Shown piece after piece: positions 1-48,622 of a stretch of DNA of 48,622 nt. Origin of the DNA: a candidate division WWE3 bacterium RBG_19FT_COMBO_53_11 (GTDB taxonomy: Bacteria; Patescibacteriota; WWE3; 9FT-COMBO-53-11); contig MEUW01000021.1 in the NCBI GenBank assembly GCA_001772805.1, positions 61,167-109,788 on the forward strand. Direction: 5' to 3'. Every line of letters starts with the position of its first letter. Positions within the stretch are counted from its first letter, which is position 1. The notes under the pieces were generated by a model, which saw only the letters and a program-made list of their open reading frames with translations, was not told where the DNA came from and did not search any database. A program made the translations under genes and the position numbers.

Positions 1-696
1 TACTACCAGCGTCGCCAACGGCCCTTGCTGGGAAGAAAGCGAGGATTCGATCACCACCGCTGCCAGCTCCGCTTCCGCTTCGCTCTTCAGCTCCATAAGA
101 TCGGCCGATAAGCCAATGATCTCCAAAAGCTCCGGCACGCCGGCGCCGGTCTTGGCCGAAACCGCCACTGCAGGAACTTTACCGCCTTGATCCTCAACCA
201 CCACTCCCTCCTTTGCCAGTTGGCCTTTTACCTTGGTGAGATCTTGCGGGGAAGCCAAATCCACCTTGTTGATCGCCACGACCAAAGGAACCTCGGCGGC
301 TTTCGCGTGAGCGATCGCTTCGACCGTTTGGGGCTTCACTCCGTCGTTCGCCGCGACAACCAGAACCGCCAAATCCGCCACCCCCGCCCCCCGCTGCCGC
401 ATCTTGGAAAAAGCTTCGTGCCCGGGAGTGTCAATGAAAGTAATCCGCCGGCCGGAAGGCTCAGCAACCTGGTAGGCCCCGATTTTTTGGGTAATTCCGC
501 CGGCTTCCTTCGCGGCTACATCGATGGGACGGACGGACGACCCGCTTTCAGCGGACCTAGCATTAAACGCTTCGCGTCTAATGTAATCTAAAAGAGTCGT
601 CTTCCCGTGATCGATATGTCCGAGGACAACGACGATGGGAGGACGGGTAGCGACATTAGCTCGCTGGATTTTCGGATGCTCCTGTTTTTTGGACAT
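1..696 (-). CDS. infB: Translation initiation factor IF-2, partial (C-terminal part beyond left edge)
   Basis: IF-2 is the GTPase that places initiator tRNA on the 30S subunit and promotes subunit joining. The 232 visible codons show the P-loop GHIDHGKT at residues 26-33, EAGGIT (switch I) near 64-69, DTPGH at 89-93 and NKVD at 143-146. The G domain starts almost at the N-terminus, so the usual long N-terminal domains are absent, a short form fitting a reduced genome. The ATG at 696 overlaps the end of nusA by 41 bp, implying translational coupling. About 16 residues (roughly 41-57) between LLDYIR and the switch I motif have no counterpart in the E. coli protein; they are encoded by a dispersed palindromic repeat inserted in frame. 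The stop codon lies outside the window. Confidence 0.95.
535..583 (+). repeat. Palindromic element (two-hairpin form) in frame within infB
   Basis: A GAC...TAG hairpin (535-564) is followed by a second hairpin with arms CATTA/TAATG (561-583). It accounts for the extra residues of IF-2 just before switch I. The same two-hairpin composite occurs at 43078-43125 and 48028-48073. Confidence 0.85.
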
Positions 697-1849
697 TGGC
701 AATTACTTTTTTAATCTCGGTCAGCGCCTTCGGGCCCAACCCTTTGATAGTTTTTATTTCCTCAAACGGTTTTTCTTTCAACTGCTTCACGCTTTCAATC
801 CCCGCTTCCCCTAGAATCTTGGCAACCCGGCCCGAAATCCCCTGCGCGGTTAGCTCCAACCCCTTGGTCCCTTCGGCGAAGACCGCCCCGGCGCCTTTGA
901 TATCAATCCGCCAGCCGGTGAGCTTCGCGGCGAGACGAACATTCTGCCCCTCTTTACCGATCGCCAAAGAGAGCTGGTCTTCCGGCACCTCCACCTCGGC
1001 GGTCCGGCTCTTGGGCTTGAGCTTCACTTCAATGACTTTTGCAGGAGAAAGCGCCGAGGCCACAAAAGTCGCGTCGTCCGCCGAGTAAGGAATGATATCA
1101 ACCTTCTCCTCGCCCAACTCATGCGTCACCGCTTGAACGCGCACGCCCTTTTGCCCGACGCAGGATCCGACCGGATCGATCCGCTCTTCACTGGAGGAGA
1201 CCGCCATTTTGGTGCGCCGGCCGGCTTCCCGAGCGATCGTTTCTACTTTCACAATCCCCTGCGAAATCTCGGGAACTTCCAAGGAGAAAAGCTCAGTCAC
1301 AAAGTCCGGATCGGTCCGCGAAAGCAAAACTTCCGGCCCCCGGGTCCCCTCCTGAACTTCCTTCACCAACGACTTCACCCGCGCCCCGGTTCGGTACTGC
1401 TCACCCGAAATCTGCTCGGAAGGCGGAAGGATTCCCTGCGTCCGCCCCAAATCCACAAAAACCACCCCGTTTTCCACCCGGAAAACGAAGCCGGAAACGA
1501 TGCTTCTGGCTTTCTCCTTGAACTCGGCCCGAATCGCTTCCTTTTCCTCTTCGCGGATTTTCTGCAGGATAACTTGTTTGGCGGTTTGGGCGGCGATCCG
1601 GCCAAAACCGGAAGGAGTCACATCTTTTCCTTCTTTAAAGATCCGGGCTTCCCCGGTTTCCAGATTCAATTGAACTTCAATATCGTCCTTCGGCTCTTTA
1701 CCCTCTTCCACTTCAGGAGTTGGGACACCATAATCCTTGCGGTAGGCGGCGGCGAGGGCCTGCTTCACCCCTTCAATAATTGATTCCGGGGAAACCCCCC
1801 GCTCGGCGGCGAGCTGATTGATTGCAGCACTAAATTCGGTTGTTGACAT
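656..1849 (-). CDS. nusA: Transcription termination/antitermination factor NusA
   Basis: NusA binds RNA polymerase and nascent RNA and modulates pausing, termination and antitermination. The 397-aa product has the N-terminal polymerase-binding domain, an S1 RNA-binding domain around residues 120-190, two KH domains ([10 protein letters not shown] near 228 and [10 protein letters not shown] near 296) and a C-terminal helix-hairpin-helix region (about 335-385, IKGLGPKAL). The ATG at 1849 has only a weak purine-rich RBS. It lies upstream of and overlaps infB, the classic nusA-infB order. A good sigma70-type promoter and two hairpins lie in the 90-nt leader, so attenuation or autoregulation is plausible. 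Confidence 0.95.
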
Positions 1850-1862
1850 TTTTTCTTCTTAA

Positions 1863-1894
1863 AATGCTAGCTCTGTTTTATCAGAGCGTCCATT
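1863..1894 (-). repeat. Palindromic GAC/TAG element in the nusA leader
   Basis: Read on the minus strand: AATG, GAC, stem GCTCTG, loop, CAGAGC, TAG, CATT. The pairing is perfect apart from the constant GAC/TAG internal loop. It lies 13 nt upstream of the nusA start codon and would fold in the 5' leader of the nusA-infB mRNA. Confidence 0.85.
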
Positions 1895-1913
1895 TTTTAC
1901 TTTCTCAAAATAA

Positions 1914-1933
1914 TTGGTGGGCAAGCCCACCAA
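1914..1933. promoter_or_regulatory. Perfect 20-nt palindrome at the nusA mRNA 5' end
   Basis: TTGGTGGGC and GCCCACCAA flank a 2-nt loop. From the predicted start near 1939 this hairpin would lie at the very 5' end of the nusA transcript. No T-run follows in either direction, so a simple terminator is unlikely. mRNA protection or regulation is possible. Confidence 0.6.
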
Positions 1934-1945
1934 ATCAATGTATAC

Positions 1946-1974
1946 ATTGTAGCCACAACCGAGACCGCTTGCAA
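1946..1974 (-). promoter_or_regulatory. Promoter of nusA-infB
   Basis: On the minus strand TTGCAA, a 17-bp spacer and TACAAT match a sigma70-type promoter. Transcription would start near 1939, leaving a leader of about 90 nt before nusA. Confidence 0.75.
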
Positions 1975-2020
1975 GTGCAGGGGGGTTGAACCACAATTTC
2001 CTATTCCAGAAGCACAGGTT

Positions 2021-2092
2021 TTAGAAAGAAGGGGCTAACTCGGTCAGCAATTGCGAAAGGTGCCTTACCTGCGGGACGACCACCGCATAATT
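2021..2092 (-). pseudogene. Duplicated remnant of the hrcA 3' end (24 codons including stop)
   Basis: On the minus strand these 72 nt encode exactly the same 23 C-terminal residues (NYAVVV...ELAPSF) and stop as the intact hrcA at 2129-2200. Yet 20 of 72 bases and 17 of 24 codons differ, every one synonymously. It begins exactly where the palindromic element at 2093-2120 ends. It has no start codon and is not expected to be translated. Confidence 0.9.
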
Positions 2093-2120
2093 GGACGGCT
2101 CGCTTCGCGAACCTAGCATT
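2093..2120 (+). repeat. Palindromic GAC/TAG element between hrcA and its 3'-end remnant
   Basis: It begins GGACGG and ends CCTAGCATT around the stem CTCGC/GCGA. It occupies most of the 36 nt between the functional hrcA stop codon and the duplicated 3' end, with its GGACGG end abutting the remnant. Confidence 0.85.
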
Positions 2121-2128
2121 TATCCCGA

Positions 2129-2857
2129 TTAAAAGGAAGGAGCTAATTCAGTTAGGAGTTGGGATAAATGACGGACTTGAGGAACGACGACGGCATAATT
2201 GAGGCGGGCCGGTCCCAAAATCGCCACCACCCCACCCTTCTGTCCGTTGCCCCAGTGCGCAAAAACCAAACCGACCGGCTCTAAATTAGCCACTCCCAAT
2301 TCCCGTCCGATCAAAACCGTTACGGCTTTGGGGTCCGAAGCCCGGGAGAAAAGATCCTGCAGAAGATCGTAGCTATCCAAGAGATTCAGCGCCGCCCGGG
2401 TCACATTGATATCAAAGAATTCGGGATGCTCCAAAACATTTTTGGTCCCGGCGTGGTAAACCGTTCCCTCGTGAGTCGTCACAATCCCGATGTAGCCGAC
2501 GGCTTCCGCCAGAGCCAGTGCCGCCTCCCTCAACATCCGCCCGGCGCTCTGGCGGTATTGAAAAAGCCGTTGTTTGAGCGCGACTTCTTGCAAAACCGGC
2601 AAGGCCTGTTCCTGCATTAGAGTAGTGAGGTAATAGCGCAATCCCAGTTCGGACGGTTGACGGCCGGCGGAAGAGTGCTCCTTTTCGATAAATCCTTCTT
2701 GATGAAGAACTGCCATCTCGTTACGCACGGTTGCCGGAGAGAAAGCAAACTGGCGTTTTTCGGTCAGTTCCTCCGAACCCACCGGCTGGGCGCCGGCGAT
2801 AAATTCTTCAATGATCGCTTTCAAAATCTCGACTTGTCTTGCAGTAAGTTCCGCCAC
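2129..2857 (-). CDS. hrcA: Heat-inducible transcription repressor HrcA
   Basis: HrcA represses chaperone operons by binding CIRCE operators. The 242-aa protein starts with a winged-helix DNA-binding region (residues 1-70, with SPATVRNEM and GFIEKEHSSAGRQPSELGLR), then a compact C-terminal GAF-like region. It is shorter than the usual 340 aa. The GTG start at 2857 has no clear Shine-Dalgarno; a TAAAAT box nearby suggests a leaderless mRNA. I found no full CIRCE repeat in the window. The last 24 codons are duplicated downstream as a synonymously diverged remnant separated by a palindromic element, implying replacement or duplication of the 3' end. Confidence 0.9.
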   Translation of the reverse strand: MAELTARQVEILKAIIEEFIAGAQPVGSEELTEKRQFAFSPATVRNEMAVLHQEGFIEKEHSSAGRQPSELGLRYYLTTLMQEQALPVLQEVALKQRLFQYRQSAGRMLREAALALAEAVGYIGIVTTHEGTVYHAGTKNVLEHPEFFDINVTRAALNLLDSYDLLQDLFSRASDPKAVTVLIGRELGVANLEPVGLVFAHWGNGQKGGVVAILGPARLNYAVVVPQVRHLSQLLTELAPSF

Positions 2858-2893
2858 GGTATTAGCATTTTAACCAAATATCTGCCAAAAAAG

Positions 2894-2922
2894 CAAAAAA
2901 AGGGCAGGTGATTAACCTACCC
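2894..2922 (-). terminator. Intrinsic terminator after the methyltransferase gene
   Basis: On the minus strand GGGTAGGT and ACCTGCCC pair (one G-T wobble) and are followed by a run of seven T. The gene's TAG stop lies inside the first arm. Confidence 0.8.
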
Positions 2923-3520
2923 TTCGGGCGAACAGATCGATGAAAACGGCGTGGCCGGTGTGGCTGGGAACTTCTTTCAACCGCAAGACCTCCAGGCCGG
3001 AAGCCTCCGCCAACCGCGCCATCTCCTCCAGATGATAGTAGGCGTAGAAAATGCCCCGCTCGTCAAATCCCCGACCCTCCCCTTCTTTCACGCTGACGTA
3101 GAGGGAACCGCCGGGGAGCAGAACCCGCACCAGCTCTTTCATCGTTGAAAGGCCCTGGCCGTGCGGAATGTGCATGAGGGAAGCGCAGGCCCAAACGCCG
3201 TGGAATGAGTCATTGGCAAAAGCCGTATGACACATATCCATCCGGGCAAAACTTACCCGCGGAACGAGACTCTGGGCGATATCAAGAAATGCGGATGAAA
3301 GATCGATCCCCGTCACCGCACATCCCATCGCCGTAAAAAACTTCGCATCGCGCCCTGGTCCGCATCCGGCATCCAAAACCCGCGAGCCGGGAAGGTTGGA
3401 CATAAAGAAATCGCGCTGTTCGGCCATCGCCGCCGGATTCAGCCAACGGTCGGCGTACTCCTCGGCGAACTCATCGTAGCGCCGAATCGTCTCCGCCACC
3501 GGATCGGAAACGAGTCTCAT
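2912..3520 (-). CDS. Class I SAM-dependent methyltransferase
   Basis: The 202-aa cytosolic protein has the SAM-binding motif I VLDAGCGPGRDAKFF (about residues 47-61), the acidic end of strand 2 (GIDLS) and LLPGGSLYVSV in the post-motif region. The substrate is unknown. A longer open frame runs upstream through the acetyltransferase, but the ATG at 3520 is preferred: it overlaps the acetyltransferase stop as ATGA and has GGGAGG upstream. The ATGA overlap implies coupling with the acetyltransferase. It ends in its own terminator. Confidence 0.85.
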   Translation of the reverse strand: MRLVSDPVAETIRRYDEFAEEYADRWLNPAAMAEQRDFFMSNLPGSRVLDAGCGPGRDAKFFTAMGCAVTGIDLSSAFLDIAQSLVPRVSFARMDMCHTAFANDSFHGVWACASLMHIPHGQGLSTMKELVRVLLPGGSLYVSVKEGEGRGFDERGIFYAYYHLEEMARLAEASGLEVLRLKEVPSHTGHAVFIDLFARRVG

Positions 3521-3957
3521 CTTGATCCTCCCTGATATTCCATCAAACAGCAGGGGCGATAGTGGGGAAAGTGGAAAACGGCCGAAGCCGCCACACCCGC
3601 CGGCGCACTTTCCTTGGGAACACGCGCGAAACCGCGGGTATAAAAGAACCGCTGGTTCCAGAACATGGTGTAGGCATAGATGCCCTCGGCCCCGGTCCTT
3701 TGGCAAAGCTTGACGGCCTCGGCCACCAACGCCTTGCCAACCCCTTGGCGCTTGAACTCTTTCGCTACGATCAGGCCGCGGAGAGAGACGAACCCGTCCC
3801 AAAACTCAATGCCGATGCCTCCAATGATTCTGTCCTGCGAAGAGGCCTTGAGAACAAACCGGCACTGGGAAAAATTATCCGACAGATTGCCGGCCCGCAG
3901 AATCTCCTGGATCGCCGGAATGTCATTGGCGTAAGCCTGCTCGACCAGAAAATCCAT
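3517..3957 (-). CDS. GNAT-family N-acetyltransferase
   Basis: 146 aa. The acetyl-CoA loop signature KRQGVGKALVAEAV (near residues 68-81) and a C-terminal FFYTRGF segment place it in the GNAT fold. It resembles the N-acetylglutamate synthase-like branch, but the substrate cannot be assigned. An RBS (AAAGGAGCGG) precedes the ATG at 3957. It is the first gene of a two-gene unit with the methyltransferase, overlapping by 4 bp. Confidence 0.82.
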   Translation of the reverse strand: MDFLVEQAYANDIPAIQEILRAGNLSDNFSQCRFVLKASSQDRIIGGIGIEFWDGFVSLRGLIVAKEFKRQGVGKALVAEAVKLCQRTGAEGIYAYTMFWNQRFFYTRGFARVPKESAPAGVAASAVFHFPHYRPCCLMEYQGGSR

Positions 3958-4058
3958 GGTTTCCCGCTCCTTTCGTCTCAGGTTATCGTCTTAAGGATAA
4001 ACCAATCGTGAAAAAGGTCAAACCCCGCATAACCTTTAAACCCTCCGGGTTTAACTTT

Positions 4059-4511
4059 TTAAAGCTCCGTCACCTCGTGAGACAGCAAAGTGGAATTGTC
4101 GCGGAAAGTAAACCGGCCTTCAAAGCGCTTCCCTTCTAAAAGAAGCGGCAGCCAATGGGGGTCATCCTTCCACATCAAATCGTAAGGAATATCTTCAAAA
4201 TTAAACCAAGCCGGTCTCATTTCTTCGCTCTCTGACGGCTCCCCGTCGAATTCCTCGGCTCGAAACACCCGCACCTCCCAATCGGGAGTTCCGTCCTCAA
4301 AAAAGAAGCGCAAAGTTCCGTGGTGAACTGGATCATGCGGCACAATTCCGACTTCTTCCTGCATCTCACGCAGAATTGCCTCCAAGGGCGTTTCCCCATC
4401 TTTTATCTTCCCCCCAGCCCCGTTCCACCAACCCTCGCCAAACCCGCGCTTCTTCATTGCCAAAAGAACTTGGTCATCTTTTACGATAAAGCACAAAACC
4501 GCGGGGGTCAT
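4059..4511 (-). CDS. MTH1-like Nudix hydrolase (probable 8-oxo-dGTP diphosphatase)
   Basis: 150 aa. The Nudix box runs from GGKIKDGET to REMQEEVGI (GX5EX7REUXEEXGU). Outside it, MKKRGFG, WWNG, EEMRPAWF and MWKDDPHWLPLLL resemble human MTH1, which hydrolyses oxidised purine dNTPs and prevents their incorporation into DNA. That makes nucleotide-pool sanitation the best guess. The ATG at 4511, 10 nt after the lepA stop, is chosen over an upstream in-frame start inside lepA. It is probably cotranscribed with lepA. Confidence 0.85.
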   Translation of the reverse strand: MTPAVLCFIVKDDQVLLAMKKRGFGEGWWNGAGGKIKDGETPLEAILREMQEEVGIVPHDPVHHGTLRFFFEDGTPDWEVRVFRAEEFDGEPSESEEMRPAWFNFEDIPYDLMWKDDPHWLPLLLEGKRFEGRFTFRDNSTLLSHEVTEL

Positions 4512-4521
4512 TGCAAATATA

Positions 4522-6234
4522 TTAAACCAAAAAAGCCTCGGGCGGCATCTCAACTTTTCCGAATTTCGCCAACCGCGCCTTTCCCTTCTTTTGCTCTTTC
4601 AGTTTTTTCATTTTGCGTTCGACGTGCCCGCCCGAAAGTTTAGCGAGAACATCCTTGCGGACGGCGGGAACGTCTTCGCGGGCCAGAATTTTGCCGCCGG
4701 CTTTGGCCTGAATTGCATAGGCAAATTGCTGCCGCGGCAGAATTTCCTTCAGCTTCTTAAGTTTTTCGCGCCCCATCCGTTCCGCCTCCTCCCGCAGAAC
4801 AATTTCGGCCAACCCTTCCACCGGCCGATCGTGAACGATAATTTCCAGCTCTGCCAACCGGGCGGGACGGTAATCCAGAAACTCCCAAGATAATGAGGCG
4901 TAGCCTTTTGAGTTGCTTTTCAACGCGTCATAAAATCCTCTGACAAATTCCAAAAGCGGCAGCTCAGTTGAGATTTTTAAGCGGTTACCGAGAATTTCGG
5001 TTTCTCCTAACTTCCCCCGCCTCTCCGCCACCAGCCGCGCCACTCCCGATAAAAATTCCGCAGGCGTCAAAACCGTTAAAAGAATCCAAGGTTCTTCCTC
5101 TAAACCGTGGAAAGCAACCGTCGGTTTGGTTACTACCAACTCCAGCCCAAACTCCCGCGTCAATCTTTCTCTTACGATTTCAAGATGAAAAGTCCCCAAA
5201 AATCCGATCCTAACCCCTCGTCCAAAGGCGGTTGAGGAGATCTCCTCGACCGAAATCGCCGGCTCTTCGAGCCGCAGGGTTTGGAGCGCTTTGCGAAATT
5301 CCTCGAAATCGGAATTCTTCGCGAAGAACGAAGCAAAAACAAAAGATTGGGGCGGCCGGTAGCCCGGGAGAGGGCCGACTTGCCGATCGGACGATTCAAC
5401 GATCGTATCGCCCACGCGGACTTCGCGGGGATCACGGATCCCCGTCGCAATCGAGCCGATTTCCCCGGTTCGAAGAGCAGGAGTTGGTTTTCGATCGGGA
5501 GAAAAATAGCCCAGCTCCTTAACTTGAGTGGAAACTTTGGTACCAAGAAATTTGACGGTCGGACGATGCGAAGACTCGATCTCCCCATCGACCACCCGTA
5601 CGTAGGCGATTGTTCCAAGATGCGCATCGAAAGTGGAATCGAAAACCAGCGCGCGGAATGGTTCGACAAGCTCACCACCGGGCGGAGGGATTCGGGCAAC
5701 AACCGCTTCCAGCGCCCGATCAATCCCCTCTCCCCTCAGCGCAGAGATCCGCAAAATTTCCCCCTCGATTCCCAAATCCCGCAGCTCTTTCTCGGTTTCC
5801 GCGACTCTCGCCAGCGGCGAATCGATCTTGTTAATCACCCCGATTACCGTTAGCCCAAGCTCCCGCGCTTTTTCCAAATGGGAAAGGGTCTGAGCCTGCA
5901 CTCCTTGAGTGGCATCCACAAGCAGGAGAGCTCCCTCACAAGCCGCCAACGAACGGGAAACCTCATAGGAAAAATCGGCGTGTCCGGGAGTGTCGATCAT
6001 ATTAAGCACGTAGTTCGTAGCATGTAGTTCGTAGGGGAGGCGGACGGCCTTAAGTTTGATCGTTACTCCCCGTTCGGTTTCGAGCTCCATCCGATCAATT
6101 CTCGGAGTTTCCGTTTGAGCCGGCGGCAAAACGCCGGTCGCTTCCATCAAACGATCCGCGAGCGTGGATTTGCCGTGATCGATGTGGGCAATGATCGCAA
6201 AATTTCGGATAAACTTAGTGCTGTCCTCGCTCAT
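4522..6234 (-). CDS. lepA: Elongation factor 4 (LepA)
   Basis: EF4 is a ribosome-bound GTPase related to EF-G, implicated in back-translocation or ribosome biogenesis. The 570-aa product has AHIDHGKST (P-loop), RGVTIK (switch I), DTPGH, NKID, an EF-G-like domain V and the LepA-specific C-terminal domain ending in MPPEAFLV. The ATG at 6234 is preferred over a TTG four codons upstream. The loop before DTPGH contains two 14-nt copies of TACGAACTAC(A/G)TGCT encoding YELHATNY, apparently replacing the normal loop without changing its length. The next gene, a Nudix hydrolase, follows after 10 nt. Confidence 0.96.
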   Translation of the reverse strand: MSEDSTKFIRNFAIIAHIDHGKSTLADRLMEATGVLPPAQTETPRIDRMELETERGVTIKLKAVRLPYELHATNYVLNMIDTPGHADFSYEVSRSLAACEGALLLVDATQGVQAQTLSHLEKARELGLTVIGVINKIDSPLARVAETEKELRDLGIEGEILRISALRGEGIDRALEAVVARIPPPGGELVEPFRALVFDSTFDAHLGTIAYVRVVDGEIESSHRPTVKFLGTKVSTQVKELGYFSPDRKPTPALRTGEIGSIATGIRDPREVRVGDTIVESSDRQVGPLPGYRPPQSFVFASFFAKNSDFEEFRKALQTLRLEEPAISVEEISSTAFGRGVRIGFLGTFHLEIVRERLTREFGLELVVTKPTVAFHGLEEEPWILLTVLTPAEFLSGVARLVAERRGKLGETEILGNRLKISTELPLLEFVRGFYDALKSNSKGYASLSWEFLDYRPARLAELEIIVHDRPVEGLAEIVLREEAERMGREKLKKLKEILPRQQFAYAIQAKAGGKILAREDVPAVRKDVLAKLSGGHVERKMKKLKEQKKGKARLAKFGKVEMPPEAFLV

Positions 6235-6306
6235 GCTCGGTTGCAATAATTACTCGCTCCCACCGTTGGCGGAGCCCCGCAGGAAGCGGTGACTGACGCT
6301 GCGTCA

Positions 6307-8016
6307 TTAGTGTTCGTGTTCCTCGACTGTTGCCGGAACACTAGTTTTCTTGAAGCGAAGGATCCTTTTCCAAACCTCGGAAAAGATGGAAAGTTCTCGA
6401 ACTCGCAGAAGCCGGCAGGAAAATAGGTAAACCGCCGCGCCGAGAACCGCCACAAACCCCGTCAGGATAATTAGGTTCTTGGTATAACGGGTATCCAGCA
6501 CAAAATCCGCCCACTGCTCCGGCAAGGCAAAACGGCCCAAGAAAGAGATTTGCTGATCCCAAACCGAACGGTCAAATACCTTTAAAACCACATACATTAC
6601 CAGCCCCGAAAATAACGCCGCCACCCCCACCTTAACTCCGGGAAGGATGAATTCCTTCAAGGGAAACCGATTCCGCCGCGCTAAGAGCAGGCCCAGGGTT
6701 GCAGCTTGGATCAAAACGGTAATCGCAAAAGACGCCGCCAATCCCCAGACGGGAAGCCTTAAAACCAACGTCAGGTAGGCGGAAAGAGCAATGTTCAACA
6801 GCACATTTGTGATCCCCACGATCATCGGGGTCAGCGTATCCGAAAGCGCATAGAAAGCCCGCACAAAGTAAACCGTTAACGCTTGGCCCAAGATTCCCAC
6901 GGCAAAAAGCGAAAGAGTGTATCCCGTCAAAACGGTCGAATCCCAGTTAAACCGCGCCGCTCCGAAAGCTAAACGCACTAAAGGAATGCGCAGAACCGCA
7001 AAGGCCACCGCGGCCGGCAAAGTGAGAAAGATAATCTGACGGAAAGTGTTGAAAAAGATCTCGCGGAACTCCTGTTCTTTACCTGCCCGGTAAGAAAGAG
7101 TCGGCAAGGAAGCATCCGCCAAGGAAAAACCAAAGAGAGAAACAGGAATCATCTCCAAGTGCGAAGCAAAAGTTAGATAACCGTAAGAAGCGGTGGTGAT
7201 TAAAGAAGAGAAGAAGAGGTCGGAAGCTTTCAAAACTTGGAGAAAAACCAATTCCAAAGCCCGAGGCGCGGCCAGCCGGAAAATTTTCTTTACGCCGGGG
7301 TGAAATAAATCAAACGAAAGCACCGGCCGAAATCCCAGCTTAACTGCCAGAGGAATCTGGGTCGCAAAATGCAGAAACGCACCCCCCACCGCGCCCAACG
7401 CCGGCGCGTAGATCCCCACCGAACCGGAAAGGAAAAGTACGCCGGCGATAATCGCCAGGTTATAAAAGATCGGCGCCAGGGCCGGGACCAAGAATCGCTG
7501 GTATGATTTCAGTACACCGGTCAAAAAAGAGGAGAGGACAAAGAAACCCTGAGCCGCCAAGAGGATCCGCGTTAGCTGCGCCATCAAAGAAATTTCGGCG
7601 GAAGAAAAGCCGGGCGCGACCACCGCGGAAAAAGGTTTGGCGAAAGCAAAAACAAATCCGGCCAGGATCAAAAACACGAGAAGAGAGAGATTCATCATGA
7701 TTCCCGAAACCTTCCAGCCCTCCTCTTCTTTCTTACGAGAAATATATGAGATAAAGGTGGGAATGAAAGCGGAAGAAAGCGCACCCATAATTAGAACCTC
7801 AAACAAAGTGTCGGGCAAGCGGAAGGCAGCGAAGTAAACTGCGATATCTTCACTGACAAAATAATGCGCTAAGACTCGGTCCCGGACCAAACCCAAGATG
7901 CGGGAAGCAAAAATTGAACCGCTGAGAACGGCTGCCGCCGAGAGAACATCAACTTGTCTTGAAAAGAGAAAATCCCGAGCTTTACGGAAGATCCACATGC
8001 GATAAAATGCTAACAT
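6307..8016 (-). CDS. murJ: Lipid II flippase MurJ (MviN family)
   Basis: MurJ flips the peptidoglycan precursor lipid II across the cytoplasmic membrane. The 569-aa polytopic protein has the family signature near the N-terminus (SRILGLVRDRVLA, residues about 38-50), GALSSAFIPTF, and about 14 hydrophobic segments. Two ATGs are possible (8016 and 7998). The first lies 7 bp from the divergent rpsT start, so both genes would have very short or no leaders. It supports an active peptidoglycan pathway together with the LCP and FemAB genes nearby. Confidence 0.92.
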   Translation of the reverse strand: MLAFYRMWIFRKARDFLFSRQVDVLSAAAVLSGSIFASRILGLVRDRVLAHYFVSEDIAVYFAAFRLPDTLFEVLIMGALSSAFIPTFISYISRKKEEEGWKVSGIMMNLSLLVFLILAGFVFAFAKPFSAVVAPGFSSAEISLMAQLTRILLAAQGFFVLSSFLTGVLKSYQRFLVPALAPIFYNLAIIAGVLFLSGSVGIYAPALGAVGGAFLHFATQIPLAVKLGFRPVLSFDLFHPGVKKIFRLAAPRALELVFLQVLKASDLFFSSLITTASYGYLTFASHLEMIPVSLFGFSLADASLPTLSYRAGKEQEFREIFFNTFRQIIFLTLPAAVAFAVLRIPLVRLAFGAARFNWDSTVLTGYTLSLFAVGILGQALTVYFVRAFYALSDTLTPMIVGITNVLLNIALSAYLTLVLRLPVWGLAASFAITVLIQAATLGLLLARRNRFPLKEFILPGVKVGVAALFSGLVMYVVLKVFDRSVWDQQISFLGRFALPEQWADFVLDTRYTKNLIILTGFVAVLGAAVYLFSCRLLRVRELSIFSEVWKRILRFKKTSVPATVEEHEH

Positions 8017-8023
8017 AACACTG

Positions 8024-8248
8024 ATGCCGCACCTGAAGAGCGCTTACAAAAATCTACGCAAGAGCCGGCGGAAGGCCGCCCTTAACCTTGAAGTAAAGGA
8101 TAAACTGAAAAAAGCATTGAAAGGAGCAGTTACGCCGAAAACTCTCCCAAAGGTCACAAAAGCGATCGACAAGGCCGCCAAGCGCGGAATTATTTCCGAG
8201 AATAGGGCGGCTCGGCTGAAAAGCAGGTTAAGCAAAGGGACCAAATGA
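8024..8248 (+). CDS. rpsT: 30S ribosomal protein S20
   Basis: S20 is a small basic three-helix protein binding the 5' domain of 16S rRNA. The 74-aa Lys/Arg-rich sequence has the typical opening (MPHLKSAYKNLRKS), the central KTLPKVTKAIDKAAKRG and the C-terminal NRAARLKSRL. The ATG at 8024 is divergent from murJ with 7 bp between the start codons. rpsT near holA is a recurrent arrangement in bacteria; here holA is four genes away on the other strand. Confidence 0.95.
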   Translation: MPHLKSAYKNLRKSRRKAALNLEVKDKLKKALKGAVTPKTLPKVTKAIDKAAKRGIISENRAARLKSRLSKGTK

Positions 8249-8288
8249 TATCCTCGCTAAGCTCGGTTTCAATTCGCTGCACGAAATA

Positions 8289-8852
8289 ATGGCAGGAACC
8301 GCCCCACCCCCCGCCGAGAGGCCGGGGATCGAACTCCTCTCACCAACGACCTCGACCGGGAAGTCTAAGTTAATCTCTTTTTGGGCAAGAACCATCGGGA
8401 TACCCTTAATTATCGTTTTACAGCTGTCTTTTTTGGGAATTTTTGCTTTTCGAGCAAAACTGGAAACTGATCTCAGAAAGCTCTCCGCTTCGGTGGCAGA
8501 AAAGGAAAAGGTCGTTGCGGAAGCCAGCGATTTCGAACAAACTTTCCTCCGTACTCAGCGCAAGCTGGAACAGATTAGACTGGTCCGGAAAGGACTTTGC
8601 GTTTCTTGCGCCATCGAAACCCTTAACAGGATCAAACCCCCCGCCGTCACTCTAATCACGGTTGTCTTTGAAGGCGAAAAGCTTCAGTTAATTGCGGAAA
8701 CTCCTCAAGGGCTGTCCTTTGCCAATTTCGTCGCCAACATTCTTAAGGAGGAAGGGGTTCGGGAAGCTCTGCTTACCTCCGGAAACCTCAATCGGGATGG
8801 AGACTTCGTTTTCGCGATGCAGCTCGGTCTTGATAAGGAGAAACTCCGCTAA
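8289..8852 (+). CDS. PilN-like type IV pilus assembly protein
   Basis: 187 aa: a short cytoplasmic N-terminus, one membrane helix (about residues 35-56), a coiled-coil-like stretch (57-100) and a small alpha/beta periplasmic domain. This architecture, and a PilO-like gene immediately downstream, fits PilN of the pilus alignment complex. Sequence similarity is weak, so the name rests on layout. Its TAA overlaps an ATG (TAATG) that was probably the original start of the next gene, now displaced 100 bp downstream by an insertion. Confidence 0.6.
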   Translation: MAGTAPPPAERPGIELLSPTTSTGKSKLISFWARTIGIPLIIVLQLSFLGIFAFRAKLETDLRKLSASVAEKEKVVAEASDFEQTFLRTQRKLEQIRLVRKGLCVSCAIETLNRIKPPAVTLITVVFEGEKLQLIAETPQGLSFANFVANILKEEGVREALLTSGNLNRDGDFVFAMQLGLDKEKLR

Positions 8853-8899
8853 TGATTGGTATTTATTCGCGAAGCAAAAAGACGAGTCGGAGACTCTAG
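8851..8899 (+). pseudogene. Truncated duplicate of the pilO-like gene start
   Basis: ATG ATT GGT ATT TAT at 8852-8866 resembles the current start ATG ATT GGC TAT TAT at 8953. The overlap TAATG with the upstream stop looks like the ancestral coupled start. The frame stays open for 15 codons and ends in TAG within the palindromic element. Confidence 0.55.
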
Positions 8900-8903
8900 C
8901 TTT
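8880..8903 (+). repeat. Divergent palindromic GAC/TAG element between the PilN-like and PilO-like genes
   Basis: GAC, stem GAGTC, loop GGA, GACTC, TAG. The stem sequence is unique to this copy, but the GAC/TAG loop is conserved. Another small palindrome (CTTTC...GAAAG) follows directly. Confidence 0.65.
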
Positions 8904-8952
8904 CTTAACGAAAGGGCAACCTGAGCGTTAGCGAAGGGAAGCACTATTAACA

Positions 8953-9540
8953 ATGATTGGCTATTATTATTACCTCACAAAAATAAGGCCCTACTTCACC
9001 CAAACCGAGAAAGCGGACTACACTCTGATCCTCTTTACCCTGCTAACGGTTCTGGTTTTTGGCGTCCTCAGCTTACGGCCGTTGGCGGCGGCGACTCTGC
9101 GCGCCTACATCCAACTCCGCGAAGGCGAAAGATACGAGACTGAACTCACCGAAAAGATCATTTCTCTTGATCAAGCAGGAACCGCTTTCTTTTCTTCGCC
9201 GGAAATCGCCCAGCTGGGAGTGATTGTCCCGGAGGGCCACACCCAACCTCAGATCATCCAAGCTTTGGACAACGATGCCGGCAAGGCCGGTTTTCAGCTG
9301 AAATCTGTTGTTTTCCGCCCCCAAGAACAAAGCCCAACCTCCGGCGAAGTCGGATCCTATGTTTTTGATTTCTTTTCCTCGGGGCCGCGGGGATCCCTGG
9401 TAACCTTGCTCAAAGAGCTGGAGAATGGGCAACTGATCCAACTCGATCTGTTCCAAACTTCTCTGCGTCTTGGAGAAGGCGGTGCCACACTGGAAGTCGT
9501 GGGGCGCGGAAAGGCTTTCTACATTTTCGATGATCACTGA
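8953..9540 (+). CDS. PilO-like type IV pilus assembly protein
   Basis: 195 aa with an N-terminal membrane helix (about residues 22-46), a short coiled-coil region and a C-terminal ferredoxin-like domain, the layout of PilO, which pairs with PilN in the pilus alignment complex. The assignment is by architecture and position. The start at 8953 lacks a clear Shine-Dalgarno and lies 100 bp after the PilN-like stop. A diverged copy of the start overlaps that stop, so the present 5' end appears rebuilt after an insertion. Confidence 0.6.
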   Translation: MIGYYYYLTKIRPYFTQTEKADYTLILFTLLTVLVFGVLSLRPLAAATLRAYIQLREGERYETELTEKIISLDQAGTAFFSSPEIAQLGVIVPEGHTQPQIIQALDNDAGKAGFQLKSVVFRPQEQSPTSGEVGSYVFDFFSSGPRGSLVTLLKELENGQLIQLDLFQTSLRLGEGGATLEVVGRGKAFYIFDDH

Positions 9541-9543
9541 GAA

Positions 9544-9574
9544 AATGCTAGCTCGCCTTCGGCGAGCGTCTATA
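9544..9574 (-). repeat. Palindromic GAC/TAG element after the PilO-like gene
   Basis: On the minus strand GAC, stem GCTCGCC, loop GAA, GGCGAGC, TAG, CATT. It begins 4 nt after the PilO-like stop codon and precedes a 54-aa gene. Confidence 0.85.
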
Positions 9575-9593
9575 AAATAAAAAAGAGACAAAA

Positions 9594-9758
9594 ATGACAA
9601 AATATCTAACAGCCGTTCTGATCTTAACCCTGGTCGCCATCCTCTCGTGGGTAGGTTGGCTCTTCTTCGAGAACGCCAGCGTGCTGTCCCAGCTTAACTT
9701 TTCGGAAAAATCTGCCGAACCGCTCAACCCGGTCCTACAAACCGGCATTCTCCAATAA
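9594..9758 (+). CDS. Small single-pass membrane protein (54 aa)
   Basis: MTKYLTAVLILTLVAI begins an N-terminal hydrophobic helix (residues 4-24), followed by a short polar tail (about 30 residues) outside the membrane. It has no recognisable domain. AAAAGAGAC upstream is a weak RBS. It follows the PilN/PilO-like genes on the same strand and ends 1 bp before the convergent holA, so it may be an accessory pilus subunit; that is inference from position only. Confidence 0.55.
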   Translation: MTKYLTAVLILTLVAILSWVGWLFFENASVLSQLNFSEKSAEPLNPVLQTGILQ

Positions 9759-9759
9759 A

Positions 9760-10416
9760 CTACCGAATAATCCGGTTGATCAACAGGTCTAGAGGCCGCT
9801 TCTTTCCTTGCTTGCGGCGCAAGTCTTCTTCGAGGACGGCAGAAAGAGCACGGCGCAGCTTTTCCAAATCCCAAGCGCCGGCATATTTCTGCAGCTTCTT
9901 GACGACATAAGGGTTGATGCCCCGCACCGCCCCGCTTTTTACCCGTACCAGAGCGCGTAGCTGCCAGACGATCATCTTCAAAATGAAGTCCAAATCCTTA
10001 CCTTCGCCAAGGAGCCGGTGGACATGGAGCAAGGCGGCCTTGCGATTGCGGGAGACTAAAGCATCCAACAGCGGAAAAACGTCTTTGGGAATCTGGGGAA
10101 CAAAGGAAAAAATCTTGGCATCGGAGAATCTCTCCAAATCTCCGGCTGACAATCGGTGCGGGAAGATCAGCGCCAAATCCTGCTCCCCTTTTCCCCACTC
10201 CGCGAGCCGGGGTTTCGCCAGCTCTTTTAAGGGGGGATCTTCCCAAGCGACTAACTGGCGTTGATCTTGCTTCTCGAATAAAGAAAGAGAACTCAGACGG
10301 TGTGCGAGCTCCTCAACTTCTCCCTCCCAAAAAGAAGTGGAAGCGTATCGTTGTTTAAATCTTAAGAAATTTTCGCGCAGCGCCGGCTGGCCCTCACCGT
10401 GAAAAACAAAGATCAC
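9760..10416 (-). CDS. holA: DNA polymerase III delta subunit, short form
   Basis: HolA is the clamp-loader subunit that opens the beta clamp. The 218-aa protein is shorter than typical (about 340 aa) and most recognisable in its C-terminal collar domain (PLLDALVSRNRKAAL, FILKMIVWQLRALV, INPYVVKKLQKYA, DLLINRII). The N-terminal region lacks an obvious P-loop, as in delta subunits generally. The GTG at 10416 overlaps the upstream LCP stop as GTGA, indicating coupling. Confidence 0.85.
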   Translation of the reverse strand: MIFVFHGEGQPALRENFLRFKQRYASTSFWEGEVEELAHRLSSLSLFEKQDQRQLVAWEDPPLKELAKPRLAEWGKGEQDLALIFPHRLSAGDLERFSDAKIFSFVPQIPKDVFPLLDALVSRNRKAALLHVHRLLGEGKDLDFILKMIVWQLRALVRVKSGAVRGINPYVVKKLQKYAGAWDLEKLRRALSAVLEEDLRRKQGKKRPLDLLINRIIR

Positions 10417-11555
10417 GGCTTCCCTCCCGATTTTTCCCCGGTTTCACTACCAAACAAGAGTTTTCTCACGGCCGCCTGAATCTTACTGTAATTGCCAACC
10501 TTAGGAATCAAAACGTAAGCCCCACCGTAAGGAGCCGAGTTGGCCGGGTGGTAGACCAAACCGGATGCGGGATCAACGACTAAGCTCTTGACTTGACTCA
10601 AATCTCCAAGCTTCCCGGCGATCTCAAGGGCTTTGCGGATTTCTCCAAAGCTCGCGTTGGTCCGTACAGCGTTGGTGATATCCTGGTAAAGCTTGCTCAA
10701 TTTTCCCGGATTAAGCAGAAGATTCAGCGAAAGGATCTTGTCTTTCACACCCAAAATCACTTTCTGTTGCCGAAGGGCGCGGGCAAAATCAGAACCCTCA
10801 CCATTGGTTCCATTTCGGGAACGGGCATATTTCAAAGCGGTCTCCCCGCTCATTACTTGGCAACCGGCCTCAAAATGCAGATGCTCGTAGCGGGAGGAAA
10901 GCGGATGGGCGTTCTCCCGGCCGGGGACGGGATAAGAATAGTCATCGAAGGTCCGTTCCACGCAAACTTTGACCCCCTCGAGCGTATTAATAATTTCTTT
11001 GAATCCTTCAAAATCCACAACCACCCAATAGGGAATCTTGATCCCGAGAATCCCCTCAATCTTTGTTTTGGCAAAATTGGCCGCCTTTTCTTGGTCAAAG
11101 CGGGTGTTCGCTTGGTAAGCACCGCCGCCGCAATTGTAGGCGACATTGATTTTGTTATTGCCGCAAGGCAGGGTTACCCAAAAATCACGGGGAATCGAAA
11201 TCAAAGCCGGCTGGCCCTCAGCCACTGATACCGATCCTACCAAGATTGTATCGGTGAGTCCCTGAAAACTGTCCGTCCGAGAGTCCAATCCTAAGATCAA
11301 CGCGTTTACCCGGCCGTCCACCTCGGTAAGCTTGACGGGCTGGGCCAGACGAGCAAAGAAGGAGATAGGGGCGAGAATACTTTGGACGAAGGGAGTCCGA
11401 TAGAAAGCGAAGAGTCCTCCCCCTAAAATAAGGAGAATTGCCAACCAAATAATCAGCCGCTTGCGCCTAGATCTTCGCTTTGGTTTTGGGGCATCCAGGT
11501 CAATGAAACGCGGTTTTCGGTATCGCGGTGCATCAAGATTACTGTATTGGGTCAT
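10413..11555 (-). CDS. LytR-CpsA-Psr family cell-envelope ligase
   Basis: LCP proteins transfer undecaprenyl-linked polymers (teichoic acid or polysaccharide) to peptidoglycan outside the membrane. 380 aa: basic cytoplasmic N-terminus (KPKRRSRRKRL), one membrane helix (about 36-54), then the LCP domain with ALILGLDSRTD, DTILVGSV, ISIPRDFWV and the Arg pair in KYARSRNG. A C-terminal LytR_C-like segment is possible. The ATG at 11555 lies 17 bp inside the upstream gene; a longer frame upstream overlaps that gene and is rejected. Confidence 0.9.
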   Translation of the reverse strand: MTQYSNLDAPRYRKPRFIDLDAPKPKRRSRRKRLIIWLAILLILGGGLFAFYRTPFVQSILAPISFFARLAQPVKLTEVDGRVNALILGLDSRTDSFQGLTDTILVGSVSVAEGQPALISIPRDFWVTLPCGNNKINVAYNCGGGAYQANTRFDQEKAANFAKTKIEGILGIKIPYWVVVDFEGFKEIINTLEGVKVCVERTFDDYSYPVPGRENAHPLSSRYEHLHFEAGCQVMSGETALKYARSRNGTNGEGSDFARALRQQKVILGVKDKILSLNLLLNPGKLSKLYQDITNAVRTNASFGEIRKALEIAGKLGDLSQVKSLVVDPASGLVYHPANSAPYGGAYVLIPKVGNYSKIQAAVRKLLFGSETGEKSGGKP

Positions 11556-13158
11556 AGAATTTATCCCCGTATATCTGAACCATCCGCCCAAATTTCTCTT
11601 TTTCCAAGACACCCTGCGGAGAAGGAACTTGGAAAAACTTCTCTGGAATTTTAACATCTGCGGGGCGGAACCCCGTCCGATGCTGCAGAATGAGCTTCTG
11701 CCGAAATGTATCTCGGGCGGTTTTTTGCAAATGATCGTGGGAAAATTCCGCCCCCAGCGCCTGCAGCGCTGAAAAAGAGGTCGCCGGGTCTTCAAAGACC
11801 GAGGCCAAATAGCCGCAGCCGACCAGGGATTCGGCTAAGGTCTTAGGATACTGCGCTTCCACCAGTTGGTTAACCAGCTCGGCCGGATCGATCTCACGCT
11901 CAAGGAGATCCAGATCGAGCAGGAAGCCGCGATTCTCTTCGGTAGTCGCGCCAAGGAAAAGAACTTGTGAGAGTAAGGAAGCGTAACCATTAAAGTAAGG
12001 AAGAAATCCCAAACCCGTGATCCCTAAGGATTTGGGGTAAACCGGCACGGACTCGCGAAAATCGCGCGCCCACGGCTCGCGGCCCGCAAACAAGGCGTCG
12101 GTGAGGGTCAAATAAGTTTCCTCATTGCCGAAATTGAGCTTCTCCGTTTCCGTCAAATAAGCCAATACGGTTCCTAAGCAAACTGGATCCAACCCCAAAC
12201 CCCAAGCTTTTTCAAGAAGCGCGGCGACCCTTACGGGCTCAAAAATTCCCAACAGCGGACCCAGCGCGGCGACGCTCTCATAGTCATAGAAAGTAAAGCG
12301 CTTGTCGCCTTTAAGAAGGTGGATGCAACCGACCGGACATCCTCCGCAAGAGATCCGCCGCGCCGCCATTTTCTCAGCAAAGGAAGGGGCCAAAAGTTCC
12401 TCACCCAACAGGCTGGATTCGGCCAAGTTGTTAGTCGGCACGGCGGAAATCTTTTTCTCCACCGCCAAGTTGCGGAGCGTTCCCAACTGCGCCAGATCCC
12501 GATGTCCTTGCAGCTTGCGGTAGAGAGACTCAAAAACTTCCCGATAACGGCGCTCATCCGCGATCTCTTCACTCTTCTCTCCCGCCACCGTTAAAACCTT
12601 TAGGTTCTTCGAGGCGAAGGCCCGTCCGAGTCCGCCCCGGGGAAACGAAAAGAACTCATCCACGTACAGCGGGGAGTAGCCAATTCCTTTCTCGGCGGCC
12701 GGGCCGGTAGCCAAAACGGACTGCCGTCCCGGCACTCCCGCCGAAGAAGAAACCAATTCAAAGACCTTAGGAGTCTCCAACCCCAGAAAACGGCTCGCAT
12801 CGGTAAACTCAATCTTGTCCTCGTCGACCGTAGCCATCGTGGGAGAGGAAGCTCGTCCCAGAATCACCAAGCCTTGGTAGCCGGCCGCGCGCAAGAACCG
12901 CGCTAGATTTCCACCGGCAAAGGAGGTCGCAAGGAAACCGGTCTGCGGCGAACGGAAAACCGCAACCGTCTTTGAGGCTCCGGGAAAAACCGCGCTCAGC
13001 GGCCCGCCCGCCAGAACGATCGGCTCTTCTTCGAAAAACTGCTCGTAGAGTGCAAGCGCCCAACCCAATCCCCCAATCCGGGGGATAAGGTCTTGATAAG
13101 ACTTAACCTCAAAGGTGCGGGAGGTGAGATTTAACTGCAAGAAAGTTGGTGCAACCAT
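11539..13158 (-). CDS. Aldehyde:ferredoxin oxidoreductase family protein
   Basis: AOR enzymes oxidise aldehydes to acids using a tungsto- or molybdo-bispterin cofactor and one 4Fe-4S cluster. The 539-aa product shows an N-terminal AOR domain, a pterin-contact region FPRGGLGRAFASKNLKVL (about 180-197), the cluster motif SCGGCPVGC (CX2CX3C), the following YESVAALGPLLGI, and a distant Cys in LVGCGYL that could be the fourth ligand. It is slightly shorter than classical AOR (about 600 aa). A ferredoxin-like gene precedes it, as in two-subunit AORs. Such an enzyme would be unusual in a reduced genome, and cofactor genes are not visible here. Substrate unknown. Confidence 0.85.
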   Translation of the reverse strand: MVAPTFLQLNLTSRTFEVKSYQDLIPRIGGLGWALALYEQFFEEEPIVLAGGPLSAVFPGASKTVAVFRSPQTGFLATSFAGGNLARFLRAAGYQGLVILGRASSPTMATVDEDKIEFTDASRFLGLETPKVFELVSSSAGVPGRQSVLATGPAAEKGIGYSPLYVDEFFSFPRGGLGRAFASKNLKVLTVAGEKSEEIADERRYREVFESLYRKLQGHRDLAQLGTLRNLAVEKKISAVPTNNLAESSLLGEELLAPSFAEKMAARRISCGGCPVGCIHLLKGDKRFTFYDYESVAALGPLLGIFEPVRVAALLEKAWGLGLDPVCLGTVLAYLTETEKLNFGNEETYLTLTDALFAGREPWARDFRESVPVYPKSLGITGLGFLPYFNGYASLLSQVLFLGATTEENRGFLLDLDLLEREIDPAELVNQLVEAQYPKTLAESLVGCGYLASVFEDPATSFSALQALGAEFSHDHLQKTARDTFRQKLILQHRTGFRPADVKIPEKFFQVPSPQGVLEKEKFGRMVQIYGDKFYDPIQ

Positions 13159-13229
13159 TAAGTTAAAATCCGAAATCCTAAGTACGAAATCCTAAAACGT
13201 TTGAAACATTGGAATTTTGAATTTCCATT

Positions 13230-13469
13230 TTATCCTTCTTCAATGTCATAGCAGTTCTCCGGACAGATATCGCGGACTTCAGGGTAATCGGTTTTTTGGC
13301 CATAGTCGATAATCGCCTTAAAATACGGCTGGCCTGAGGAGGCCTTGCGGATCTGCAGAAAAGAGCCCGAATAGGAGAGCTTGCCTTTGGTGAGCCGGGA
13401 GGCGAGAAGCTCGCAGAGCCCGCAGCCGGTGCATTTCTCCATCCGCGCGGGCTTAAGAATCTTGGGCAT
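13230..13469 (-). CDS. Small 4Fe-4S ferredoxin-like protein, probable AOR partner
   Basis: 79 aa with the cluster motif CTGCGLC near residues 13-19 and a remote Cys pair in DICPENCYDI, enough for one 4Fe-4S cluster. It lacks the second CX2CX2C of a 2[4Fe-4S] ferredoxin. It lies directly upstream of the AOR-family gene on the same strand, matching small electron-transfer subunits of AOR complexes. The 71-bp gap to that gene holds an AT-rich repetitive string of the GAAATCCTAA type. Confidence 0.8.
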   Translation of the reverse strand: MPKILKPARMEKCTGCGLCELLASRLTKGKLSYSGSFLQIRKASSGQPYFKAIIDYGQKTDYPEVRDICPENCYDIEEG

Positions 13470-13486
13470 TACAAAGGTAAGTATAT

Positions 13487-13521
13487 AGTAGCCAGTAGTC
13501 GGTAGTCAGTAGTCAGTAGTT
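13487..13521. repeat. Simple repeat of about five AGTAGTC-like heptamers
   Basis: Imperfect tandem AGTAGTC/AGTCAGT units lie in the leader of the ferredoxin-like gene. No coding function is visible. Confidence 0.8.
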
Positions 13522-13567
13522 ATAGAGAAACCCCACAAACGAGGGGTCGGCAAAAGCGACAACTACT

Positions 13568-13573
13568 ATTATA
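13568..13573 (-). promoter_or_regulatory. Candidate -10 box for the ferredoxin/AOR/LCP/holA unit
   Basis: TATAAT on the minus strand, between the pgk stop and the ferredoxin-like gene. The -35 is weak (TTCGGA, 16 bp away). An imperfect long hairpin (CCCACAAA/TTTGTGGG, about 13530-13587) spans it and may terminate pgk transcripts. Confidence 0.45.
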
Positions 13574-13595
13574 GGGAGTTTTGTGGGCCTCCGAA

Positions 13596-14609
13596 TTAGG
13601 CTTGGTAACCTAGCGCTGATAATCCTGGAAGCTTTTTGCCGGCGAGAAATTCCAGCATCGCTCCCCCACCCATCGAAACGTATTTCATCTTTTCGAGCAA
13701 ACCAAAGGCCGAGAGCGCGGCGATCGTATCGCCTCCTCCGACAATCGTCTTGGCCGGTGATTCGGCCAACACCTCGGCGATCGCCCGCGTCCCCAACTCG
13801 TAGCGGTTATCTTCCCATTTCCCCATCGGCCCGTTCCAAACCACCGTCTTAGCGTCCTTGATGATCTGGGTAAATTTCTTCACGCTCTCCGGCCCGACGT
13901 CAAACGTCTCAACCGCATCCACCGGGAAAACGGTTCGGGAAATTTTCTCCAAACTATGATCAAACATCAGGAGTCCCCCGATAAGAACCTGGTCGGCCAC
14001 CTTGGCAAAGGCCGGAACTAGCGGCGCTTTGGTCTCGGTTTTTGCCCCTCCCAAAATAAACACTAGCGGCCGCTCCGGGTTTTCAATTACACCTGAAAGG
14101 TGTGAGATTTCCTCTTCCAGCCGGAGGCCGGCGTAAGACGGAAGTAGCTCGGGAATTCCCGCAATTGAAGCGTGGGCACGGTGCGAAGCGGCAAAAGCAT
14201 CGTTGACATAAATATCGCCAAGGGAAGATAGTTTTTTAGCGAAATCCGGATCATTGGACTCTTCTCCTTCCCAAAACCGAAGATTATCTAGCATCGCTAA
14301 CTTAGGAATCAAACCAGAAGGATTTGGAGTTATCTGAGGAAAGAAATCTATACTCTTTCCAAGTAACTCTGATAGACGGGTGGAAACAGGTTTCAAAGAA
14401 AAATCAGGATTTTCTTTCCCATCCGGACGGCCTAGATGGCCGATTATTATAATTTCGGCGTTACGCTCTAAAAGGTAACTCAGCGTCGGCAGGAGGGCTT
14501 TGAGGCGATAGTCTTCTCCAACTTTTCCGTCCTCCAAAGGAACGTCTAGATCGGCCCGTAAGATTACCCGGTTCCCGGCGACCTCCGCTTCTTTAAGGAT
14601 TTTGAGCAT
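13596..14609 (-). CDS. pgk: Phosphoglycerate kinase, compact form
   Basis: PGK makes ATP from 1,3-bisphosphoglycerate in glycolysis. The 337-aa protein has RADLDVP, GHLGRPDG, YVNDAFAASHRAHAS, GGAKTETK, VWNGPMG and GGGDT. It is about 55 residues shorter than usual. Most of the missing length lies between GGLLM (around 224) and FPVDAVETFDVGPES, where normal PGKs carry a long helical and loop segment. The ATG at 14609 (MLKILKEAEV) is chosen over an upstream start that would extend through the preceding gene, which it overlaps by 17 bp. gap and trx lie upstream. Confidence 0.93.
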   Translation of the reverse strand: MLKILKEAEVAGNRVILRADLDVPLEDGKVGEDYRLKALLPTLSYLLERNAEIIIIGHLGRPDGKENPDFSLKPVSTRLSELLGKSIDFFPQITPNPSGLIPKLAMLDNLRFWEGEESNDPDFAKKLSSLGDIYVNDAFAASHRAHASIAGIPELLPSYAGLRLEEEISHLSGVIENPERPLVFILGGAKTETKAPLVPAFAKVADQVLIGGLLMFDHSLEKISRTVFPVDAVETFDVGPESVKKFTQIIKDAKTVVWNGPMGKWEDNRYELGTRAIAEVLAESPAKTIVGGGDTIAALSAFGLLEKMKYVSMGGGAMLEFLAGKKLPGLSALGYQA

Positions 14610-15267
14610 CGGTGTTCTCGGGAGTGGTGAAGCGCAAACTCTTCCCCATTTCCTCGAAGATTGAAGCGTAATCAACTTCGCCGTATTCAAACCAGGTTAG
14701 GATGAAATCATTTCCGTCTTTGGAGAAGAAAATTACCTCTTGCTCCGGAGTGGAAGAGCGGTCACCGAAAATCCCGTTGGCATGAAAGCTGCAGGCGGAC
14801 TGGTCGGTTTCGCAAGCGGTTTTTCCTCGTTTGGCATTGGAAGCCACAGCCAAGCTGACATAATCTTTCGGCAAAACCTCTCCCTCCTGCTGAGGTTTTT
14901 GGTGAAAAGTTACAAAAGAGGCGCTAACCTCGGTCGCCTCCCAATTGTCGGGGTAACGAAGGCCCAAACCGTAATTTTCGCTCCGGTAAACCAGCCAATT
15001 CTCATATGGATTGGGACCCGCTAGAAAAGATTCGGGGAAATAGCGCTGCCAGAGGATTAAGGCAAAGTACCCCGCCGCGAAAACGACGGCGGTCGCCAGA
15101 ATGAGGAGAGAGATCAAACCAATTCTCCGCCAGATATTCTTGCGCTTGGGCTTAACTTGTTTAACTTCAGCGGGAACGGCGTCTTCTTTTCCAGAGGAAA
15201 AACTAGGTTCGCGAAGCGAGCCGTCCTTTTGATCTTCCTCTTCTACAGGAGAAATTTCGGGATCCAC
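14593..15267 (-). CDS. Single-pass membrane protein with PsbP/lipoprotein-like outer domain, unknown function
   Basis: 224 aa: an acidic cytoplasmic N-terminus, a basic patch (PKRKNIWRR), one membrane helix (about 49-70) and an outer domain starting SENYGLGLRYPDNWE, a pattern common in PsbP-like and other small beta-sheet proteins. Residues DGSLREPS near the N-terminus are encoded by an in-frame copy of the palindromic element. The GTG start at 15267 lies about 15 nt from a TATAAT, suggesting an almost leaderless mRNA. It overlaps pgk by 17 bp, so the two may be cotranscribed. No function assigned. Confidence 0.7.
   Translation of the reverse strand: MDPEISPVEEEDQKDGSLREPSFSSGKEDAVPAEVKQVKPKRKNIWRRIGLISLLILATAVVFAAGYFALILWQRYFPESFLAGPNPYENWLVYRSENYGLGLRYPDNWEATEVSASFVTFHQKPQQEGEVLPKDYVSLAVASNAKRGKTACETDQSACSFHANGIFGDRSSTPEQEVIFFSKDGNDFILTWFEYGEVDYASIFEEMGKSLRFTTPENTDAQNP
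15203..15226 (-). repeat. Palindromic GAC/TAG element in frame within the 224-aa gene
   Basis: GACGGCTCGC and GCGAACCTAG on the minus strand, the same stem as the hrcA copy. It is read in frame as DGSLREPS in the disordered N-terminus. Confidence 0.85.
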
Positions 15268-15281
15268 AAAATTATCGTATC

Positions 15282-15287
15282 ATTATA
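15282..15287 (-). promoter_or_regulatory. -10 box for the 224-aa membrane protein gene
   Basis: TATAAT on the minus strand, 15 nt upstream of the GTG at 15267. The expected start would leave a leader of under 10 nt. Confidence 0.55.
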
Positions 15288-15291
15288 GACA

Positions 15292-15435
15292 GTGTTTAAA
15301 TTCCTCCGCGAGTCGGGATTGGTTCAAGTAATTCTGCTAGCCGCCATCGGCGTAATTCTCTATTATAACTGGCCCAAAATCTGGGAGGAATTAACTCTAA
15401 TTTTCAATAACTTACTAACGAGATTTACTTTTTGA
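15292..15435 (+). CDS. Putative small membrane protein (47 aa)
   Basis: The GTG at 15292 opens a 47-codon frame containing a hydrophobic helix (VQVILLAAIGVILYYNW, residues 11-27) and a Trp-containing amphipathic tail. It fills the space between two minus-strand genes and overlaps the end of gap by 11 bp. There is no clear Shine-Dalgarno; a TATAG-like box lies just upstream, so it could be leaderless. Support is only the composition and the otherwise empty gap. Confidence 0.4.
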   Translation: MFKFLRESGLVQVILLAAIGVILYYNWPKIWEELTLIFNNLLTRFTF

Positions 15436-16438
15436 TAAGATTTCCGACCCTGACCACATGCTCAACCAAAGTATGAGAGTAACCCCATTCGTTGTCGTAC
15501 CAAGCGAGAACCTTCACCAAATCTCCCCCGACGACCCGCGTCATTGAGAGATCCACGACCGAACCGTAAGTGGTCCCGATGATGTCGGAAGAAACCAGCG
15601 GCTCTTCGGTCACTGCCAGAACCTTCTCCCAACGCGGCGTTTTGGCCGCCTTCGCAAAAATCTCGTTGATCTCGCTCACCGACGTGGGGCGCTTGGAAAC
15701 GAAGGTGAAATCCACGACCGAGCCGCTCACGACCGGAACGCGCATTGCAATCCCGTCAAAAGCTCCTTCCAAAGCCGGAAGGGATTTATAAACGGATTCG
15801 GCCGCTCCGGTGGTGGAAGGCACAATGTTCTGGGCCGCTGCCCGTCCGCGCCGAAAATCCTTTTTGGCGGGGCCGTCGACCAGATTTTGGGTCGCGGTGT
15901 AGCCGTGGACCGTGTTGAGCATCGCTTTAACCACTCCCGGATTTTCCATCATAATCGCCGCCACCGGCACGGTCGCGTTGGTCGTGCAGGAAGCATTGCA
16001 GGTTACGAGCGCGAGCTTCTCATTAAACTGATCGTCGTTGGCCCCAATCAAAGTGTAGGGGGCATCGCCTTTGGCGGGAGCAGTAATCACAACCCGTTTT
16101 GCTCCGGCTTTCAGATGCTTTGCAGCTTCTTCGGTATCGGTAAAAAATCCAGTGGATTCGACGACCACGTCCACGTCCAACTTGTCCCAAGGAAGCGCGG
16201 CCGGATCTTTTTCGGAAAGAATCTTAATTTTCTTTCCCCCCACCGCCATATGGCCATCCTCGATCTTTACCTCCTTGGGGTAGCGGCCGTAAACGGTATC
16301 GTAGCGGAGCAGATAAGCAAGGTTCTCCGGCTCTCCTAAATCGTTGAGCGCCACAATCTCCAACTCAGGACGTTCAAAAGCAATCCGGAAGAAAGTTCGG
16401 CCAATCCGGCCGAAGCCGTTGATCGCAACCCGGATCAT
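15425..16438 (-). CDS. gap: Glyceraldehyde-3-phosphate dehydrogenase, type I
   Basis: GAPDH oxidises glyceraldehyde 3-phosphate to 1,3-bisphosphoglycerate, the step before PGK. The 337-aa protein has the Rossmann motif INGFGRIGR (residues 5-13), the catalytic ASCTTN, HGYTATQNLVDGP and WYDNEWGYS near the C-terminus, with family-typical length. The ATG at 16438 overlaps the thioredoxin stop as ATGA; a start six codons upstream is less likely. It is cotranscribed with trx and lies near pgk, forming a lower-glycolysis cluster. Confidence 0.96.
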   Translation of the reverse strand: MIRVAINGFGRIGRTFFRIAFERPELEIVALNDLGEPENLAYLLRYDTVYGRYPKEVKIEDGHMAVGGKKIKILSEKDPAALPWDKLDVDVVVESTGFFTDTEEAAKHLKAGAKRVVITAPAKGDAPYTLIGANDDQFNEKLALVTCNASCTTNATVPVAAIMMENPGVVKAMLNTVHGYTATQNLVDGPAKKDFRRGRAAAQNIVPSTTGAAESVYKSLPALEGAFDGIAMRVPVVSGSVVDFTFVSKRPTSVSEINEIFAKAAKTPRWEKVLAVTEEPLVSSDIIGTTYGSVVDLSMTRVVGGDLVKVLAWYDNEWGYSHTLVEHVVRVGNLIKK

Positions 16439-16701
16439 AGCTGCTCCTCCACCCAACTCTTGAACTCCTCCTTGGAGCGCACCCCGCTGATCCGGGCAAC
16501 TTCTTTACCATCTTTTTCGATCACGTAGGTGGGGATCGACATCACCGCATATTTTTGGGCCATTTCTCCTTGCTGATCGACGTCGTACTTCACAAATTCC
16601 ACCTTGCCGGCCAGCTCTTTTTCCAACTCCTCAACCGTGGGTTTCATCACGTTGCACGGAGGACACCAAGTCGCCCAAAAATCCAAAACTTTTACGGCCA
16701 T
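16435..16701 (-). CDS. Thioredoxin-like protein (minimal)
   Basis: 88 aa with the active site WATWCPPCNVMKP at residues 9-21 and the cis-proline region SIPTYV. It lacks the first beta-alpha unit of a full thioredoxin (about 105 aa), starting directly at the strand before the active site. The ATG at 16701 is preceded by GGTGAG; the longer upstream frame has no thioredoxin similarity. The gap start codon overlaps its stop. Confidence 0.88.
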   Translation of the reverse strand: MAVKVLDFWATWCPPCNVMKPTVEELEKELAGKVEFVKYDVDQQGEMAQKYAVMSIPTYVIEKDGKEVARISGVRSKEEFKSWVEEQL

Positions 16702-16800
16702 CTCACCCCAAAAATAGCATAAAAACGGTGCGGGAATACTATTTTCTAGGAGCCGAGAAAATGGTACCCGAACGGCTAATCCTATGTTACGATCAATAGC

Positions 16801-18627
16801 GTGGAAGCCCTTCTCGCCTCCCTTAATCCGCAGCAACAGGCCGCCGCTCGCTACGCCGACGGACCTTCTTTAATCGTCGCCGGACCAGGATCGGGAAAGA
16901 CCCGGGTCCTGACCCACAAAATCGCCCATCTAATTCGTCACGAGGATATTTCCCCCGAACAAATTCTTGCCGTCACCTTCACCAACAAAGCCGCCGAAGA
17001 GATGCGGGAAAGGATTGAGAAACTGCTCGCCGATGAACCTTCAAAAACGGTTATCCGCTTGCCTTGGATGGGCACCTTCCACTCCATCTGCGCCCGCATC
17101 CTGCGAAAGGAAGGGCCGGAGATCGGCATCTCCACCAGCTTTGTGATCTATGACGAGAACGACCAGCGCGATCTGATCAAGGAAATCCTTAAATCCCTGG
17201 GAAGAGGAGAGGAACGCTTCTCCCATTCGGCCGTCTCCGCGGCCATTTCCCAAGCCAAGAACGAAATGATCGACCCCGAGGAATATCAGGAAATTGCGGA
17301 GGGGAACTTTCAGCAAGCGGTGGCTGAAATCTATCCTCTCTACCAAGAAAAGGTCAGAAAAGCGAGCGGGCTCGACTTTGACGATCTCCTGCTGGAAACG
17401 GCTCGCCTCTTCCAAGAAAAGCCGCAGGTACTGGCTCGCTGGCAGAAAGCTTTCCGGCACGTCTTGGTGGACGAATACCAAGACACCAACCGGGTGCAAT
17501 ACCTTTTGGTCCGGTTCCTCTCGAAAACTCACCACAACCTGACGGTGGTGGGAGATATGTCCCAAGCGATTTACTCCTGGAGAGGCGCCGACTTCCGCAA
17601 CCTTCTGCGCTTCCAGCAGGATTACCCCCAAGCGCAAATTTTTCATCTCGCCCAGAACTACCGTTCCACCAAGCGGATCCTTTTGGCGGCGCGGTCGCTG
17701 ATCGAAAACAATCGCACCCATATTCCGCTGGAGCTCTGGACCGATAACGAAGAAGGGTTGCCGGTGGTCCTCTATGCGGCCGACAACGAGCTCGACGAAG
17801 CCTTCTATCTCTCGACGCAAATCTCCGCCCTTCTTTCGGAAAGAACCGCCCGGCACTTTGCCGACTTTGCCGTCCTCTACCGCACCAACGCCCAATCGCG
17901 GGTCTTGGAAGAAGTTTTTATGCGCGGGGGAATCCCCTATCTCCTGATCGGCGGCACCAAATTCTATGAGAGGAAAGAGGTCAAGGACATCCTGGCCTAT
18001 CTCCGTATCCTCTTAAATCCGCAGGACCTCTTGAGTCGGGAACGGGCCGAAAAAGTCGGCAAGCGGAGGCTCGCTAATTTGACGACCCAAAATCGCGAGG
18101 ATCTCGTTGCGCTCACCCCCGCCCAGCTGATTCAAAAAGTTCTTCAGCTTACCGAATACTTGGGCTATTTGGATGACGGATCGGAGGAAGGCCAATCGCG
18201 AATTGAGAACGTCAAGGAACTTTCCTCGGTCGCTGCTTCCTTTGGCTCTTTGCCCGAATTCCTCCAACACGTTGCGCTGGTCCAACCCACCGACTCCCTT
18301 TCCCGCCGGATCCGCAAGGACTCGGTCTCGCTGATGACGCTTCATTCTGCAAAAGGTCTGGAATTTCCCTACGTCTTTATCACCGGACTGGAAGAGGGGC
18401 TGCTCCCTCACGTCCGGAGCATGGGAAGCACCGAGGAAATTGAAGAAGAGCGCCGACTCTGCTACGTGGGAGTGACGCGCGCAAAAAAGCAGCTCCACCT
18501 GTGCTTTGCCCGCGAACGCTTACTCTTCGGCGCGCGTTCCGAAAGCCTGCCGTCCCGCTTTATCAATGAAATCGGCGAGGAAAATCTGCTGCTGCATCTT
18601 TCTGCCGGAGGGGTGGCCGATGCTTAA
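16801..18627 (+). CDS. UvrD/PcrA-type superfamily 1 DNA helicase
   Basis: A 3'-5' helicase acting in repair and replication restart. 608 aa with all main motifs: GPGSGKTR (I), TFTNKAAEEM (Ia), VDEYQDTN (II), GDMSQAIYSWRGAD (III), QNYRST (IV), SLMTLHSAKGLEFPYVF (V) and YVGVTRAKK (VI). It is shorter than PcrA (about 720 aa): domain 2B is cut after LRILLNPQDLL, and the C-terminal Tudor-like extension is missing. The GTG start at 16801 has a TATGTT/TACGAT box 10-20 nt upstream, suggesting little or no leader. The 3D-domain gene overlaps its end by 8 bp. Confidence 0.93.
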   Translation: MEALLASLNPQQQAAARYADGPSLIVAGPGSGKTRVLTHKIAHLIRHEDISPEQILAVTFTNKAAEEMRERIEKLLADEPSKTVIRLPWMGTFHSICARILRKEGPEIGISTSFVIYDENDQRDLIKEILKSLGRGEERFSHSAVSAAISQAKNEMIDPEEYQEIAEGNFQQAVAEIYPLYQEKVRKASGLDFDDLLLETARLFQEKPQVLARWQKAFRHVLVDEYQDTNRVQYLLVRFLSKTHHNLTVVGDMSQAIYSWRGADFRNLLRFQQDYPQAQIFHLAQNYRSTKRILLAARSLIENNRTHIPLELWTDNEEGLPVVLYAADNELDEAFYLSTQISALLSERTARHFADFAVLYRTNAQSRVLEEVFMRGGIPYLLIGGTKFYERKEVKDILAYLRILLNPQDLLSRERAEKVGKRRLANLTTQNREDLVALTPAQLIQKVLQLTEYLGYLDDGSEEGQSRIENVKELSSVAASFGSLPEFLQHVALVQPTDSLSRRIRKDSVSLMTLHSAKGLEFPYVFITGLEEGLLPHVRSMGSTEEIEEERRLCYVGVTRAKKQLHLCFARERLLFGARSESLPSRFINEIGEENLLLHLSAGGVADA

Positions 18628-19135
18628 ATCAAGGACTAAAGAAAAAATTGCCACCGCCGCAATCCACTCTTTGCTGCTCATAATTATCGGCGGGGCGATC
18701 GGCTATGTTTTCAGCGGCTATGGCCCGCTTGAAATCAAAAAACAGCCGGTCTTAGGAACCGCCACCAACTGCCCGGGAACCAAGCTGAACTATCCCCGCA
18801 CCGTCCGAGACACCATCCGCGGGAAAATAGTCTCCTTCCGCTATAACTGCATACGAAGCGGATTCCAATTCACCTCCTACGACGGCAATTGCAAGGGCTG
18901 TTCCGGCCGGACCCACTTCACCAATGAACCGGTGACCTGGGGAATCTGCGCCGTCGACCCGGATGTCATCAAACCTCACTCATACTTTTACGTTCCCGGC
19001 TACGGGAAATGCAAAGCCGCCGACACCGGTGGAGCGGTCAAAGGAAAGAAAGTTGATCTGGGATTCGAAGACGTCCGTCACGGTTGGTGGATCTGGGGCC
19101 GAAGGTATACGGATATCTATACCTTTGTGAAATGA
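18620..19135 (+). CDS. Membrane-anchored 3D-domain protein, probable cell-wall lytic enzyme
   Basis: 171 aa with an N-terminal membrane anchor (about residues 12-34) and a C-terminal 3D domain. The three conserved Asp occur in order: AVDPDVI, ADTGGAVKG and KVDLGF, preceded by YFYVPGYGKC. In MltA and the YocH/resuscitation-factor-like proteins this double-psi barrel cleaves glycan strands without hydrolysis. Four to six Cys residues in the outer domain may form disulfides. The ATG at 18620 overlaps the uvrD stop by 8 bp; a longer upstream frame lies in the uvrD shadow. A role in wall remodelling fits murJ, LCP and FemAB nearby. Confidence 0.82.
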   Translation: MLKSRTKEKIATAAIHSLLLIIIGGAIGYVFSGYGPLEIKKQPVLGTATNCPGTKLNYPRTVRDTIRGKIVSFRYNCIRSGFQFTSYDGNCKGCSGRTHFTNEPVTWGICAVDPDVIKPHSYFYVPGYGKCKAADTGGAVKGKKVDLGFEDVRHGWWIWGRRYTDIYTFVK

Positions 19136-19137
19136 AA

Positions 19138-19243
19138 GGACGGCTCGGCTCCGCCGAACCTAGCATTCTGAAGGAATGAACGGCTCGGCTCCGCCGAACC
19201 TAGCATTCTGAAGGAATGAACGGCTCGGCTCCGCCGAACCTAG
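19138..19243 (+). repeat. Three tandem palindromic GAC/TAG-type elements, 40-bp period
   Basis: Three copies begin GGACGG or GAACGG, pair CTCGGC with GCCGA and end CCTAG. The two linkers are identical (CATTCTGAAGGAATG), themselves palindromic. The array starts 3 nt after the 3D-protein stop codon. Confidence 0.9.
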
Positions 19244-19244
19244 A

Positions 19245-19273
19245 TTTTTATGCCGAGAAGCTCGGCATAAAAA
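19245..19273. promoter_or_regulatory. Perfect 13-bp stem hairpin
   Basis: TTTTTATGCCGAG and its exact complement flank a 3-nt loop. The A/T ends give bidirectional symmetry between convergent genes, so it could help end transcription from either side. No separate T-run follows. Confidence 0.5.
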
Positions 19274-19298
19274 ATGGGCGGTGTGGGAAGACACCGCC
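19269..19298 (-). terminator. Intrinsic terminator of the 129-aa membrane protein gene
   Basis: On the minus strand GGCGGTGT and ACACCGCC pair around TTCCC and are followed by CATTTTTT. Confidence 0.85.
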
Positions 19299-19307
19299 TG
19301 ACGGTTG

Positions 19308-19697
19308 CTACTTGTAGAACAGCTGGTGGTAGGGAAAGCCCGCGGTCGCGAGAGCCTGGCGATTGAAACCGAGCTTCGTCGCCGTCCGGTCCATCCTTAC
19401 CAAGATCTTCTCTCTCCAATGAGAGTCCTCCCGCGCCCCAGCATGCATCAAGGCCCGATAGATGAGATCCGCCTCGGTGTCGCCGAGACCCAGGTTAAAG
19501 CTCCCTCGGCCCTCCCTTTTGGTCCTCTTCAGGGCCTTGTAGAGCGCAGGCTCCATCAGAGGAAAGAGGACTCCCCGGATAGCGTTTACGCGCCATTTCT
19601 CGTCCGCGAGCGCGGACTTCAGCCGACGGGCGACCAAGAAGTAGTGGATCGCCAAAATCGATACCCCTAATGCCGCCAACAACAAACCGAGAGTCAA
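19308..19697 (-). CDS. Small membrane protein, paralogue of the upstream gene, unknown function
   Basis: 129 aa starting at TTG 19697, eleven nt after AAGGAG. A single membrane helix (about residues 2-22) is followed by a basic, helical cytoplasmic domain with PLMEPALYKALKR and DTEADLIYRALMH. The gene at 19917 has the matching segments PLLESALYRSIRD and RDADLFFRAFYH, so the two are paralogues. An in-frame ATG further upstream exists, but that stretch is a leader conserved out of frame with the paralogue, so the downstream start is preferred. It is a one-gene unit with its own promoter and terminator. No function recognised. Confidence 0.68.
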   Translation of the reverse strand: MTLGLLLAALGVSILAIHYFLVARRLKSALADEKWRVNAIRGVLFPLMEPALYKALKRTKREGRGSFNLGLGDTEADLIYRALMHAGAREDSHWREKILVRMDRTATKLGFNRQALATAGFPYHQLFYK

Positions 19698-19821
19698 CTT
19701 TTTCTCTCCTTGCCAATCGGCGCTGCCTTGTTCCCCATCCCCTCGACTTCGCTTAGGGTCTTCCCAGGAAAACGTTTGCCTTGCCGGAGGCGTTGAGCGT
19801 GACTGCACCGAATGTGCAATC
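19698..19821 (-). promoter_or_regulatory. Conserved, probably structured 5' leader RNA (copy 2)
   Basis: From the predicted start near 19821 to the TTG at 19697. It shares with the leader at 20292-20400 the blocks CTCAACGCCTC, GGGAAGA, GGGGAACAA-like and TTGGCAAGGAGAGAAA. The first hairpin reads TGCAC-ATTCG-GTGCA here and TGCGC-ATTCG-GCGCA in the paralogue, a compensatory change. The shared blocks fall in different reading frames. I recognise no known riboswitch class. Confidence 0.65.
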
Positions 19822-19827
19822 ATCTGC

Positions 19828-19856
19828 ATGATATATCTGCTATGGGTTTTAGTCAA
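19828..19856 (-). promoter_or_regulatory. Promoter of the 129-aa membrane protein gene
   Basis: TTGACT, a 17-bp spacer and TATCAT on the minus strand. Confidence 0.8.
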
Positions 19857-19875
19857 CTTAAGGAGGTAGGGAAAT

Positions 19876-19903
19876 GAAAAAGGCGGTGTGGGAAGGCACC
19901 GCC
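19876..19903 (-). terminator. Intrinsic terminator of the 124-aa membrane protein gene
   Basis: On the minus strand GGCGGTG and CACCGCC pair around CCTTCC and are followed by TTTTTCATTT. The stem closely matches the terminator at 19269, supporting duplication of the whole transcription unit. Confidence 0.85.
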
Positions 19904-19916
19904 CGGCAGATCGCAC

Positions 19917-20291
19917 TTACAACTTAATGAAGTACACCCCAAACTTAGTCCCCAGCTTTGCCACGTAGGCGTCGAACTTGCGCTCTTCAGCCGGGATCGG
20001 TTTGAGATGGTAGAACGCGCGGAAGAAAAGGTCGGCATCACGAGACGACCCAAGCCCCAACATGCCTACCCCATACCCCAAAACGAACTTCTTTTCTCTG
20101 GGGTGCTTCTTCTTCCAGTCTCTGATTGACCGATACAGCGCAGACTCAAGGAGCGGGATCACGCTGTAACGGGCATACCGCATGCGTTCCAGCAGGCCGT
20201 CGCGTTCCTTTCTGAGACGGCTAAACTCTCTCAGCGAAAACACCAGCATCACTACTGCAAGCCCAAAAAGAACTAGCCAAACGTTCACCAC
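19917..20291 (-). CDS. Small membrane protein, paralogue of the downstream gene, unknown function
   Basis: 124 aa from the GTG at 20291 (a second GTG follows directly), eight nt after GGAG. It has a membrane helix (about residues 3-21), a basic helical segment (REFSRLRKERDGLLERM) and PLLESALYRSIRD and RDADLFFRAFYH, matching its neighbour. It has a strong promoter, a roughly 110-nt conserved leader and its own terminator. No homologous family recognised. Confidence 0.68.
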   Translation of the reverse strand: MVNVWLVLFGLAVVMLVFSLREFSRLRKERDGLLERMRYARYSVIPLLESALYRSIRDWKKKHPREKKFVLGYGVGMLGLGSSRDADLFFRAFYHLKPIPAEERKFDAYVAKLGTKFGVYFIKL

Positions 20292-20400
20292 GTCTTTCTC
20301 TCCTTGCCAACCGGCGTTGCTTTGTTCCCTATTCCATCTTCCCATAGGAACGGTGCTTTGCCCGAGGCGTTGAGTCGACTGCGCCGAATGCGCAATCTCC
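20292..20400 (-). promoter_or_regulatory. Conserved, probably structured 5' leader RNA (copy 1)
   Basis: The leader begins with a hairpin TGCGC-ATTCG-GCGCA, then CTCAACGCCTC, a GTTCC/GGAAC pairing arm, a short GCC/GGC hairpin and GGCAAGGAGAGAAA containing the Shine-Dalgarno. An indel in the conserved part shifts the frame relative to the paralogue, which argues for RNA-level rather than protein-level conservation. Confidence 0.65.
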
Positions 20401-20406
20401 AATGGA

Positions 20407-20434
20407 ATTATATTTCAGTAAAGTTTTTCGTCAA
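20407..20434 (-). promoter_or_regulatory. Promoter of the 124-aa membrane protein gene
   Basis: TTGACG, a 16-bp spacer and TATAAT on the minus strand; a near-consensus promoter. Confidence 0.85.
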
Positions 20435-20441
20435 GCAAAAA

Positions 20442-20469
20442 GAAAAAGGGCATCTTGCAAAAAGATGCC
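20442..20469 (-). terminator. Intrinsic terminator of the RapZ-C-like gene
   Basis: On the minus strand GGCATCTT and AAGATGCC pair around TTTGC and are followed by CTTTTTCTTTTT. It sits immediately after the stop codon. Confidence 0.88.
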
Positions 20470-20874
20470 TTAGTCGCCAATCAACTCACTTTCATACATG
20501 TGCGGAGGCTTGACGTCGTGGTGAAGGTGTACCACATCAACCTCCAAACCCGATTCCCGCCAGTAGGAGGCAAGAATCTCGGCCAGCGAAACGGACCGCG
20601 CCCAACCGCACCAGCAGTTTATGGCAACAGCCGCCTCATCAAACTCCTCCAATACGCCCCGAACCGTGAAATCGGCAAATGAAGAGATAAACTCCACCGC
20701 CTCCACATTCAAGCCCAAAAAAATCTTTTGTGTCTCCGGCTTAAGACCCGAGTCATGCGGGTCCTTGAGATGCATAACGTTAAGGCAAAGATCCCAGGGG
20801 CGTGAAGTTGGGCTTGGGGGCGCCTTGTTGCCTGCAATCGCGCCGCCGAAAGTGTGGATGTGAACTTTCTTCAC
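20470..20874 (-). CDS. Stand-alone RapZ C-terminal-domain-like protein
   Basis: 134 aa. LNVMHLKDP near residues 31-39 and NCWCGWARSVSLAEILA near 85-101 correspond to the DXRFLPNP-like and IGCTGGXHRSV-like motifs of the RapZ C-terminal domain, which in E. coli binds the sRNA GlmZ and senses glucosamine-6-phosphate. The N-terminal kinase domain of RapZ is absent. The GTG at 20874 follows AAAGGAGAG. It is a one-gene unit with a good promoter and a terminator. The assignment is by motif resemblance, so the function is uncertain. Confidence 0.6.
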   Translation of the reverse strand: MKKVHIHTFGGAIAGNKAPPSPTSRPWDLCLNVMHLKDPHDSGLKPETQKIFLGLNVEAVEFISSFADFTVRGVLEEFDEAAVAINCWCGWARSVSLAEILASYWRESGLEVDVVHLHHDVKPPHMYESELIGD

Positions 20875-20901
20875 AATCTCTCCTTTCTAGATGTTATCTG
20901 G

Positions 20902-20930
20902 AGTATACTTTAGGAAAGGGGAAATTGCAA
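20902..20930 (-). promoter_or_regulatory. Promoter of the RapZ-C-like gene
   Basis: TTGCAA, a 17-bp spacer and TATACT on the minus strand. The -35 box ends 2 bp from the divergent ksgA start codon. Confidence 0.75.
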
Positions 20931-20931
20931 A

Positions 20932-21726
20932 ATGGAGTTAAGGCCAAAGAGATCTTTAGGACAAAATTTTCTGGTTGACAAAAGCGTTGTAGAAGATTTG
21001 GTTAAGTCGTCCCAAGTTAAAAAAACCGATACAGTTCTGGAAGTCGGAGCCGGAACAGGAGCAGTTACCAAGAATTTAGCACGCCTGGCCGGAAAAGTTA
21101 TTGCCGTGGAGTTTGATTCCGATCTCATCCCCACTCTCAAAACACATCTTAGAGGAATAAAAAATGTGGAAGTAGTTAATGCCGACGTCCTTGACCTTGA
21201 TCCGGAATACTTCCGATCTTCTTCCAAGATTGTGGGAGCAATTCCCTACCAAATTACCTCTCCCCTCATTCACAAGATTCTGCATTCCCAGTTCCGCCCA
21301 AAATCGATTACCTTTATTGTCCAAAAAGAAGTCGCGGAAAAGATCGCTGCGACGCCGCCTGATGCCACTTACCTCTCCAATTTTGTCGCCAATTTTGGCG
21401 AAGCGCGCATTATAAAGGTGATTAAGCCGGGAGCTTTCTCTCCCCAACCGAAAGTGGACTCCGCCATTATCCACATTGAGCTCTATCCGAAACCCAAAGT
21501 CGAAGACACGCTGAAACTGGAAAAGTTCCTGCACCACGGTTTCGCCCAACCGCGTAAAATGCTTCACCACCGATTTGAAGCCGGGATATTGGCAGGATCA
21601 AAAATACCGCCGCAGGCCCGGCCGGCCCATCTATCCAAAGAAGATTGGCGGAATCTTTACCGAGAATTGGTACGAGTAAAAGAACGCAGCAAAACACGCC
21701 GCGGTGACGGAACTTGGCGGAATTAA
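20932..21726 (+). CDS. ksgA: 16S rRNA (adenine-N6,N6)-dimethyltransferase
   Basis: KsgA dimethylates two adenines in helix 45 of 16S rRNA during 30S maturation. 264 aa with SLGQNFLVDKSV, SAM motif I LEVGAGTGAVTKNL, AVEFD, and the C-terminal QPRKML. The catalytic motif normally (N/D)-(L/I)-P-Y reads GAIPYQITSPL, so the usual Asn is Ala. That is a notable deviation, either a lineage variant or altered activity. The ATG at 20932 overlaps promoter elements of the divergent gene. Its 3' end overlaps the convergent FemAB gene by 4 bp. Confidence 0.9.
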   Translation: MELRPKRSLGQNFLVDKSVVEDLVKSSQVKKTDTVLEVGAGTGAVTKNLARLAGKVIAVEFDSDLIPTLKTHLRGIKNVEVVNADVLDLDPEYFRSSSKIVGAIPYQITSPLIHKILHSQFRPKSITFIVQKEVAEKIAATPPDATYLSNFVANFGEARIIKVIKPGAFSPQPKVDSAIIHIELYPKPKVEDTLKLEKFLHHGFAQPRKMLHHRFEAGILAGSKIPPQARPAHLSKEDWRNLYRELVRVKERSKTRRGDGTWRN

Positions 21727-22730
21727 TACCTCCTCACTAACCGACGGAACTTTTCCACTCCAAAAACCGCCCAATACTGCGGAGTCAAGGGATAATCCCA
21801 GGAGCCCGCGTAATCTACTCGATAACCGCCAAATCCCTTCTTGAACAAAGAGTATCCGTACCAAGGGTGGCGCGGGTCATCGTTCGGCGCAATCCCCCAA
21901 AAGTCAAAGTATCGGTATCCGTCTTTCTTGGCTTCTTTGATCGTCTCCCAAAGCAAGAAATAGGATACCGGTATATTACTGCGCACCGAAGCGCCGTGAA
22001 CGTAGGTAACGGTGTCGCCGTATGAAAAAACAATCGCCGCCGAGAGAGTATCCCCTTGATAGTTCGCCCAGGCCAATTCAGCCATTCCGCGGGGAGCAAG
22101 AGACTCAAATTCCACTTGCAAATAGCGGCGGGAGTGAGGCACAAATCCCTGCCGGCGATAGGTAACGCTCATCAACCGGTGGAATTCCTCCATCTTTCGC
22201 GGGTCGGCGCTTCGGTGAACTTCGATCCCCAAACCCTCCGCGCTTCTCACCAAGTAGCGAGTGGTTTTGCGCATCTGCGCCAAGAGGTCTTCTTCCGAAA
22301 GAGAGAGGTCCAAAAGCAGGGAAACCCCACCCGCCTGGCTGGTGGCTTCGGACCGCCGGTATTTTCCTCGAAGAAGTTCCTCCGGATCGGAACCGGCCTC
22401 CCAGGGCGGCTCAATGCGGAGGTAGTCCACTTTCTGCCGGGCGGCAAAATCCTTCAAATACTCCAAAAACGCCTGCACTTCCCCGCGGTCAGGAGTTTTC
22501 AAGACGGGTCCGCGGGGAACGTAAACGAAACTTCCCAGCTTTCGCCGGCCGACTAGCGCCTGGCAAATCCCTTCCAGCGCCCCGCCTTGATAAATTCCGA
22601 AACGATGGTGGGAGAGACCTAACTTGTCCTGAAATTCACCCCAAGCCCAAGACTGCAAGAAAGCGGTGTGCGGCTGACGGGTTAAAAACTCTTCCCAAGT
22701 GCGCTCCTCCAGAACCTCTTTTATCTCCAT
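21723..22730 (-). CDS. FemAB-family peptidoglycan bridge aminoacyltransferase
   Basis: FemA/FemB/FemX enzymes add amino acids from aminoacyl-tRNA to the stem-peptide lysine of lipid II. The 335-aa protein has two GNAT-like halves. Typical features are the N-terminal SWAWGEFQDKLG (about 26-37), VPRGPV, RIEPPWE, RQGFVPHSRRYL, and YFDFWGIAPNDDPRHPWYG near the C-terminus. It is divergent from a second FemAB gene across an 18-bp gap, so both probably have minimal leaders. The pair suggests branched cross-bridges. Confidence 0.88.
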   Translation of the reverse strand: MEIKEVLEERTWEEFLTRQPHTAFLQSWAWGEFQDKLGLSHHRFGIYQGGALEGICQALVGRRKLGSFVYVPRGPVLKTPDRGEVQAFLEYLKDFAARQKVDYLRIEPPWEAGSDPEELLRGKYRRSEATSQAGGVSLLLDLSLSEEDLLAQMRKTTRYLVRSAEGLGIEVHRSADPRKMEEFHRLMSVTYRRQGFVPHSRRYLQVEFESLAPRGMAELAWANYQGDTLSAAIVFSYGDTVTYVHGASVRSNIPVSYFLLWETIKEAKKDGYRYFDFWGIAPNDDPRHPWYGYSLFKKGFGGYRVDYAGSWDYPLTPQYWAVFGVEKFRRLVRRY

Positions 22731-22748
22731 CAGCTACAATGCTAGCAG

Positions 22749-23636
22749 ATGGACACCGATCTTCGACAATCGGCCGGCTGGGCTAAGTATCTCCAAAGCC
22801 AAGGTTGGAAGATAGAGGAGTCGAAGGGCTTTAAAGCGTATATAAGGAAAGTCCCGCTAGTAGGATCGGTGATTAAGATTCAACGCCCGGCCGAAATTCC
22901 GCCCGTTGAGGAAATAGATCGAATCGCTAAAAAACACCACGCCCTTTTCGTCAAGCTGGAACCGCCGTTAGGCGTCAGAGATCAGGCGTCAGAGATCAGA
23001 GGGTTTAAACCTGATTCGAGTCCAAATCTTCCGACCAAAACATTGGTGATTGACCTCACCAAATCCGAGAAAGAACTTTGGGAAGATCTCTCCCAAGATG
23101 CGCGGCAGAGCGTGCGGAAGGCACGCAGTGAACAGTTAACAGTAGACAGTTGTCAGCATGGAGACAAAGATTTCGAACCGGCGTTGCAAAATTTCCATAA
23201 ACTTTTAAAAGAAACCGGGCGCCGGCAGGGATTTTGGACTCCCAGTCTTACCCAACTCCGGGCCAAAGCTGACGCCTTTGGCCAAGACGTCATTCTTTTT
23301 CTCGTTCAACCGGGACCTTTGGCCGGAGCGTTTTTTCTTAGAGATGGGGAAACCGTTTATTACCACCACGCCGGTTCATCGCCGGAAGGCCGGGAGAAAC
23401 ACGCTCCCTACCTGTTGCTTTGGGAGGCCATCAAATTTTTCCGCCATTCCGCCAAACAGCTCGATCTGGAGGGGGTCTCCGATCCCCGCTTTCCTAAGCA
23501 AACCAAGCGTTGGTCCGGCTTCACGATTTTTAAAAACAAGTTCGGCGGGCAAGAGCGAGACTACCCCGCGCCTCTGATCAGACATTACAATCTCCTCACC
23601 CGCGTCCTCTTCAAGTTCGCCGATAAGATTTCCTAA
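22749..23636 (+). CDS. Second FemAB-family aminoacyltransferase, divergent copy
   Basis: 295 aa with SAGWAKYLQSQGW, KLEPPLG, TLVIDLTKSEKELWEDLSQ, GRRQGFWTP and LDLEGVSDPRFP. It is similar in layout to its neighbour but shorter. Two low-complexity strings are read in frame: a tandem 14-mer GGCGTCAGAGATCA (22971-22998) and an ACAGT-rich string (about 23126-23157). Both fall in loops, which suggests tolerated insertions. The ATG at 22749 lies 9-14 nt after TACAAT, so the mRNA is probably leaderless. Confidence 0.85.
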   Translation: MDTDLRQSAGWAKYLQSQGWKIEESKGFKAYIRKVPLVGSVIKIQRPAEIPPVEEIDRIAKKHHALFVKLEPPLGVRDQASEIRGFKPDSSPNLPTKTLVIDLTKSEKELWEDLSQDARQSVRKARSEQLTVDSCQHGDKDFEPALQNFHKLLKETGRRQGFWTPSLTQLRAKADAFGQDVILFLVQPGPLAGAFFLRDGETVYYHHAGSSPEGREKHAPYLLLWEAIKFFRHSAKQLDLEGVSDPRFPKQTKRWSGFTIFKNKFGGQERDYPAPLIRHYNLLTRVLFKFADKIS

Positions 23637-23653
23637 ACACCGGGGGGTATAAT
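23637..23653 (+). promoter_or_regulatory. CsoR-operator-like half site overlapping a -10 box
   Basis: CCGGGGGGTATAAT; its first 12 nt (CCGGGGGGTATA) are identical to the right half and extension of the palindromic operator upstream of csoR. TATAAT forms the -10 of the metalloprotease gene. The left half is not conserved. Confidence 0.45.
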
Positions 23654-23682
23654 CAACTCAAACCTCAACAAAGGAGGGAGAG

Positions 23683-24741
23683 ATGGGACTTCCACTTAAG
23701 CTTCGCTTCTGGCGATGGCACCGGAACCCGATTTCCAGATATCGCTTCCGGCTGTTTGAATATGAGGTCCGCAGCTTAGCCCGAAAAGCTAAGGATGCGC
23801 TCGCCATTGTCCAACCGGAAGAAATTCAACGGCGAAAGGCAATTTTCAAAAGATACGAAGAAGACCTGGAGGAGGGAAGATTTGATACCCCTCTTCGCCC
23901 CCTGGTCGAAGAGATGGTAGCCAGTGATATCTCGGAGGCGCTTGGACATCAAGGCATCTGGTTCCCTCCGGTTGCATTCTGCATTCAAGTTCCGCCTACA
24001 ACCTTGATAATTTCGGCAAGATCAAAGATCTACCACGCCGAGGGTTCTATAAACAATACCCTGCTTCGGTGGTACTTGTCGCCAATGGAAAGGCAGGAAA
24101 TTGAAGAATACGTCGAGAAACTGGACCAACGGTTAAGCGCACTGGTGGTTGACGCAGCGGGGTTGTCAACCCTCCCGCCGATGTCAGCGCCCTATCCAGC
24201 CCAAAAACTGGTAAAGGTCGCCGGGCACGAATGGGGCCACATTTACTTCTGGCTTTCCCCGCTGGGAATTTCCACCAGTATCGGTGGCAACAAGAACGGC
24301 ACACTCCCCATCAACGAAGCTGCCTGCCAGGTAGTGTCGGAAGAGATTTCTCAAATGATCGGCGCAAAATACGGCTGGGAGGAAGTTGAAGAAGAGCCGG
24401 GAGAGGATGTTCCGGATTTCGACCAGACGATGCTCTCAATCCGCAAGAAGGTGGACAAACTTCTCGAAGAAGGAAAGATCGAGGAGGCTGAAGCTTTCAT
24501 GGAAGAAAGCCGGTGTCGCCTGAACGAGGTCTTTTTTCCCCCGACTCGTAAACTCAATCAGGCCTATTTTGCCTTCTTTGGAAACTACGAATTGGGAGCT
24601 TCTGGCGACGACCAAACCCCAAAACGGATTCGCGAATTAAGGAACAAGCTCGGCAGCCTTAGCGATTTCCTGAAAGCAATTCGCCGGGTCACTTCTGCCG
24701 AAGATTTCGAAAATCTTCTCCAAAAGTATGAAATCGACTAA
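23683..24741 (+). CDS. Putative cytosolic zinc metalloprotease (HEWGH)
   Basis: 352 aa, no signal peptide or membrane helix. The motif VAGHEWGHIYF (about residue 180) matches HEXXH. INEAACQVVSEE about 35 residues later could supply the third ligand, as in gluzincins. The C-terminal half is rich in charged helices. The family is not recognised beyond this motif. The strong RBS AAAGGAGGGAGAG precedes the ATG. Its promoter carries a CsoR-operator-like half site, so metal-dependent control is possible. A terminator follows directly. Confidence 0.65.
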   Translation: MGLPLKLRFWRWHRNPISRYRFRLFEYEVRSLARKAKDALAIVQPEEIQRRKAIFKRYEEDLEEGRFDTPLRPLVEEMVASDISEALGHQGIWFPPVAFCIQVPPTTLIISARSKIYHAEGSINNTLLRWYLSPMERQEIEEYVEKLDQRLSALVVDAAGLSTLPPMSAPYPAQKLVKVAGHEWGHIYFWLSPLGISTSIGGNKNGTLPINEAACQVVSEEISQMIGAKYGWEEVEEEPGEDVPDFDQTMLSIRKKVDKLLEEGKIEEAEAFMEESRCRLNEVFFPPTRKLNQAYFAFFGNYELGASGDDQTPKRIRELRNKLGSLSDFLKAIRRVTSAEDFENLLQKYEID

Positions 24742-24774
24742 ACCGCACTTTCCCCAGTGCGGTTTTTCTCTTTT
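24741..24774 (+). terminator. Intrinsic terminator of the metalloprotease gene
   Basis: ACCGCACT and AGTGCGGT pair around TTCCCC and are followed by TTTTCTCTTTT. The 200 bp after it, up to the next promoter, contains no convincing gene. Confidence 0.9.
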
Positions 24775-24911
24775 GGAGGAAAAACTTCCCGTTAAGAAAA
24801 TTGTTTCGTCCTCGCTTTGCTTAAACGAACAACAGTGCGCTGGCTTCGGAAGAAAGGAAACAAATAACTGGCGGGACAGTTTCAGAAATCTTCACTTAAG
24901 CCCTTGGTAAT

Positions 24912-24940
24912 TTGAGTTAGCAACCTTTCCCCTTTATAAT
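24912..24940 (+). promoter_or_regulatory. Promoter of the secreted peptidase gene
   Basis: TTGAGT, a 17-bp spacer and TATAAT, followed by an RBS GGAAGGAGGAG. Confidence 0.85.
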
Positions 24941-24972
24941 CGAAGCAAACCCAAAAGGAAGGAGGAGATGCA

Positions 24973-26151
24973 ATGGGCGAGAGGTCGCGAGTTCGATTTG
25001 CGCTTACTCTTTTAGCTTTTGTCGCCGTTCTGATCCCCGTTCCTACGCAAGCTCAAGGCATTGGAATAAGGGTTATCGACGAATCCTATTCCTATACTTT
25101 TGCCAAAGAAGCGATCTTTGAGATTGAGATTGAAAGCACTCTTAGGGAAGCAAACCTGTTCTATACGGTCGAGGGAGAGATCGGGCAAAGCTTCCGGAGA
25201 GCACCAATCTCTGGAGGAAGAGCGGTTGCCACCGTCTCCCTAGTAAGCGGCCAAATTCCCCCGGCTTCCCAAGTAACTTACTTCTGGCGGCTGGAAGACT
25301 CGCAAGGCCAACTGCTTAGAACGAACGAGCAGTCGTTTAGGTACTTGGACCAACAGTTTTCCTGGAAGAGCAAAACTCGCGAGGACGTAACCGTCTTTTG
25401 GTACGGGAGAGACAATCTTGGCAATCAGCTGCTGGAGCAAACGGAAAAATCGCTGGGCGAGGTTAAGAACCTGCTTGGCCTAACCCAATCCCAACCAATA
25501 AGGGTAGTCTTTTACCAAAGTTGGGCAGACATGCAGCCGGCTGTGGCTGATCGCTGGGGCGACCAACAAGTTGTCAGTCTGGGCGTGGCCATGAACATGC
25601 AAACAGCAGTTCTCTTTCTGCATAGCTCCTGGGAAGAAACTTTAACCCATGAGCTCACGCATGTTTTAACCAGCCAACTCATGGAAGGGCCCTACGATCG
25701 CTTACCATTCTGGTTAAGTGAGGGCTTGGCAACTTATACCGAAGGAAGCACACGGGAAGGAACGCAAAATCCCCTCTCGATTGGACTTCTTTCCTCAGGT
25801 CCTACGCGCGCCCAGGACATTGGCCCTGCTTATGCCCAAGCTCAAAGCATGGTGACATTCCTCATCCAAGAACACGGAGGCGAGGAAAGGATTCTGGAGC
25901 TGCTGACAACCATGGGCCAAGGGGAAACGGTGGATAACGCCCTCCTTAGCGTGTATGGTTTTGACCGCACCGAACTTGAGAAGAGGTGGAGGGCGTGGGT
26001 TGGAAAGCCCATCGCAGAAACGCCACAACCTCAAACTCCACCCCAAGACGAACCAATACGTTTTGCTTTGGCGGTTGGTGCTTTTTCGGTACTGTGTTTC
26101 GGAGCATCCGTCCTTCTTCTTTGCACCCTGAAAAAGGCTTGGAGAAAGTGA
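24973..26151 (+). CDS. Secreted, membrane-anchored peptidase MA-like metalloprotease
   Basis: 392 aa: signal peptide (about 1-28, ending TQAQG), an N-terminal beta-rich domain, a catalytic domain with LTHELTHVL (about 220-228) and the Glu of WLSEGLATYTEGS as third zinc ligand, and a C-terminal membrane helix (about 360-382). This is the gluzincin layout of peptidase MA-like proteins. The catalytic domain is expected outside the cell, tethered at the C-terminus. It is a single transcription unit with its own promoter and terminator. Substrate unknown. Confidence 0.82.
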   Translation: MGERSRVRFALTLLAFVAVLIPVPTQAQGIGIRVIDESYSYTFAKEAIFEIEIESTLREANLFYTVEGEIGQSFRRAPISGGRAVATVSLVSGQIPPASQVTYFWRLEDSQGQLLRTNEQSFRYLDQQFSWKSKTREDVTVFWYGRDNLGNQLLEQTEKSLGEVKNLLGLTQSQPIRVVFYQSWADMQPAVADRWGDQQVVSLGVAMNMQTAVLFLHSSWEETLTHELTHVLTSQLMEGPYDRLPFWLSEGLATYTEGSTREGTQNPLSIGLLSSGPTRAQDIGPAYAQAQSMVTFLIQEHGGEERILELLTTMGQGETVDNALLSVYGFDRTELEKRWRAWVGKPIAETPQPQTPPQDEPIRFALAVGAFSVLCFGASVLLLCTLKKAWRK

Positions 26152-26160
26152 CTAAGTGCA

Positions 26161-26200
26161 AACCGCGTCTTGAAACCAAGGCGCGGTTTTTTATTTTTAT
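26161..26200 (+). terminator. Intrinsic terminator of the secreted peptidase gene
   Basis: AACCGCGTCTTG and CAAGGCGCGGTT form an imperfect stem followed by TTTTATTTTTATT. Confidence 0.85.
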
Positions 26201-26215
26201 TGGGGTACTTGCAGA

Positions 26216-26232
26216 ATACCCCCGGGGGGTAT
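26216..26232. promoter_or_regulatory. CsoR-type operator overlapping the csoR promoter
   Basis: ATACCCCC and GGGGGGTAT form the G/C-tract palindrome typical of CsoR/RcnR-family operators. It overlaps TATACT (26230-26235), the likely -10 box, implying autorepression that would be relieved by metal. Confidence 0.75.
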
Positions 26233-26245
26233 ACTATTAATAACA

Positions 26246-26509
26246 ATGAAAGCTTCGAAAGAACGCGTCCGGCATCGCCTCAAAATCATCCGGGGCCAGC
26301 TCACCGGCCTGGAGAAAATGGTTTCCGACGACAAATACTGCTTGGATATCCTCACCCTTTCCCTCGCGATTCAGCGGGCACTAAAAGAAATGGACCAGCT
26401 GATTCTGGAAGACCATATGAAAAGCTGCGTCGTCGAAGCGGCGCGGATCGGCAAGGCTGAAAAAGCTTCCAAAGAATTAACCGACCTTTTTAAGATTATT
26501 AGAAAATGA
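26246..26509 (+). CDS. csoR: CsoR/RcnR-family metal-sensing repressor
   Basis: 87 aa, all-helical DUF156 fold. The Cu(I) ligand set is present: Cys in DDKYCLDIL (about residue 32), then His and Cys in EDHMKSC (about 57-61), i.e. the C-H-C pattern of copper-responsive CsoR. RHRLKIIRGQLTGLEKM is the conserved DNA-contact helix. A G/C-tract operator overlaps its promoter, so autorepression is likely. The downstream genes on the same strand encode a DUF1573 protein, a Cys-rich protein and a CcdA-like transporter, suggesting a copper or thiol-stress regulon. Confidence 0.88.
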   Translation: MKASKERVRHRLKIIRGQLTGLEKMVSDDKYCLDILTLSLAIQRALKEMDQLILEDHMKSCVVEAARIGKAEKASKELTDLFKIIRK

Positions 26510-26510
26510 T

Positions 26511-26539
26511 GGACGGCCGCCATACGGCGACCTAGCATT
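26511..26539 (+). repeat. Palindromic GAC/TAG element between csoR and the DUF1573 gene
   Basis: ATG, GAC, GG, stem CCGCC/GGCG, A, CC, TAG, CAT. It begins 1 nt after the csoR stop and would lie in the intercistronic mRNA. Confidence 0.85.
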
Positions 26540-26556
26540 TAGTGCATAACAACAAA

Positions 26557-27087
26557 ATGAAAAGTTGCTGTGATGAGCCCGTGAAAACTGAAAAGGTCCG
26601 CAAGATCTCCCCGATTGCTCTGATTATCGGGGCCCTGACCCTCCTCACCTTAGTGGGAGGTTTTATCTTGGCTGCCAGCTCCGGACCGGCGAAATTATCT
26701 GAAACCGGAGCGCAGGCCTACACCGACCATACTTCTTTTGAGTGGGGGGAAATCGATATCAACGGCGGCAACGCCACCCACGTTTTCGAAATCGAAAATC
26801 GCGGCACCGGAGAATTGGATTTGGCCAATATCCTTACCTCCTGCGCCTGCACCAGCGCTCAAATTACGATTGAGGGGGTCGCTAGTCCTTACTTCGGAAT
26901 GCATTCCACTTCTTCTTGGATTGGAAAATTAGCGCCGGGAAAAACGGCGACCTTATCTATTATCTTTGACCCCCTCTTCCACGGACCGGAGGCGGTCGGA
27001 CCGATCGAGAGACTAATCTCGGTAGGCACAAACGACCCTCAAAATGAGAATCTGGAGTTCAAGCTTACCGGCAATGTCATTAAATAA
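26557..27087 (+). CDS. DUF1573 membrane-anchored protein
   Basis: 176 aa: short N-terminus with a CC pair (MKSCCDEP), one membrane helix (about 20-44), then an immunoglobulin-like DUF1573 domain (HTSFEWGEID, HVFEIENRGTGELDL, CACT, GKTATLSIIFDP, SVGTNDP). The family is extracytoplasmic with no firm biochemical role. The LTSCACTSA Cys pair could bind metal or form a disulfide. The ATG at 26557 is chosen over a GTG five codons upstream. The next gene starts 14 bp before its stop, so translation is coupled. Confidence 0.82.
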   Translation: MKSCCDEPVKTEKVRKISPIALIIGALTLLTLVGGFILAASSGPAKLSETGAQAYTDHTSFEWGEIDINGGNATHVFEIENRGTGELDLANILTSCACTSAQITIEGVASPYFGMHSTSSWIGKLAPGKTATLSIIFDPLFHGPEAVGPIERLISVGTNDPQNENLEFKLTGNVIK

Positions 27088-28048
27088 GTCTTTTTCTTTG
27101 AAAAAGCCATCTTTTCTCACTTCGTTCGAAAATAAGAAAAAAATATTCTCTAGAATCAAGAAACTCTTTCTCACCCCCTTGCCGCTCTACTTGGCTCTCC
27201 TGCTGGCGATTAATTTCGGGGTCCTTGCCGCCGCTGGAGAATACGTCCTCTTGACCCAGGGCTCCTCCGGAGGAGATTCGGCAACGCTCGTCCAAGATTT
27301 GAAGGCCGAAATCCTGCCGGCGGAAGGATACTCGACTTCGCTAACGTGGGGAGATCTCGGAAAGAAACTGGTAGAGGCCGGCGCAATCGATAAGGACCGG
27401 TTCACCGAAAACCACCGTTCCCCGACCGCGGGCGGCGAAGATTTGGACATCCTGGAGGGAGGGTCGGACAAGCCCCTCAAAATTAACGAGAACAATTCCG
27501 GCTTGGTACTGAACCTGCTCTGGGCGTTCGGCCTGACCCAAAAAAGCAAGGTCCTGGACGAGGGGCCGATGAAAAGTGGTGATTATTCGATCATGGACTT
27601 CGCCTCTACCGCCGGTTGGACCCTAGGCGCTAAAAAAGTCGAACAGCTCTACAGCAGCACCGAGCTAGCAGAACTAAACAACTTTCAGCAGGACCTAGTG
27701 AAGAAAATTGCCGAAAACGTATACCGCCCCTGCTGCGATAACCCCACCTCCTTCCCCGATTGCAACCACGGGATGGCCGCGCTTGGATTGATCGAGCTGG
27801 AAGTCGCCGCCGGAATTTCCGAGGAGCAGATCTACCGTGACGTTTTAGCCTTTAATTCTTTTTGGTTCCCCCAAACATATTTGGAAATTGCGGTTTACTT
27901 TAACCGGCAAGGTAAGGGCTGGAACGAGCTCGATCCTAAAACGATTCTCGGCCGAGAATACTCCTCCGCCTCCGGCTCTGCCGGGATCAGTAATCAGGTT
28001 AAGGACACCCCCGGCCTTGATTCCGGTGGAGGAAGCTGCGGAGTATAA
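27074..28048 (+). CDS. Cys-rich membrane-anchored protein of the csoR cluster, unknown
   Basis: 324 aa: one N-terminal membrane helix (about 36-58), an outer region of about 260 residues, a motif YRPCCDNPTSFPDCNHGMAA (around 220-240) and a C-terminal GGGSCGV. The CC-C-H cluster is a plausible copper or other metal site and matches its position after a CsoR repressor and before a CcdA-like transporter. I recognise no named family. The ATG at 27074 overlaps the DUF1573 gene by 14 bp. Confidence 0.7.
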   Translation: MSLNKSFSLKKPSFLTSFENKKKIFSRIKKLFLTPLPLYLALLLAINFGVLAAAGEYVLLTQGSSGGDSATLVQDLKAEILPAEGYSTSLTWGDLGKKLVEAGAIDKDRFTENHRSPTAGGEDLDILEGGSDKPLKINENNSGLVLNLLWAFGLTQKSKVLDEGPMKSGDYSIMDFASTAGWTLGAKKVEQLYSSTELAELNNFQQDLVKKIAENVYRPCCDNPTSFPDCNHGMAALGLIELEVAAGISEEQIYRDVLAFNSFWFPQTYLEIAVYFNRQGKGWNELDPKTILGREYSSASGSAGISNQVKDTPGLDSGGGSCGV

Positions 28049-28052
28049 GCCC

Positions 28053-28901
28053 ATGAACGAAACAATCATCTACGCGTCTCTTGCCAGCGCCTTCATTGCC
28101 GGGATGATCGCCCTCTTTGCCCCCTGCTGCGTCACTTATCTCCTGCCGGCTTACTTGGGCAATATTTTCCGCGAAAGAAAGAAGGTGCTCTTGATGACGT
28201 TTGTCTTTTCCCTCGGCATCTTTATCGTGCTTCTGCCGGCGGTATTGGGGGTGCAGGCGCTCTCCACTTTCGTCTTCCGCTACCATGATCAAATCTATCT
28301 GACGGGAGGGTCTTTAATGCTTCTGTTTGGGATCCTGGCATTCCTAGGCGTCAAACTCCCGATGCCGCGCTTAAGCCAACCCAATCTCGAGCGGCCGGAT
28401 TTTGCTTCAATTTTCACGCTGGGAGTCGTCTCGGGGATCACCAGCGCCTGCTGCGCCCCGGTTTTGGCCGGAGTGCTCACGCTCAGCTTTCTCGCCCCCT
28501 CGTTCTGGCTGGCAATTTTGGTCGGCGCTTTCTACGTTTTGGGAATGGTCTTCCCGCTCTATGTCATGTCTTATTTCATCGATCGGAAACAGATGCTCAC
28601 CGGAAGCTGGCTCAAGAAACCGCTCTTCCAATTGGATCTCGGTTGGAAAACTTATCCGATCCTGCGGAGCAATCTGATCTCTTCTTTGATTTTCCTCGTG
28701 ATGGGACTCTTAGTTATTTACCTGACGCTCGCCACCGATTTTTCGATGGCGGAAAGCGCCCAAAAGCTGACGGAAATCGTCACCCGGCTCCAGCAAACCC
28801 TCGTCCAGATCCCCTTCGCCAACGTCCTATTCGGTACGGCCGTGTTGGCGATCTTCGGGTTCTTCTGGTATCAAATTTTCCGCAAGAGAGACGGCAGATA
28901 A
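28053..28901 (+). CDS. CcdA/DsbD-like membrane thiol-electron transporter
   Basis: 282 aa with about seven or eight hydrophobic segments. FAPCCVTYLLPAYL (about 20-33) and SGITSACCAPVLAGV (about 127-141) are the two Cys-containing helices of the CcdA/DsbD fold, here with CC pairs instead of single Cys. Such proteins pass electrons from cytoplasmic thioredoxin to outer thiol proteins. The start at 28053, 4 nt after the upstream stop, is chosen over a long extension in the shadow of the previous gene. Its likely partner is the preceding Cys-rich protein. A second, more ordinary CcdA is at 45063. Confidence 0.82.
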   Translation: MNETIIYASLASAFIAGMIALFAPCCVTYLLPAYLGNIFRERKKVLLMTFVFSLGIFIVLLPAVLGVQALSTFVFRYHDQIYLTGGSLMLLFGILAFLGVKLPMPRLSQPNLERPDFASIFTLGVVSGITSACCAPVLAGVLTLSFLAPSFWLAILVGAFYVLGMVFPLYVMSYFIDRKQMLTGSWLKKPLFQLDLGWKTYPILRSNLISSLIFLVMGLLVIYLTLATDFSMAESAQKLTEIVTRLQQTLVQIPFANVLFGTAVLAIFGFFWYQIFRKRDGR

Positions 28902-28904
28902 TCC

Positions 28905-28933
28905 TTGCTTAAATCGCCCCGATGTGCTAGTTT
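28905..28933 (+). promoter_or_regulatory. Candidate promoter of the matrixin gene
   Basis: TTGCTT, a 17-bp spacer and TAGTTT. The start codon lies 9 nt after the -10 box, so the mRNA would be leaderless or nearly so. Confidence 0.5.
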
Positions 28934-28941
28934 GACTTTCA

Positions 28942-29688
28942 ATGAAAAGGATACTCGGACTTCTCGTCATTCTGGCCGCCGTCTTGCTTTGGAATTCGCC
29001 CACTCTGGCCCAACCCGGTAGAGCTTTCAAGCTTCCTTCCTCAGCCGTTAAAATTTCGGACAATCTCTATGATCTCGGGAGAGTAAACGGCGCGCAGGGG
29101 TACGCCATCCTCCGCCGCGATAATTACGCTCGGCCCGGGGGCGGCGCAGCCAAAGCGCCGAAGTGTTATGCATTTATGTCCAAGGGCGCCCGCTGGAAGG
29201 CCACCGAAGCGTACGTAACCGATGTTGAATCTTTGGCCACTGAAACCTCGCTGGAAACCTGGGATTCGCAAGTGGCTTTTGACCTCTTCGGAACCCGAGA
29301 TCTCTCGGTCGCGGTTGACGGAGCCGACACCGTTGCCCCCGACAACAAAAATGAGCTTTACTTCGGCGCGATTGAAGAACCAGGGGTGATCGGCGTCACC
29401 ATCGTCTGGGGCTATTTTTCCGGTCCTCCGCAAACCAGAAGGCTAATCGAATGGGACATGATTTTGGACAACGCCGATTTCTCTTGGGGCGATGCCACCC
29501 TTAACCCCGCCGTAATGGACTACCAAAACATCCTCACCCATGAGCTCGGACACTCCGCCGGAATGGCGGATATCTACGATGCCTCCTGCAGCGAAGTGAC
29601 GATGTACGGCTACGGAACAGAAGGGGAAACCAAGAAACGCGACCTCGCTCCCCAAGACATCACCGGCATCCGCGAACTTTATCGCTAA
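28942..29688 (+). CDS. Secreted matrixin-like (M10A) zinc metalloprotease
   Basis: 248 aa with a signal peptide (about 1-24, ending TLAQP) and a C-terminal metzincin site HELGHSAGMADIYD (HEXXHXXGXXD), followed by the Met-turn VTMYGYG. The C-terminal DLAPQDITGIRELY is typical of bacterial matrixins. There is no obvious propeptide Cys switch, although PKCYAF near residue 74 could serve. Predicted to act outside the cell; substrate unknown. It follows the CcdA-like gene by 40 nt but appears to have its own promoter. Confidence 0.85.
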   Translation: MKRILGLLVILAAVLLWNSPTLAQPGRAFKLPSSAVKISDNLYDLGRVNGAQGYAILRRDNYARPGGGAAKAPKCYAFMSKGARWKATEAYVTDVESLATETSLETWDSQVAFDLFGTRDLSVAVDGADTVAPDNKNELYFGAIEEPGVIGVTIVWGYFSGPPQTRRLIEWDMILDNADFSWGDATLNPAVMDYQNILTHELGHSAGMADIYDASCSEVTMYGYGTEGETKKRDLAPQDITGIRELYR

Positions 29689-29706
29689 ACCGCATTCTCC
29701 TAAATA

Positions 29707-29735
29707 TTGCCTTCCTAACCCTATAGTTATATAAT
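29707..29735 (+). promoter_or_regulatory. Promoter of the 163-aa gene
   Basis: TTGCCT, a 17-bp spacer and TATAAT, followed by an AAAGGAGG Shine-Dalgarno before the GTG at 29767. Confidence 0.82.
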
Positions 29736-29766
29736 GCGATCATCCTACTTTGAAAGGAGGATTGAC

Positions 29767-30258
29767 GTGGAGATCAATGATCCGGCGATGCTGGGTGGAA
29801 GAATTGAAACCCAGATGATGGCTTCGACGCTAAGCTACGGAGTCCAGTTTTTGGACCAGCTTTCCGACGAGAACCAGGAACGTCTCGTTCAGGAGCTGGT
29901 TCGGGACGTGCGCTCCGTATCGAGGCGAGGAATCGCTTGGGACCAGACCCGGCTCGAGCAGCTGACGGGAAACTGGTTCAGCCGCGGGCGGATCTATGAG
30001 ACTCTGCCCGAGGATGCGCTGGTCCCGACCGCGGATTTGGCCCAATCGGCGACGCAGCTCTTTCTGGAGCGGGTCCCGCTGCAGCTGGCCGAGGACGCCC
30101 TGGCCGGACTACAGCAGGCGATGGTCGCCCGACTGGCTGAAAATCCCGCCATTCAAAGCGCCGAAGACGCGGTTTGCCGTCTGCTCTGGCTCTGGTTCCA
30201 ATGGGGGCGCAGCTACCAAAAAGGCAATCCCCCGTCCGAAACCCCCCTTCCTAACTAG
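29767..30258 (+). CDS. Hypothetical cytosolic helical protein (163 aa)
   Basis: An acidic, helix-rich protein without membrane segments. Ala/Leu/Gln-rich helices (ADLAQSATQLFLERV, EDALAGLQQAM) dominate, and a Trp-rich stretch LLWLWFQWGRSY lies near the C-terminus. The GTG at 29767 is chosen because AAAGGAGG lies 6 nt upstream; an ATG 33 nt earlier overlaps the -10 box. It is a single-gene unit with promoter and terminator. No family recognised. Confidence 0.65.
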   Translation: MEINDPAMLGGRIETQMMASTLSYGVQFLDQLSDENQERLVQELVRDVRSVSRRGIAWDQTRLEQLTGNWFSRGRIYETLPEDALVPTADLAQSATQLFLERVPLQLAEDALAGLQQAMVARLAENPAIQSAEDAVCRLLWLWFQWGRSYQKGNPPSETPLPN

Positions 30259-30273
30259 AAGGGGGTTCTTTTT
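30240..30273 (+). terminator. Intrinsic terminator of the 163-aa gene
   Basis: AACCCCCCTTC and GAAGGGGGTT pair around CTAACTA and are followed by CTTTTT. The gene's stop codon lies in the loop. Confidence 0.9.
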
Positions 30274-30345
30274 CGCGTAGCGAAAAACTAGGTCGCGAAG
30301 CGGCCGTTCATTCCTTCGGAATGCTAGGTCGCGAAGCGGCCGTCC
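30270..30345 (-). repeat. Two tandem palindromic elements, 36-bp period, plus a flanking hairpin
   Basis: Two copies of CTAGGTCGCGAAGCGGCCGT (30288 and 30324) are separated by the palindromic linker CATTCCTTCGGAATG, the complement of the linker type at 19138-19243. A hairpin TTTTTCGC/GCGAAAAA precedes them. Confidence 0.9.
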
Positions 30346-30366
30346 TTTTACTAGTAGAATTGAACT

Positions 30367-31257
30367 ATGCCCCCTACTAATCACGAACGGGAAAAGAACA
30401 TCGGCATCGCCGCCTTTCTAAACATTCTTTTCACGTTTATTGAGTTAATCGGCGGAATTTGGACCAACAGTTTGGCAATCCTCTCCGACGCCCTTCACGA
30501 CCTCGGCGACAGCATTTTCCTAATCACCTCGTGGATCGCGGAAAAACAGGCGCGGAAGAAACCCGATATCCGCCGCACCTTCGGCTATCAGCGCCTTTCC
30601 CTCCTGGCGGCGCTCTTCAGCGCGGTCGCGCTCGCCAGCGGTTCTCTCTTTATCCTTTCGCAAGCCATCCCCCGCCTCCTCAATCCGACCCCGGTTTATG
30701 CGGAAGGGATGATGGCTCTGGCAGTCGTCGGAATTATCTTCAACGGCGCCGGCCTTTGGCGGTTGAAGCGGGGCCACAGTTTAAACGAACGGATCTTGAG
30801 CTGGCATCTGCTCGAGGATGTGCTGGGATGGGGCGTTATCCTGGTAGGAGCAACCATCATCCATTTCAGCGGGCTTTACATTTTAGACCCGATTCTGACT
30901 CTGTTGTATTCGATCGTGATTATCATCGGAGTTTCGCGGAATCTCAAAGAGCTAATTAATATTCTTCTGCAGGGCGTGCCGGCGCACATCGAGCTGGATC
31001 ACGTTAAAGAAGGGCTGTTGAAAATCCCCGGCGTAGTCGGGGCGCACGACCTCCACGTCTGGTCGCTGGAGGGAGAAACCGATATCTTTACCGGCCACAT
31101 CGTCGTGGAGGAGAAACTTCTCCAAGACTCCGACCACACCCGTCAACTGATCAAAGAGGAGCTCACCCGCCACCACATTGAGTATTCGACGGTTGAGCTG
31201 GAAAGCAAAGACTTCTGTTCGGGAATCGAGTGCCGAATTCCCCAAATCCCGGGTTAG
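30367..31257 (+). CDS. Cation diffusion facilitator, zinc-type (CzcD/ZitB-like)
   Basis: CDF proteins are proton-driven antiporters exporting Zn2+ and related ions. 296 aa with six membrane helices in the first 200 residues and a cytoplasmic C-terminal domain. The transport site shows HD-HD motifs typical of zinc: LSDALHDLGDS in TM2 and SWHLLEDVLGW in TM5. The C-terminal domain has VVGAHDLHVWSLEG. The ATG at 30367 has only a weak RBS. It may belong to the metal-homeostasis theme of the csoR cluster upstream, but has separate control. Confidence 0.92.
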   Translation: MPPTNHEREKNIGIAAFLNILFTFIELIGGIWTNSLAILSDALHDLGDSIFLITSWIAEKQARKKPDIRRTFGYQRLSLLAALFSAVALASGSLFILSQAIPRLLNPTPVYAEGMMALAVVGIIFNGAGLWRLKRGHSLNERILSWHLLEDVLGWGVILVGATIIHFSGLYILDPILTLLYSIVIIIGVSRNLKELINILLQGVPAHIELDHVKEGLLKIPGVVGAHDLHVWSLEGETDIFTGHIVVEEKLLQDSDHTRQLIKEELTRHHIEYSTVELESKDFCSGIECRIPQIPG

Positions 31258-34115
31258 CGGTACCGGCCGGCTTCGGAGAAATCGCAGATCTGATTGAACG
31301 GGCACCAAACGCACTGCGGCCCGGGAGTCGCTTTGAAATCACCCCGGACGATCTTTTGAATCCGCTCCTCGATCTCGGCAGTTCTCTTCCTAATCTCCGC
31401 CTCGTCAAAGGAGGCCTCAATTTTCTTACCCCCGTCCAAATAAAACAGGGCCACCGACTTCGGCACGATTCCCAGCGCCTCCTTTGCCGCAAGGGTATAC
31501 AGGAAGAGCTGATCTTCTTTCTGCGCTTTCTTAGTAAGCTGCTCCTCTTCCTTCTGCCCGGTATCCCCGCCCTTAAAATCAATTAGCTCAAACTCGCCGG
31601 CGGCGTTCTTACCAATCCGGTCAATCCGCCCCGCAATTGTTTTCCCTCCCAGCTTGATCTCAAATCCCTTTTCCACCATAAAGGGAGAAAAAAGACGCTT
31701 TTGGTATTTTTGGTAAAAATCGGTTAGCAACTTCTTGCCCCTCAAGAAATAGGCCTCCTTCTCCTTCCGATCGCGGTAGCCCCCGACGAGAAAATGCTCG
31801 CGATACATCTTCAGGAATTGCCTCAAAGCCACCTTTTCTCCCTTGATCCACCGCATCTCAAATTCCCGCAGGGTTTCGTGCAGGGAAATCCCAAAGCTCG
31901 TGGGAGGAGTCGGCGGAGCCGGAAGCCGCAACACATACTTGTAGCGGTACTTCCACGGGCAGGTTTTGTAATCCTCGAGCTGCGAGTAGGACAGCTTCTC
32001 GGGCACAAAGAGCGTCAGATCAGGTTCCCTCTTCCCGGAATCTTTGATTTCGGGAATTTCGACCGAAAATTGGGCCTGCGGTTCCGCAGGAACCTCCATC
32101 CCCAGTTCAAAGATAAAGGGTGAAGGCCGCTTTTCTTGGACACCCCCGTAGCTTTTGGCATAGGAAAGAAAAAGCTGCTCTGAAGCGCGAGTGGCGCCCA
32201 CGTAGAAAAGTCGCCTCTCCTCCTGCTGATGTCCAATTCTTTCGGGATCCTCTCCGTGAGATTTCTTCAGATAACGGAACTCTTTCACGAAGTGTTCGGG
32301 AAGCTCCAGCGCCGCCGAGCGTTGGCGGGTCGGAAAGCGGTCGGCCGTGAGCGAGACCAAGAAAACCACCGGAAATTCCAAACCCTTAGCGGCGTGGGCC
32401 GTCATCAGGTTGATCGTATCCACGTCTTCAATCACCGCCTGCGCGGGTGACTCTCCCGCTTCGATCAAAAGATCCAAGTAATCCACCAGCTCCGGGACAT
32501 TGGGCTCTTTAACCTCCGCCTCAAATTGTTGAATCTTTTGGAAAAACAGCGCAATGTTTTCAATCTTGAGCTGGTTCTCAAGGGTAGGCGGCTCTTCGAG
32601 ATTTTTGATGTAGCCGCTCTTCCGCACGAAATCAAAAAGGAGGTGCGAGGGGGAAACGCGAAAAGCGTCCTTCGCTAAGTCGTGGATTACGTCCAAGGCT
32701 TTGATCTTCTCCCGGACTAAGATTTCGGCGAGGGGAATACTCTCTTTTTGGGCGGTTGCCAAAAGTTGGAGGGTTTGCTCAGGCGGGATTTTGAAGGCCG
32801 GGATGTTTAAAACTTTGTACCACGAAATATTGTCGGTGGGATCTTTGATCACACGCAAAACCGCCAAGAGCGCGGCCACTTCCTCTTGCTCAAAGAGCCC
32901 ACGGTTGCCTACGATTTGGAAAGGCAGTTCGTGGCGCTTCAACGCCGCGATAAATGGGTCAAGATGGGCGTTCGCCCGGGCGAGAATCGCGAAGTCGGAA
33001 AAGTTTTTTCCCTCGGTGTTCACCAACTCGACAATCTTGCGCAAGACCAGTTCCGTCTCCTCTTCCGCCGATCTCGCGTATAGCAAGGTCGGCTCGGGTC
33101 CGGTCTTGAGAGTCTTGAGTTCTTTCGAGACGTCTTTAAGCCTTACCTCCAGCCGATCGGGGTTATTGTTTTTTATCATCCGATATGACCTTTGCGCCAG
33201 CGTATCGGTAAGTCGGTAAGAAGTCTTAAGGACGCTGGTTCGGCAAGCGGGGTAGTACTTTTTGAACTCCAGGATGTTGGAAACGCTCGCTCCGCGCCAT
33301 TTATATATCGCCTGATCGTCGTCACCCACAACCGTCAGGTTGCTAGGTCCGGCATTGGAACCGGGCCGTCCAACCGTCAGGTTGCCAGGTCCAGCTCTTG
33401 CGCCTTTTGGGGCAAGAAGTTTGACGAGGGAGAACTGGGCCGAGTTCGTATCTTGGAACTCATCCACAAAAATGAACTTGAATTGGTCTTGGTATTTTTT
33501 GAGGATACTGGACCTTTGCCTGAACAACTTTGTTGTCCAATAGATAAGATCCCCGAAATCCAAATATGAGTTCTTCAAAAGCAGCTTTTGGTATGCTTCG
33601 TAGGACCGAGCGAGTTCTAATTGTTTGCGGGCTTCCTCTTTTTCATCTTTGCTTTTTGATTTTTGATATTTGACCTTCGCCCAAGCGAGATATTCGCTTG
33701 GAATAATCTCCTCGTCCTTGGCGCGAGAAAATAAATTGAGCAGAGCGCTTAAAAATTTGGTCGGGTTTCCCAACGGGCGGTAATAATTCAAGGGAAGGTC
33801 ATAAAGATGCTGGCGCAAGAGCAGCCACGCCTTAGGCTCGGAAAGAATTTTGTAAGCCGGGTCCATTCCGATCTCCAACCCCTCTTGCCGAAGAATCCGG
33901 TCGCAAAAAGAATGGAAGGTTGAGATCCACGGCGGTTCATATCCCAATGGCATCGCCTCATCCAGTCTCCCCAACATCTCCTGGGTGGCCTTATCGGTAA
34001 AGGTTAAAGCAAGGATTTGGGAAGGATCCACTCCCTTATCCAACAGCTTGCGGATTTCGTTGGTAATAAAGGTCGTCTTTCCCGTACCGGGCCCGGCAAC
34101 GACGAGGTTAATCAT
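31254..34115 (-). CDS. UvrD-like helicase fused to a PD-(D/E)XK (RecB/Cas4-like) nuclease
   Basis: 953 aa. Helicase motifs: VAGPGTGKTTF (I), ALTFTDKATQEM (Ia), VDEFQDTNSAQ (II), VVGDDDQAIYKWRGA (III), TAHAAKGLEFPVVF (V) and YVGATRASEQLF (VI). The C-terminal 250 residues carry a nuclease domain (KLSYSQLEDYKTCPWKYRYK, ELIDFKGG) and terminal Cys residues (CVWCPFNQIC) that with CPWKY could form a 4Fe-4S cluster as in AddB/Cas4. It probably processes double-strand breaks. Fourteen extra residues before motif III come from an in-frame palindromic element with a 14-bp flanking repeat. The ATG at 34115 lies about 10 nt after TATAGT, so the mRNA is probably leaderless. Confidence 0.9.
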   Translation of the reverse strand: MINLVVAGPGTGKTTFITNEIRKLLDKGVDPSQILALTFTDKATQEMLGRLDEAMPLGYEPPWISTFHSFCDRILRQEGLEIGMDPAYKILSEPKAWLLLRQHLYDLPLNYYRPLGNPTKFLSALLNLFSRAKDEEIIPSEYLAWAKVKYQKSKSKDEKEEARKQLELARSYEAYQKLLLKNSYLDFGDLIYWTTKLFRQRSSILKKYQDQFKFIFVDEFQDTNSAQFSLVKLLAPKGARAGPGNLTVGRPGSNAGPSNLTVVGDDDQAIYKWRGASVSNILEFKKYYPACRTSVLKTSYRLTDTLAQRSYRMIKNNNPDRLEVRLKDVSKELKTLKTGPEPTLLYARSAEEETELVLRKIVELVNTEGKNFSDFAILARANAHLDPFIAALKRHELPFQIVGNRGLFEQEEVAALLAVLRVIKDPTDNISWYKVLNIPAFKIPPEQTLQLLATAQKESIPLAEILVREKIKALDVIHDLAKDAFRVSPSHLLFDFVRKSGYIKNLEEPPTLENQLKIENIALFFQKIQQFEAEVKEPNVPELVDYLDLLIEAGESPAQAVIEDVDTINLMTAHAAKGLEFPVVFLVSLTADRFPTRQRSAALELPEHFVKEFRYLKKSHGEDPERIGHQQEERRLFYVGATRASEQLFLSYAKSYGGVQEKRPSPFIFELGMEVPAEPQAQFSVEIPEIKDSGKREPDLTLFVPEKLSYSQLEDYKTCPWKYRYKYVLRLPAPPTPPTSFGISLHETLREFEMRWIKGEKVALRQFLKMYREHFLVGGYRDRKEKEAYFLRGKKLLTDFYQKYQKRLFSPFMVEKGFEIKLGGKTIAGRIDRIGKNAAGEFELIDFKGGDTGQKEEEQLTKKAQKEDQLFLYTLAAKEALGIVPKSVALFYLDGGKKIEASFDEAEIRKRTAEIEERIQKIVRGDFKATPGPQCVWCPFNQICDFSEAGRYR
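33341..33371 (-). repeat. Palindromic GAC/TAG element in frame within the helicase-nuclease gene
   Basis: On the minus strand: TTG, GAC, GG, stem CCGG/CCGG, A, CC, TAG, CAA. Direct repeats AACCGTCAGGTTGC at 33330-33343 and 33372-33385 flank it. Element plus one repeat is 42 bp, exactly 14 codons. Confidence 0.88.
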
Positions 34116-34143
34116 CAAGAAAAACTATAGCAGTGTTGCCCAA

Positions 34144-34170
34144 GGAAAAAGGACTCCGGTTAGAGTCCTT
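34144..34170 (-). terminator. Intrinsic terminator of the 171-aa gene
   Basis: On the minus strand AAGGACTC and GAGTCCTT pair and are followed by TTTCC. The stop codon lies in the loop region. Confidence 0.8.
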
Positions 34171-34675
34171 TGATCTTTCGGTACTGTTCCACTTCCGCCA
34201 GGAATTTCTTCCAGTGCGGAACCCGCGTCAACTGCGCTAAAGCACAGAGAGCGCGGTACTTGTAATCCCGGGCGTAATACGCCAACAGCTCCTCGCGTTT
34301 GAGGCTGATCCTCTCATCCCGCGTGGCATCCTTGGGCACAATCCCCCGCACCCGCCACTCATGGAGGTGATAGAGCTCCTCGACCAACCGCGAGGCAATA
34401 TCCTCCGCCACCGTAAGATTAGTCCGCATCAACCCCAGGTTGATGTAGATGCCGTGGTAGGAGCAGGAAGCGATCACCGGGTTTTGGCGATTGTAGTCCA
34501 AGATAATCCAAAACTCCGGCCGGCCCTGCCCATACCGGCGGCAGATCTTTTGCCAGATGGAGATCGCGGAATTGAAGAGCATCCCAGCTTGCTCGCAAGA
34601 GATACTGGAACTATGCATCGTCTCAATATTGGGAGCAATTGAGAGTCGACCGTGGAAGCACGATTTCTTGCCCAT
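34160..34675 (-). CDS. Hypothetical protein (171 aa) with a His/Glu-rich helix
   Basis: Cytosolic, no membrane segment. A central segment SRLVEELYHLHEWR followed by LKREELLAYYARDYKY gives clustered Glu and His residues that could bind a metal, but no standard HEXXH is present. The Cys residues are scattered. The ATG at 34675 has AAAGGAG upstream and a clear promoter. It is a single-gene unit with its own terminator. Function unknown. Confidence 0.68.
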   Translation of the reverse strand: MGKKSCFHGRLSIAPNIETMHSSSISCEQAGMLFNSAISIWQKICRRYGQGRPEFWIILDYNRQNPVIASCSYHGIYINLGLMRTNLTVAEDIASRLVEELYHLHEWRVRGIVPKDATRDERISLKREELLAYYARDYKYRALCALAQLTRVPHWKKFLAEVEQYRKIKGL

Positions 34676-34710
34676 GCCGAATTCTCCTTTCTTAGGATTT
34701 AGATGATTTG

Positions 34711-34739
34711 ATGGTAACTCTAGAAAATTAAATCGTCAA
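34711..34739 (-). promoter_or_regulatory. Promoter of the 171-aa gene
   Basis: TTGACG, a 17-bp spacer and TACCAT on the minus strand. The -35 box overlaps the last codons of the upstream gene. Confidence 0.75.
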
Positions 34740-35638
34740 ACGATCTTTAAAACGGGAACTTGCCGCGATTCTTGCTCGAAAGAAGCAAACTTCAGGACCA
34801 CCATAACCCGATAGACCAGGGCGAAGAAACCGGTGGACGACCAAGCGAAAATCGGAGTTAAGAACAGAAGCGAAAGCGCCACTCCGACCGCGGTCGCTAG
34901 GGGAAGGAAGGGAAAGTAAGGTTCAAGAAGACCTTCTAAATCGTGGGTGATCTGCTCGGTGAGAACTTTCTCCTCGGTGAATTGTTCATTCCCAAGCTGA
35001 CTCTGAATCGGATTGATTATCTGACTCACCACCAGATTTAAGGCTGGCGCCAAGACCTCCTCCGGAGTAGTAAAACGCGCTTGGAGCGAGAGTTGCGACG
35101 AAAAATAAACCAAAATCCCGACGGAGAAAACAAAAATCTTGAAAAAATGGCCATAGGAGTCGGGAAACATCCGCGCGAGAAAAATCGAATGGGTCGCCAC
35201 CGCTCTCTTCGCCGTGTAGTCCAAGGACAACAGGGCCGCCGCATAAATGAGAGAGACCAGCGCCACGAACCCCACGGGAATATCAATTGAACCGGAGTGG
35301 AGTAAGAACGGGAAACCAAAAGCAAGCGAGCAGACAACCACCGCCGTCATCCGTACAATCGTCTTGGTCGTTAGAGAAAGGACTAAGAAAAAGGAGCCGG
35401 AAAAGAAAAACGCCAGAAACAACGGCACTAAGCGCATCCCTAAGAAGGATTCTAATCCGGGACCTTCGGCAAAAATACCCGCTAAAGAAAATCCCAAACC
35501 CAGGCTTCCCAAAATCGCTAAGACCAACAGCACTGCGATCTTGATGCGGGCAGGAATTTTCTCCACCCCACTTCGCCCCGGTTTTACATCGGAGCTTCGA
35601 GGGGTACCCTGCATAGCTTTAGCGTCGTAGGGCATCAT
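34736..35638 (-). CDS. Polytopic membrane protein, unknown function
   Basis: 300 aa with about six or seven hydrophobic segments. A basic cytoplasmic N-terminus (30 residues) is followed by paired helices (about 30-55, 65-90, 95-112, 118-140), a loop with FTTPEEVLAPALNLV, then TM pairs near 165-180 and 245-275. The ATG at 35638 overlaps the rmuC stop (ATGATG), so it is translationally coupled to rmuC. No family recognised. Confidence 0.7.
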   Translation of the reverse strand: MMPYDAKAMQGTPRSSDVKPGRSGVEKIPARIKIAVLLVLAILGSLGLGFSLAGIFAEGPGLESFLGMRLVPLFLAFFFSGSFFLVLSLTTKTIVRMTAVVVCSLAFGFPFLLHSGSIDIPVGFVALVSLIYAAALLSLDYTAKRAVATHSIFLARMFPDSYGHFFKIFVFSVGILVYFSSQLSLQARFTTPEEVLAPALNLVVSQIINPIQSQLGNEQFTEEKVLTEQITHDLEGLLEPYFPFLPLATAVGVALSLLFLTPIFAWSSTGFFALVYRVMVVLKFASFEQESRQVPVLKIV

Positions 35639-36558
35639 TTCTTCGGCTTCGCCTCCAGATCCCGCAGCTGGTTAAGCTTGCCGAGCAAGCCGGCGAAAGA
35701 ATTAATCAGCCGGTCCATGTTCGCTTTGGCATCGGCGAGTTGAGAAGCAGCCCGGCGGAGAAGCTCGTCAAAATCAAGCGCATCTTTGGCAACGGCGTGC
35801 AGCATTCGAAGAATTTCCTCGGCCTGTTCGGAAAAGCGCTCGCGCTGCAGCCCTAACAAAATCGATTGGATCGTGACCAAAAAAGTTTGGGGGGAGGTAA
35901 AAAAGACCCGCTTCTCCAAGGTGTAGCGCATCAGCTCCGCATCGGCAACCACTTCTTGAAAAATCGGCTCGAAGGGAATATACATCAGCGCAAAAGGAAC
36001 CGTCCCCTCCTCCGGCAAGATGTACCCGGCAGTCTCATCCATTTTTTGCTTGACGTTGCGGACGAAGGTTTTCCAAATACTGGAACGCGCCGCATCATCC
36101 TTTTCACCGGTGAACTTCTGGAAGTCTTCTACCGGAAACTTGGAATCAATCGGAATCAATCCTTGGCGGGTTTTCACCACGGCATCCACCCGCGCCCCGT
36201 TTTTAAAAGTGAACTGGCGTTCAAAAGCGGTTTGCGGCAGGACTTGGTGAAGGAGGTCTTCCAAAACCATCTCGCCTACATTTCCGCGCAGCTTCTGGGA
36301 CTTGAGCGAAGATTGAAACTCCTGCAGCTGACCGGTAACCTCTTTTACCCCGCCAATCTCGGTCGTCACCGTGTGCAGGCGTTCATCTAAGGAGCGGAGA
36401 TTCGCCCCGAGCTCGCCTTTGTGCAGCTCCAAGCGCTGCAAAATCTCCTCGCCTCGAAAGGATGACTCCAGCTGGCGGATACGTTGGAACAGAAAAAACA
36501 GAACTCCTAAAACTGCTAAAACCAAAAAAACGACCAAAATAATGAGAAGAGTTTCCAC
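35635..36558 (-). CDS. rmuC: DNA recombination protein RmuC family
   Basis: RmuC limits sequence inversion in E. coli and has a PD-(D/E)XK-like nuclease core. 307 aa: N-terminal membrane helix (about 4-24), coiled coil (25-85), then the conserved core with LRGNVGEMVLEDLL, ARVDAVVKTRQGLIPIDSKFP, ALMYIPFEPIF and FFTSPQTFLVTIQSI. The GTG start at 36558 follows a small membrane gene by 12 nt. It overlaps the next gene by 4 bp. Confidence 0.9.
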   Translation of the reverse strand: METLLIILVVFLVLAVLGVLFFLFQRIRQLESSFRGEEILQRLELHKGELGANLRSLDERLHTVTTEIGGVKEVTGQLQEFQSSLKSQKLRGNVGEMVLEDLLHQVLPQTAFERQFTFKNGARVDAVVKTRQGLIPIDSKFPVEDFQKFTGEKDDAARSSIWKTFVRNVKQKMDETAGYILPEEGTVPFALMYIPFEPIFQEVVADAELMRYTLEKRVFFTSPQTFLVTIQSILLGLQRERFSEQAEEILRMLHAVAKDALDFDELLRRAASQLADAKANMDRLINSFAGLLGKLNQLRDLEAKPKK

Positions 36559-36570
36559 GATTCGAGTTTA

Positions 36571-36732
36571 TCAGAACAGGAGGAGATAAGCGGCGATGAG
36601 AAAACCGCCCAGAATCAAACCGACGATGACCGCAAAGATCAACTGAACCCAGCTGGAGTGCGGACGGTAAGGAAAACGGGGCATCAGCATATCAACGTGG
36701 AAAGGCAACTTGTGATCGAAGCGTTCTTCCAT
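36571..36732 (-). CDS. Small membrane protein (53 aa)
   Basis: MEERFDHKLPFHVDML begins a short polar N-terminus with a tyrosine/proline-rich segment, followed by one C-terminal membrane helix (VQLIFAVIVGLILGGFLIAA, about 30-49). The ATG at 36732 is the likely start; a longer frame has no RBS support. It lies just upstream of rmuC on the same strand, so it may be cotranscribed. No family recognised. Confidence 0.55.
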   Translation of the reverse strand: MEERFDHKLPFHVDMLMPRFPYRPHSSWVQLIFAVIVGLILGGFLIAAYLLLF

Positions 36733-36763
36733 CCTAAAAACAAGATAACATAAAGGAAGAAAG

Positions 36764-37159
36764 ATGCGCAAAACGTTGCCCAAGCGGAAGATCGGCCGGG
36801 ATACGCCGCCTAAAATCGTTTACTTGATCGGGTTCCTCGCCTACGCTGCCTGGGGCGCCTGGGCTTATCTGCTTCTCTACCGACCTCCGGACGAGACGGT
36901 GGATCGTCTCCTTTTCGTGCTCGCCTTCTGCGGGGCAATCTTTTTCACCGCGCTTTTTCTCTTCTATCAGATCGGAAAAGTCGCCACCGGAAAGGCAGCG
37001 GAGGTGGTTTTTTACCCGGCTGTCCGCCGCGCTTTTTTGACCAGCATTTTCTTCCTCGCCACAGCTCTGATGCGGCTGGTCGGAATTTTCAGCTGGATAA
37101 ATGCCGGGCTACTGGCCTTGATTCTGCTCTTGACGGAAATCTGGAAATCGACCCGCTAG
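36764..37159 (+). CDS. Small polytopic membrane protein (131 aa)
   Basis: A basic N-terminus (MRKTLPKRKIGRDTPPK) and four hydrophobic segments (about 19-38, 48-68, 85-105, 108-124). The RBS AGGAAGAAAG lies close upstream of the ATG at 36764. It is divergent from the 53-aa gene and 27 nt upstream of metG on the same strand. No family recognised. Confidence 0.62.
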   Translation: MRKTLPKRKIGRDTPPKIVYLIGFLAYAAWGAWAYLLLYRPPDETVDRLLFVLAFCGAIFFTALFLFYQIGKVATGKAAEVVFYPAVRRAFLTSIFFLATALMRLVGIFSWINAGLLALILLLTEIWKSTR

Positions 37160-37186
37160 ATTTGGGGGAAAGGATATCATTAGCTT

Positions 37187-38623
37187 ATGCCGAAAAATCG
37201 CTTTTACGTTACAACTGCAATCGACTACACCAACGATGTAATTCACATCGGCCACGCCTATCAAAAGGTGGTCGCTGATGTTTTGGCTCGATACTATCGC
37301 CAAACGCTCGGAGAGAAAAACGTATTCTTCTTGACTGGAACCGACGAACACGGCTCGACTTCAGAACAGGCCGCAAAGAAAGTCGGAAAAGAACCAAAAG
37401 AATTCGTGGATGATATCTCTGCCAAAGATAAGGAGCAACTCAATTCTCTGAATGTCAGTTACGATCGCTTTATCCGCACCACCGATTCAGACCACATCAA
37501 AATCGTCGAAGATTTTTATCGCAAAGTTCAAGAAAACGGGGACATTTATAAAGATAAATACAGCGGGCTTTACTGCGTTAGCTGCGAATCATACAAGACC
37601 GAGAGTGAGATCATCGATGGGCACTGTGCTATTCACCCGACCAAAGAACTGGAGAAAGTCACTGAAGAAAACTATTTCTTCCGCTGGTCAAAATACCAGG
37701 AATTCTTGAGAGAACATATCCAAACCCACCCCGAATTCGTCCAGCCAGAAGGACGTCGTAAGGAAATACTTTCTTTCTTAGATCAGGGGTTGAAGGACAT
37801 TACGATTTCACGCCAAAAGGAAAAAGTAAGCTGGGGAATCCCCGTTCCCGGTGATCCTGACCAAGTAATTTACGTTTGGTTTGACGCTCTGATCAACTAC
37901 ATCAGCGGCGCCCCGGAATTCTGGCCGGCGGATGTACAAATCCTTGGAAAGGATAATCTCCGCTGGCATGCACTTCTCTGGCCCGCGATGCTCAAAAGCG
38001 CCGGTTACGAATTACCCAAAACAATCTATGCCCACGGATTCCTCTCCCTTGAAGGAAAAAAAATTAGTAAAACCTTGGGGAACGTCATCAGACCTACAGA
38101 GTTGGTAGAAAAATTCGGGGTTGATCCGATCCGCTACTACCTTATTAAATTTGGCCCGCAGAAAGAGGATGCGGATTTAAGTCTGGAGAAAATTAAAGAA
38201 ACCTACAATTCGGACCTCGCAAACGGTCTCGGAAATTTGGTTTCGAGAGTCACAAAACTGGTTGAAGACCAAACCCTGGACTCCTTAAAAAAATACGCAG
38301 AAGAAACCCAGAAAGGCCAAACTCTCCTTGATGATGTAGGTTCAAAACTAGAAAACTTTGATTTCCAATCTGGACTAAACTTAGTATGGGCTAATATCTC
38401 CACACTTGACCGGTGGATAAATGACGAAAAACCCTGGGAGTTGTCTCCAGATGAAAGGCTGAAGAAATTAGGGAAGGTCGTAATTGCTGGAGAAGGACTT
38501 AAAGGTCTCCTTGAAATTGCCGAGGCCCTAAAACCATTCCTCCCCGATACGGCGGAGAAGATCAAGAAGCAATTTACCGGCAAGATTAAACCTGCAAGCC
38601 CATTATTTCCTCGCCTAGGTTAA
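37187..38623 (+). CDS. metG: Methionyl-tRNA synthetase
   Basis: MetRS charges initiator and elongator tRNA-Met. 478 aa with the class I signatures HIGHAY (residues 20-25) and KISKTLGN (KMSKS equivalent, about 290), the metal knuckle CVSC...DGHCAIH, WFDALINY, and an anticodon-binding helical domain. It lacks the C-terminal EMAP-like dimerisation domain, as in monomeric forms. The gene looks more A/T-rich than its neighbours, with more AAA/GAA codons. It is followed after 50 nt by a GT2 gene, with a palindromic element between them. Confidence 0.95.
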   Translation: MPKNRFYVTTAIDYTNDVIHIGHAYQKVVADVLARYYRQTLGEKNVFFLTGTDEHGSTSEQAAKKVGKEPKEFVDDISAKDKEQLNSLNVSYDRFIRTTDSDHIKIVEDFYRKVQENGDIYKDKYSGLYCVSCESYKTESEIIDGHCAIHPTKELEKVTEENYFFRWSKYQEFLREHIQTHPEFVQPEGRRKEILSFLDQGLKDITISRQKEKVSWGIPVPGDPDQVIYVWFDALINYISGAPEFWPADVQILGKDNLRWHALLWPAMLKSAGYELPKTIYAHGFLSLEGKKISKTLGNVIRPTELVEKFGVDPIRYYLIKFGPQKEDADLSLEKIKETYNSDLANGLGNLVSRVTKLVEDQTLDSLKKYAEETQKGQTLLDDVGSKLENFDFQSGLNLVWANISTLDRWINDEKPWELSPDERLKKLGKVVIAGEGLKGLLEIAEALKPFLPDTAEKIKKQFTGKIKPASPLFPRLG

Positions 38624-38634
38624 AATAGAACGGC

Positions 38635-38664
38635 AATGGACGCCCGCTGGCAGCGACCTAACAT
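38635..38664 (+). repeat. Palindromic element between metG and the GT2 gene
   Basis: AATG, GAC, then a stem of CGCTG/CAGCG type, A, CC, TAA, CATT. This copy has TAA in place of TAG. It lies 12 nt after the metG stop. Confidence 0.75.
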
Positions 38665-38679
38665 TTTAAAGAAAAAAAA

Positions 38680-40188
38680 ATGAAGAACTTTGTCGAAAAA
38701 CACGACCGTTTTTTTCAGCGCGTTTTCGAGATTCTGCCGGGGGTAATCACTTGGTCGGTGATCCTTTCTCCAATCTGGTTGGGAAAAATTGCCCCTCTGG
38801 CGGTCGCTTTTTTCCTGACCTTTTTAGTAATCTACTGGGTCTACCGCGCCCTTATCCATCTGATCGGAGTAGTGGTAGGATACCGCCACTACCAAGCGGA
38901 CCTCAAAGTAGACTGGTCGAAAAAGGTCCGAGACCTTTGGGGTTATGACCGCCTCAAACACCTTATTATTATTCCCAGCGTTAACGAGCCGTATGAAGTT
39001 TTAGAAGACTCCTTCGCTTCTCTCGCCGCCCAGAAGTTTCCCAAAGACCGCATCTTCATTTCCTTTTCGGCGGAGGAAAAGTATTCCGAGCGCGTCCTCA
39101 AAGATATCGAACGGATCAAGAGAAAGTTCGGCAAGAAGCTAGGCACGGTTTGGACCACCACCCATCCTTACGGCCTCCCGGGAGAAGCCGTCGGTGCGGC
39201 CGCAAACCGGACCTGGGCGGCCAAACACGCTCTCAAAAAGATCAAAAAGCTGGGGATGGACATAAATGACTTCGTCCTCACCACTCTGGATGCGGATATG
39301 CGTTTTCATCCCCAATACCTGCCGCGGCTCTCTTACTCGTTCCTGACCGAACCAAACCGGCTCGATAAGTTTTTCCAAACCGCGGTCTACCTCTTCAACA
39401 ACAACCTCTGGGAGGTACCGCCGCTGATGCGGATCCAGGCCAATTCAATTTCCCTGGCGGTGCTGGCCTCTTGGGTCGCCGAGCCGGAACACAAGGATAC
39501 CTGGTCCTGCTACTCGGTCGCGCTCCCGACTGTGATTCAAGCCGGATTTTGGAACCCAGCGATCGGGGTTGACGATACAACTTTCTTTTGGAACGCCTTC
39601 TTGAAAAAGGAGGGGCGGTTTGACGGAGCGCATTTCTACATCCCCGTTTATGCGGATGCCGTTCAGGACAAGGGGATCCTCAAAACCCATATATCCCAGT
39701 ACAAACAACTCCTACGCTGGGGCTGGGGAATCGTGATCTTCCCAATCGCGATGAAAGGGTTCCTCACCACCAAGATCCCCCTAGGTCTTAAGCTCTCCAA
39801 GACCTACCACCTGATTGAAAAATTCGCGATCTGGTATACACTGGTCTTTTTGATTACCTTTGGCTTCACGGCTCTTTCCGCGGTCAACCCCCAGATACAA
39901 CTCACCACCCTGGGATATCTTTTGCCGAGAATTTCCGGCGCGGTCCTGACCTCGGCGCTGGTTCTGCTTCTGCCGGTCACTATCTATCGCAACAAAATCA
40001 CCCTCCCCCCGCCCCGCGAATGGCCGTGGTGGAAAAGAATTTGGATTTGGTTTGAGGGACCGCTAATCATTGTTAATCTCTTGTTCTATAACTTTCTACC
40101 ATACCTGGATGCGCAAACTCGGCTGATGTTCGGAAGAAGGTTGGAGTTCTGGCCAACTCCTAAAATGCGCGCCAAAAATGTCGCTTAG
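38680..40188 (+). CDS. Membrane glycosyltransferase family 2 (cellulose synthase-like)
   Basis: 502 aa: two N-terminal membrane helices (about 25-65), a cytosolic GT-A domain and three or four C-terminal helices. Catalytic elements: TLDADMRF (DXD-like), VDDTTFFWNAFLKK and QLLRWGWG (Q(Q/R)XRW), the processive GT2 signature. It likely polymerises or transfers sugars at the membrane. The stop overlaps the next gene, a MraY/WecA-type transferase, by 11 bp, suggesting a shared envelope polysaccharide pathway. Donor and product unknown. Confidence 0.85.
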   Translation: MKNFVEKHDRFFQRVFEILPGVITWSVILSPIWLGKIAPLAVAFFLTFLVIYWVYRALIHLIGVVVGYRHYQADLKVDWSKKVRDLWGYDRLKHLIIIPSVNEPYEVLEDSFASLAAQKFPKDRIFISFSAEEKYSERVLKDIERIKRKFGKKLGTVWTTTHPYGLPGEAVGAAANRTWAAKHALKKIKKLGMDINDFVLTTLDADMRFHPQYLPRLSYSFLTEPNRLDKFFQTAVYLFNNNLWEVPPLMRIQANSISLAVLASWVAEPEHKDTWSCYSVALPTVIQAGFWNPAIGVDDTTFFWNAFLKKEGRFDGAHFYIPVYADAVQDKGILKTHISQYKQLLRWGWGIVIFPIAMKGFLTTKIPLGLKLSKTYHLIEKFAIWYTLVFLITFGFTALSAVNPQIQLTTLGYLLPRISGAVLTSALVLLLPVTIYRNKITLPPPREWPWWKRIWIWFEGPLIIVNLLFYNFLPYLDAQTRLMFGRRLEFWPTPKMRAKNVA

Positions 40189-41602
40189 ATCTTGGATTTC
40201 AAATAAAGATTTAGCTCTATCCCACAAACCGCTTCTCCTAGTTTTCTGGGGAATTGCAACCTTTTTGGTCGCCATTGGCGCATTTGCCCTCATCTTTTCC
40301 TACAGCGCTCTACCTCCCCAAGTGCCGCTGCTCTTTACCGCCGAAAAAGGTCTCACCGGAAAGCTGCTGCTCGCGGTCGTCCCGGCCCTGGCGATTTTCT
40401 TCTTAATCGTCAACGCAGCCGTTTCGGAGTTTCTGCTGCGGAAGCGGGAAGATGCCGCCGCGATCTTCCCCGCTTTCTTGTCCATTCTGGTTTCAGCCCT
40501 TTTAACCGGATCTCTAATCAGGATCCTGCGCATCTTTCCCATCCCCAAATCTCCGCTGGAAGAACTGCTCTATCCGCTGCTTTTACCTTTCGGCGGTGCG
40601 GTATTTTTAGGATTTTTTATCACGCTGGGAACTTTGTTCCTGGCCCGCCGCTTGCGACTCTTTGACCGCCCTCACGGCCCCTACCCCGAGGTACGCTCAA
40701 TCCCCCGGCTGGGAGCACTGCCGCTCTTCCTCGCCTTTGGCATTGTGGCGCTGCTTTTCTTACCTCTCGATCCTGCTCTTAAAGGGCTGCTCTTGGGAGC
40801 CGGAATCCTAACCCTCATTCAAACCGTAGATGATCTTCACTCCCTCCCGTTCTGGGTGCAGGGACTGGGCCACCTGATCGCCGCCGGGGCCGTCATTTGG
40901 GGCGGGATTCGAGTCACCTACATCGGAAATCCGCTATGGCCTTACCTTGCGCCGCGATACCTGGAGTTCAGCGCCGTTCCGTACCTTAGCGAGCTAGTCA
41001 CCGCCGTCTGGATCTTTGCGCTCATCAACGTCGTCGATTGGTTGGACGGGCTGGATGGATTGGCCGCGGGAATCGGCACGATCGCCGCGGTCGCGATTGT
41101 GGCAGCCTCTTTTGTCCTGGGAACTCCGGCGAGCGCCCTATTGGGAGTGGTTTTGGCCGGGATCCTTTTGGGATTCTTGCCTCTCAACGCGTATCCCGCC
41201 AAAATCTATTTGGGCGGGGGGGCGTTTCTCCTAGGGTATCTCTTAGCGGTTCTTTCAATCTTCTCAGGTGCCAAAACCGGAACGGCGATTTTGATCCTGG
41301 CGGTCCCGATCATTGATGCGTTTTTGGTAATTCTCTCGCGGCTGCGCACGGGGAAGTCCCCTTTCCTGGGGGATCAGCGGCACCTGCACCACCGTTTGAT
41401 GGAGGCCGGAATCAGTCATCCTAAGATCGTTTTTTTGGAGTGGGCAATCGTCACGGCCCTGGCGGTAGCGGCAGTGGTGCTCAGAGGACCTTCCAAACTT
41501 GCGGCAGTCGGATTAGTATTGCTTGCCGCGCTATTAGTAAACCAACAACTACTGCGAAGAGCTGGATCAAAAGACCAAACGCCATCGGCGCCTTCGAATT
41601 AA
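40178..41602 (+). CDS. MraY/WecA-family undecaprenyl-phosphate sugar-phosphate transferase
   Basis: 474 aa with about 12 or 13 hydrophobic segments. Family motifs are QTVDDLHSLP, NVVDWLDGLDGLAAG (the Asp-rich catalytic loop), FLPLNAYPAKIYLGGGAF and HLHHRLMEAG (the HXHHR-like motif typical of WecA/TagO rather than MraY). About 110 extra N-terminal residues precede the core. It probably starts a lipid-linked glycan. It overlaps the GT2 gene by 11 bp and, at its 3' end, the convergent gene by 122 bp. Confidence 0.88.
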   Translation: MSLRSWISNKDLALSHKPLLLVFWGIATFLVAIGAFALIFSYSALPPQVPLLFTAEKGLTGKLLLAVVPALAIFFLIVNAAVSEFLLRKREDAAAIFPAFLSILVSALLTGSLIRILRIFPIPKSPLEELLYPLLLPFGGAVFLGFFITLGTLFLARRLRLFDRPHGPYPEVRSIPRLGALPLFLAFGIVALLFLPLDPALKGLLLGAGILTLIQTVDDLHSLPFWVQGLGHLIAAGAVIWGGIRVTYIGNPLWPYLAPRYLEFSAVPYLSELVTAVWIFALINVVDWLDGLDGLAAGIGTIAAVAIVAASFVLGTPASALLGVVLAGILLGFLPLNAYPAKIYLGGGAFLLGYLLAVLSIFSGAKTGTAILILAVPIIDAFLVILSRLRTGKSPFLGDQRHLHHRLMEAGISHPKIVFLEWAIVTALAVAAVVLRGPSKLAAVGLVLLAALLVNQQLLRRAGSKDQTPSAPSN

Positions 41603-41996
41603 CCTGAAATCTCGCCTGCAATCTCGCAACCCAGATCGCCCAACCCCACTTCCTGCTGAAGATCAAAGGCAGATAGAAAAGGTCCGGCAAGTTCGCCGCG
41701 CCCGCGCAGGCGGCAATTGTGATTCCCACCCCGTAATCGGGCATCGCCCAGTAGAAAAAGAAGAGCAGGATCGATAGTGAGAAAAACGCGTCCAAAAGAA
41801 TCAGCCGGAGCGTCCGGGTTCTTATCGGCTGGGGGTGGAGCTCAATTTCTCCCAACCCCACATCATCCCAGTGCGGAACCATATCCAGAGCAAAATGCGA
41901 AAGGAAAGATAAAGGAACAGAGATAATCGGGTTAGGAAAAGCCGCTCCTAAAGCGATTCCAATGGTGGTATGGGGAGTTAACAACATTAACTTCAT
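41481..41996 (-). CDS. Putative membrane-bound hydrolase-like protein (171 aa)
   Basis: Four or five hydrophobic segments. MLLTPHTTIGIALGAAF and SHFALDMVPHWDD place His/Asp pairs like those of the YdjM-type 'membrane-bound metal-dependent hydrolase' family, and NLPDLFYLP could supply another Asp. The last 40 codons lie antisense to the convergent MraY/WecA-type gene (122-bp overlap), which is unusual. Either could end earlier only if the sequence were in error. Function inferred weakly. Confidence 0.62.
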   Translation of the reverse strand: MKLMLLTPHTTIGIALGAAFPNPIISVPLSFLSHFALDMVPHWDDVGLGEIELHPQPIRTRTLRLILLDAFFSLSILLFFFYWAMPDYGVGITIAACAGAANLPDLFYLPLIFSRKWGWAIWVARLQARFQVNSKAPMAFGLLIQLFAVVVGLLIARQAILIRLPQVWKVL

Positions 41997-42033
41997 TATA
42001 TGAATAAGTAGGTGGGGGGAAACGCCCCGCCGT

Positions 42034-42078
42034 GGACGGCTTCCGCCAGAGGCGGAAACCTAGCTCCGCTTCGCGGAG
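42034..42078 (+). repeat. Palindromic GAC/TAG element with a second hairpin
   Basis: G, GAC, GG, stem CTTCCGCC/GGCGGAA, ACC, TAG, followed by the second hairpin CTCCGCTTCGCGGAG. It lies between divergently transcribed genes. Confidence 0.85.
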
Positions 42079-42103
42079 GGAGGAGTAAGTAGCACGGTAG
42101 TAT

Positions 42104-42109
42104 TATAAT
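42104..42109 (+). promoter_or_regulatory. -10 box for the UbiA-family gene
   Basis: TATAAT 27 bp upstream of the ATG at 42136. No good -35 is seen at 16-18 bp. Confidence 0.5.
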
Positions 42110-42135
42110 GAGAAAGAAACCTGCCGAACAAGGGT

Positions 42136-43062
42136 ATGCTATACCGTTATCTTAAAAATGTGCTCGGAAGCGCCCGCCCTCGGCAGTGGCTCAAAAACTT
42201 AGCTCTCCTCGCCGCTCCATTTTTCAGAGCAGAAATCCTAAACGCCGGAGTGTTGCCCCGATTTATTACCGCCTTCATCGTCTTCTCCCTACTCTCCTCG
42301 GCCGCCTACATTTTCAACGATGTAGTTGATCGAAGCAGGGACCGCCGGCACCCCATCAAGAAAGACCGCCCGATTGCCTCCGGCCGATTCTCGGTTCCGG
42401 CAGCGCTTCTGACGTCGGCAATTCTGGCAACCGGAACTCTCATTTTCGCGGCGGCGAACTTTAACCGCTACTTCTTAGGAACTGCGATCGCTTTCACCGC
42501 CCTCCAGCTAACCTACAGCCTTCTGATCAGGAACGTCATCATTATGGATGCCCTTTGGGTAGCGGCGGCGTTTGTTTTGCGGGTATACGCCGGCGCCTTC
42601 GTTCTGCCGACGCCGATCTCTTCCTGGCTGGTCCTCTCGACGATTGGACTCTCTCTGCTTCTGGCTTTCGGAAAAAGAAGGAGTGAACGTACCTTGCTCT
42701 CCAAACTCCACCGGCGCTTACTCACCCGAGAAACTCTGCGCCACTACCCCGACACGCTCCTGGATTCGATGATCGCAATGTCGGCGACCTACACAACGCT
42801 GGCCTACTCGATCTTCAGCTTCCAAACCTCCCCGACCGGTTCGAAGTTCCTCACCGACCTCCTGCCGGAAACTCTCTCCTCGCCAAAGTGGGCACTCCTA
42901 ACCGTTCCCGTGGTGATCTACGGAGTCGCCCGCTACTTATATATTGTTTACGAGAAAAAGGAGGGGGAGTCGCCGGAGAAGGTAATTTTAACGGACTTGC
43001 CAATCTTGGGAACGGTCGCCGCTTGGGTCATCGCCACCTTTATCATTCTCTATGTTCTCTAA
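42136..43062 (+). CDS. UbiA-family prenyltransferase (decaprenyl-phosphate phosphoribosyltransferase-like)
   Basis: 308 aa, about eight membrane helices. RPRQWLKN near the N-terminus, FNDVVDRSRDRRHPIKKDRPIASG (first Asp-rich motif; about 57-80) and a weaker second motif SKLHRRLLTRETLRHY. This combination resembles the UbiA enzymes that link phosphoribose to polyprenyl phosphate for arabinan synthesis more than quinone prenyltransferases. Together with the upstream GT2 and WecA-type genes, a lipid-linked sugar pathway is plausible. It ends convergent with the remnant of the PEGA-SH3 gene. Confidence 0.82.
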   Translation: MLYRYLKNVLGSARPRQWLKNLALLAAPFFRAEILNAGVLPRFITAFIVFSLLSSAAYIFNDVVDRSRDRRHPIKKDRPIASGRFSVPAALLTSAILATGTLIFAAANFNRYFLGTAIAFTALQLTYSLLIRNVIIMDALWVAAAFVLRVYAGAFVLPTPISSWLVLSTIGLSLLLAFGKRRSERTLLSKLHRRLLTRETLRHYPDTLLDSMIAMSATYTTLAYSIFSFQTSPTGSKFLTDLLPETLSSPKWALLTVPVVIYGVARYLYIVYEKKEGESPEKVILTDLPILGTVAAWVIATFIILYVL

Positions 43063-43166
43063 AGTTTTTTTAGCGTAGGACGGCTCGTCTTTGCCGAACC
43101 TAGAAATATTCGCTTCGCATCTATTTTCACCCGAAACCCAGTCTTCCTCACCCTGAAAGTCAATTT
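43059..43166 (-). pseudogene. Duplicated remnant of the PEGA-SH3 gene 3' end, split by a palindromic element
   Basis: Minus-strand codons read QIDFQGEEDWVSGE (43166-43126) and, after a 48-nt element, YAKK plus Leu and a stop one base out of frame (43077-43059). The intact gene ends KIEFEGKEGWVSSDYSKKL. Eleven of 19 positions are identical and the rest mostly conservative. An extra A in a seven-A run breaks the frame. It abuts the GGACGG end of the element at 43167. Confidence 0.82.
43078..43125 (+). repeat. Palindromic GAC/TAG element (two-hairpin form) within the gene remnant
   Basis: A GAC, GG...CC, TAG hairpin is followed by a second hairpin (AATATTCGCTTCGCATCTATT reduced to arms AATA/TATT). 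It closely matches the composite at 48028-48073 and splits the remnant between its Glu and Tyr codons. Confidence 0.85.
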
Positions 43167-43190
43167 GGACGGCCGCTCCGCGACCTAGCA
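43167..43190 (+). repeat. Palindromic GAC/TAG element after the PEGA-SH3 gene
   Basis: G, GAC, GG, stem CCGC/GCG, A, CC, TAG, C. The flanking TTT and AAA extend the pairing. It separates the intact gene end from the duplicated remnant. Confidence 0.85.
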
Positions 43191-43215
43191 AAATCTCACG
43201 CACCCAGATTAACCG

Positions 43216-44283
43216 CTACAGCTTTTTTGAATAGTCCGAGGAGACCCAACCTTCTTTCCCCTCGAATTCGATTTTGTACCAACCGCTCTGCTCTCCAAGA
43301 TAAATGTATTTGGAACCGACGGTCGCTTGGCCGATCTGGCTGTAATTCGTTCCGGGACCGGAGCGGACTTTGAGGTAGCCGATTCCCGTATCCAAGATCT
43401 GTACCTTAGGAGAAGCCGGATAGAGTTTGGCGGCGAGAGATTTCAGCATGGTAGAACCGGCCGAACTCAAAGACCCCGGTGTCTCCCCTAGGTATCCCAC
43501 GGTACGTTTTTCGGAAATCTTCGAGAGGGATTCCAGCGAAACCTCCGAGCCGGTGGCATCGTAGAGCTTCCCATCCGCCGTCAGGAAAAAGTCGTAAGTG
43601 AACGGGTTTTCTAATCGCGACATCCAGAAAACCGCCCCCGCCACCCATGAAACCGGATCGGCCGGCAGGACCGAGGATGAGGAAGAGAGGTCTAGCACCG
43701 TCAGACTCGCGTGGGGCGAAGGTAATTTCTGGGAATCGGCCGGAAACGGATCGATTGCCAGATTAGCGGAAACGTTTAGCCGGAACCCTTCCTTAACCGC
43801 GACTTTTATCTTACGGGGAAAATAACCATTCTTCTTAATCTCCAAGTCATATTCCCCAACCGAAAGAGATTTCGATAGCGGGGACTCCCCCAACGACTCA
43901 CCGTTCAGGAAAACCTCCGCCACCGGCCGGGTGATCACCACCAATTCGCTCCCGGTCGATGAATCCGAGAACCACGCCACTTCCCCGCCCGAAAATGTTT
44001 CGGAAGGACCCAGCGTCCAACTCACAACCGTCAAGGCGCCGGCCATCAAACGAACTTTTTGGATAAAATTGCCGAAACTCAGGACGGGATTCCCCTCCTT
44101 CAACTGGTCGGAAAGGTAGGGAGTCGTCCCGACCTCGGCATTATCGAGAAGGACTTTTTGGCCGGAAGGGTCGGAGGAGACCGAAAGCGCGGCGTTTTTG
44201 CCCACAGCGCCACTTAAGTAAACGGTGAAAACCAAGACTGCCACAATCGCAAGAATAATTAAACCGCGGAATTTCCTCAGCAC
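43216..44283 (-). CDS. Membrane-anchored PEGA-domain and SH3b-domain protein
   Basis: 355 aa: N-terminal membrane helix (about 7-26), a PEGA domain (SVSSDPSGQKVLLDNAEVGTTP), a second PEGA (ITRPVAEVFLNGESLGESPL...YDLEIKKNGYFPRKI), a beta-rich middle region, and a C-terminal bacterial SH3 (GYLKVRSGPGTNYSQIGQ...GWYKIEFEGKEGWVSSDY). SH3b domains often bind peptidoglycan, and PEGA repeats occur in surface proteins. Expected outside the cell. Its 3' end is duplicated downstream in degenerate form next to palindromic elements. Confidence 0.85.
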   Translation of the reverse strand: MLRKFRGLIILAIVAVLVFTVYLSGAVGKNAALSVSSDPSGQKVLLDNAEVGTTPYLSDQLKEGNPVLSFGNFIQKVRLMAGALTVVSWTLGPSETFSGGEVAWFSDSSTGSELVVITRPVAEVFLNGESLGESPLSKSLSVGEYDLEIKKNGYFPRKIKVAVKEGFRLNVSANLAIDPFPADSQKLPSPHASLTVLDLSSSSSVLPADPVSWVAGAVFWMSRLENPFTYDFFLTADGKLYDATGSEVSLESLSKISEKRTVGYLGETPGSLSSAGSTMLKSLAAKLYPASPKVQILDTGIGYLKVRSGPGTNYSQIGQATVGSKYIYLGEQSGWYKIEFEGKEGWVSSDYSKKL

Positions 44284-44319
44284 GGATTCAGTTTAACAGA
44301 AGAAGACCTCTTCGCCCAC

Positions 44320-44353
44320 AAAAAAGACCCGCAAGTTTAGACTCACGGGTCTT
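44320..44353 (-). terminator. Intrinsic terminator of the 125-aa membrane protein gene
   Basis: On the minus strand AAGACCCGTGAG and CTTGCGGGTCTT pair and are followed by TTTTTTG. The gene's stop codon lies in the stem. Confidence 0.88.
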
Positions 44354-44729
44354 AGTCGAAAGCTCCTAGACTAAAGTAGCGTCCGAGGAGCGTAAACAAG
44401 CGGCTGGCAGCCAGACCGAAAACCGCAGACAGCCCGATTCCGATTCCGACTCCCCAGCCGGCGTCCGTCCCGACCAGCAAAGTGAACGCCTTCCACCCGG
44501 CCATGGTCAGCGCTATGATCAGCCCAAGTCCCCGCAACCAACCAAACCGGCGCAGGAGGACCAGGCTGAGCGGCGCCATCACGCCGAAACTCCAGGAGAA
44601 ACTGGAGCCGGTGGCCAGCGGAGTGTCGACGGACACGAGAACATCCGCTATCAGCTCCAGTACCACCCAGATGAAGACCAGGGCGATCATGGCGCTTAGG
44701 ACATCGTTGAAGACTCTCAAGTGCTTCAT
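44352..44729 (-). CDS. Small polytopic membrane protein (125 aa)
   Basis: Four hydrophobic segments (about 11-30, 45-60, 65-82, 90-110) with few charged residues. The ATG at 44729 is preferred because AAAGGAG lies 12 nt upstream; a GTG three codons earlier would be too close to it. It follows the 65-aa gene on the same strand and ends in a terminator. No family recognised. Confidence 0.62.
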   Translation of the reverse strand: MKHLRVFNDVLSAMIALVFIWVVLELIADVLVSVDTPLATGSSFSWSFGVMAPLSLVLLRRFGWLRGLGLIIALTMAGWKAFTLLVGTDAGWGVGIGIGLSAVFGLAASRLFTLLGRYFSLGAFD

Positions 44730-44756
44730 ATCGAACACTCCTTTCTTTGAGTGATC

Positions 44757-44954
44757 TTACAGCTCCTCAATCGAGATCGATTTGACCCTTAACCCATGGG
44801 TCTTCTCGATCTCCCGAACCTTCTCGTAGAGCTGCGTCCAAAATGCGTTATCTCCCCGGGAGGTGGCTACTTCGAATAGGCGGGCATCGTTGCTTGCTCT
44901 GCCTTGCTTCTTCGCGACGACGGCGATGATTTCCGCTTTGCGGACGGTTGGCAT
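44757..44954 (-). CDS. Small cytosolic protein (65 aa), unknown
   Basis: MPTVRKAEIIAVVAKK begins a basic helical N-terminus; the rest (RLFEVATSRGDNAFWTQLYEKVREIEKTHGLRV) is amphipathic. GGAGG lies upstream of the ATG at 44954, and TATAAT lies 25 nt further upstream. It is 27 nt from the 125-aa membrane protein gene, probably cotranscribed. No family recognised. Confidence 0.6.
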   Translation of the reverse strand: MPTVRKAEIIAVVAKKQGRASNDARLFEVATSRGDNAFWTQLYEKVREIEKTHGLRVKSISIEEL

Positions 44955-45019
44955 GGGAGCCAGCCTCCTCTCTTTAGATTATTAATTATAGGATAACACT
45001 AAATGCGGGAATTGGCAAC

Positions 45020-45052
45020 AAAAAAGCCCGCAGGAATGGAACCCAAGCGGGC
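45020..45052 (-). terminator. Intrinsic terminator of the ccdA gene
   Basis: On the minus strand GCCCGCTTG and TGCGGGC pair and are followed by TTTTTTG, 11 nt after the stop codon. Confidence 0.88.
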
Positions 45053-45062
45053 AATCAAACCT

Positions 45063-45791
45063 TCACAGACCCAGATTAAGCGGAAGGGTCAACCCGCTCC
45101 AGCGCGAGAGGATCCCCTCCATTATCCCCAAAGTCATCAATACCCCGATCACAATCAGCAAGCTCCCTGCCACCATCTCGGTCAGGCGGATTAGCTTCCC
45201 GAAGCGGCGCATCATCCCCGCTGCCCATCCTACTCCCAGCGCAGTCAGGAGGAATGGGACCGCCATGCCGGCAGAGTAAGCGGTGAGGAGTACCACTCCG
45301 TAAGATGGCTGTCCCCCGCTCATGGCCAGCATCAGGATGGCTCCCAACACTGGTCCGATGCACGGAGTCCAGCCGGCCGAGAAGACAACTCCCAAAAGGA
45401 GGGAGGAAAAGAAGCCTACCCTCTTGCTCATGTCCAACCGAAGGCGCTTATCGAAGTCGAGAATCGGCAGATGGATAATGCCGGTGATGTGAAGACCAAA
45501 AATCACCACGACGATGCCGCCCGCCCGCGAAATCCATTCGCGGATGCCGAAGAGCACTTCCCCGGCGATTCCCGCCAGCGCCCCGAGCGCCACAAAGACC
45601 AGGCTAAATCCGACGACGAAGGCCAGCCCATGGAAAAACGTCAGCAACCTTCCCCGATCGGCATGATCCTTAGTCGCCCGGCCGCCCAAGTAACCGATGT
45701 AGACCGGAACAAGCGCCAGCACGCACGGGGAAAGAAAGGATACGATTCCAGCTAAAAAAGCCAAGCCCAGCGTTACGCTCGCAGGATCCAT
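45063..45791 (-). CDS. ccdA: Cytochrome c biogenesis protein CcdA-type thiol transporter
   Basis: 242 aa with six membrane helices. The two redox Cys lie in FLSPCVLALVPVYIGYLGG (about residue 22) and GVVFSAGWTPCIGPVLGAI (about residue 138), the standard CcdA signature. It moves reducing power from cytoplasmic thioredoxin to the cell exterior. With no cytochrome c genes in view, it more likely serves outer thioredoxin-like proteins such as those encoded nearby. The ATG at 45791 has AGGAGAG upstream. It is a one-gene unit, divergent from tRNA-Cys. Confidence 0.92.
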   Translation of the reverse strand: MDPASVTLGLAFLAGIVSFLSPCVLALVPVYIGYLGGRATKDHADRGRLLTFFHGLAFVVGFSLVFVALGALAGIAGEVLFGIREWISRAGGIVVVIFGLHITGIIHLPILDFDKRLRLDMSKRVGFFSSLLLGVVFSAGWTPCIGPVLGAILMLAMSGGQPSYGVVLLTAYSAGMAVPFLLTALGVGWAAGMMRRFGKLIRLTEMVAGSLLIVIGVLMTLGIMEGILSRWSGLTLPLNLGL

Positions 45792-45838
45792 CTCTCTCCT
45801 CTTCGATTAGCTCTTTTACCCAAAGATACCACCGAACT

Positions 45839-45868
45839 TTAACCGAGGCAACTTGGCGGTGTTAAAAT
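45839..45868 (+). promoter_or_regulatory. Candidate promoter of tRNA-Cys and hsp20
   Basis: TTAACC, an 18-bp spacer and TAAAAT. The tRNA begins 10 nt after the -10 box. Confidence 0.5.
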
Positions 45869-45878
45869 AATTTCGTAG

Positions 45879-45952
45879 GGTGCGGTGGCCGAACGGTTAG
45901 GCAGGCGCCTGCAGAGCGTCTCAAGGGGGTTCGACTCCCCCCCGCACCTCCA
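45879..45952 (+). tRNA. trnC: tRNA-Cys (anticodon GCA)
   Basis: 74 nt: acceptor GGTGCGG/CCGCACC, anticodon arm GGCGC-CTGCAGA-GCGTC with GCA at 45911-45913, T arm GGGGG-TTCGACT-CCCCC. The discriminator is T, as expected for tRNA-Cys, and the CCA end is encoded. The hsp20 Shine-Dalgarno begins 6 nt after the CCA. Confidence 0.95.
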
Positions 45953-45970
45953 CTCGAAAGGAGGTGAAAA

Positions 45971-46384
45971 ATGGCTTATTACGATTTTGATTTACCTTCC
46001 ATCTTCCGGCTTTTCGGCTACGGCGCCGAGGAGGATTTGCCGCGCGTTTCTTCCGCCGGTCTCAACATCTACGAAACTAAAGACGAGTTAGTCGTCGAGG
46101 CTCCCGTCCCAGGAGTGAAAAAAGACGAGATTACGGTGGAAGTCGCCAACGGCATGCTCAAGATTGATGCGGTCCAGCGCGAAACCGAAGAAGAAAATAA
46201 AGAAAAAACCACGGTCTACCGCGCCCAACGGATGAGCGAATTCCACTACTCTGCGACCCTCCCCAAAGAGGTCGAGGAAAAACAAGCTCGGGCGAAAATG
46301 GAGGATGGGATCCTCAAGGTCCGCATTCCGCTTAAAGCGGGGGCAAAGGAAAAGCGCTCCACCGTCCCGGTTGAGGGAGAGTAA
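45971..46384 (+). CDS. Small heat shock protein Hsp20/alpha-crystallin
   Basis: 137 aa. Hsp20 proteins hold unfolding proteins as ATP-independent chaperones. The alpha-crystallin domain spans about 25-125, with NIYETKDELVVEAPVPGVKKDEI, the conserved A(x)MEDGILKVRIP and a C-terminal tail. The ATG at 45971 follows a strong AAAGGAGGTG. Only 18 nt separate it from the tRNA-Cys CCA end and no promoter fits between, so the mRNA probably arises by tRNA processing of a shared transcript. The HrcA operator CIRCE is not present upstream. Confidence 0.92.
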   Translation: MAYYDFDLPSIFRLFGYGAEEDLPRVSSAGLNIYETKDELVVEAPVPGVKKDEITVEVANGMLKIDAVQRETEEENKEKTTVYRAQRMSEFHYSATLPKEVEEKQARAKMEDGILKVRIPLKAGAKEKRSTVPVEGE

Positions 46385-46424
46385 AAAGAAAAAGCGCTGT
46401 CCACCTCAACGGTAACCAGCGCCT
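46384..46424 (-). terminator. Intrinsic terminator of the thioredoxin-like gene (possibly also hsp20)
   Basis: On the minus strand GGCGCTG and CAGCGC pair around a 20-nt loop and are followed by TTTTTCTTTTT. Read from the plus strand the same stem lies directly after the hsp20 stop. Confidence 0.75.
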
Positions 46425-46430
46425 TGAATC

Positions 46431-47153
46431 TCAATCGGCAGATTCGACCCGGCATTCGCCATCCGAGCACACCAGCGTCCCTTCCCTCTCGGCAAACCCT
46501 CGCCCCAGCGTGATCAGTAGGTTCAGATTGTTCCATAGCTCCCGGGTCGTGTTGCCGCATTCGCTGCGGACTTTGATGCCGCCCGGAAAATACGCAACCA
46601 GCTGGGGAAAGAACCTCACTCCTTCGGCTTTGGCCAGCTCTTCGTCTTTGCAGTAGAGCAACTCGCACCGGTCGAAAAAGTACGCCAGGCGCGCAAAGGT
46701 CGGCTTGACCAGCTGGCACCAGAAGCACCAGCCGGTGCTGAAGAGCACAATGTAGGGCTTAAACGGCTCATTTAATAGCTTGCCGTGCCGGATCTTGATC
46801 ACCGGCGCCCGGTGCAAGAGTGCCGCCCCCGAACGGCGCAAGGTGGAATAGCGAACCGCTTCCCGCCGCCGGGCCGTTAGCCCTTCCTTCATCGATTGAG
46901 ACAGGTCGAAGTAGCCCTTGAGCTCCTCGTAGGTCACTCCCAAAGCCGCCGCCGACAAGCGCATGTGCGCTTCGGTTGAGAAATTCAGCTTGGCGCGCAT
47001 CTCAGGAGAATTGTGGGCTTCTTCGAGTGCCTGCTTAACCCGAGGGTACTGCTGCGCCAGATGATTGGTGAAAGGCCGGCTGGCCTCTTCCGCCGCCGCG
47101 AACAGCTTCCCCATCGGGTCTTCTTCCAGAAGACGTGCCAGATTCGGGTCCAT
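46431..47153 (-). CDS. Thioredoxin-fold protein with a helical N-terminal domain
   Basis: 240 aa. The C-terminal half has YIVLFSTGWCFWCQLVKPTF (CXXC redox site near 145), a strand-helix pattern and FFPQLVAYFPGG carrying the cis-proline-like turn. The N-terminal 120 residues are helical (TNHLAQQYPRVKQALEEA, GVTYEELKGYFDLS) and unassigned. Cys residues near the end (LVCSDGECRVE) could form a second pair. There is no signal peptide, so it is probably cytosolic. GGAGG precedes the ATG at 47153. Confidence 0.75.
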   Translation of the reverse strand: MDPNLARLLEEDPMGKLFAAAEEASRPFTNHLAQQYPRVKQALEEAHNSPEMRAKLNFSTEAHMRLSAAALGVTYEELKGYFDLSQSMKEGLTARRREAVRYSTLRRSGAALLHRAPVIKIRHGKLLNEPFKPYIVLFSTGWCFWCQLVKPTFARLAYFFDRCELLYCKDEELAKAEGVRFFPQLVAYFPGGIKVRSECGNTTRELWNNLNLLITLGRGFAEREGTLVCSDGECRVESAD

Positions 47154-47201
47154 CCGGCCATCCCTCCTTTATAGGATTTCCACTATCTTACCACGCGCTC
47201 C

Positions 47202-47248
47202 AAAAAAGAAGCGCCCCGCTGTCCCGGTTTGAGGGATAGCAGAGCGCT
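47202..47248 (-). terminator. Intrinsic terminator of the 76-aa membrane protein gene
   Basis: On the minus strand AGCGCTCTGCTATCCC pairs imperfectly with GGGACAGCGGGGCGCT, followed by TCTTTTTT. Confidence 0.82.
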
Positions 47249-47252
47249 ATGG

Positions 47253-47483
47253 TTAAAGCTTGAACACCCGTTCGAAGAACCTACCGAGAACGAGCATCAC
47301 GCCCGTGAGCCAAAGGGGCATGGTGAACAGGAACGGGAATCCTGGCAGGTGCAGGAAGCTGACCGTTCGGTAAGCGAAGTAGAAGACCACAAGGGTCGAA
47401 CCCGCCGCCAAGATGGCCAGGATCCGCTCCTTGCGCGTCAACCGCACTCGAGGAACCAGTCGGTATGACGGTGAGCGTTTCAT
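47253..47483 (-). CDS. Small membrane protein (76 aa)
   Basis: A basic N-terminus (MKRSPSYRLVPRVRLTRKER) is followed by two hydrophobic helices (about 22-40 and 48-68). AGAGGAGGAG precedes the ATG at 47483. A TATAAC-type -10 lies about 25 nt upstream. It is a single-gene unit with a terminator. No family recognised. Confidence 0.62.
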   Translation of the reverse strand: MKRSPSYRLVPRVRLTRKERILAILAAGSTLVVFYFAYRTVSFLHLPGFPFLFTMPLWLTGVMLVLGRFFERVFKL

Positions 47484-47584
47484 CAAATCTCCTCCTCTGT
47501 TATAGGATACATTAATAATAACACTCCCCTGTAAACATGTAAAATCAAAATAAAGCTGTTAAAACCCACGGGAAGGAGGGAGAG

Positions 47585-48001
47585 ATGCCAAAGCTGACCG
47601 ACTGGTTTGGCCAAGGCGTGGTGGTCTACACCGAGTTCAATGATCTCAGTGACCCCCGCAACCCGACTGTCCCTATTTGGAAAGTATTGCGGAAACTGCT
47701 GATGCGCGCGGTTCGCGACTTCGACTTCAATTGGCGCGAAAATGAAGACGAGGATTACGAATACCGCTGCGTGGTCCTACACCGCGGCGAATCTTGGATC
47801 ATCAAACTCTTCATCGACGAAAGCTTTGCCTGCCGCGAGGAAACCCTCCCTCTGATCAGATCCATTCTGAAGAGGAAGGATGTCCGGCCCTATTGGATCG
47901 AGGTACGCCACCGCCGGGTAAAAGTGCTTTTTCGCCCCACCGACATCGAAAAAGAGAAGATTACCTACCGGATCGAAATCTACCCCCGGCTTTCGATTTA
48001 G
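47585..48001 (+). CDS. Hypothetical cytosolic protein (138 aa)
   Basis: An alpha/beta-looking, charged protein without membrane segments or Cys clusters. Notable stretches are NENEDEDYEYR-like acidic region (about 50-62) and basic strands VRPYWIEVRHRRVKVLFRP. GGAAGGAGGGAGAG immediately precedes the ATG, a strong RBS. It is divergent from the 76-aa gene and followed by a palindromic element. No family recognised. Confidence 0.62.
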   Translation: MPKLTDWFGQGVVVYTEFNDLSDPRNPTVPIWKVLRKLLMRAVRDFDFNWRENEDEDYEYRCVVLHRGESWIIKLFIDESFACREETLPLIRSILKRKDVRPYWIEVRHRRVKVLFRPTDIEKEKITYRIEIYPRLSI

Positions 48002-48027
48002 CTTGCTTTCAGGGAAGCGGGCGGTAA

Positions 48028-48073
48028 AATAGACGCTAAGCGGATATTTCTAGGTTCGCGAAGCGAGCCGTCA
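48028..48073 (-). repeat. Palindromic GAC/TAG element (two-hairpin form)
   Basis: AATAGACGCTAAGCGGATAT forms the first hairpin; CTAGGTTCGC and GCGAGCCGTC the second. It closely matches the copy at 43078-43125 and lies between two hypothetical genes. Confidence 0.85.
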
Positions 48074-48101
48074 AATAGAGGGTACGGAAAGGAGAGGAAT
48101 C

Positions 48102-48446
48102 GTGAGGGACGCTGGCAAGCGCTTTTTGAACGCGAAGCGTGTGCGGCATGAGATTTCGGTCCTGAGCCGCTTTCAGCTCTGGCGGATTAAGTACGGCCGC
48201 AAACACTACCTGCGCCACGAGCACCGAGAGGGCGGGACCGAAGATCTGCCGATCTATCTGTTTTGGTGCAGGAAATGCGAGCGGATCTCGCTGGATTACC
48301 CCCATGGGCACATCCAAGACCGCTACCTGACCTGCCAGAACTGCGGAACGAACACCGACTTCGTTCCGTGGCGGGCTACGTGGGATGAGTTCTGGAAAAT
48401 CGTGAAGGAAGCCTGGCGCCTGACGGTAGAAGGACCAAACCGTTGA
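48102..48446 (+). CDS. Zinc-ribbon protein (114 aa)
   Basis: A basic N-terminal half (RVRHEISVLSRFQLWRIKYGRKHYLRHEHR) is followed by a zinc ribbon with knuckles FWCRKCERI (about 54-62) and LTCQNCGTN (about 76-84). A role in nucleic-acid or protein binding is plausible but unproven. The GTG at 48102 follows GGAAAGGAGAGG. The gene ends in a strong terminator. Confidence 0.68.
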   Translation: MRDAGKRFLNAKRVRHEISVLSRFQLWRIKYGRKHYLRHEHREGGTEDLPIYLFWCRKCERISLDYPHGHIQDRYLTCQNCGTNTDFVPWRATWDEFWKIVKEAWRLTVEGPNR

Positions 48447-48467
48447 CAATCGTCAACGGTTTTTTTT
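48438..48467 (+). terminator. Intrinsic terminator of the zinc-ribbon gene
   Basis: AACCGTTGAC and GTCAACGGTT pair perfectly around AATC and are followed by eight T in total. It overlaps the stop codon of the convergent partial gene. Confidence 0.92.
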
Positions 48468-48622
48468 AATCCCGGTAATTCTGGGCGTTATCAAGCCGCT
48501 CCATAAACCATTTAATCGATTCGTTCCAGCCGGTCCCGTTAGCGACGGAAACGGGAGCATATTTCAGCATGATCTGATCAACCGTGACCAAACCCTGATC
48601 AATATAATTTTTCTTAATTCCC
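48466..48622 (-). CDS. C-terminal 51 residues of an unidentified protein (partial, right edge)
   Basis: On the minus strand an open frame runs from the window edge to a TAA at 48466. The visible C-terminus contains DQGLVTVDQIMLKYAPVS and GWNESIKWFMERLDNAQNYR. The 'QIMLKYAP...W' pattern resembles the ends of phage- or wall-associated lysozyme/glucosaminidase-like proteins, but too little is visible to name it. Confidence 0.6.
   Translation of the reverse strand, partial: GIKKNYIDQGLVTVDQIMLKYAPVSVANGTGWNESIKWFMERLDNAQNYRD

Follow-up and report, generated by a model that had tools for sequence, protein, structure and literature searches.

The duplicated 3′-end of hrcA raises the question of how a gene can come to have a second ending that spells the same residues in largely different codons. 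In the window, by which we mean the whole 48,622-nt stretch that was analyzed, this end is present twice, 108 nt apart, once attached to the heat-shock repressor gene (copy 1) and once severed from it (copy 2; Table 1). Both copies encode NYAVVVPQVRHLSQLLTELAPSF and a stop, an identical run of 23 residues, and they differ at 20 of 72 bases spread over 17 of the 24 codons (17 third-position and 3 first-position differences; 11 transitions and 9 transversions), none of them non-synonymous, which bears out what an earlier sequence-only reading had reported. The probability of 20 all-synonymous changes is ~1.6e-12 if both copies are assumed to be unconstrained, and ~1.3e-6 if just 10 of the 20 fell on an unconstrained copy 2. 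Because copy 2 has hardly decayed and is intact in all 23 residues while copy 1 differs from it at 17 of 24 codons, and because of the low probability of ten such changes on a freely drifting copy 2, we find it most likely that the divergence of the two ends is older than the insertion event, as that reading had also argued.

Codon usage and relatives, which the sequence-only reading had proposed to compare, both bear on which end is native. GC3 is 0.62 in copy 2, in agreement with 0.61 in the hrcA body (133/219), and does not agree in copy 1 (0.29), whose count of 7 compares with at least 9 in every 24-codon window of the body. The hrcA gene of the nearest relative (G001) has a single 3′-end, with the element described below absent there, and the two copies are about equally distant from it, sharing 41/66 (severed) and 38/66 (replacement) bases. 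Because of this equal distance, copy 2 is taken to be native on the grounds of its composition and of its adjoining the downstream sequence; composition at hrcA, together with homology at an SH3-domain gene, indicates that the severed copy is likely the native end. This genome contains no second full hrcA as a possible donor of the end, copy-1-type DNA had no match in 44 other genomes of the class, and a GTDB scan for close hrcA relatives returned G001 only and no donor of the copy-1 end.

One source of a second end would be local, an exact copy of the hrcA end of which the attached copy, held in a hairpin loop, mutated much faster than the severed one under purifying selection. At hrcA, copy 1 would have had to take on ~20 changes and copy 2 hardly any, all without altering an amino acid. 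The mixture of transitions and transversions does not have a deaminase pattern, and deaminase-type mutation of the copy was rejected for this reason. Other sites provide evidence on both sides, and overall we regard local duplication followed by fast drift as rather unlikely.

Table 1. Positions of hrcA, its two ends, and further element sites in the window
Feature	Position	Strand	Basis or remark
hrcA, heat-shock repressor gene, putative hybrid (native body and replacement end)	2129–2857	−	ORF; Pfam HrcA PF01628, E 1.5e-17; G001 protein 78% identical
Copy 1 (D′), replacement 3′-end attached to hrcA	2129–2200	−	GC3 7/24
Copy 2 (D), severed, apparently native hrcA 3′-end with stop codon	2021–2092	−	GC3 15/24, gene-body-like
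Whole 108-nt insert: GACG-hairpin 1-CTAG, T*-loop-T′, and rest of new end	2094–2201	+	ends in the same GCATAATTG that precedes it
Element core X, GACG-hairpin 1-CTAG, GACGGCTCGCTTCGCGAACCTAG	2094–2116	+	near-identical copies elsewhere in genome
T*, left arm of hairpin 2, CATTTATCCC	2117–2126	+	pairing; RNA fold of minus strand
T′, right arm of hairpin 2, GGGATAAATG, within coding part of copy 1	2161–2170	+	10-mer complement within 80 nt by chance ~8e-5
Target repeat GCATAATTG, severed side	2085–2093	+	sequence; second copy at 2193–2201
Element at nusA start: core X (1867–1890), then CATTTT-aagaagaa-AAAATG re-supplying ATG of ORF 656–1849	1847–1890	−	sequence
In-frame element in infB, with ~15 extra residues between DYIRR and DVAAKEAGG	527–590	+	absent from G001 infB
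Element core at 3′-end of SH3/PEGA-domain gene (43216–44283, minus), second coding-end case in window	43168–43188	+	sequence; domain matches
Replacement end of SH3 gene, KIEFEGKEGWVSSDYSKKL-stop	43216–43275	−	flank comparison in translation
Severed end of SH3 gene, native by homology, QIDFQGEEDWVSGEN..YAKK, split by earlier in-frame element (43079–43103), 1-nt insertion	43059–43167	−	sequence; G001 comparison

A two-hairpin insert and its copies in the genome

The sequence-only reading had placed a palindromic element between the two hrcA ends. The palindrome is present, yet the element is longer than 36 nt, since a second hairpin extends from it into copy 1. The arms of hairpin 2 pair at 10 of 10 positions, the right arm lying inside copy 1, and its loop contains the stop codon and last codons of that copy. 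Both hairpins appear in an RNA fold of the minus strand, and neither the RNA nor the DNA fold of the insert was more stable overall than those of shuffled sequences. The 108 nt hold only the hrcA end and the two hairpins and encode no homing endonuclease. Because the insert is bounded by the direct repeat, its conserved first motif is GACG and not GGACGG, the motif that had been put at the duplication boundary.

A genome search and a script found 102 copies of GACG-stem-loop-stem-CTAG in ~553 kb of sequence, consisting of stretches around elements and amounting to about 5/6 of the 659-kb total. The repeat takes the form T, then GACG-hairpin 1-CTAG, then T*-loop-T′, in which T* and T′ are complementary and T′ is commonly a repeat of T, the sequence to the left of the element. 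GACG and CTAG are fixed motifs, the G that closes GACG forms a pair with the C of CTAG, and stems are mostly 5 to 8 bp. The linkers are likewise fixed, and the stem varies with matching changes, which is no independent test of pairing because the search itself required it. Hairpin 2 scored at least 4.5 in 85 of the 102 elements versus ~10% of 400 random positions. A strict form of the pattern matched 32 times in this genome, once in G001, once in G017 (lacking a comparable stem), and nowhere in 39 other genomes searched, with almost no matches in a reversed control. The single G001 copy shows the full T-X-T*-T′ architecture, with GTTTG followed by GACGG..CCTAG and then CAAAC..GTTTG. At hrcA, nusA, and infB, the element is absent from G001, and from these empty sites we infer that it is mobile. 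The 36 pattern matches in viral contigs, none with a paired stem, were judged to be chance.

Tandem arrays of the element are common. Examples lie at window 19139–19243, L088 1135–1283, L092 5362–5426, and L093 2071–2169, and several end in a terminator-like hairpin. A further repeat of ~70 nt, GACGAG..CTCTAGCTTTC..GAAAGGGCAAC..AGCACTT, occurs at window 8881–8950, L064 1639, L075 1986, and L082 ~2680, and looks like a compound of the element and a second unit. An element also lies in frame within a UvrD-type helicase ORF (31254–34118) at window 33343–33370 on the minus strand. The exact 14-nt duplication CAACCTGACGGTTG around it gives NLTV-GRPGSNAGPS-NLTV in translation and is a point in favor of local copying.

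The source of these structures is one MAG, placed in WWE3 (Katanobacteria) by its named relatives and 85.6% complete in 24 contigs, with N runs of which one falls in the relic of dnaB, raising the concern that the assembler joined two strains. However, the stretch shared at the joins (9 to 10 nt at hrcA) is shorter than assemblers need, many contigs and the separate MAG G001 show this architecture, and the element sits within open frames in the UvrD-type gene and infB. We therefore consider an assembly artefact very improbable.

Replacement at other gene ends, start codons, and tRNAs

Recurrence was tested by comparing the left and right flanks of elements in translation and scoring them against a control, in which the maximum was 42. 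The hrcA ends scored 118, the top value also in a wider scan, followed by dnaB at 50 and the SH3-domain gene at 47. The remaining high scores came from tandem units, tRNA arrays, a modular protein, and one further match (L093 5116; 46). Several candidates were rejected: an apparent 5′ duplication at window 26512 (MKSC..) was judged to be two unrelated genes, L092 3232 consists of repeats of the modular protein, the matches at L108 and L121 reflect a similar leader-and-gene arrangement and a repeated stretch rather than severed ends, and those in tRNA arrays are look-alikes that arise in translation because tRNA genes are alike.

At dnaB, the SH3-domain gene, and the 5′-end of fusA, the severed end is re-supplied, diverged, in the loop of hairpin 2, and in the first two T* is a better match to the beginning of the new end than to the old end. 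The severed and replacement ends of the SH3 gene are identical at 36/56 nt. Against G001, they do about equally well over their whole length (37/56 severed, 38/56 replacement); in the final stretch, the severed end is identical at 17/17 nt apart from one inserted base and the attached end at 12/17, a homology that shows the severed end to be the native one. Past the new stop codon, the sequence is unlike the native downstream sequence, which argues against local drift. The dnaB region reads attached end ..FRGDRTKFYESETNR-stop, element, FRGDRTKF, 43 N, and DRTKFYEFDTSREN-stop, and the attached and first severed FRGDRTK copies differ at 7/23 nt, all synonymously. At fusA, the order is old start MVEEKFPQ, element, and new start MAEEKLSQK, compared with MVEEKLSQ in G001; the flank score of 40 is within the control range, and the case rests on homology to G001. 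The severed fusA start has changed residues, and the two copies differ from G001 similarly (identity 19/24 severed, 18/24 replacement), as local drift would have it. Across the four protein cases, all of them short, about four-fifths of the residues agree, by our estimate roughly the level between this genome and G001.

The element also stands before start codons. Of 28 start-type elements, 20 directly precede an ORF of at least 60 aa whose ATG, the second one, is the end of T′; a ribosome site and ATG are re-supplied at these 20 start codons. The genes include nusA as well as rplT, pheS, and rsmH, the latter three named from their N-termini only. The excess resemblance between replacement and severed ribosome sites drops to p 0.05 to 0.07 without the shared T stretch. 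Some start-type elements (L088 9750–9850, L089 17120–17190) read as short ORFs, such as MDGRRNDLAF, before the real start codon, and these might act as leader peptides. A candidate 5′ case is the start of a HAD-family gene at L092 ~1840–1945, where ATGAACGTTGTG (MNVV) precedes the first unit and ATGAAAGCAGTA (MKAV..IFDLDG) follows the second.

Whole tRNAs are found in the same position as the gene ends. An intact tRNA-Lys(CTT) lies between CTTTGCAGG and CCTGCAAAG, flanked by both halves of an older, split tRNA-Lys; the corresponding place in G001 holds one tRNA-Lys, with tRNA-His and two tRNA-Arg as neighbors. Complete tRNA-Val genes are nested in the anticodon arms of other tRNAs at L082 2485–2600 and L083 6430–6550, with the right inverted arm beginning at the CCA end or 1 nt past it. 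In putative tRNA D-loops, elements occupy the same place, after GG (L064 3649–3672, L082 2431–2453, L083 6391–6413), and an old tRNA at L082 is split by two insertions with its stems still paired. L074 12703 has a second copy of a tRNA 5′-end that differs by one change, which favors local copying. The tRNA-Lys cargo points the same way, since it closely resembles the old local tRNA.

Removal of the element from RNA, either intron-like or by ribosome bypass, with both ends used and conserved, would keep both hrcA copies free of amino-acid change and would be in keeping with the elements that sit in tRNA D-loops without loss of tRNA stems. However, the stop codon within copy 1 makes such removal unnecessary; the severed SH3 end with its 1-nt insertion and the severed fusA start with its changed residues look as relics should; and Rfam matches at the curated gathering score in the whole window comprise just one tRNA and no family for the element. 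This makes RNA-level removal scarcely credible. Homologous or homology-assisted recombination, by which the hrcA end of a relative and the element downstream of it were joined illegitimately, would make the element a passenger or break point rather than the agent. Known processes would then account for the pre-diverged end, and the joins share only 4 to 10 nt. Against this, the junctions coincide at each site with the same points of the element, T* and T′ enclose the new end, and the same geometry recurs at start codons and tRNAs. Replacement by a homologous allele, one of two origins offered by the sequence-only reading, may have been the source of the new end but cannot alone explain a fixed architecture everywhere; we hold recombination without an active element to be quite improbable.

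Origin of the replacement ends and relation to known systems

The other origin proposed in that reading, insertion of an element together with a recoded gene end, is the best fit, given that hairpin 2 includes the new end and that the arrangement recurs at dnaB, the SH3 gene, fusA, start codons, and tRNA-Lys. On balance, we favor a lineage-specific, mobile, double-hairpin (REP-like) element whose insertions would carry pre-diverged replacement ends. The 108 nt at hrcA would be one copy of this non-coding element, consisting of GACG-hairpin 1-CTAG and then T*-loop-T′. The element would enter a gene, and the cut-off piece would be supplied anew within the hairpin 2 loop or by way of it, leaving the gene whole; its cargo may be a fresh 3′-end or N-terminus, a ribosome site together with a start codon, or a complete tRNA. 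The new hrcA end would have been diverged already on arrival, most likely having come from the orthologous gene of a related, unsampled lineage carrying the element at this site, and the outcome would be a hybrid gene with the native end remaining downstream as a relic. On this reading, the ends would be foreign, each would have arrived as part of a single cassette, and the transfers would be recent.

The origin of the ends was tested at hrcA, dnaB, the SH3 gene, and fusA. Because the divergence at hrcA most likely came first, this genome has no hrcA paralogue, and about four-fifths of the residues agree, near the level between this genome and G001, ends from a related lineage are favored, as in the mORF hybrids of fungi, and we believe that this is probably where they came from. 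Several observations speak against it. No donor was found in the 44 other genomes of the class or in the GTDB scan, a donor saturated with codon changes should show at least some differences among the 23 residues (p ~0.004 at 79% identity and 0.09 at 90%), the GC3 of copy 1 fits neither this genome nor G001, and whole-end distances to G001 are about equal for severed and replacement ends at hrcA, the SH3 gene, and fusA, so that nativeness rests on composition, position, and the SH3 tail. More tentatively, and with some doubt, we speculate that the element may represent a new class, a gene-less bacterial mobile element that builds hairpin 2 from its target (T/T*/T′) and bears in the loop a functional, recoded replacement for the gene end, ribosome site and start codon, or complete tRNA that the insertion breaks, in effect a minimal natural "cleave and rescue" cassette homing into essential genes.

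To our knowledge, the main examples of selfish elements bearing a recoded version of the gene end that they destroy are nuclease-encoding elements of fungal mitochondria and engineered gene drives. The same logic would here be followed by a ~100-nt insert that contains no gene, repeatedly within a single reduced bacterial genome and at essential genes and tRNAs. This would account for the tolerance of a small genome to heavy invasion by hairpins and for the origin of hybrid genes in the Candidate Phyla Radiation. Where the replacement ends come from can be tested directly in related genomes.

IS200/IS605-like Y1 transposases and RAYTs act on DNA hairpins. The genome has one Y1_Tnp gene (PF01797, IS200-like; L251 1453–2058) with its own 18-nt inverted repeat, CCAACCCCAGGGGTTGAC / GTCAACCCCTGGGGTTGG, which is unrelated to the element; with this repeat and no element copy in the 3.3-kb locus, the transposase was rejected as mobilizer. 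Among repetitive palindromes, the REPs of the CGTC-tagged and GTAG-tagged superfamilies, including RPE-4 and RPE-6 of Rickettsia, are described in the excerpted account as 20- to 40-bp palindromes with variable stems and a fixed tetranucleotide, present in high copy and in grouped units and also lying in frame within genes, including several that act in DNA replication or repair (PMC3733652). The element resembles the CGTC-tagged REPs as a short palindrome, its core reading CTAG-hairpin-CGTC on the other strand, and shares size, tag, and intragenic habit with them and with the Rickettsia palindromic elements. However, the excerpt defines CGTC-tagged REPs by 8- to 9-bp stems and CCA tails (PMC3733652), whereas the present stems are mostly of 5 to 8 bp with CTAG at the other end. 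GTAG-tagged REPs, which have a GTAG end and flank a RAYT gene, differ from an element whose fixed motifs are GACG and CTAG. The second hairpin tied to the target and the replacement gene ends are not described for REPs in the excerpted text (PMC3733652).

The double hairpin or repetitive hairpin-forming elements of mitochondria are, according to the excerpted source, non-coding single or double hairpins that invaded small genomes and multiplied there (PMC2800124). The likeness lies in two adjacent non-coding hairpins in many copies, hairpin 2 being found in 85 of 102, and in mobility as we read it from the empty sites in G001; the mitochondrial elements differ in being organellar, and replacement of gene ends is not described in that excerpt (PMC2800124).

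A close parallel to the gene ends comes from the mORF gene hybrids of fungal mitochondria, known from atp6 of Allomyces and atp6, atp9, cox2, and nad3 of Glomus, in which an insertion brings a diverged C-terminal end that becomes joined to the body of the gene, with the native end left behind downstream (PMC3630166). The two ends of Glomus atp6 share 63.5% of bases and 91% of residues, and the native end matches a close relative (PMC3630166). At hrcA, dnaB, and the SH3 gene, a diverged end is likewise fused to the body and the apparently native end displaced downstream. The mORF insert encodes a homing endonuclease and reaches ~1 kb (PMC3630166), whereas the hrcA insert is 108 nt without an enzyme, and the element is bacterial, numbers about 100 copies, and re-supplies start codons and tRNAs as well. 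Because it encodes no nuclease, the element is not a member of the mORF family, which it resembles in the form of the hybrid genes.
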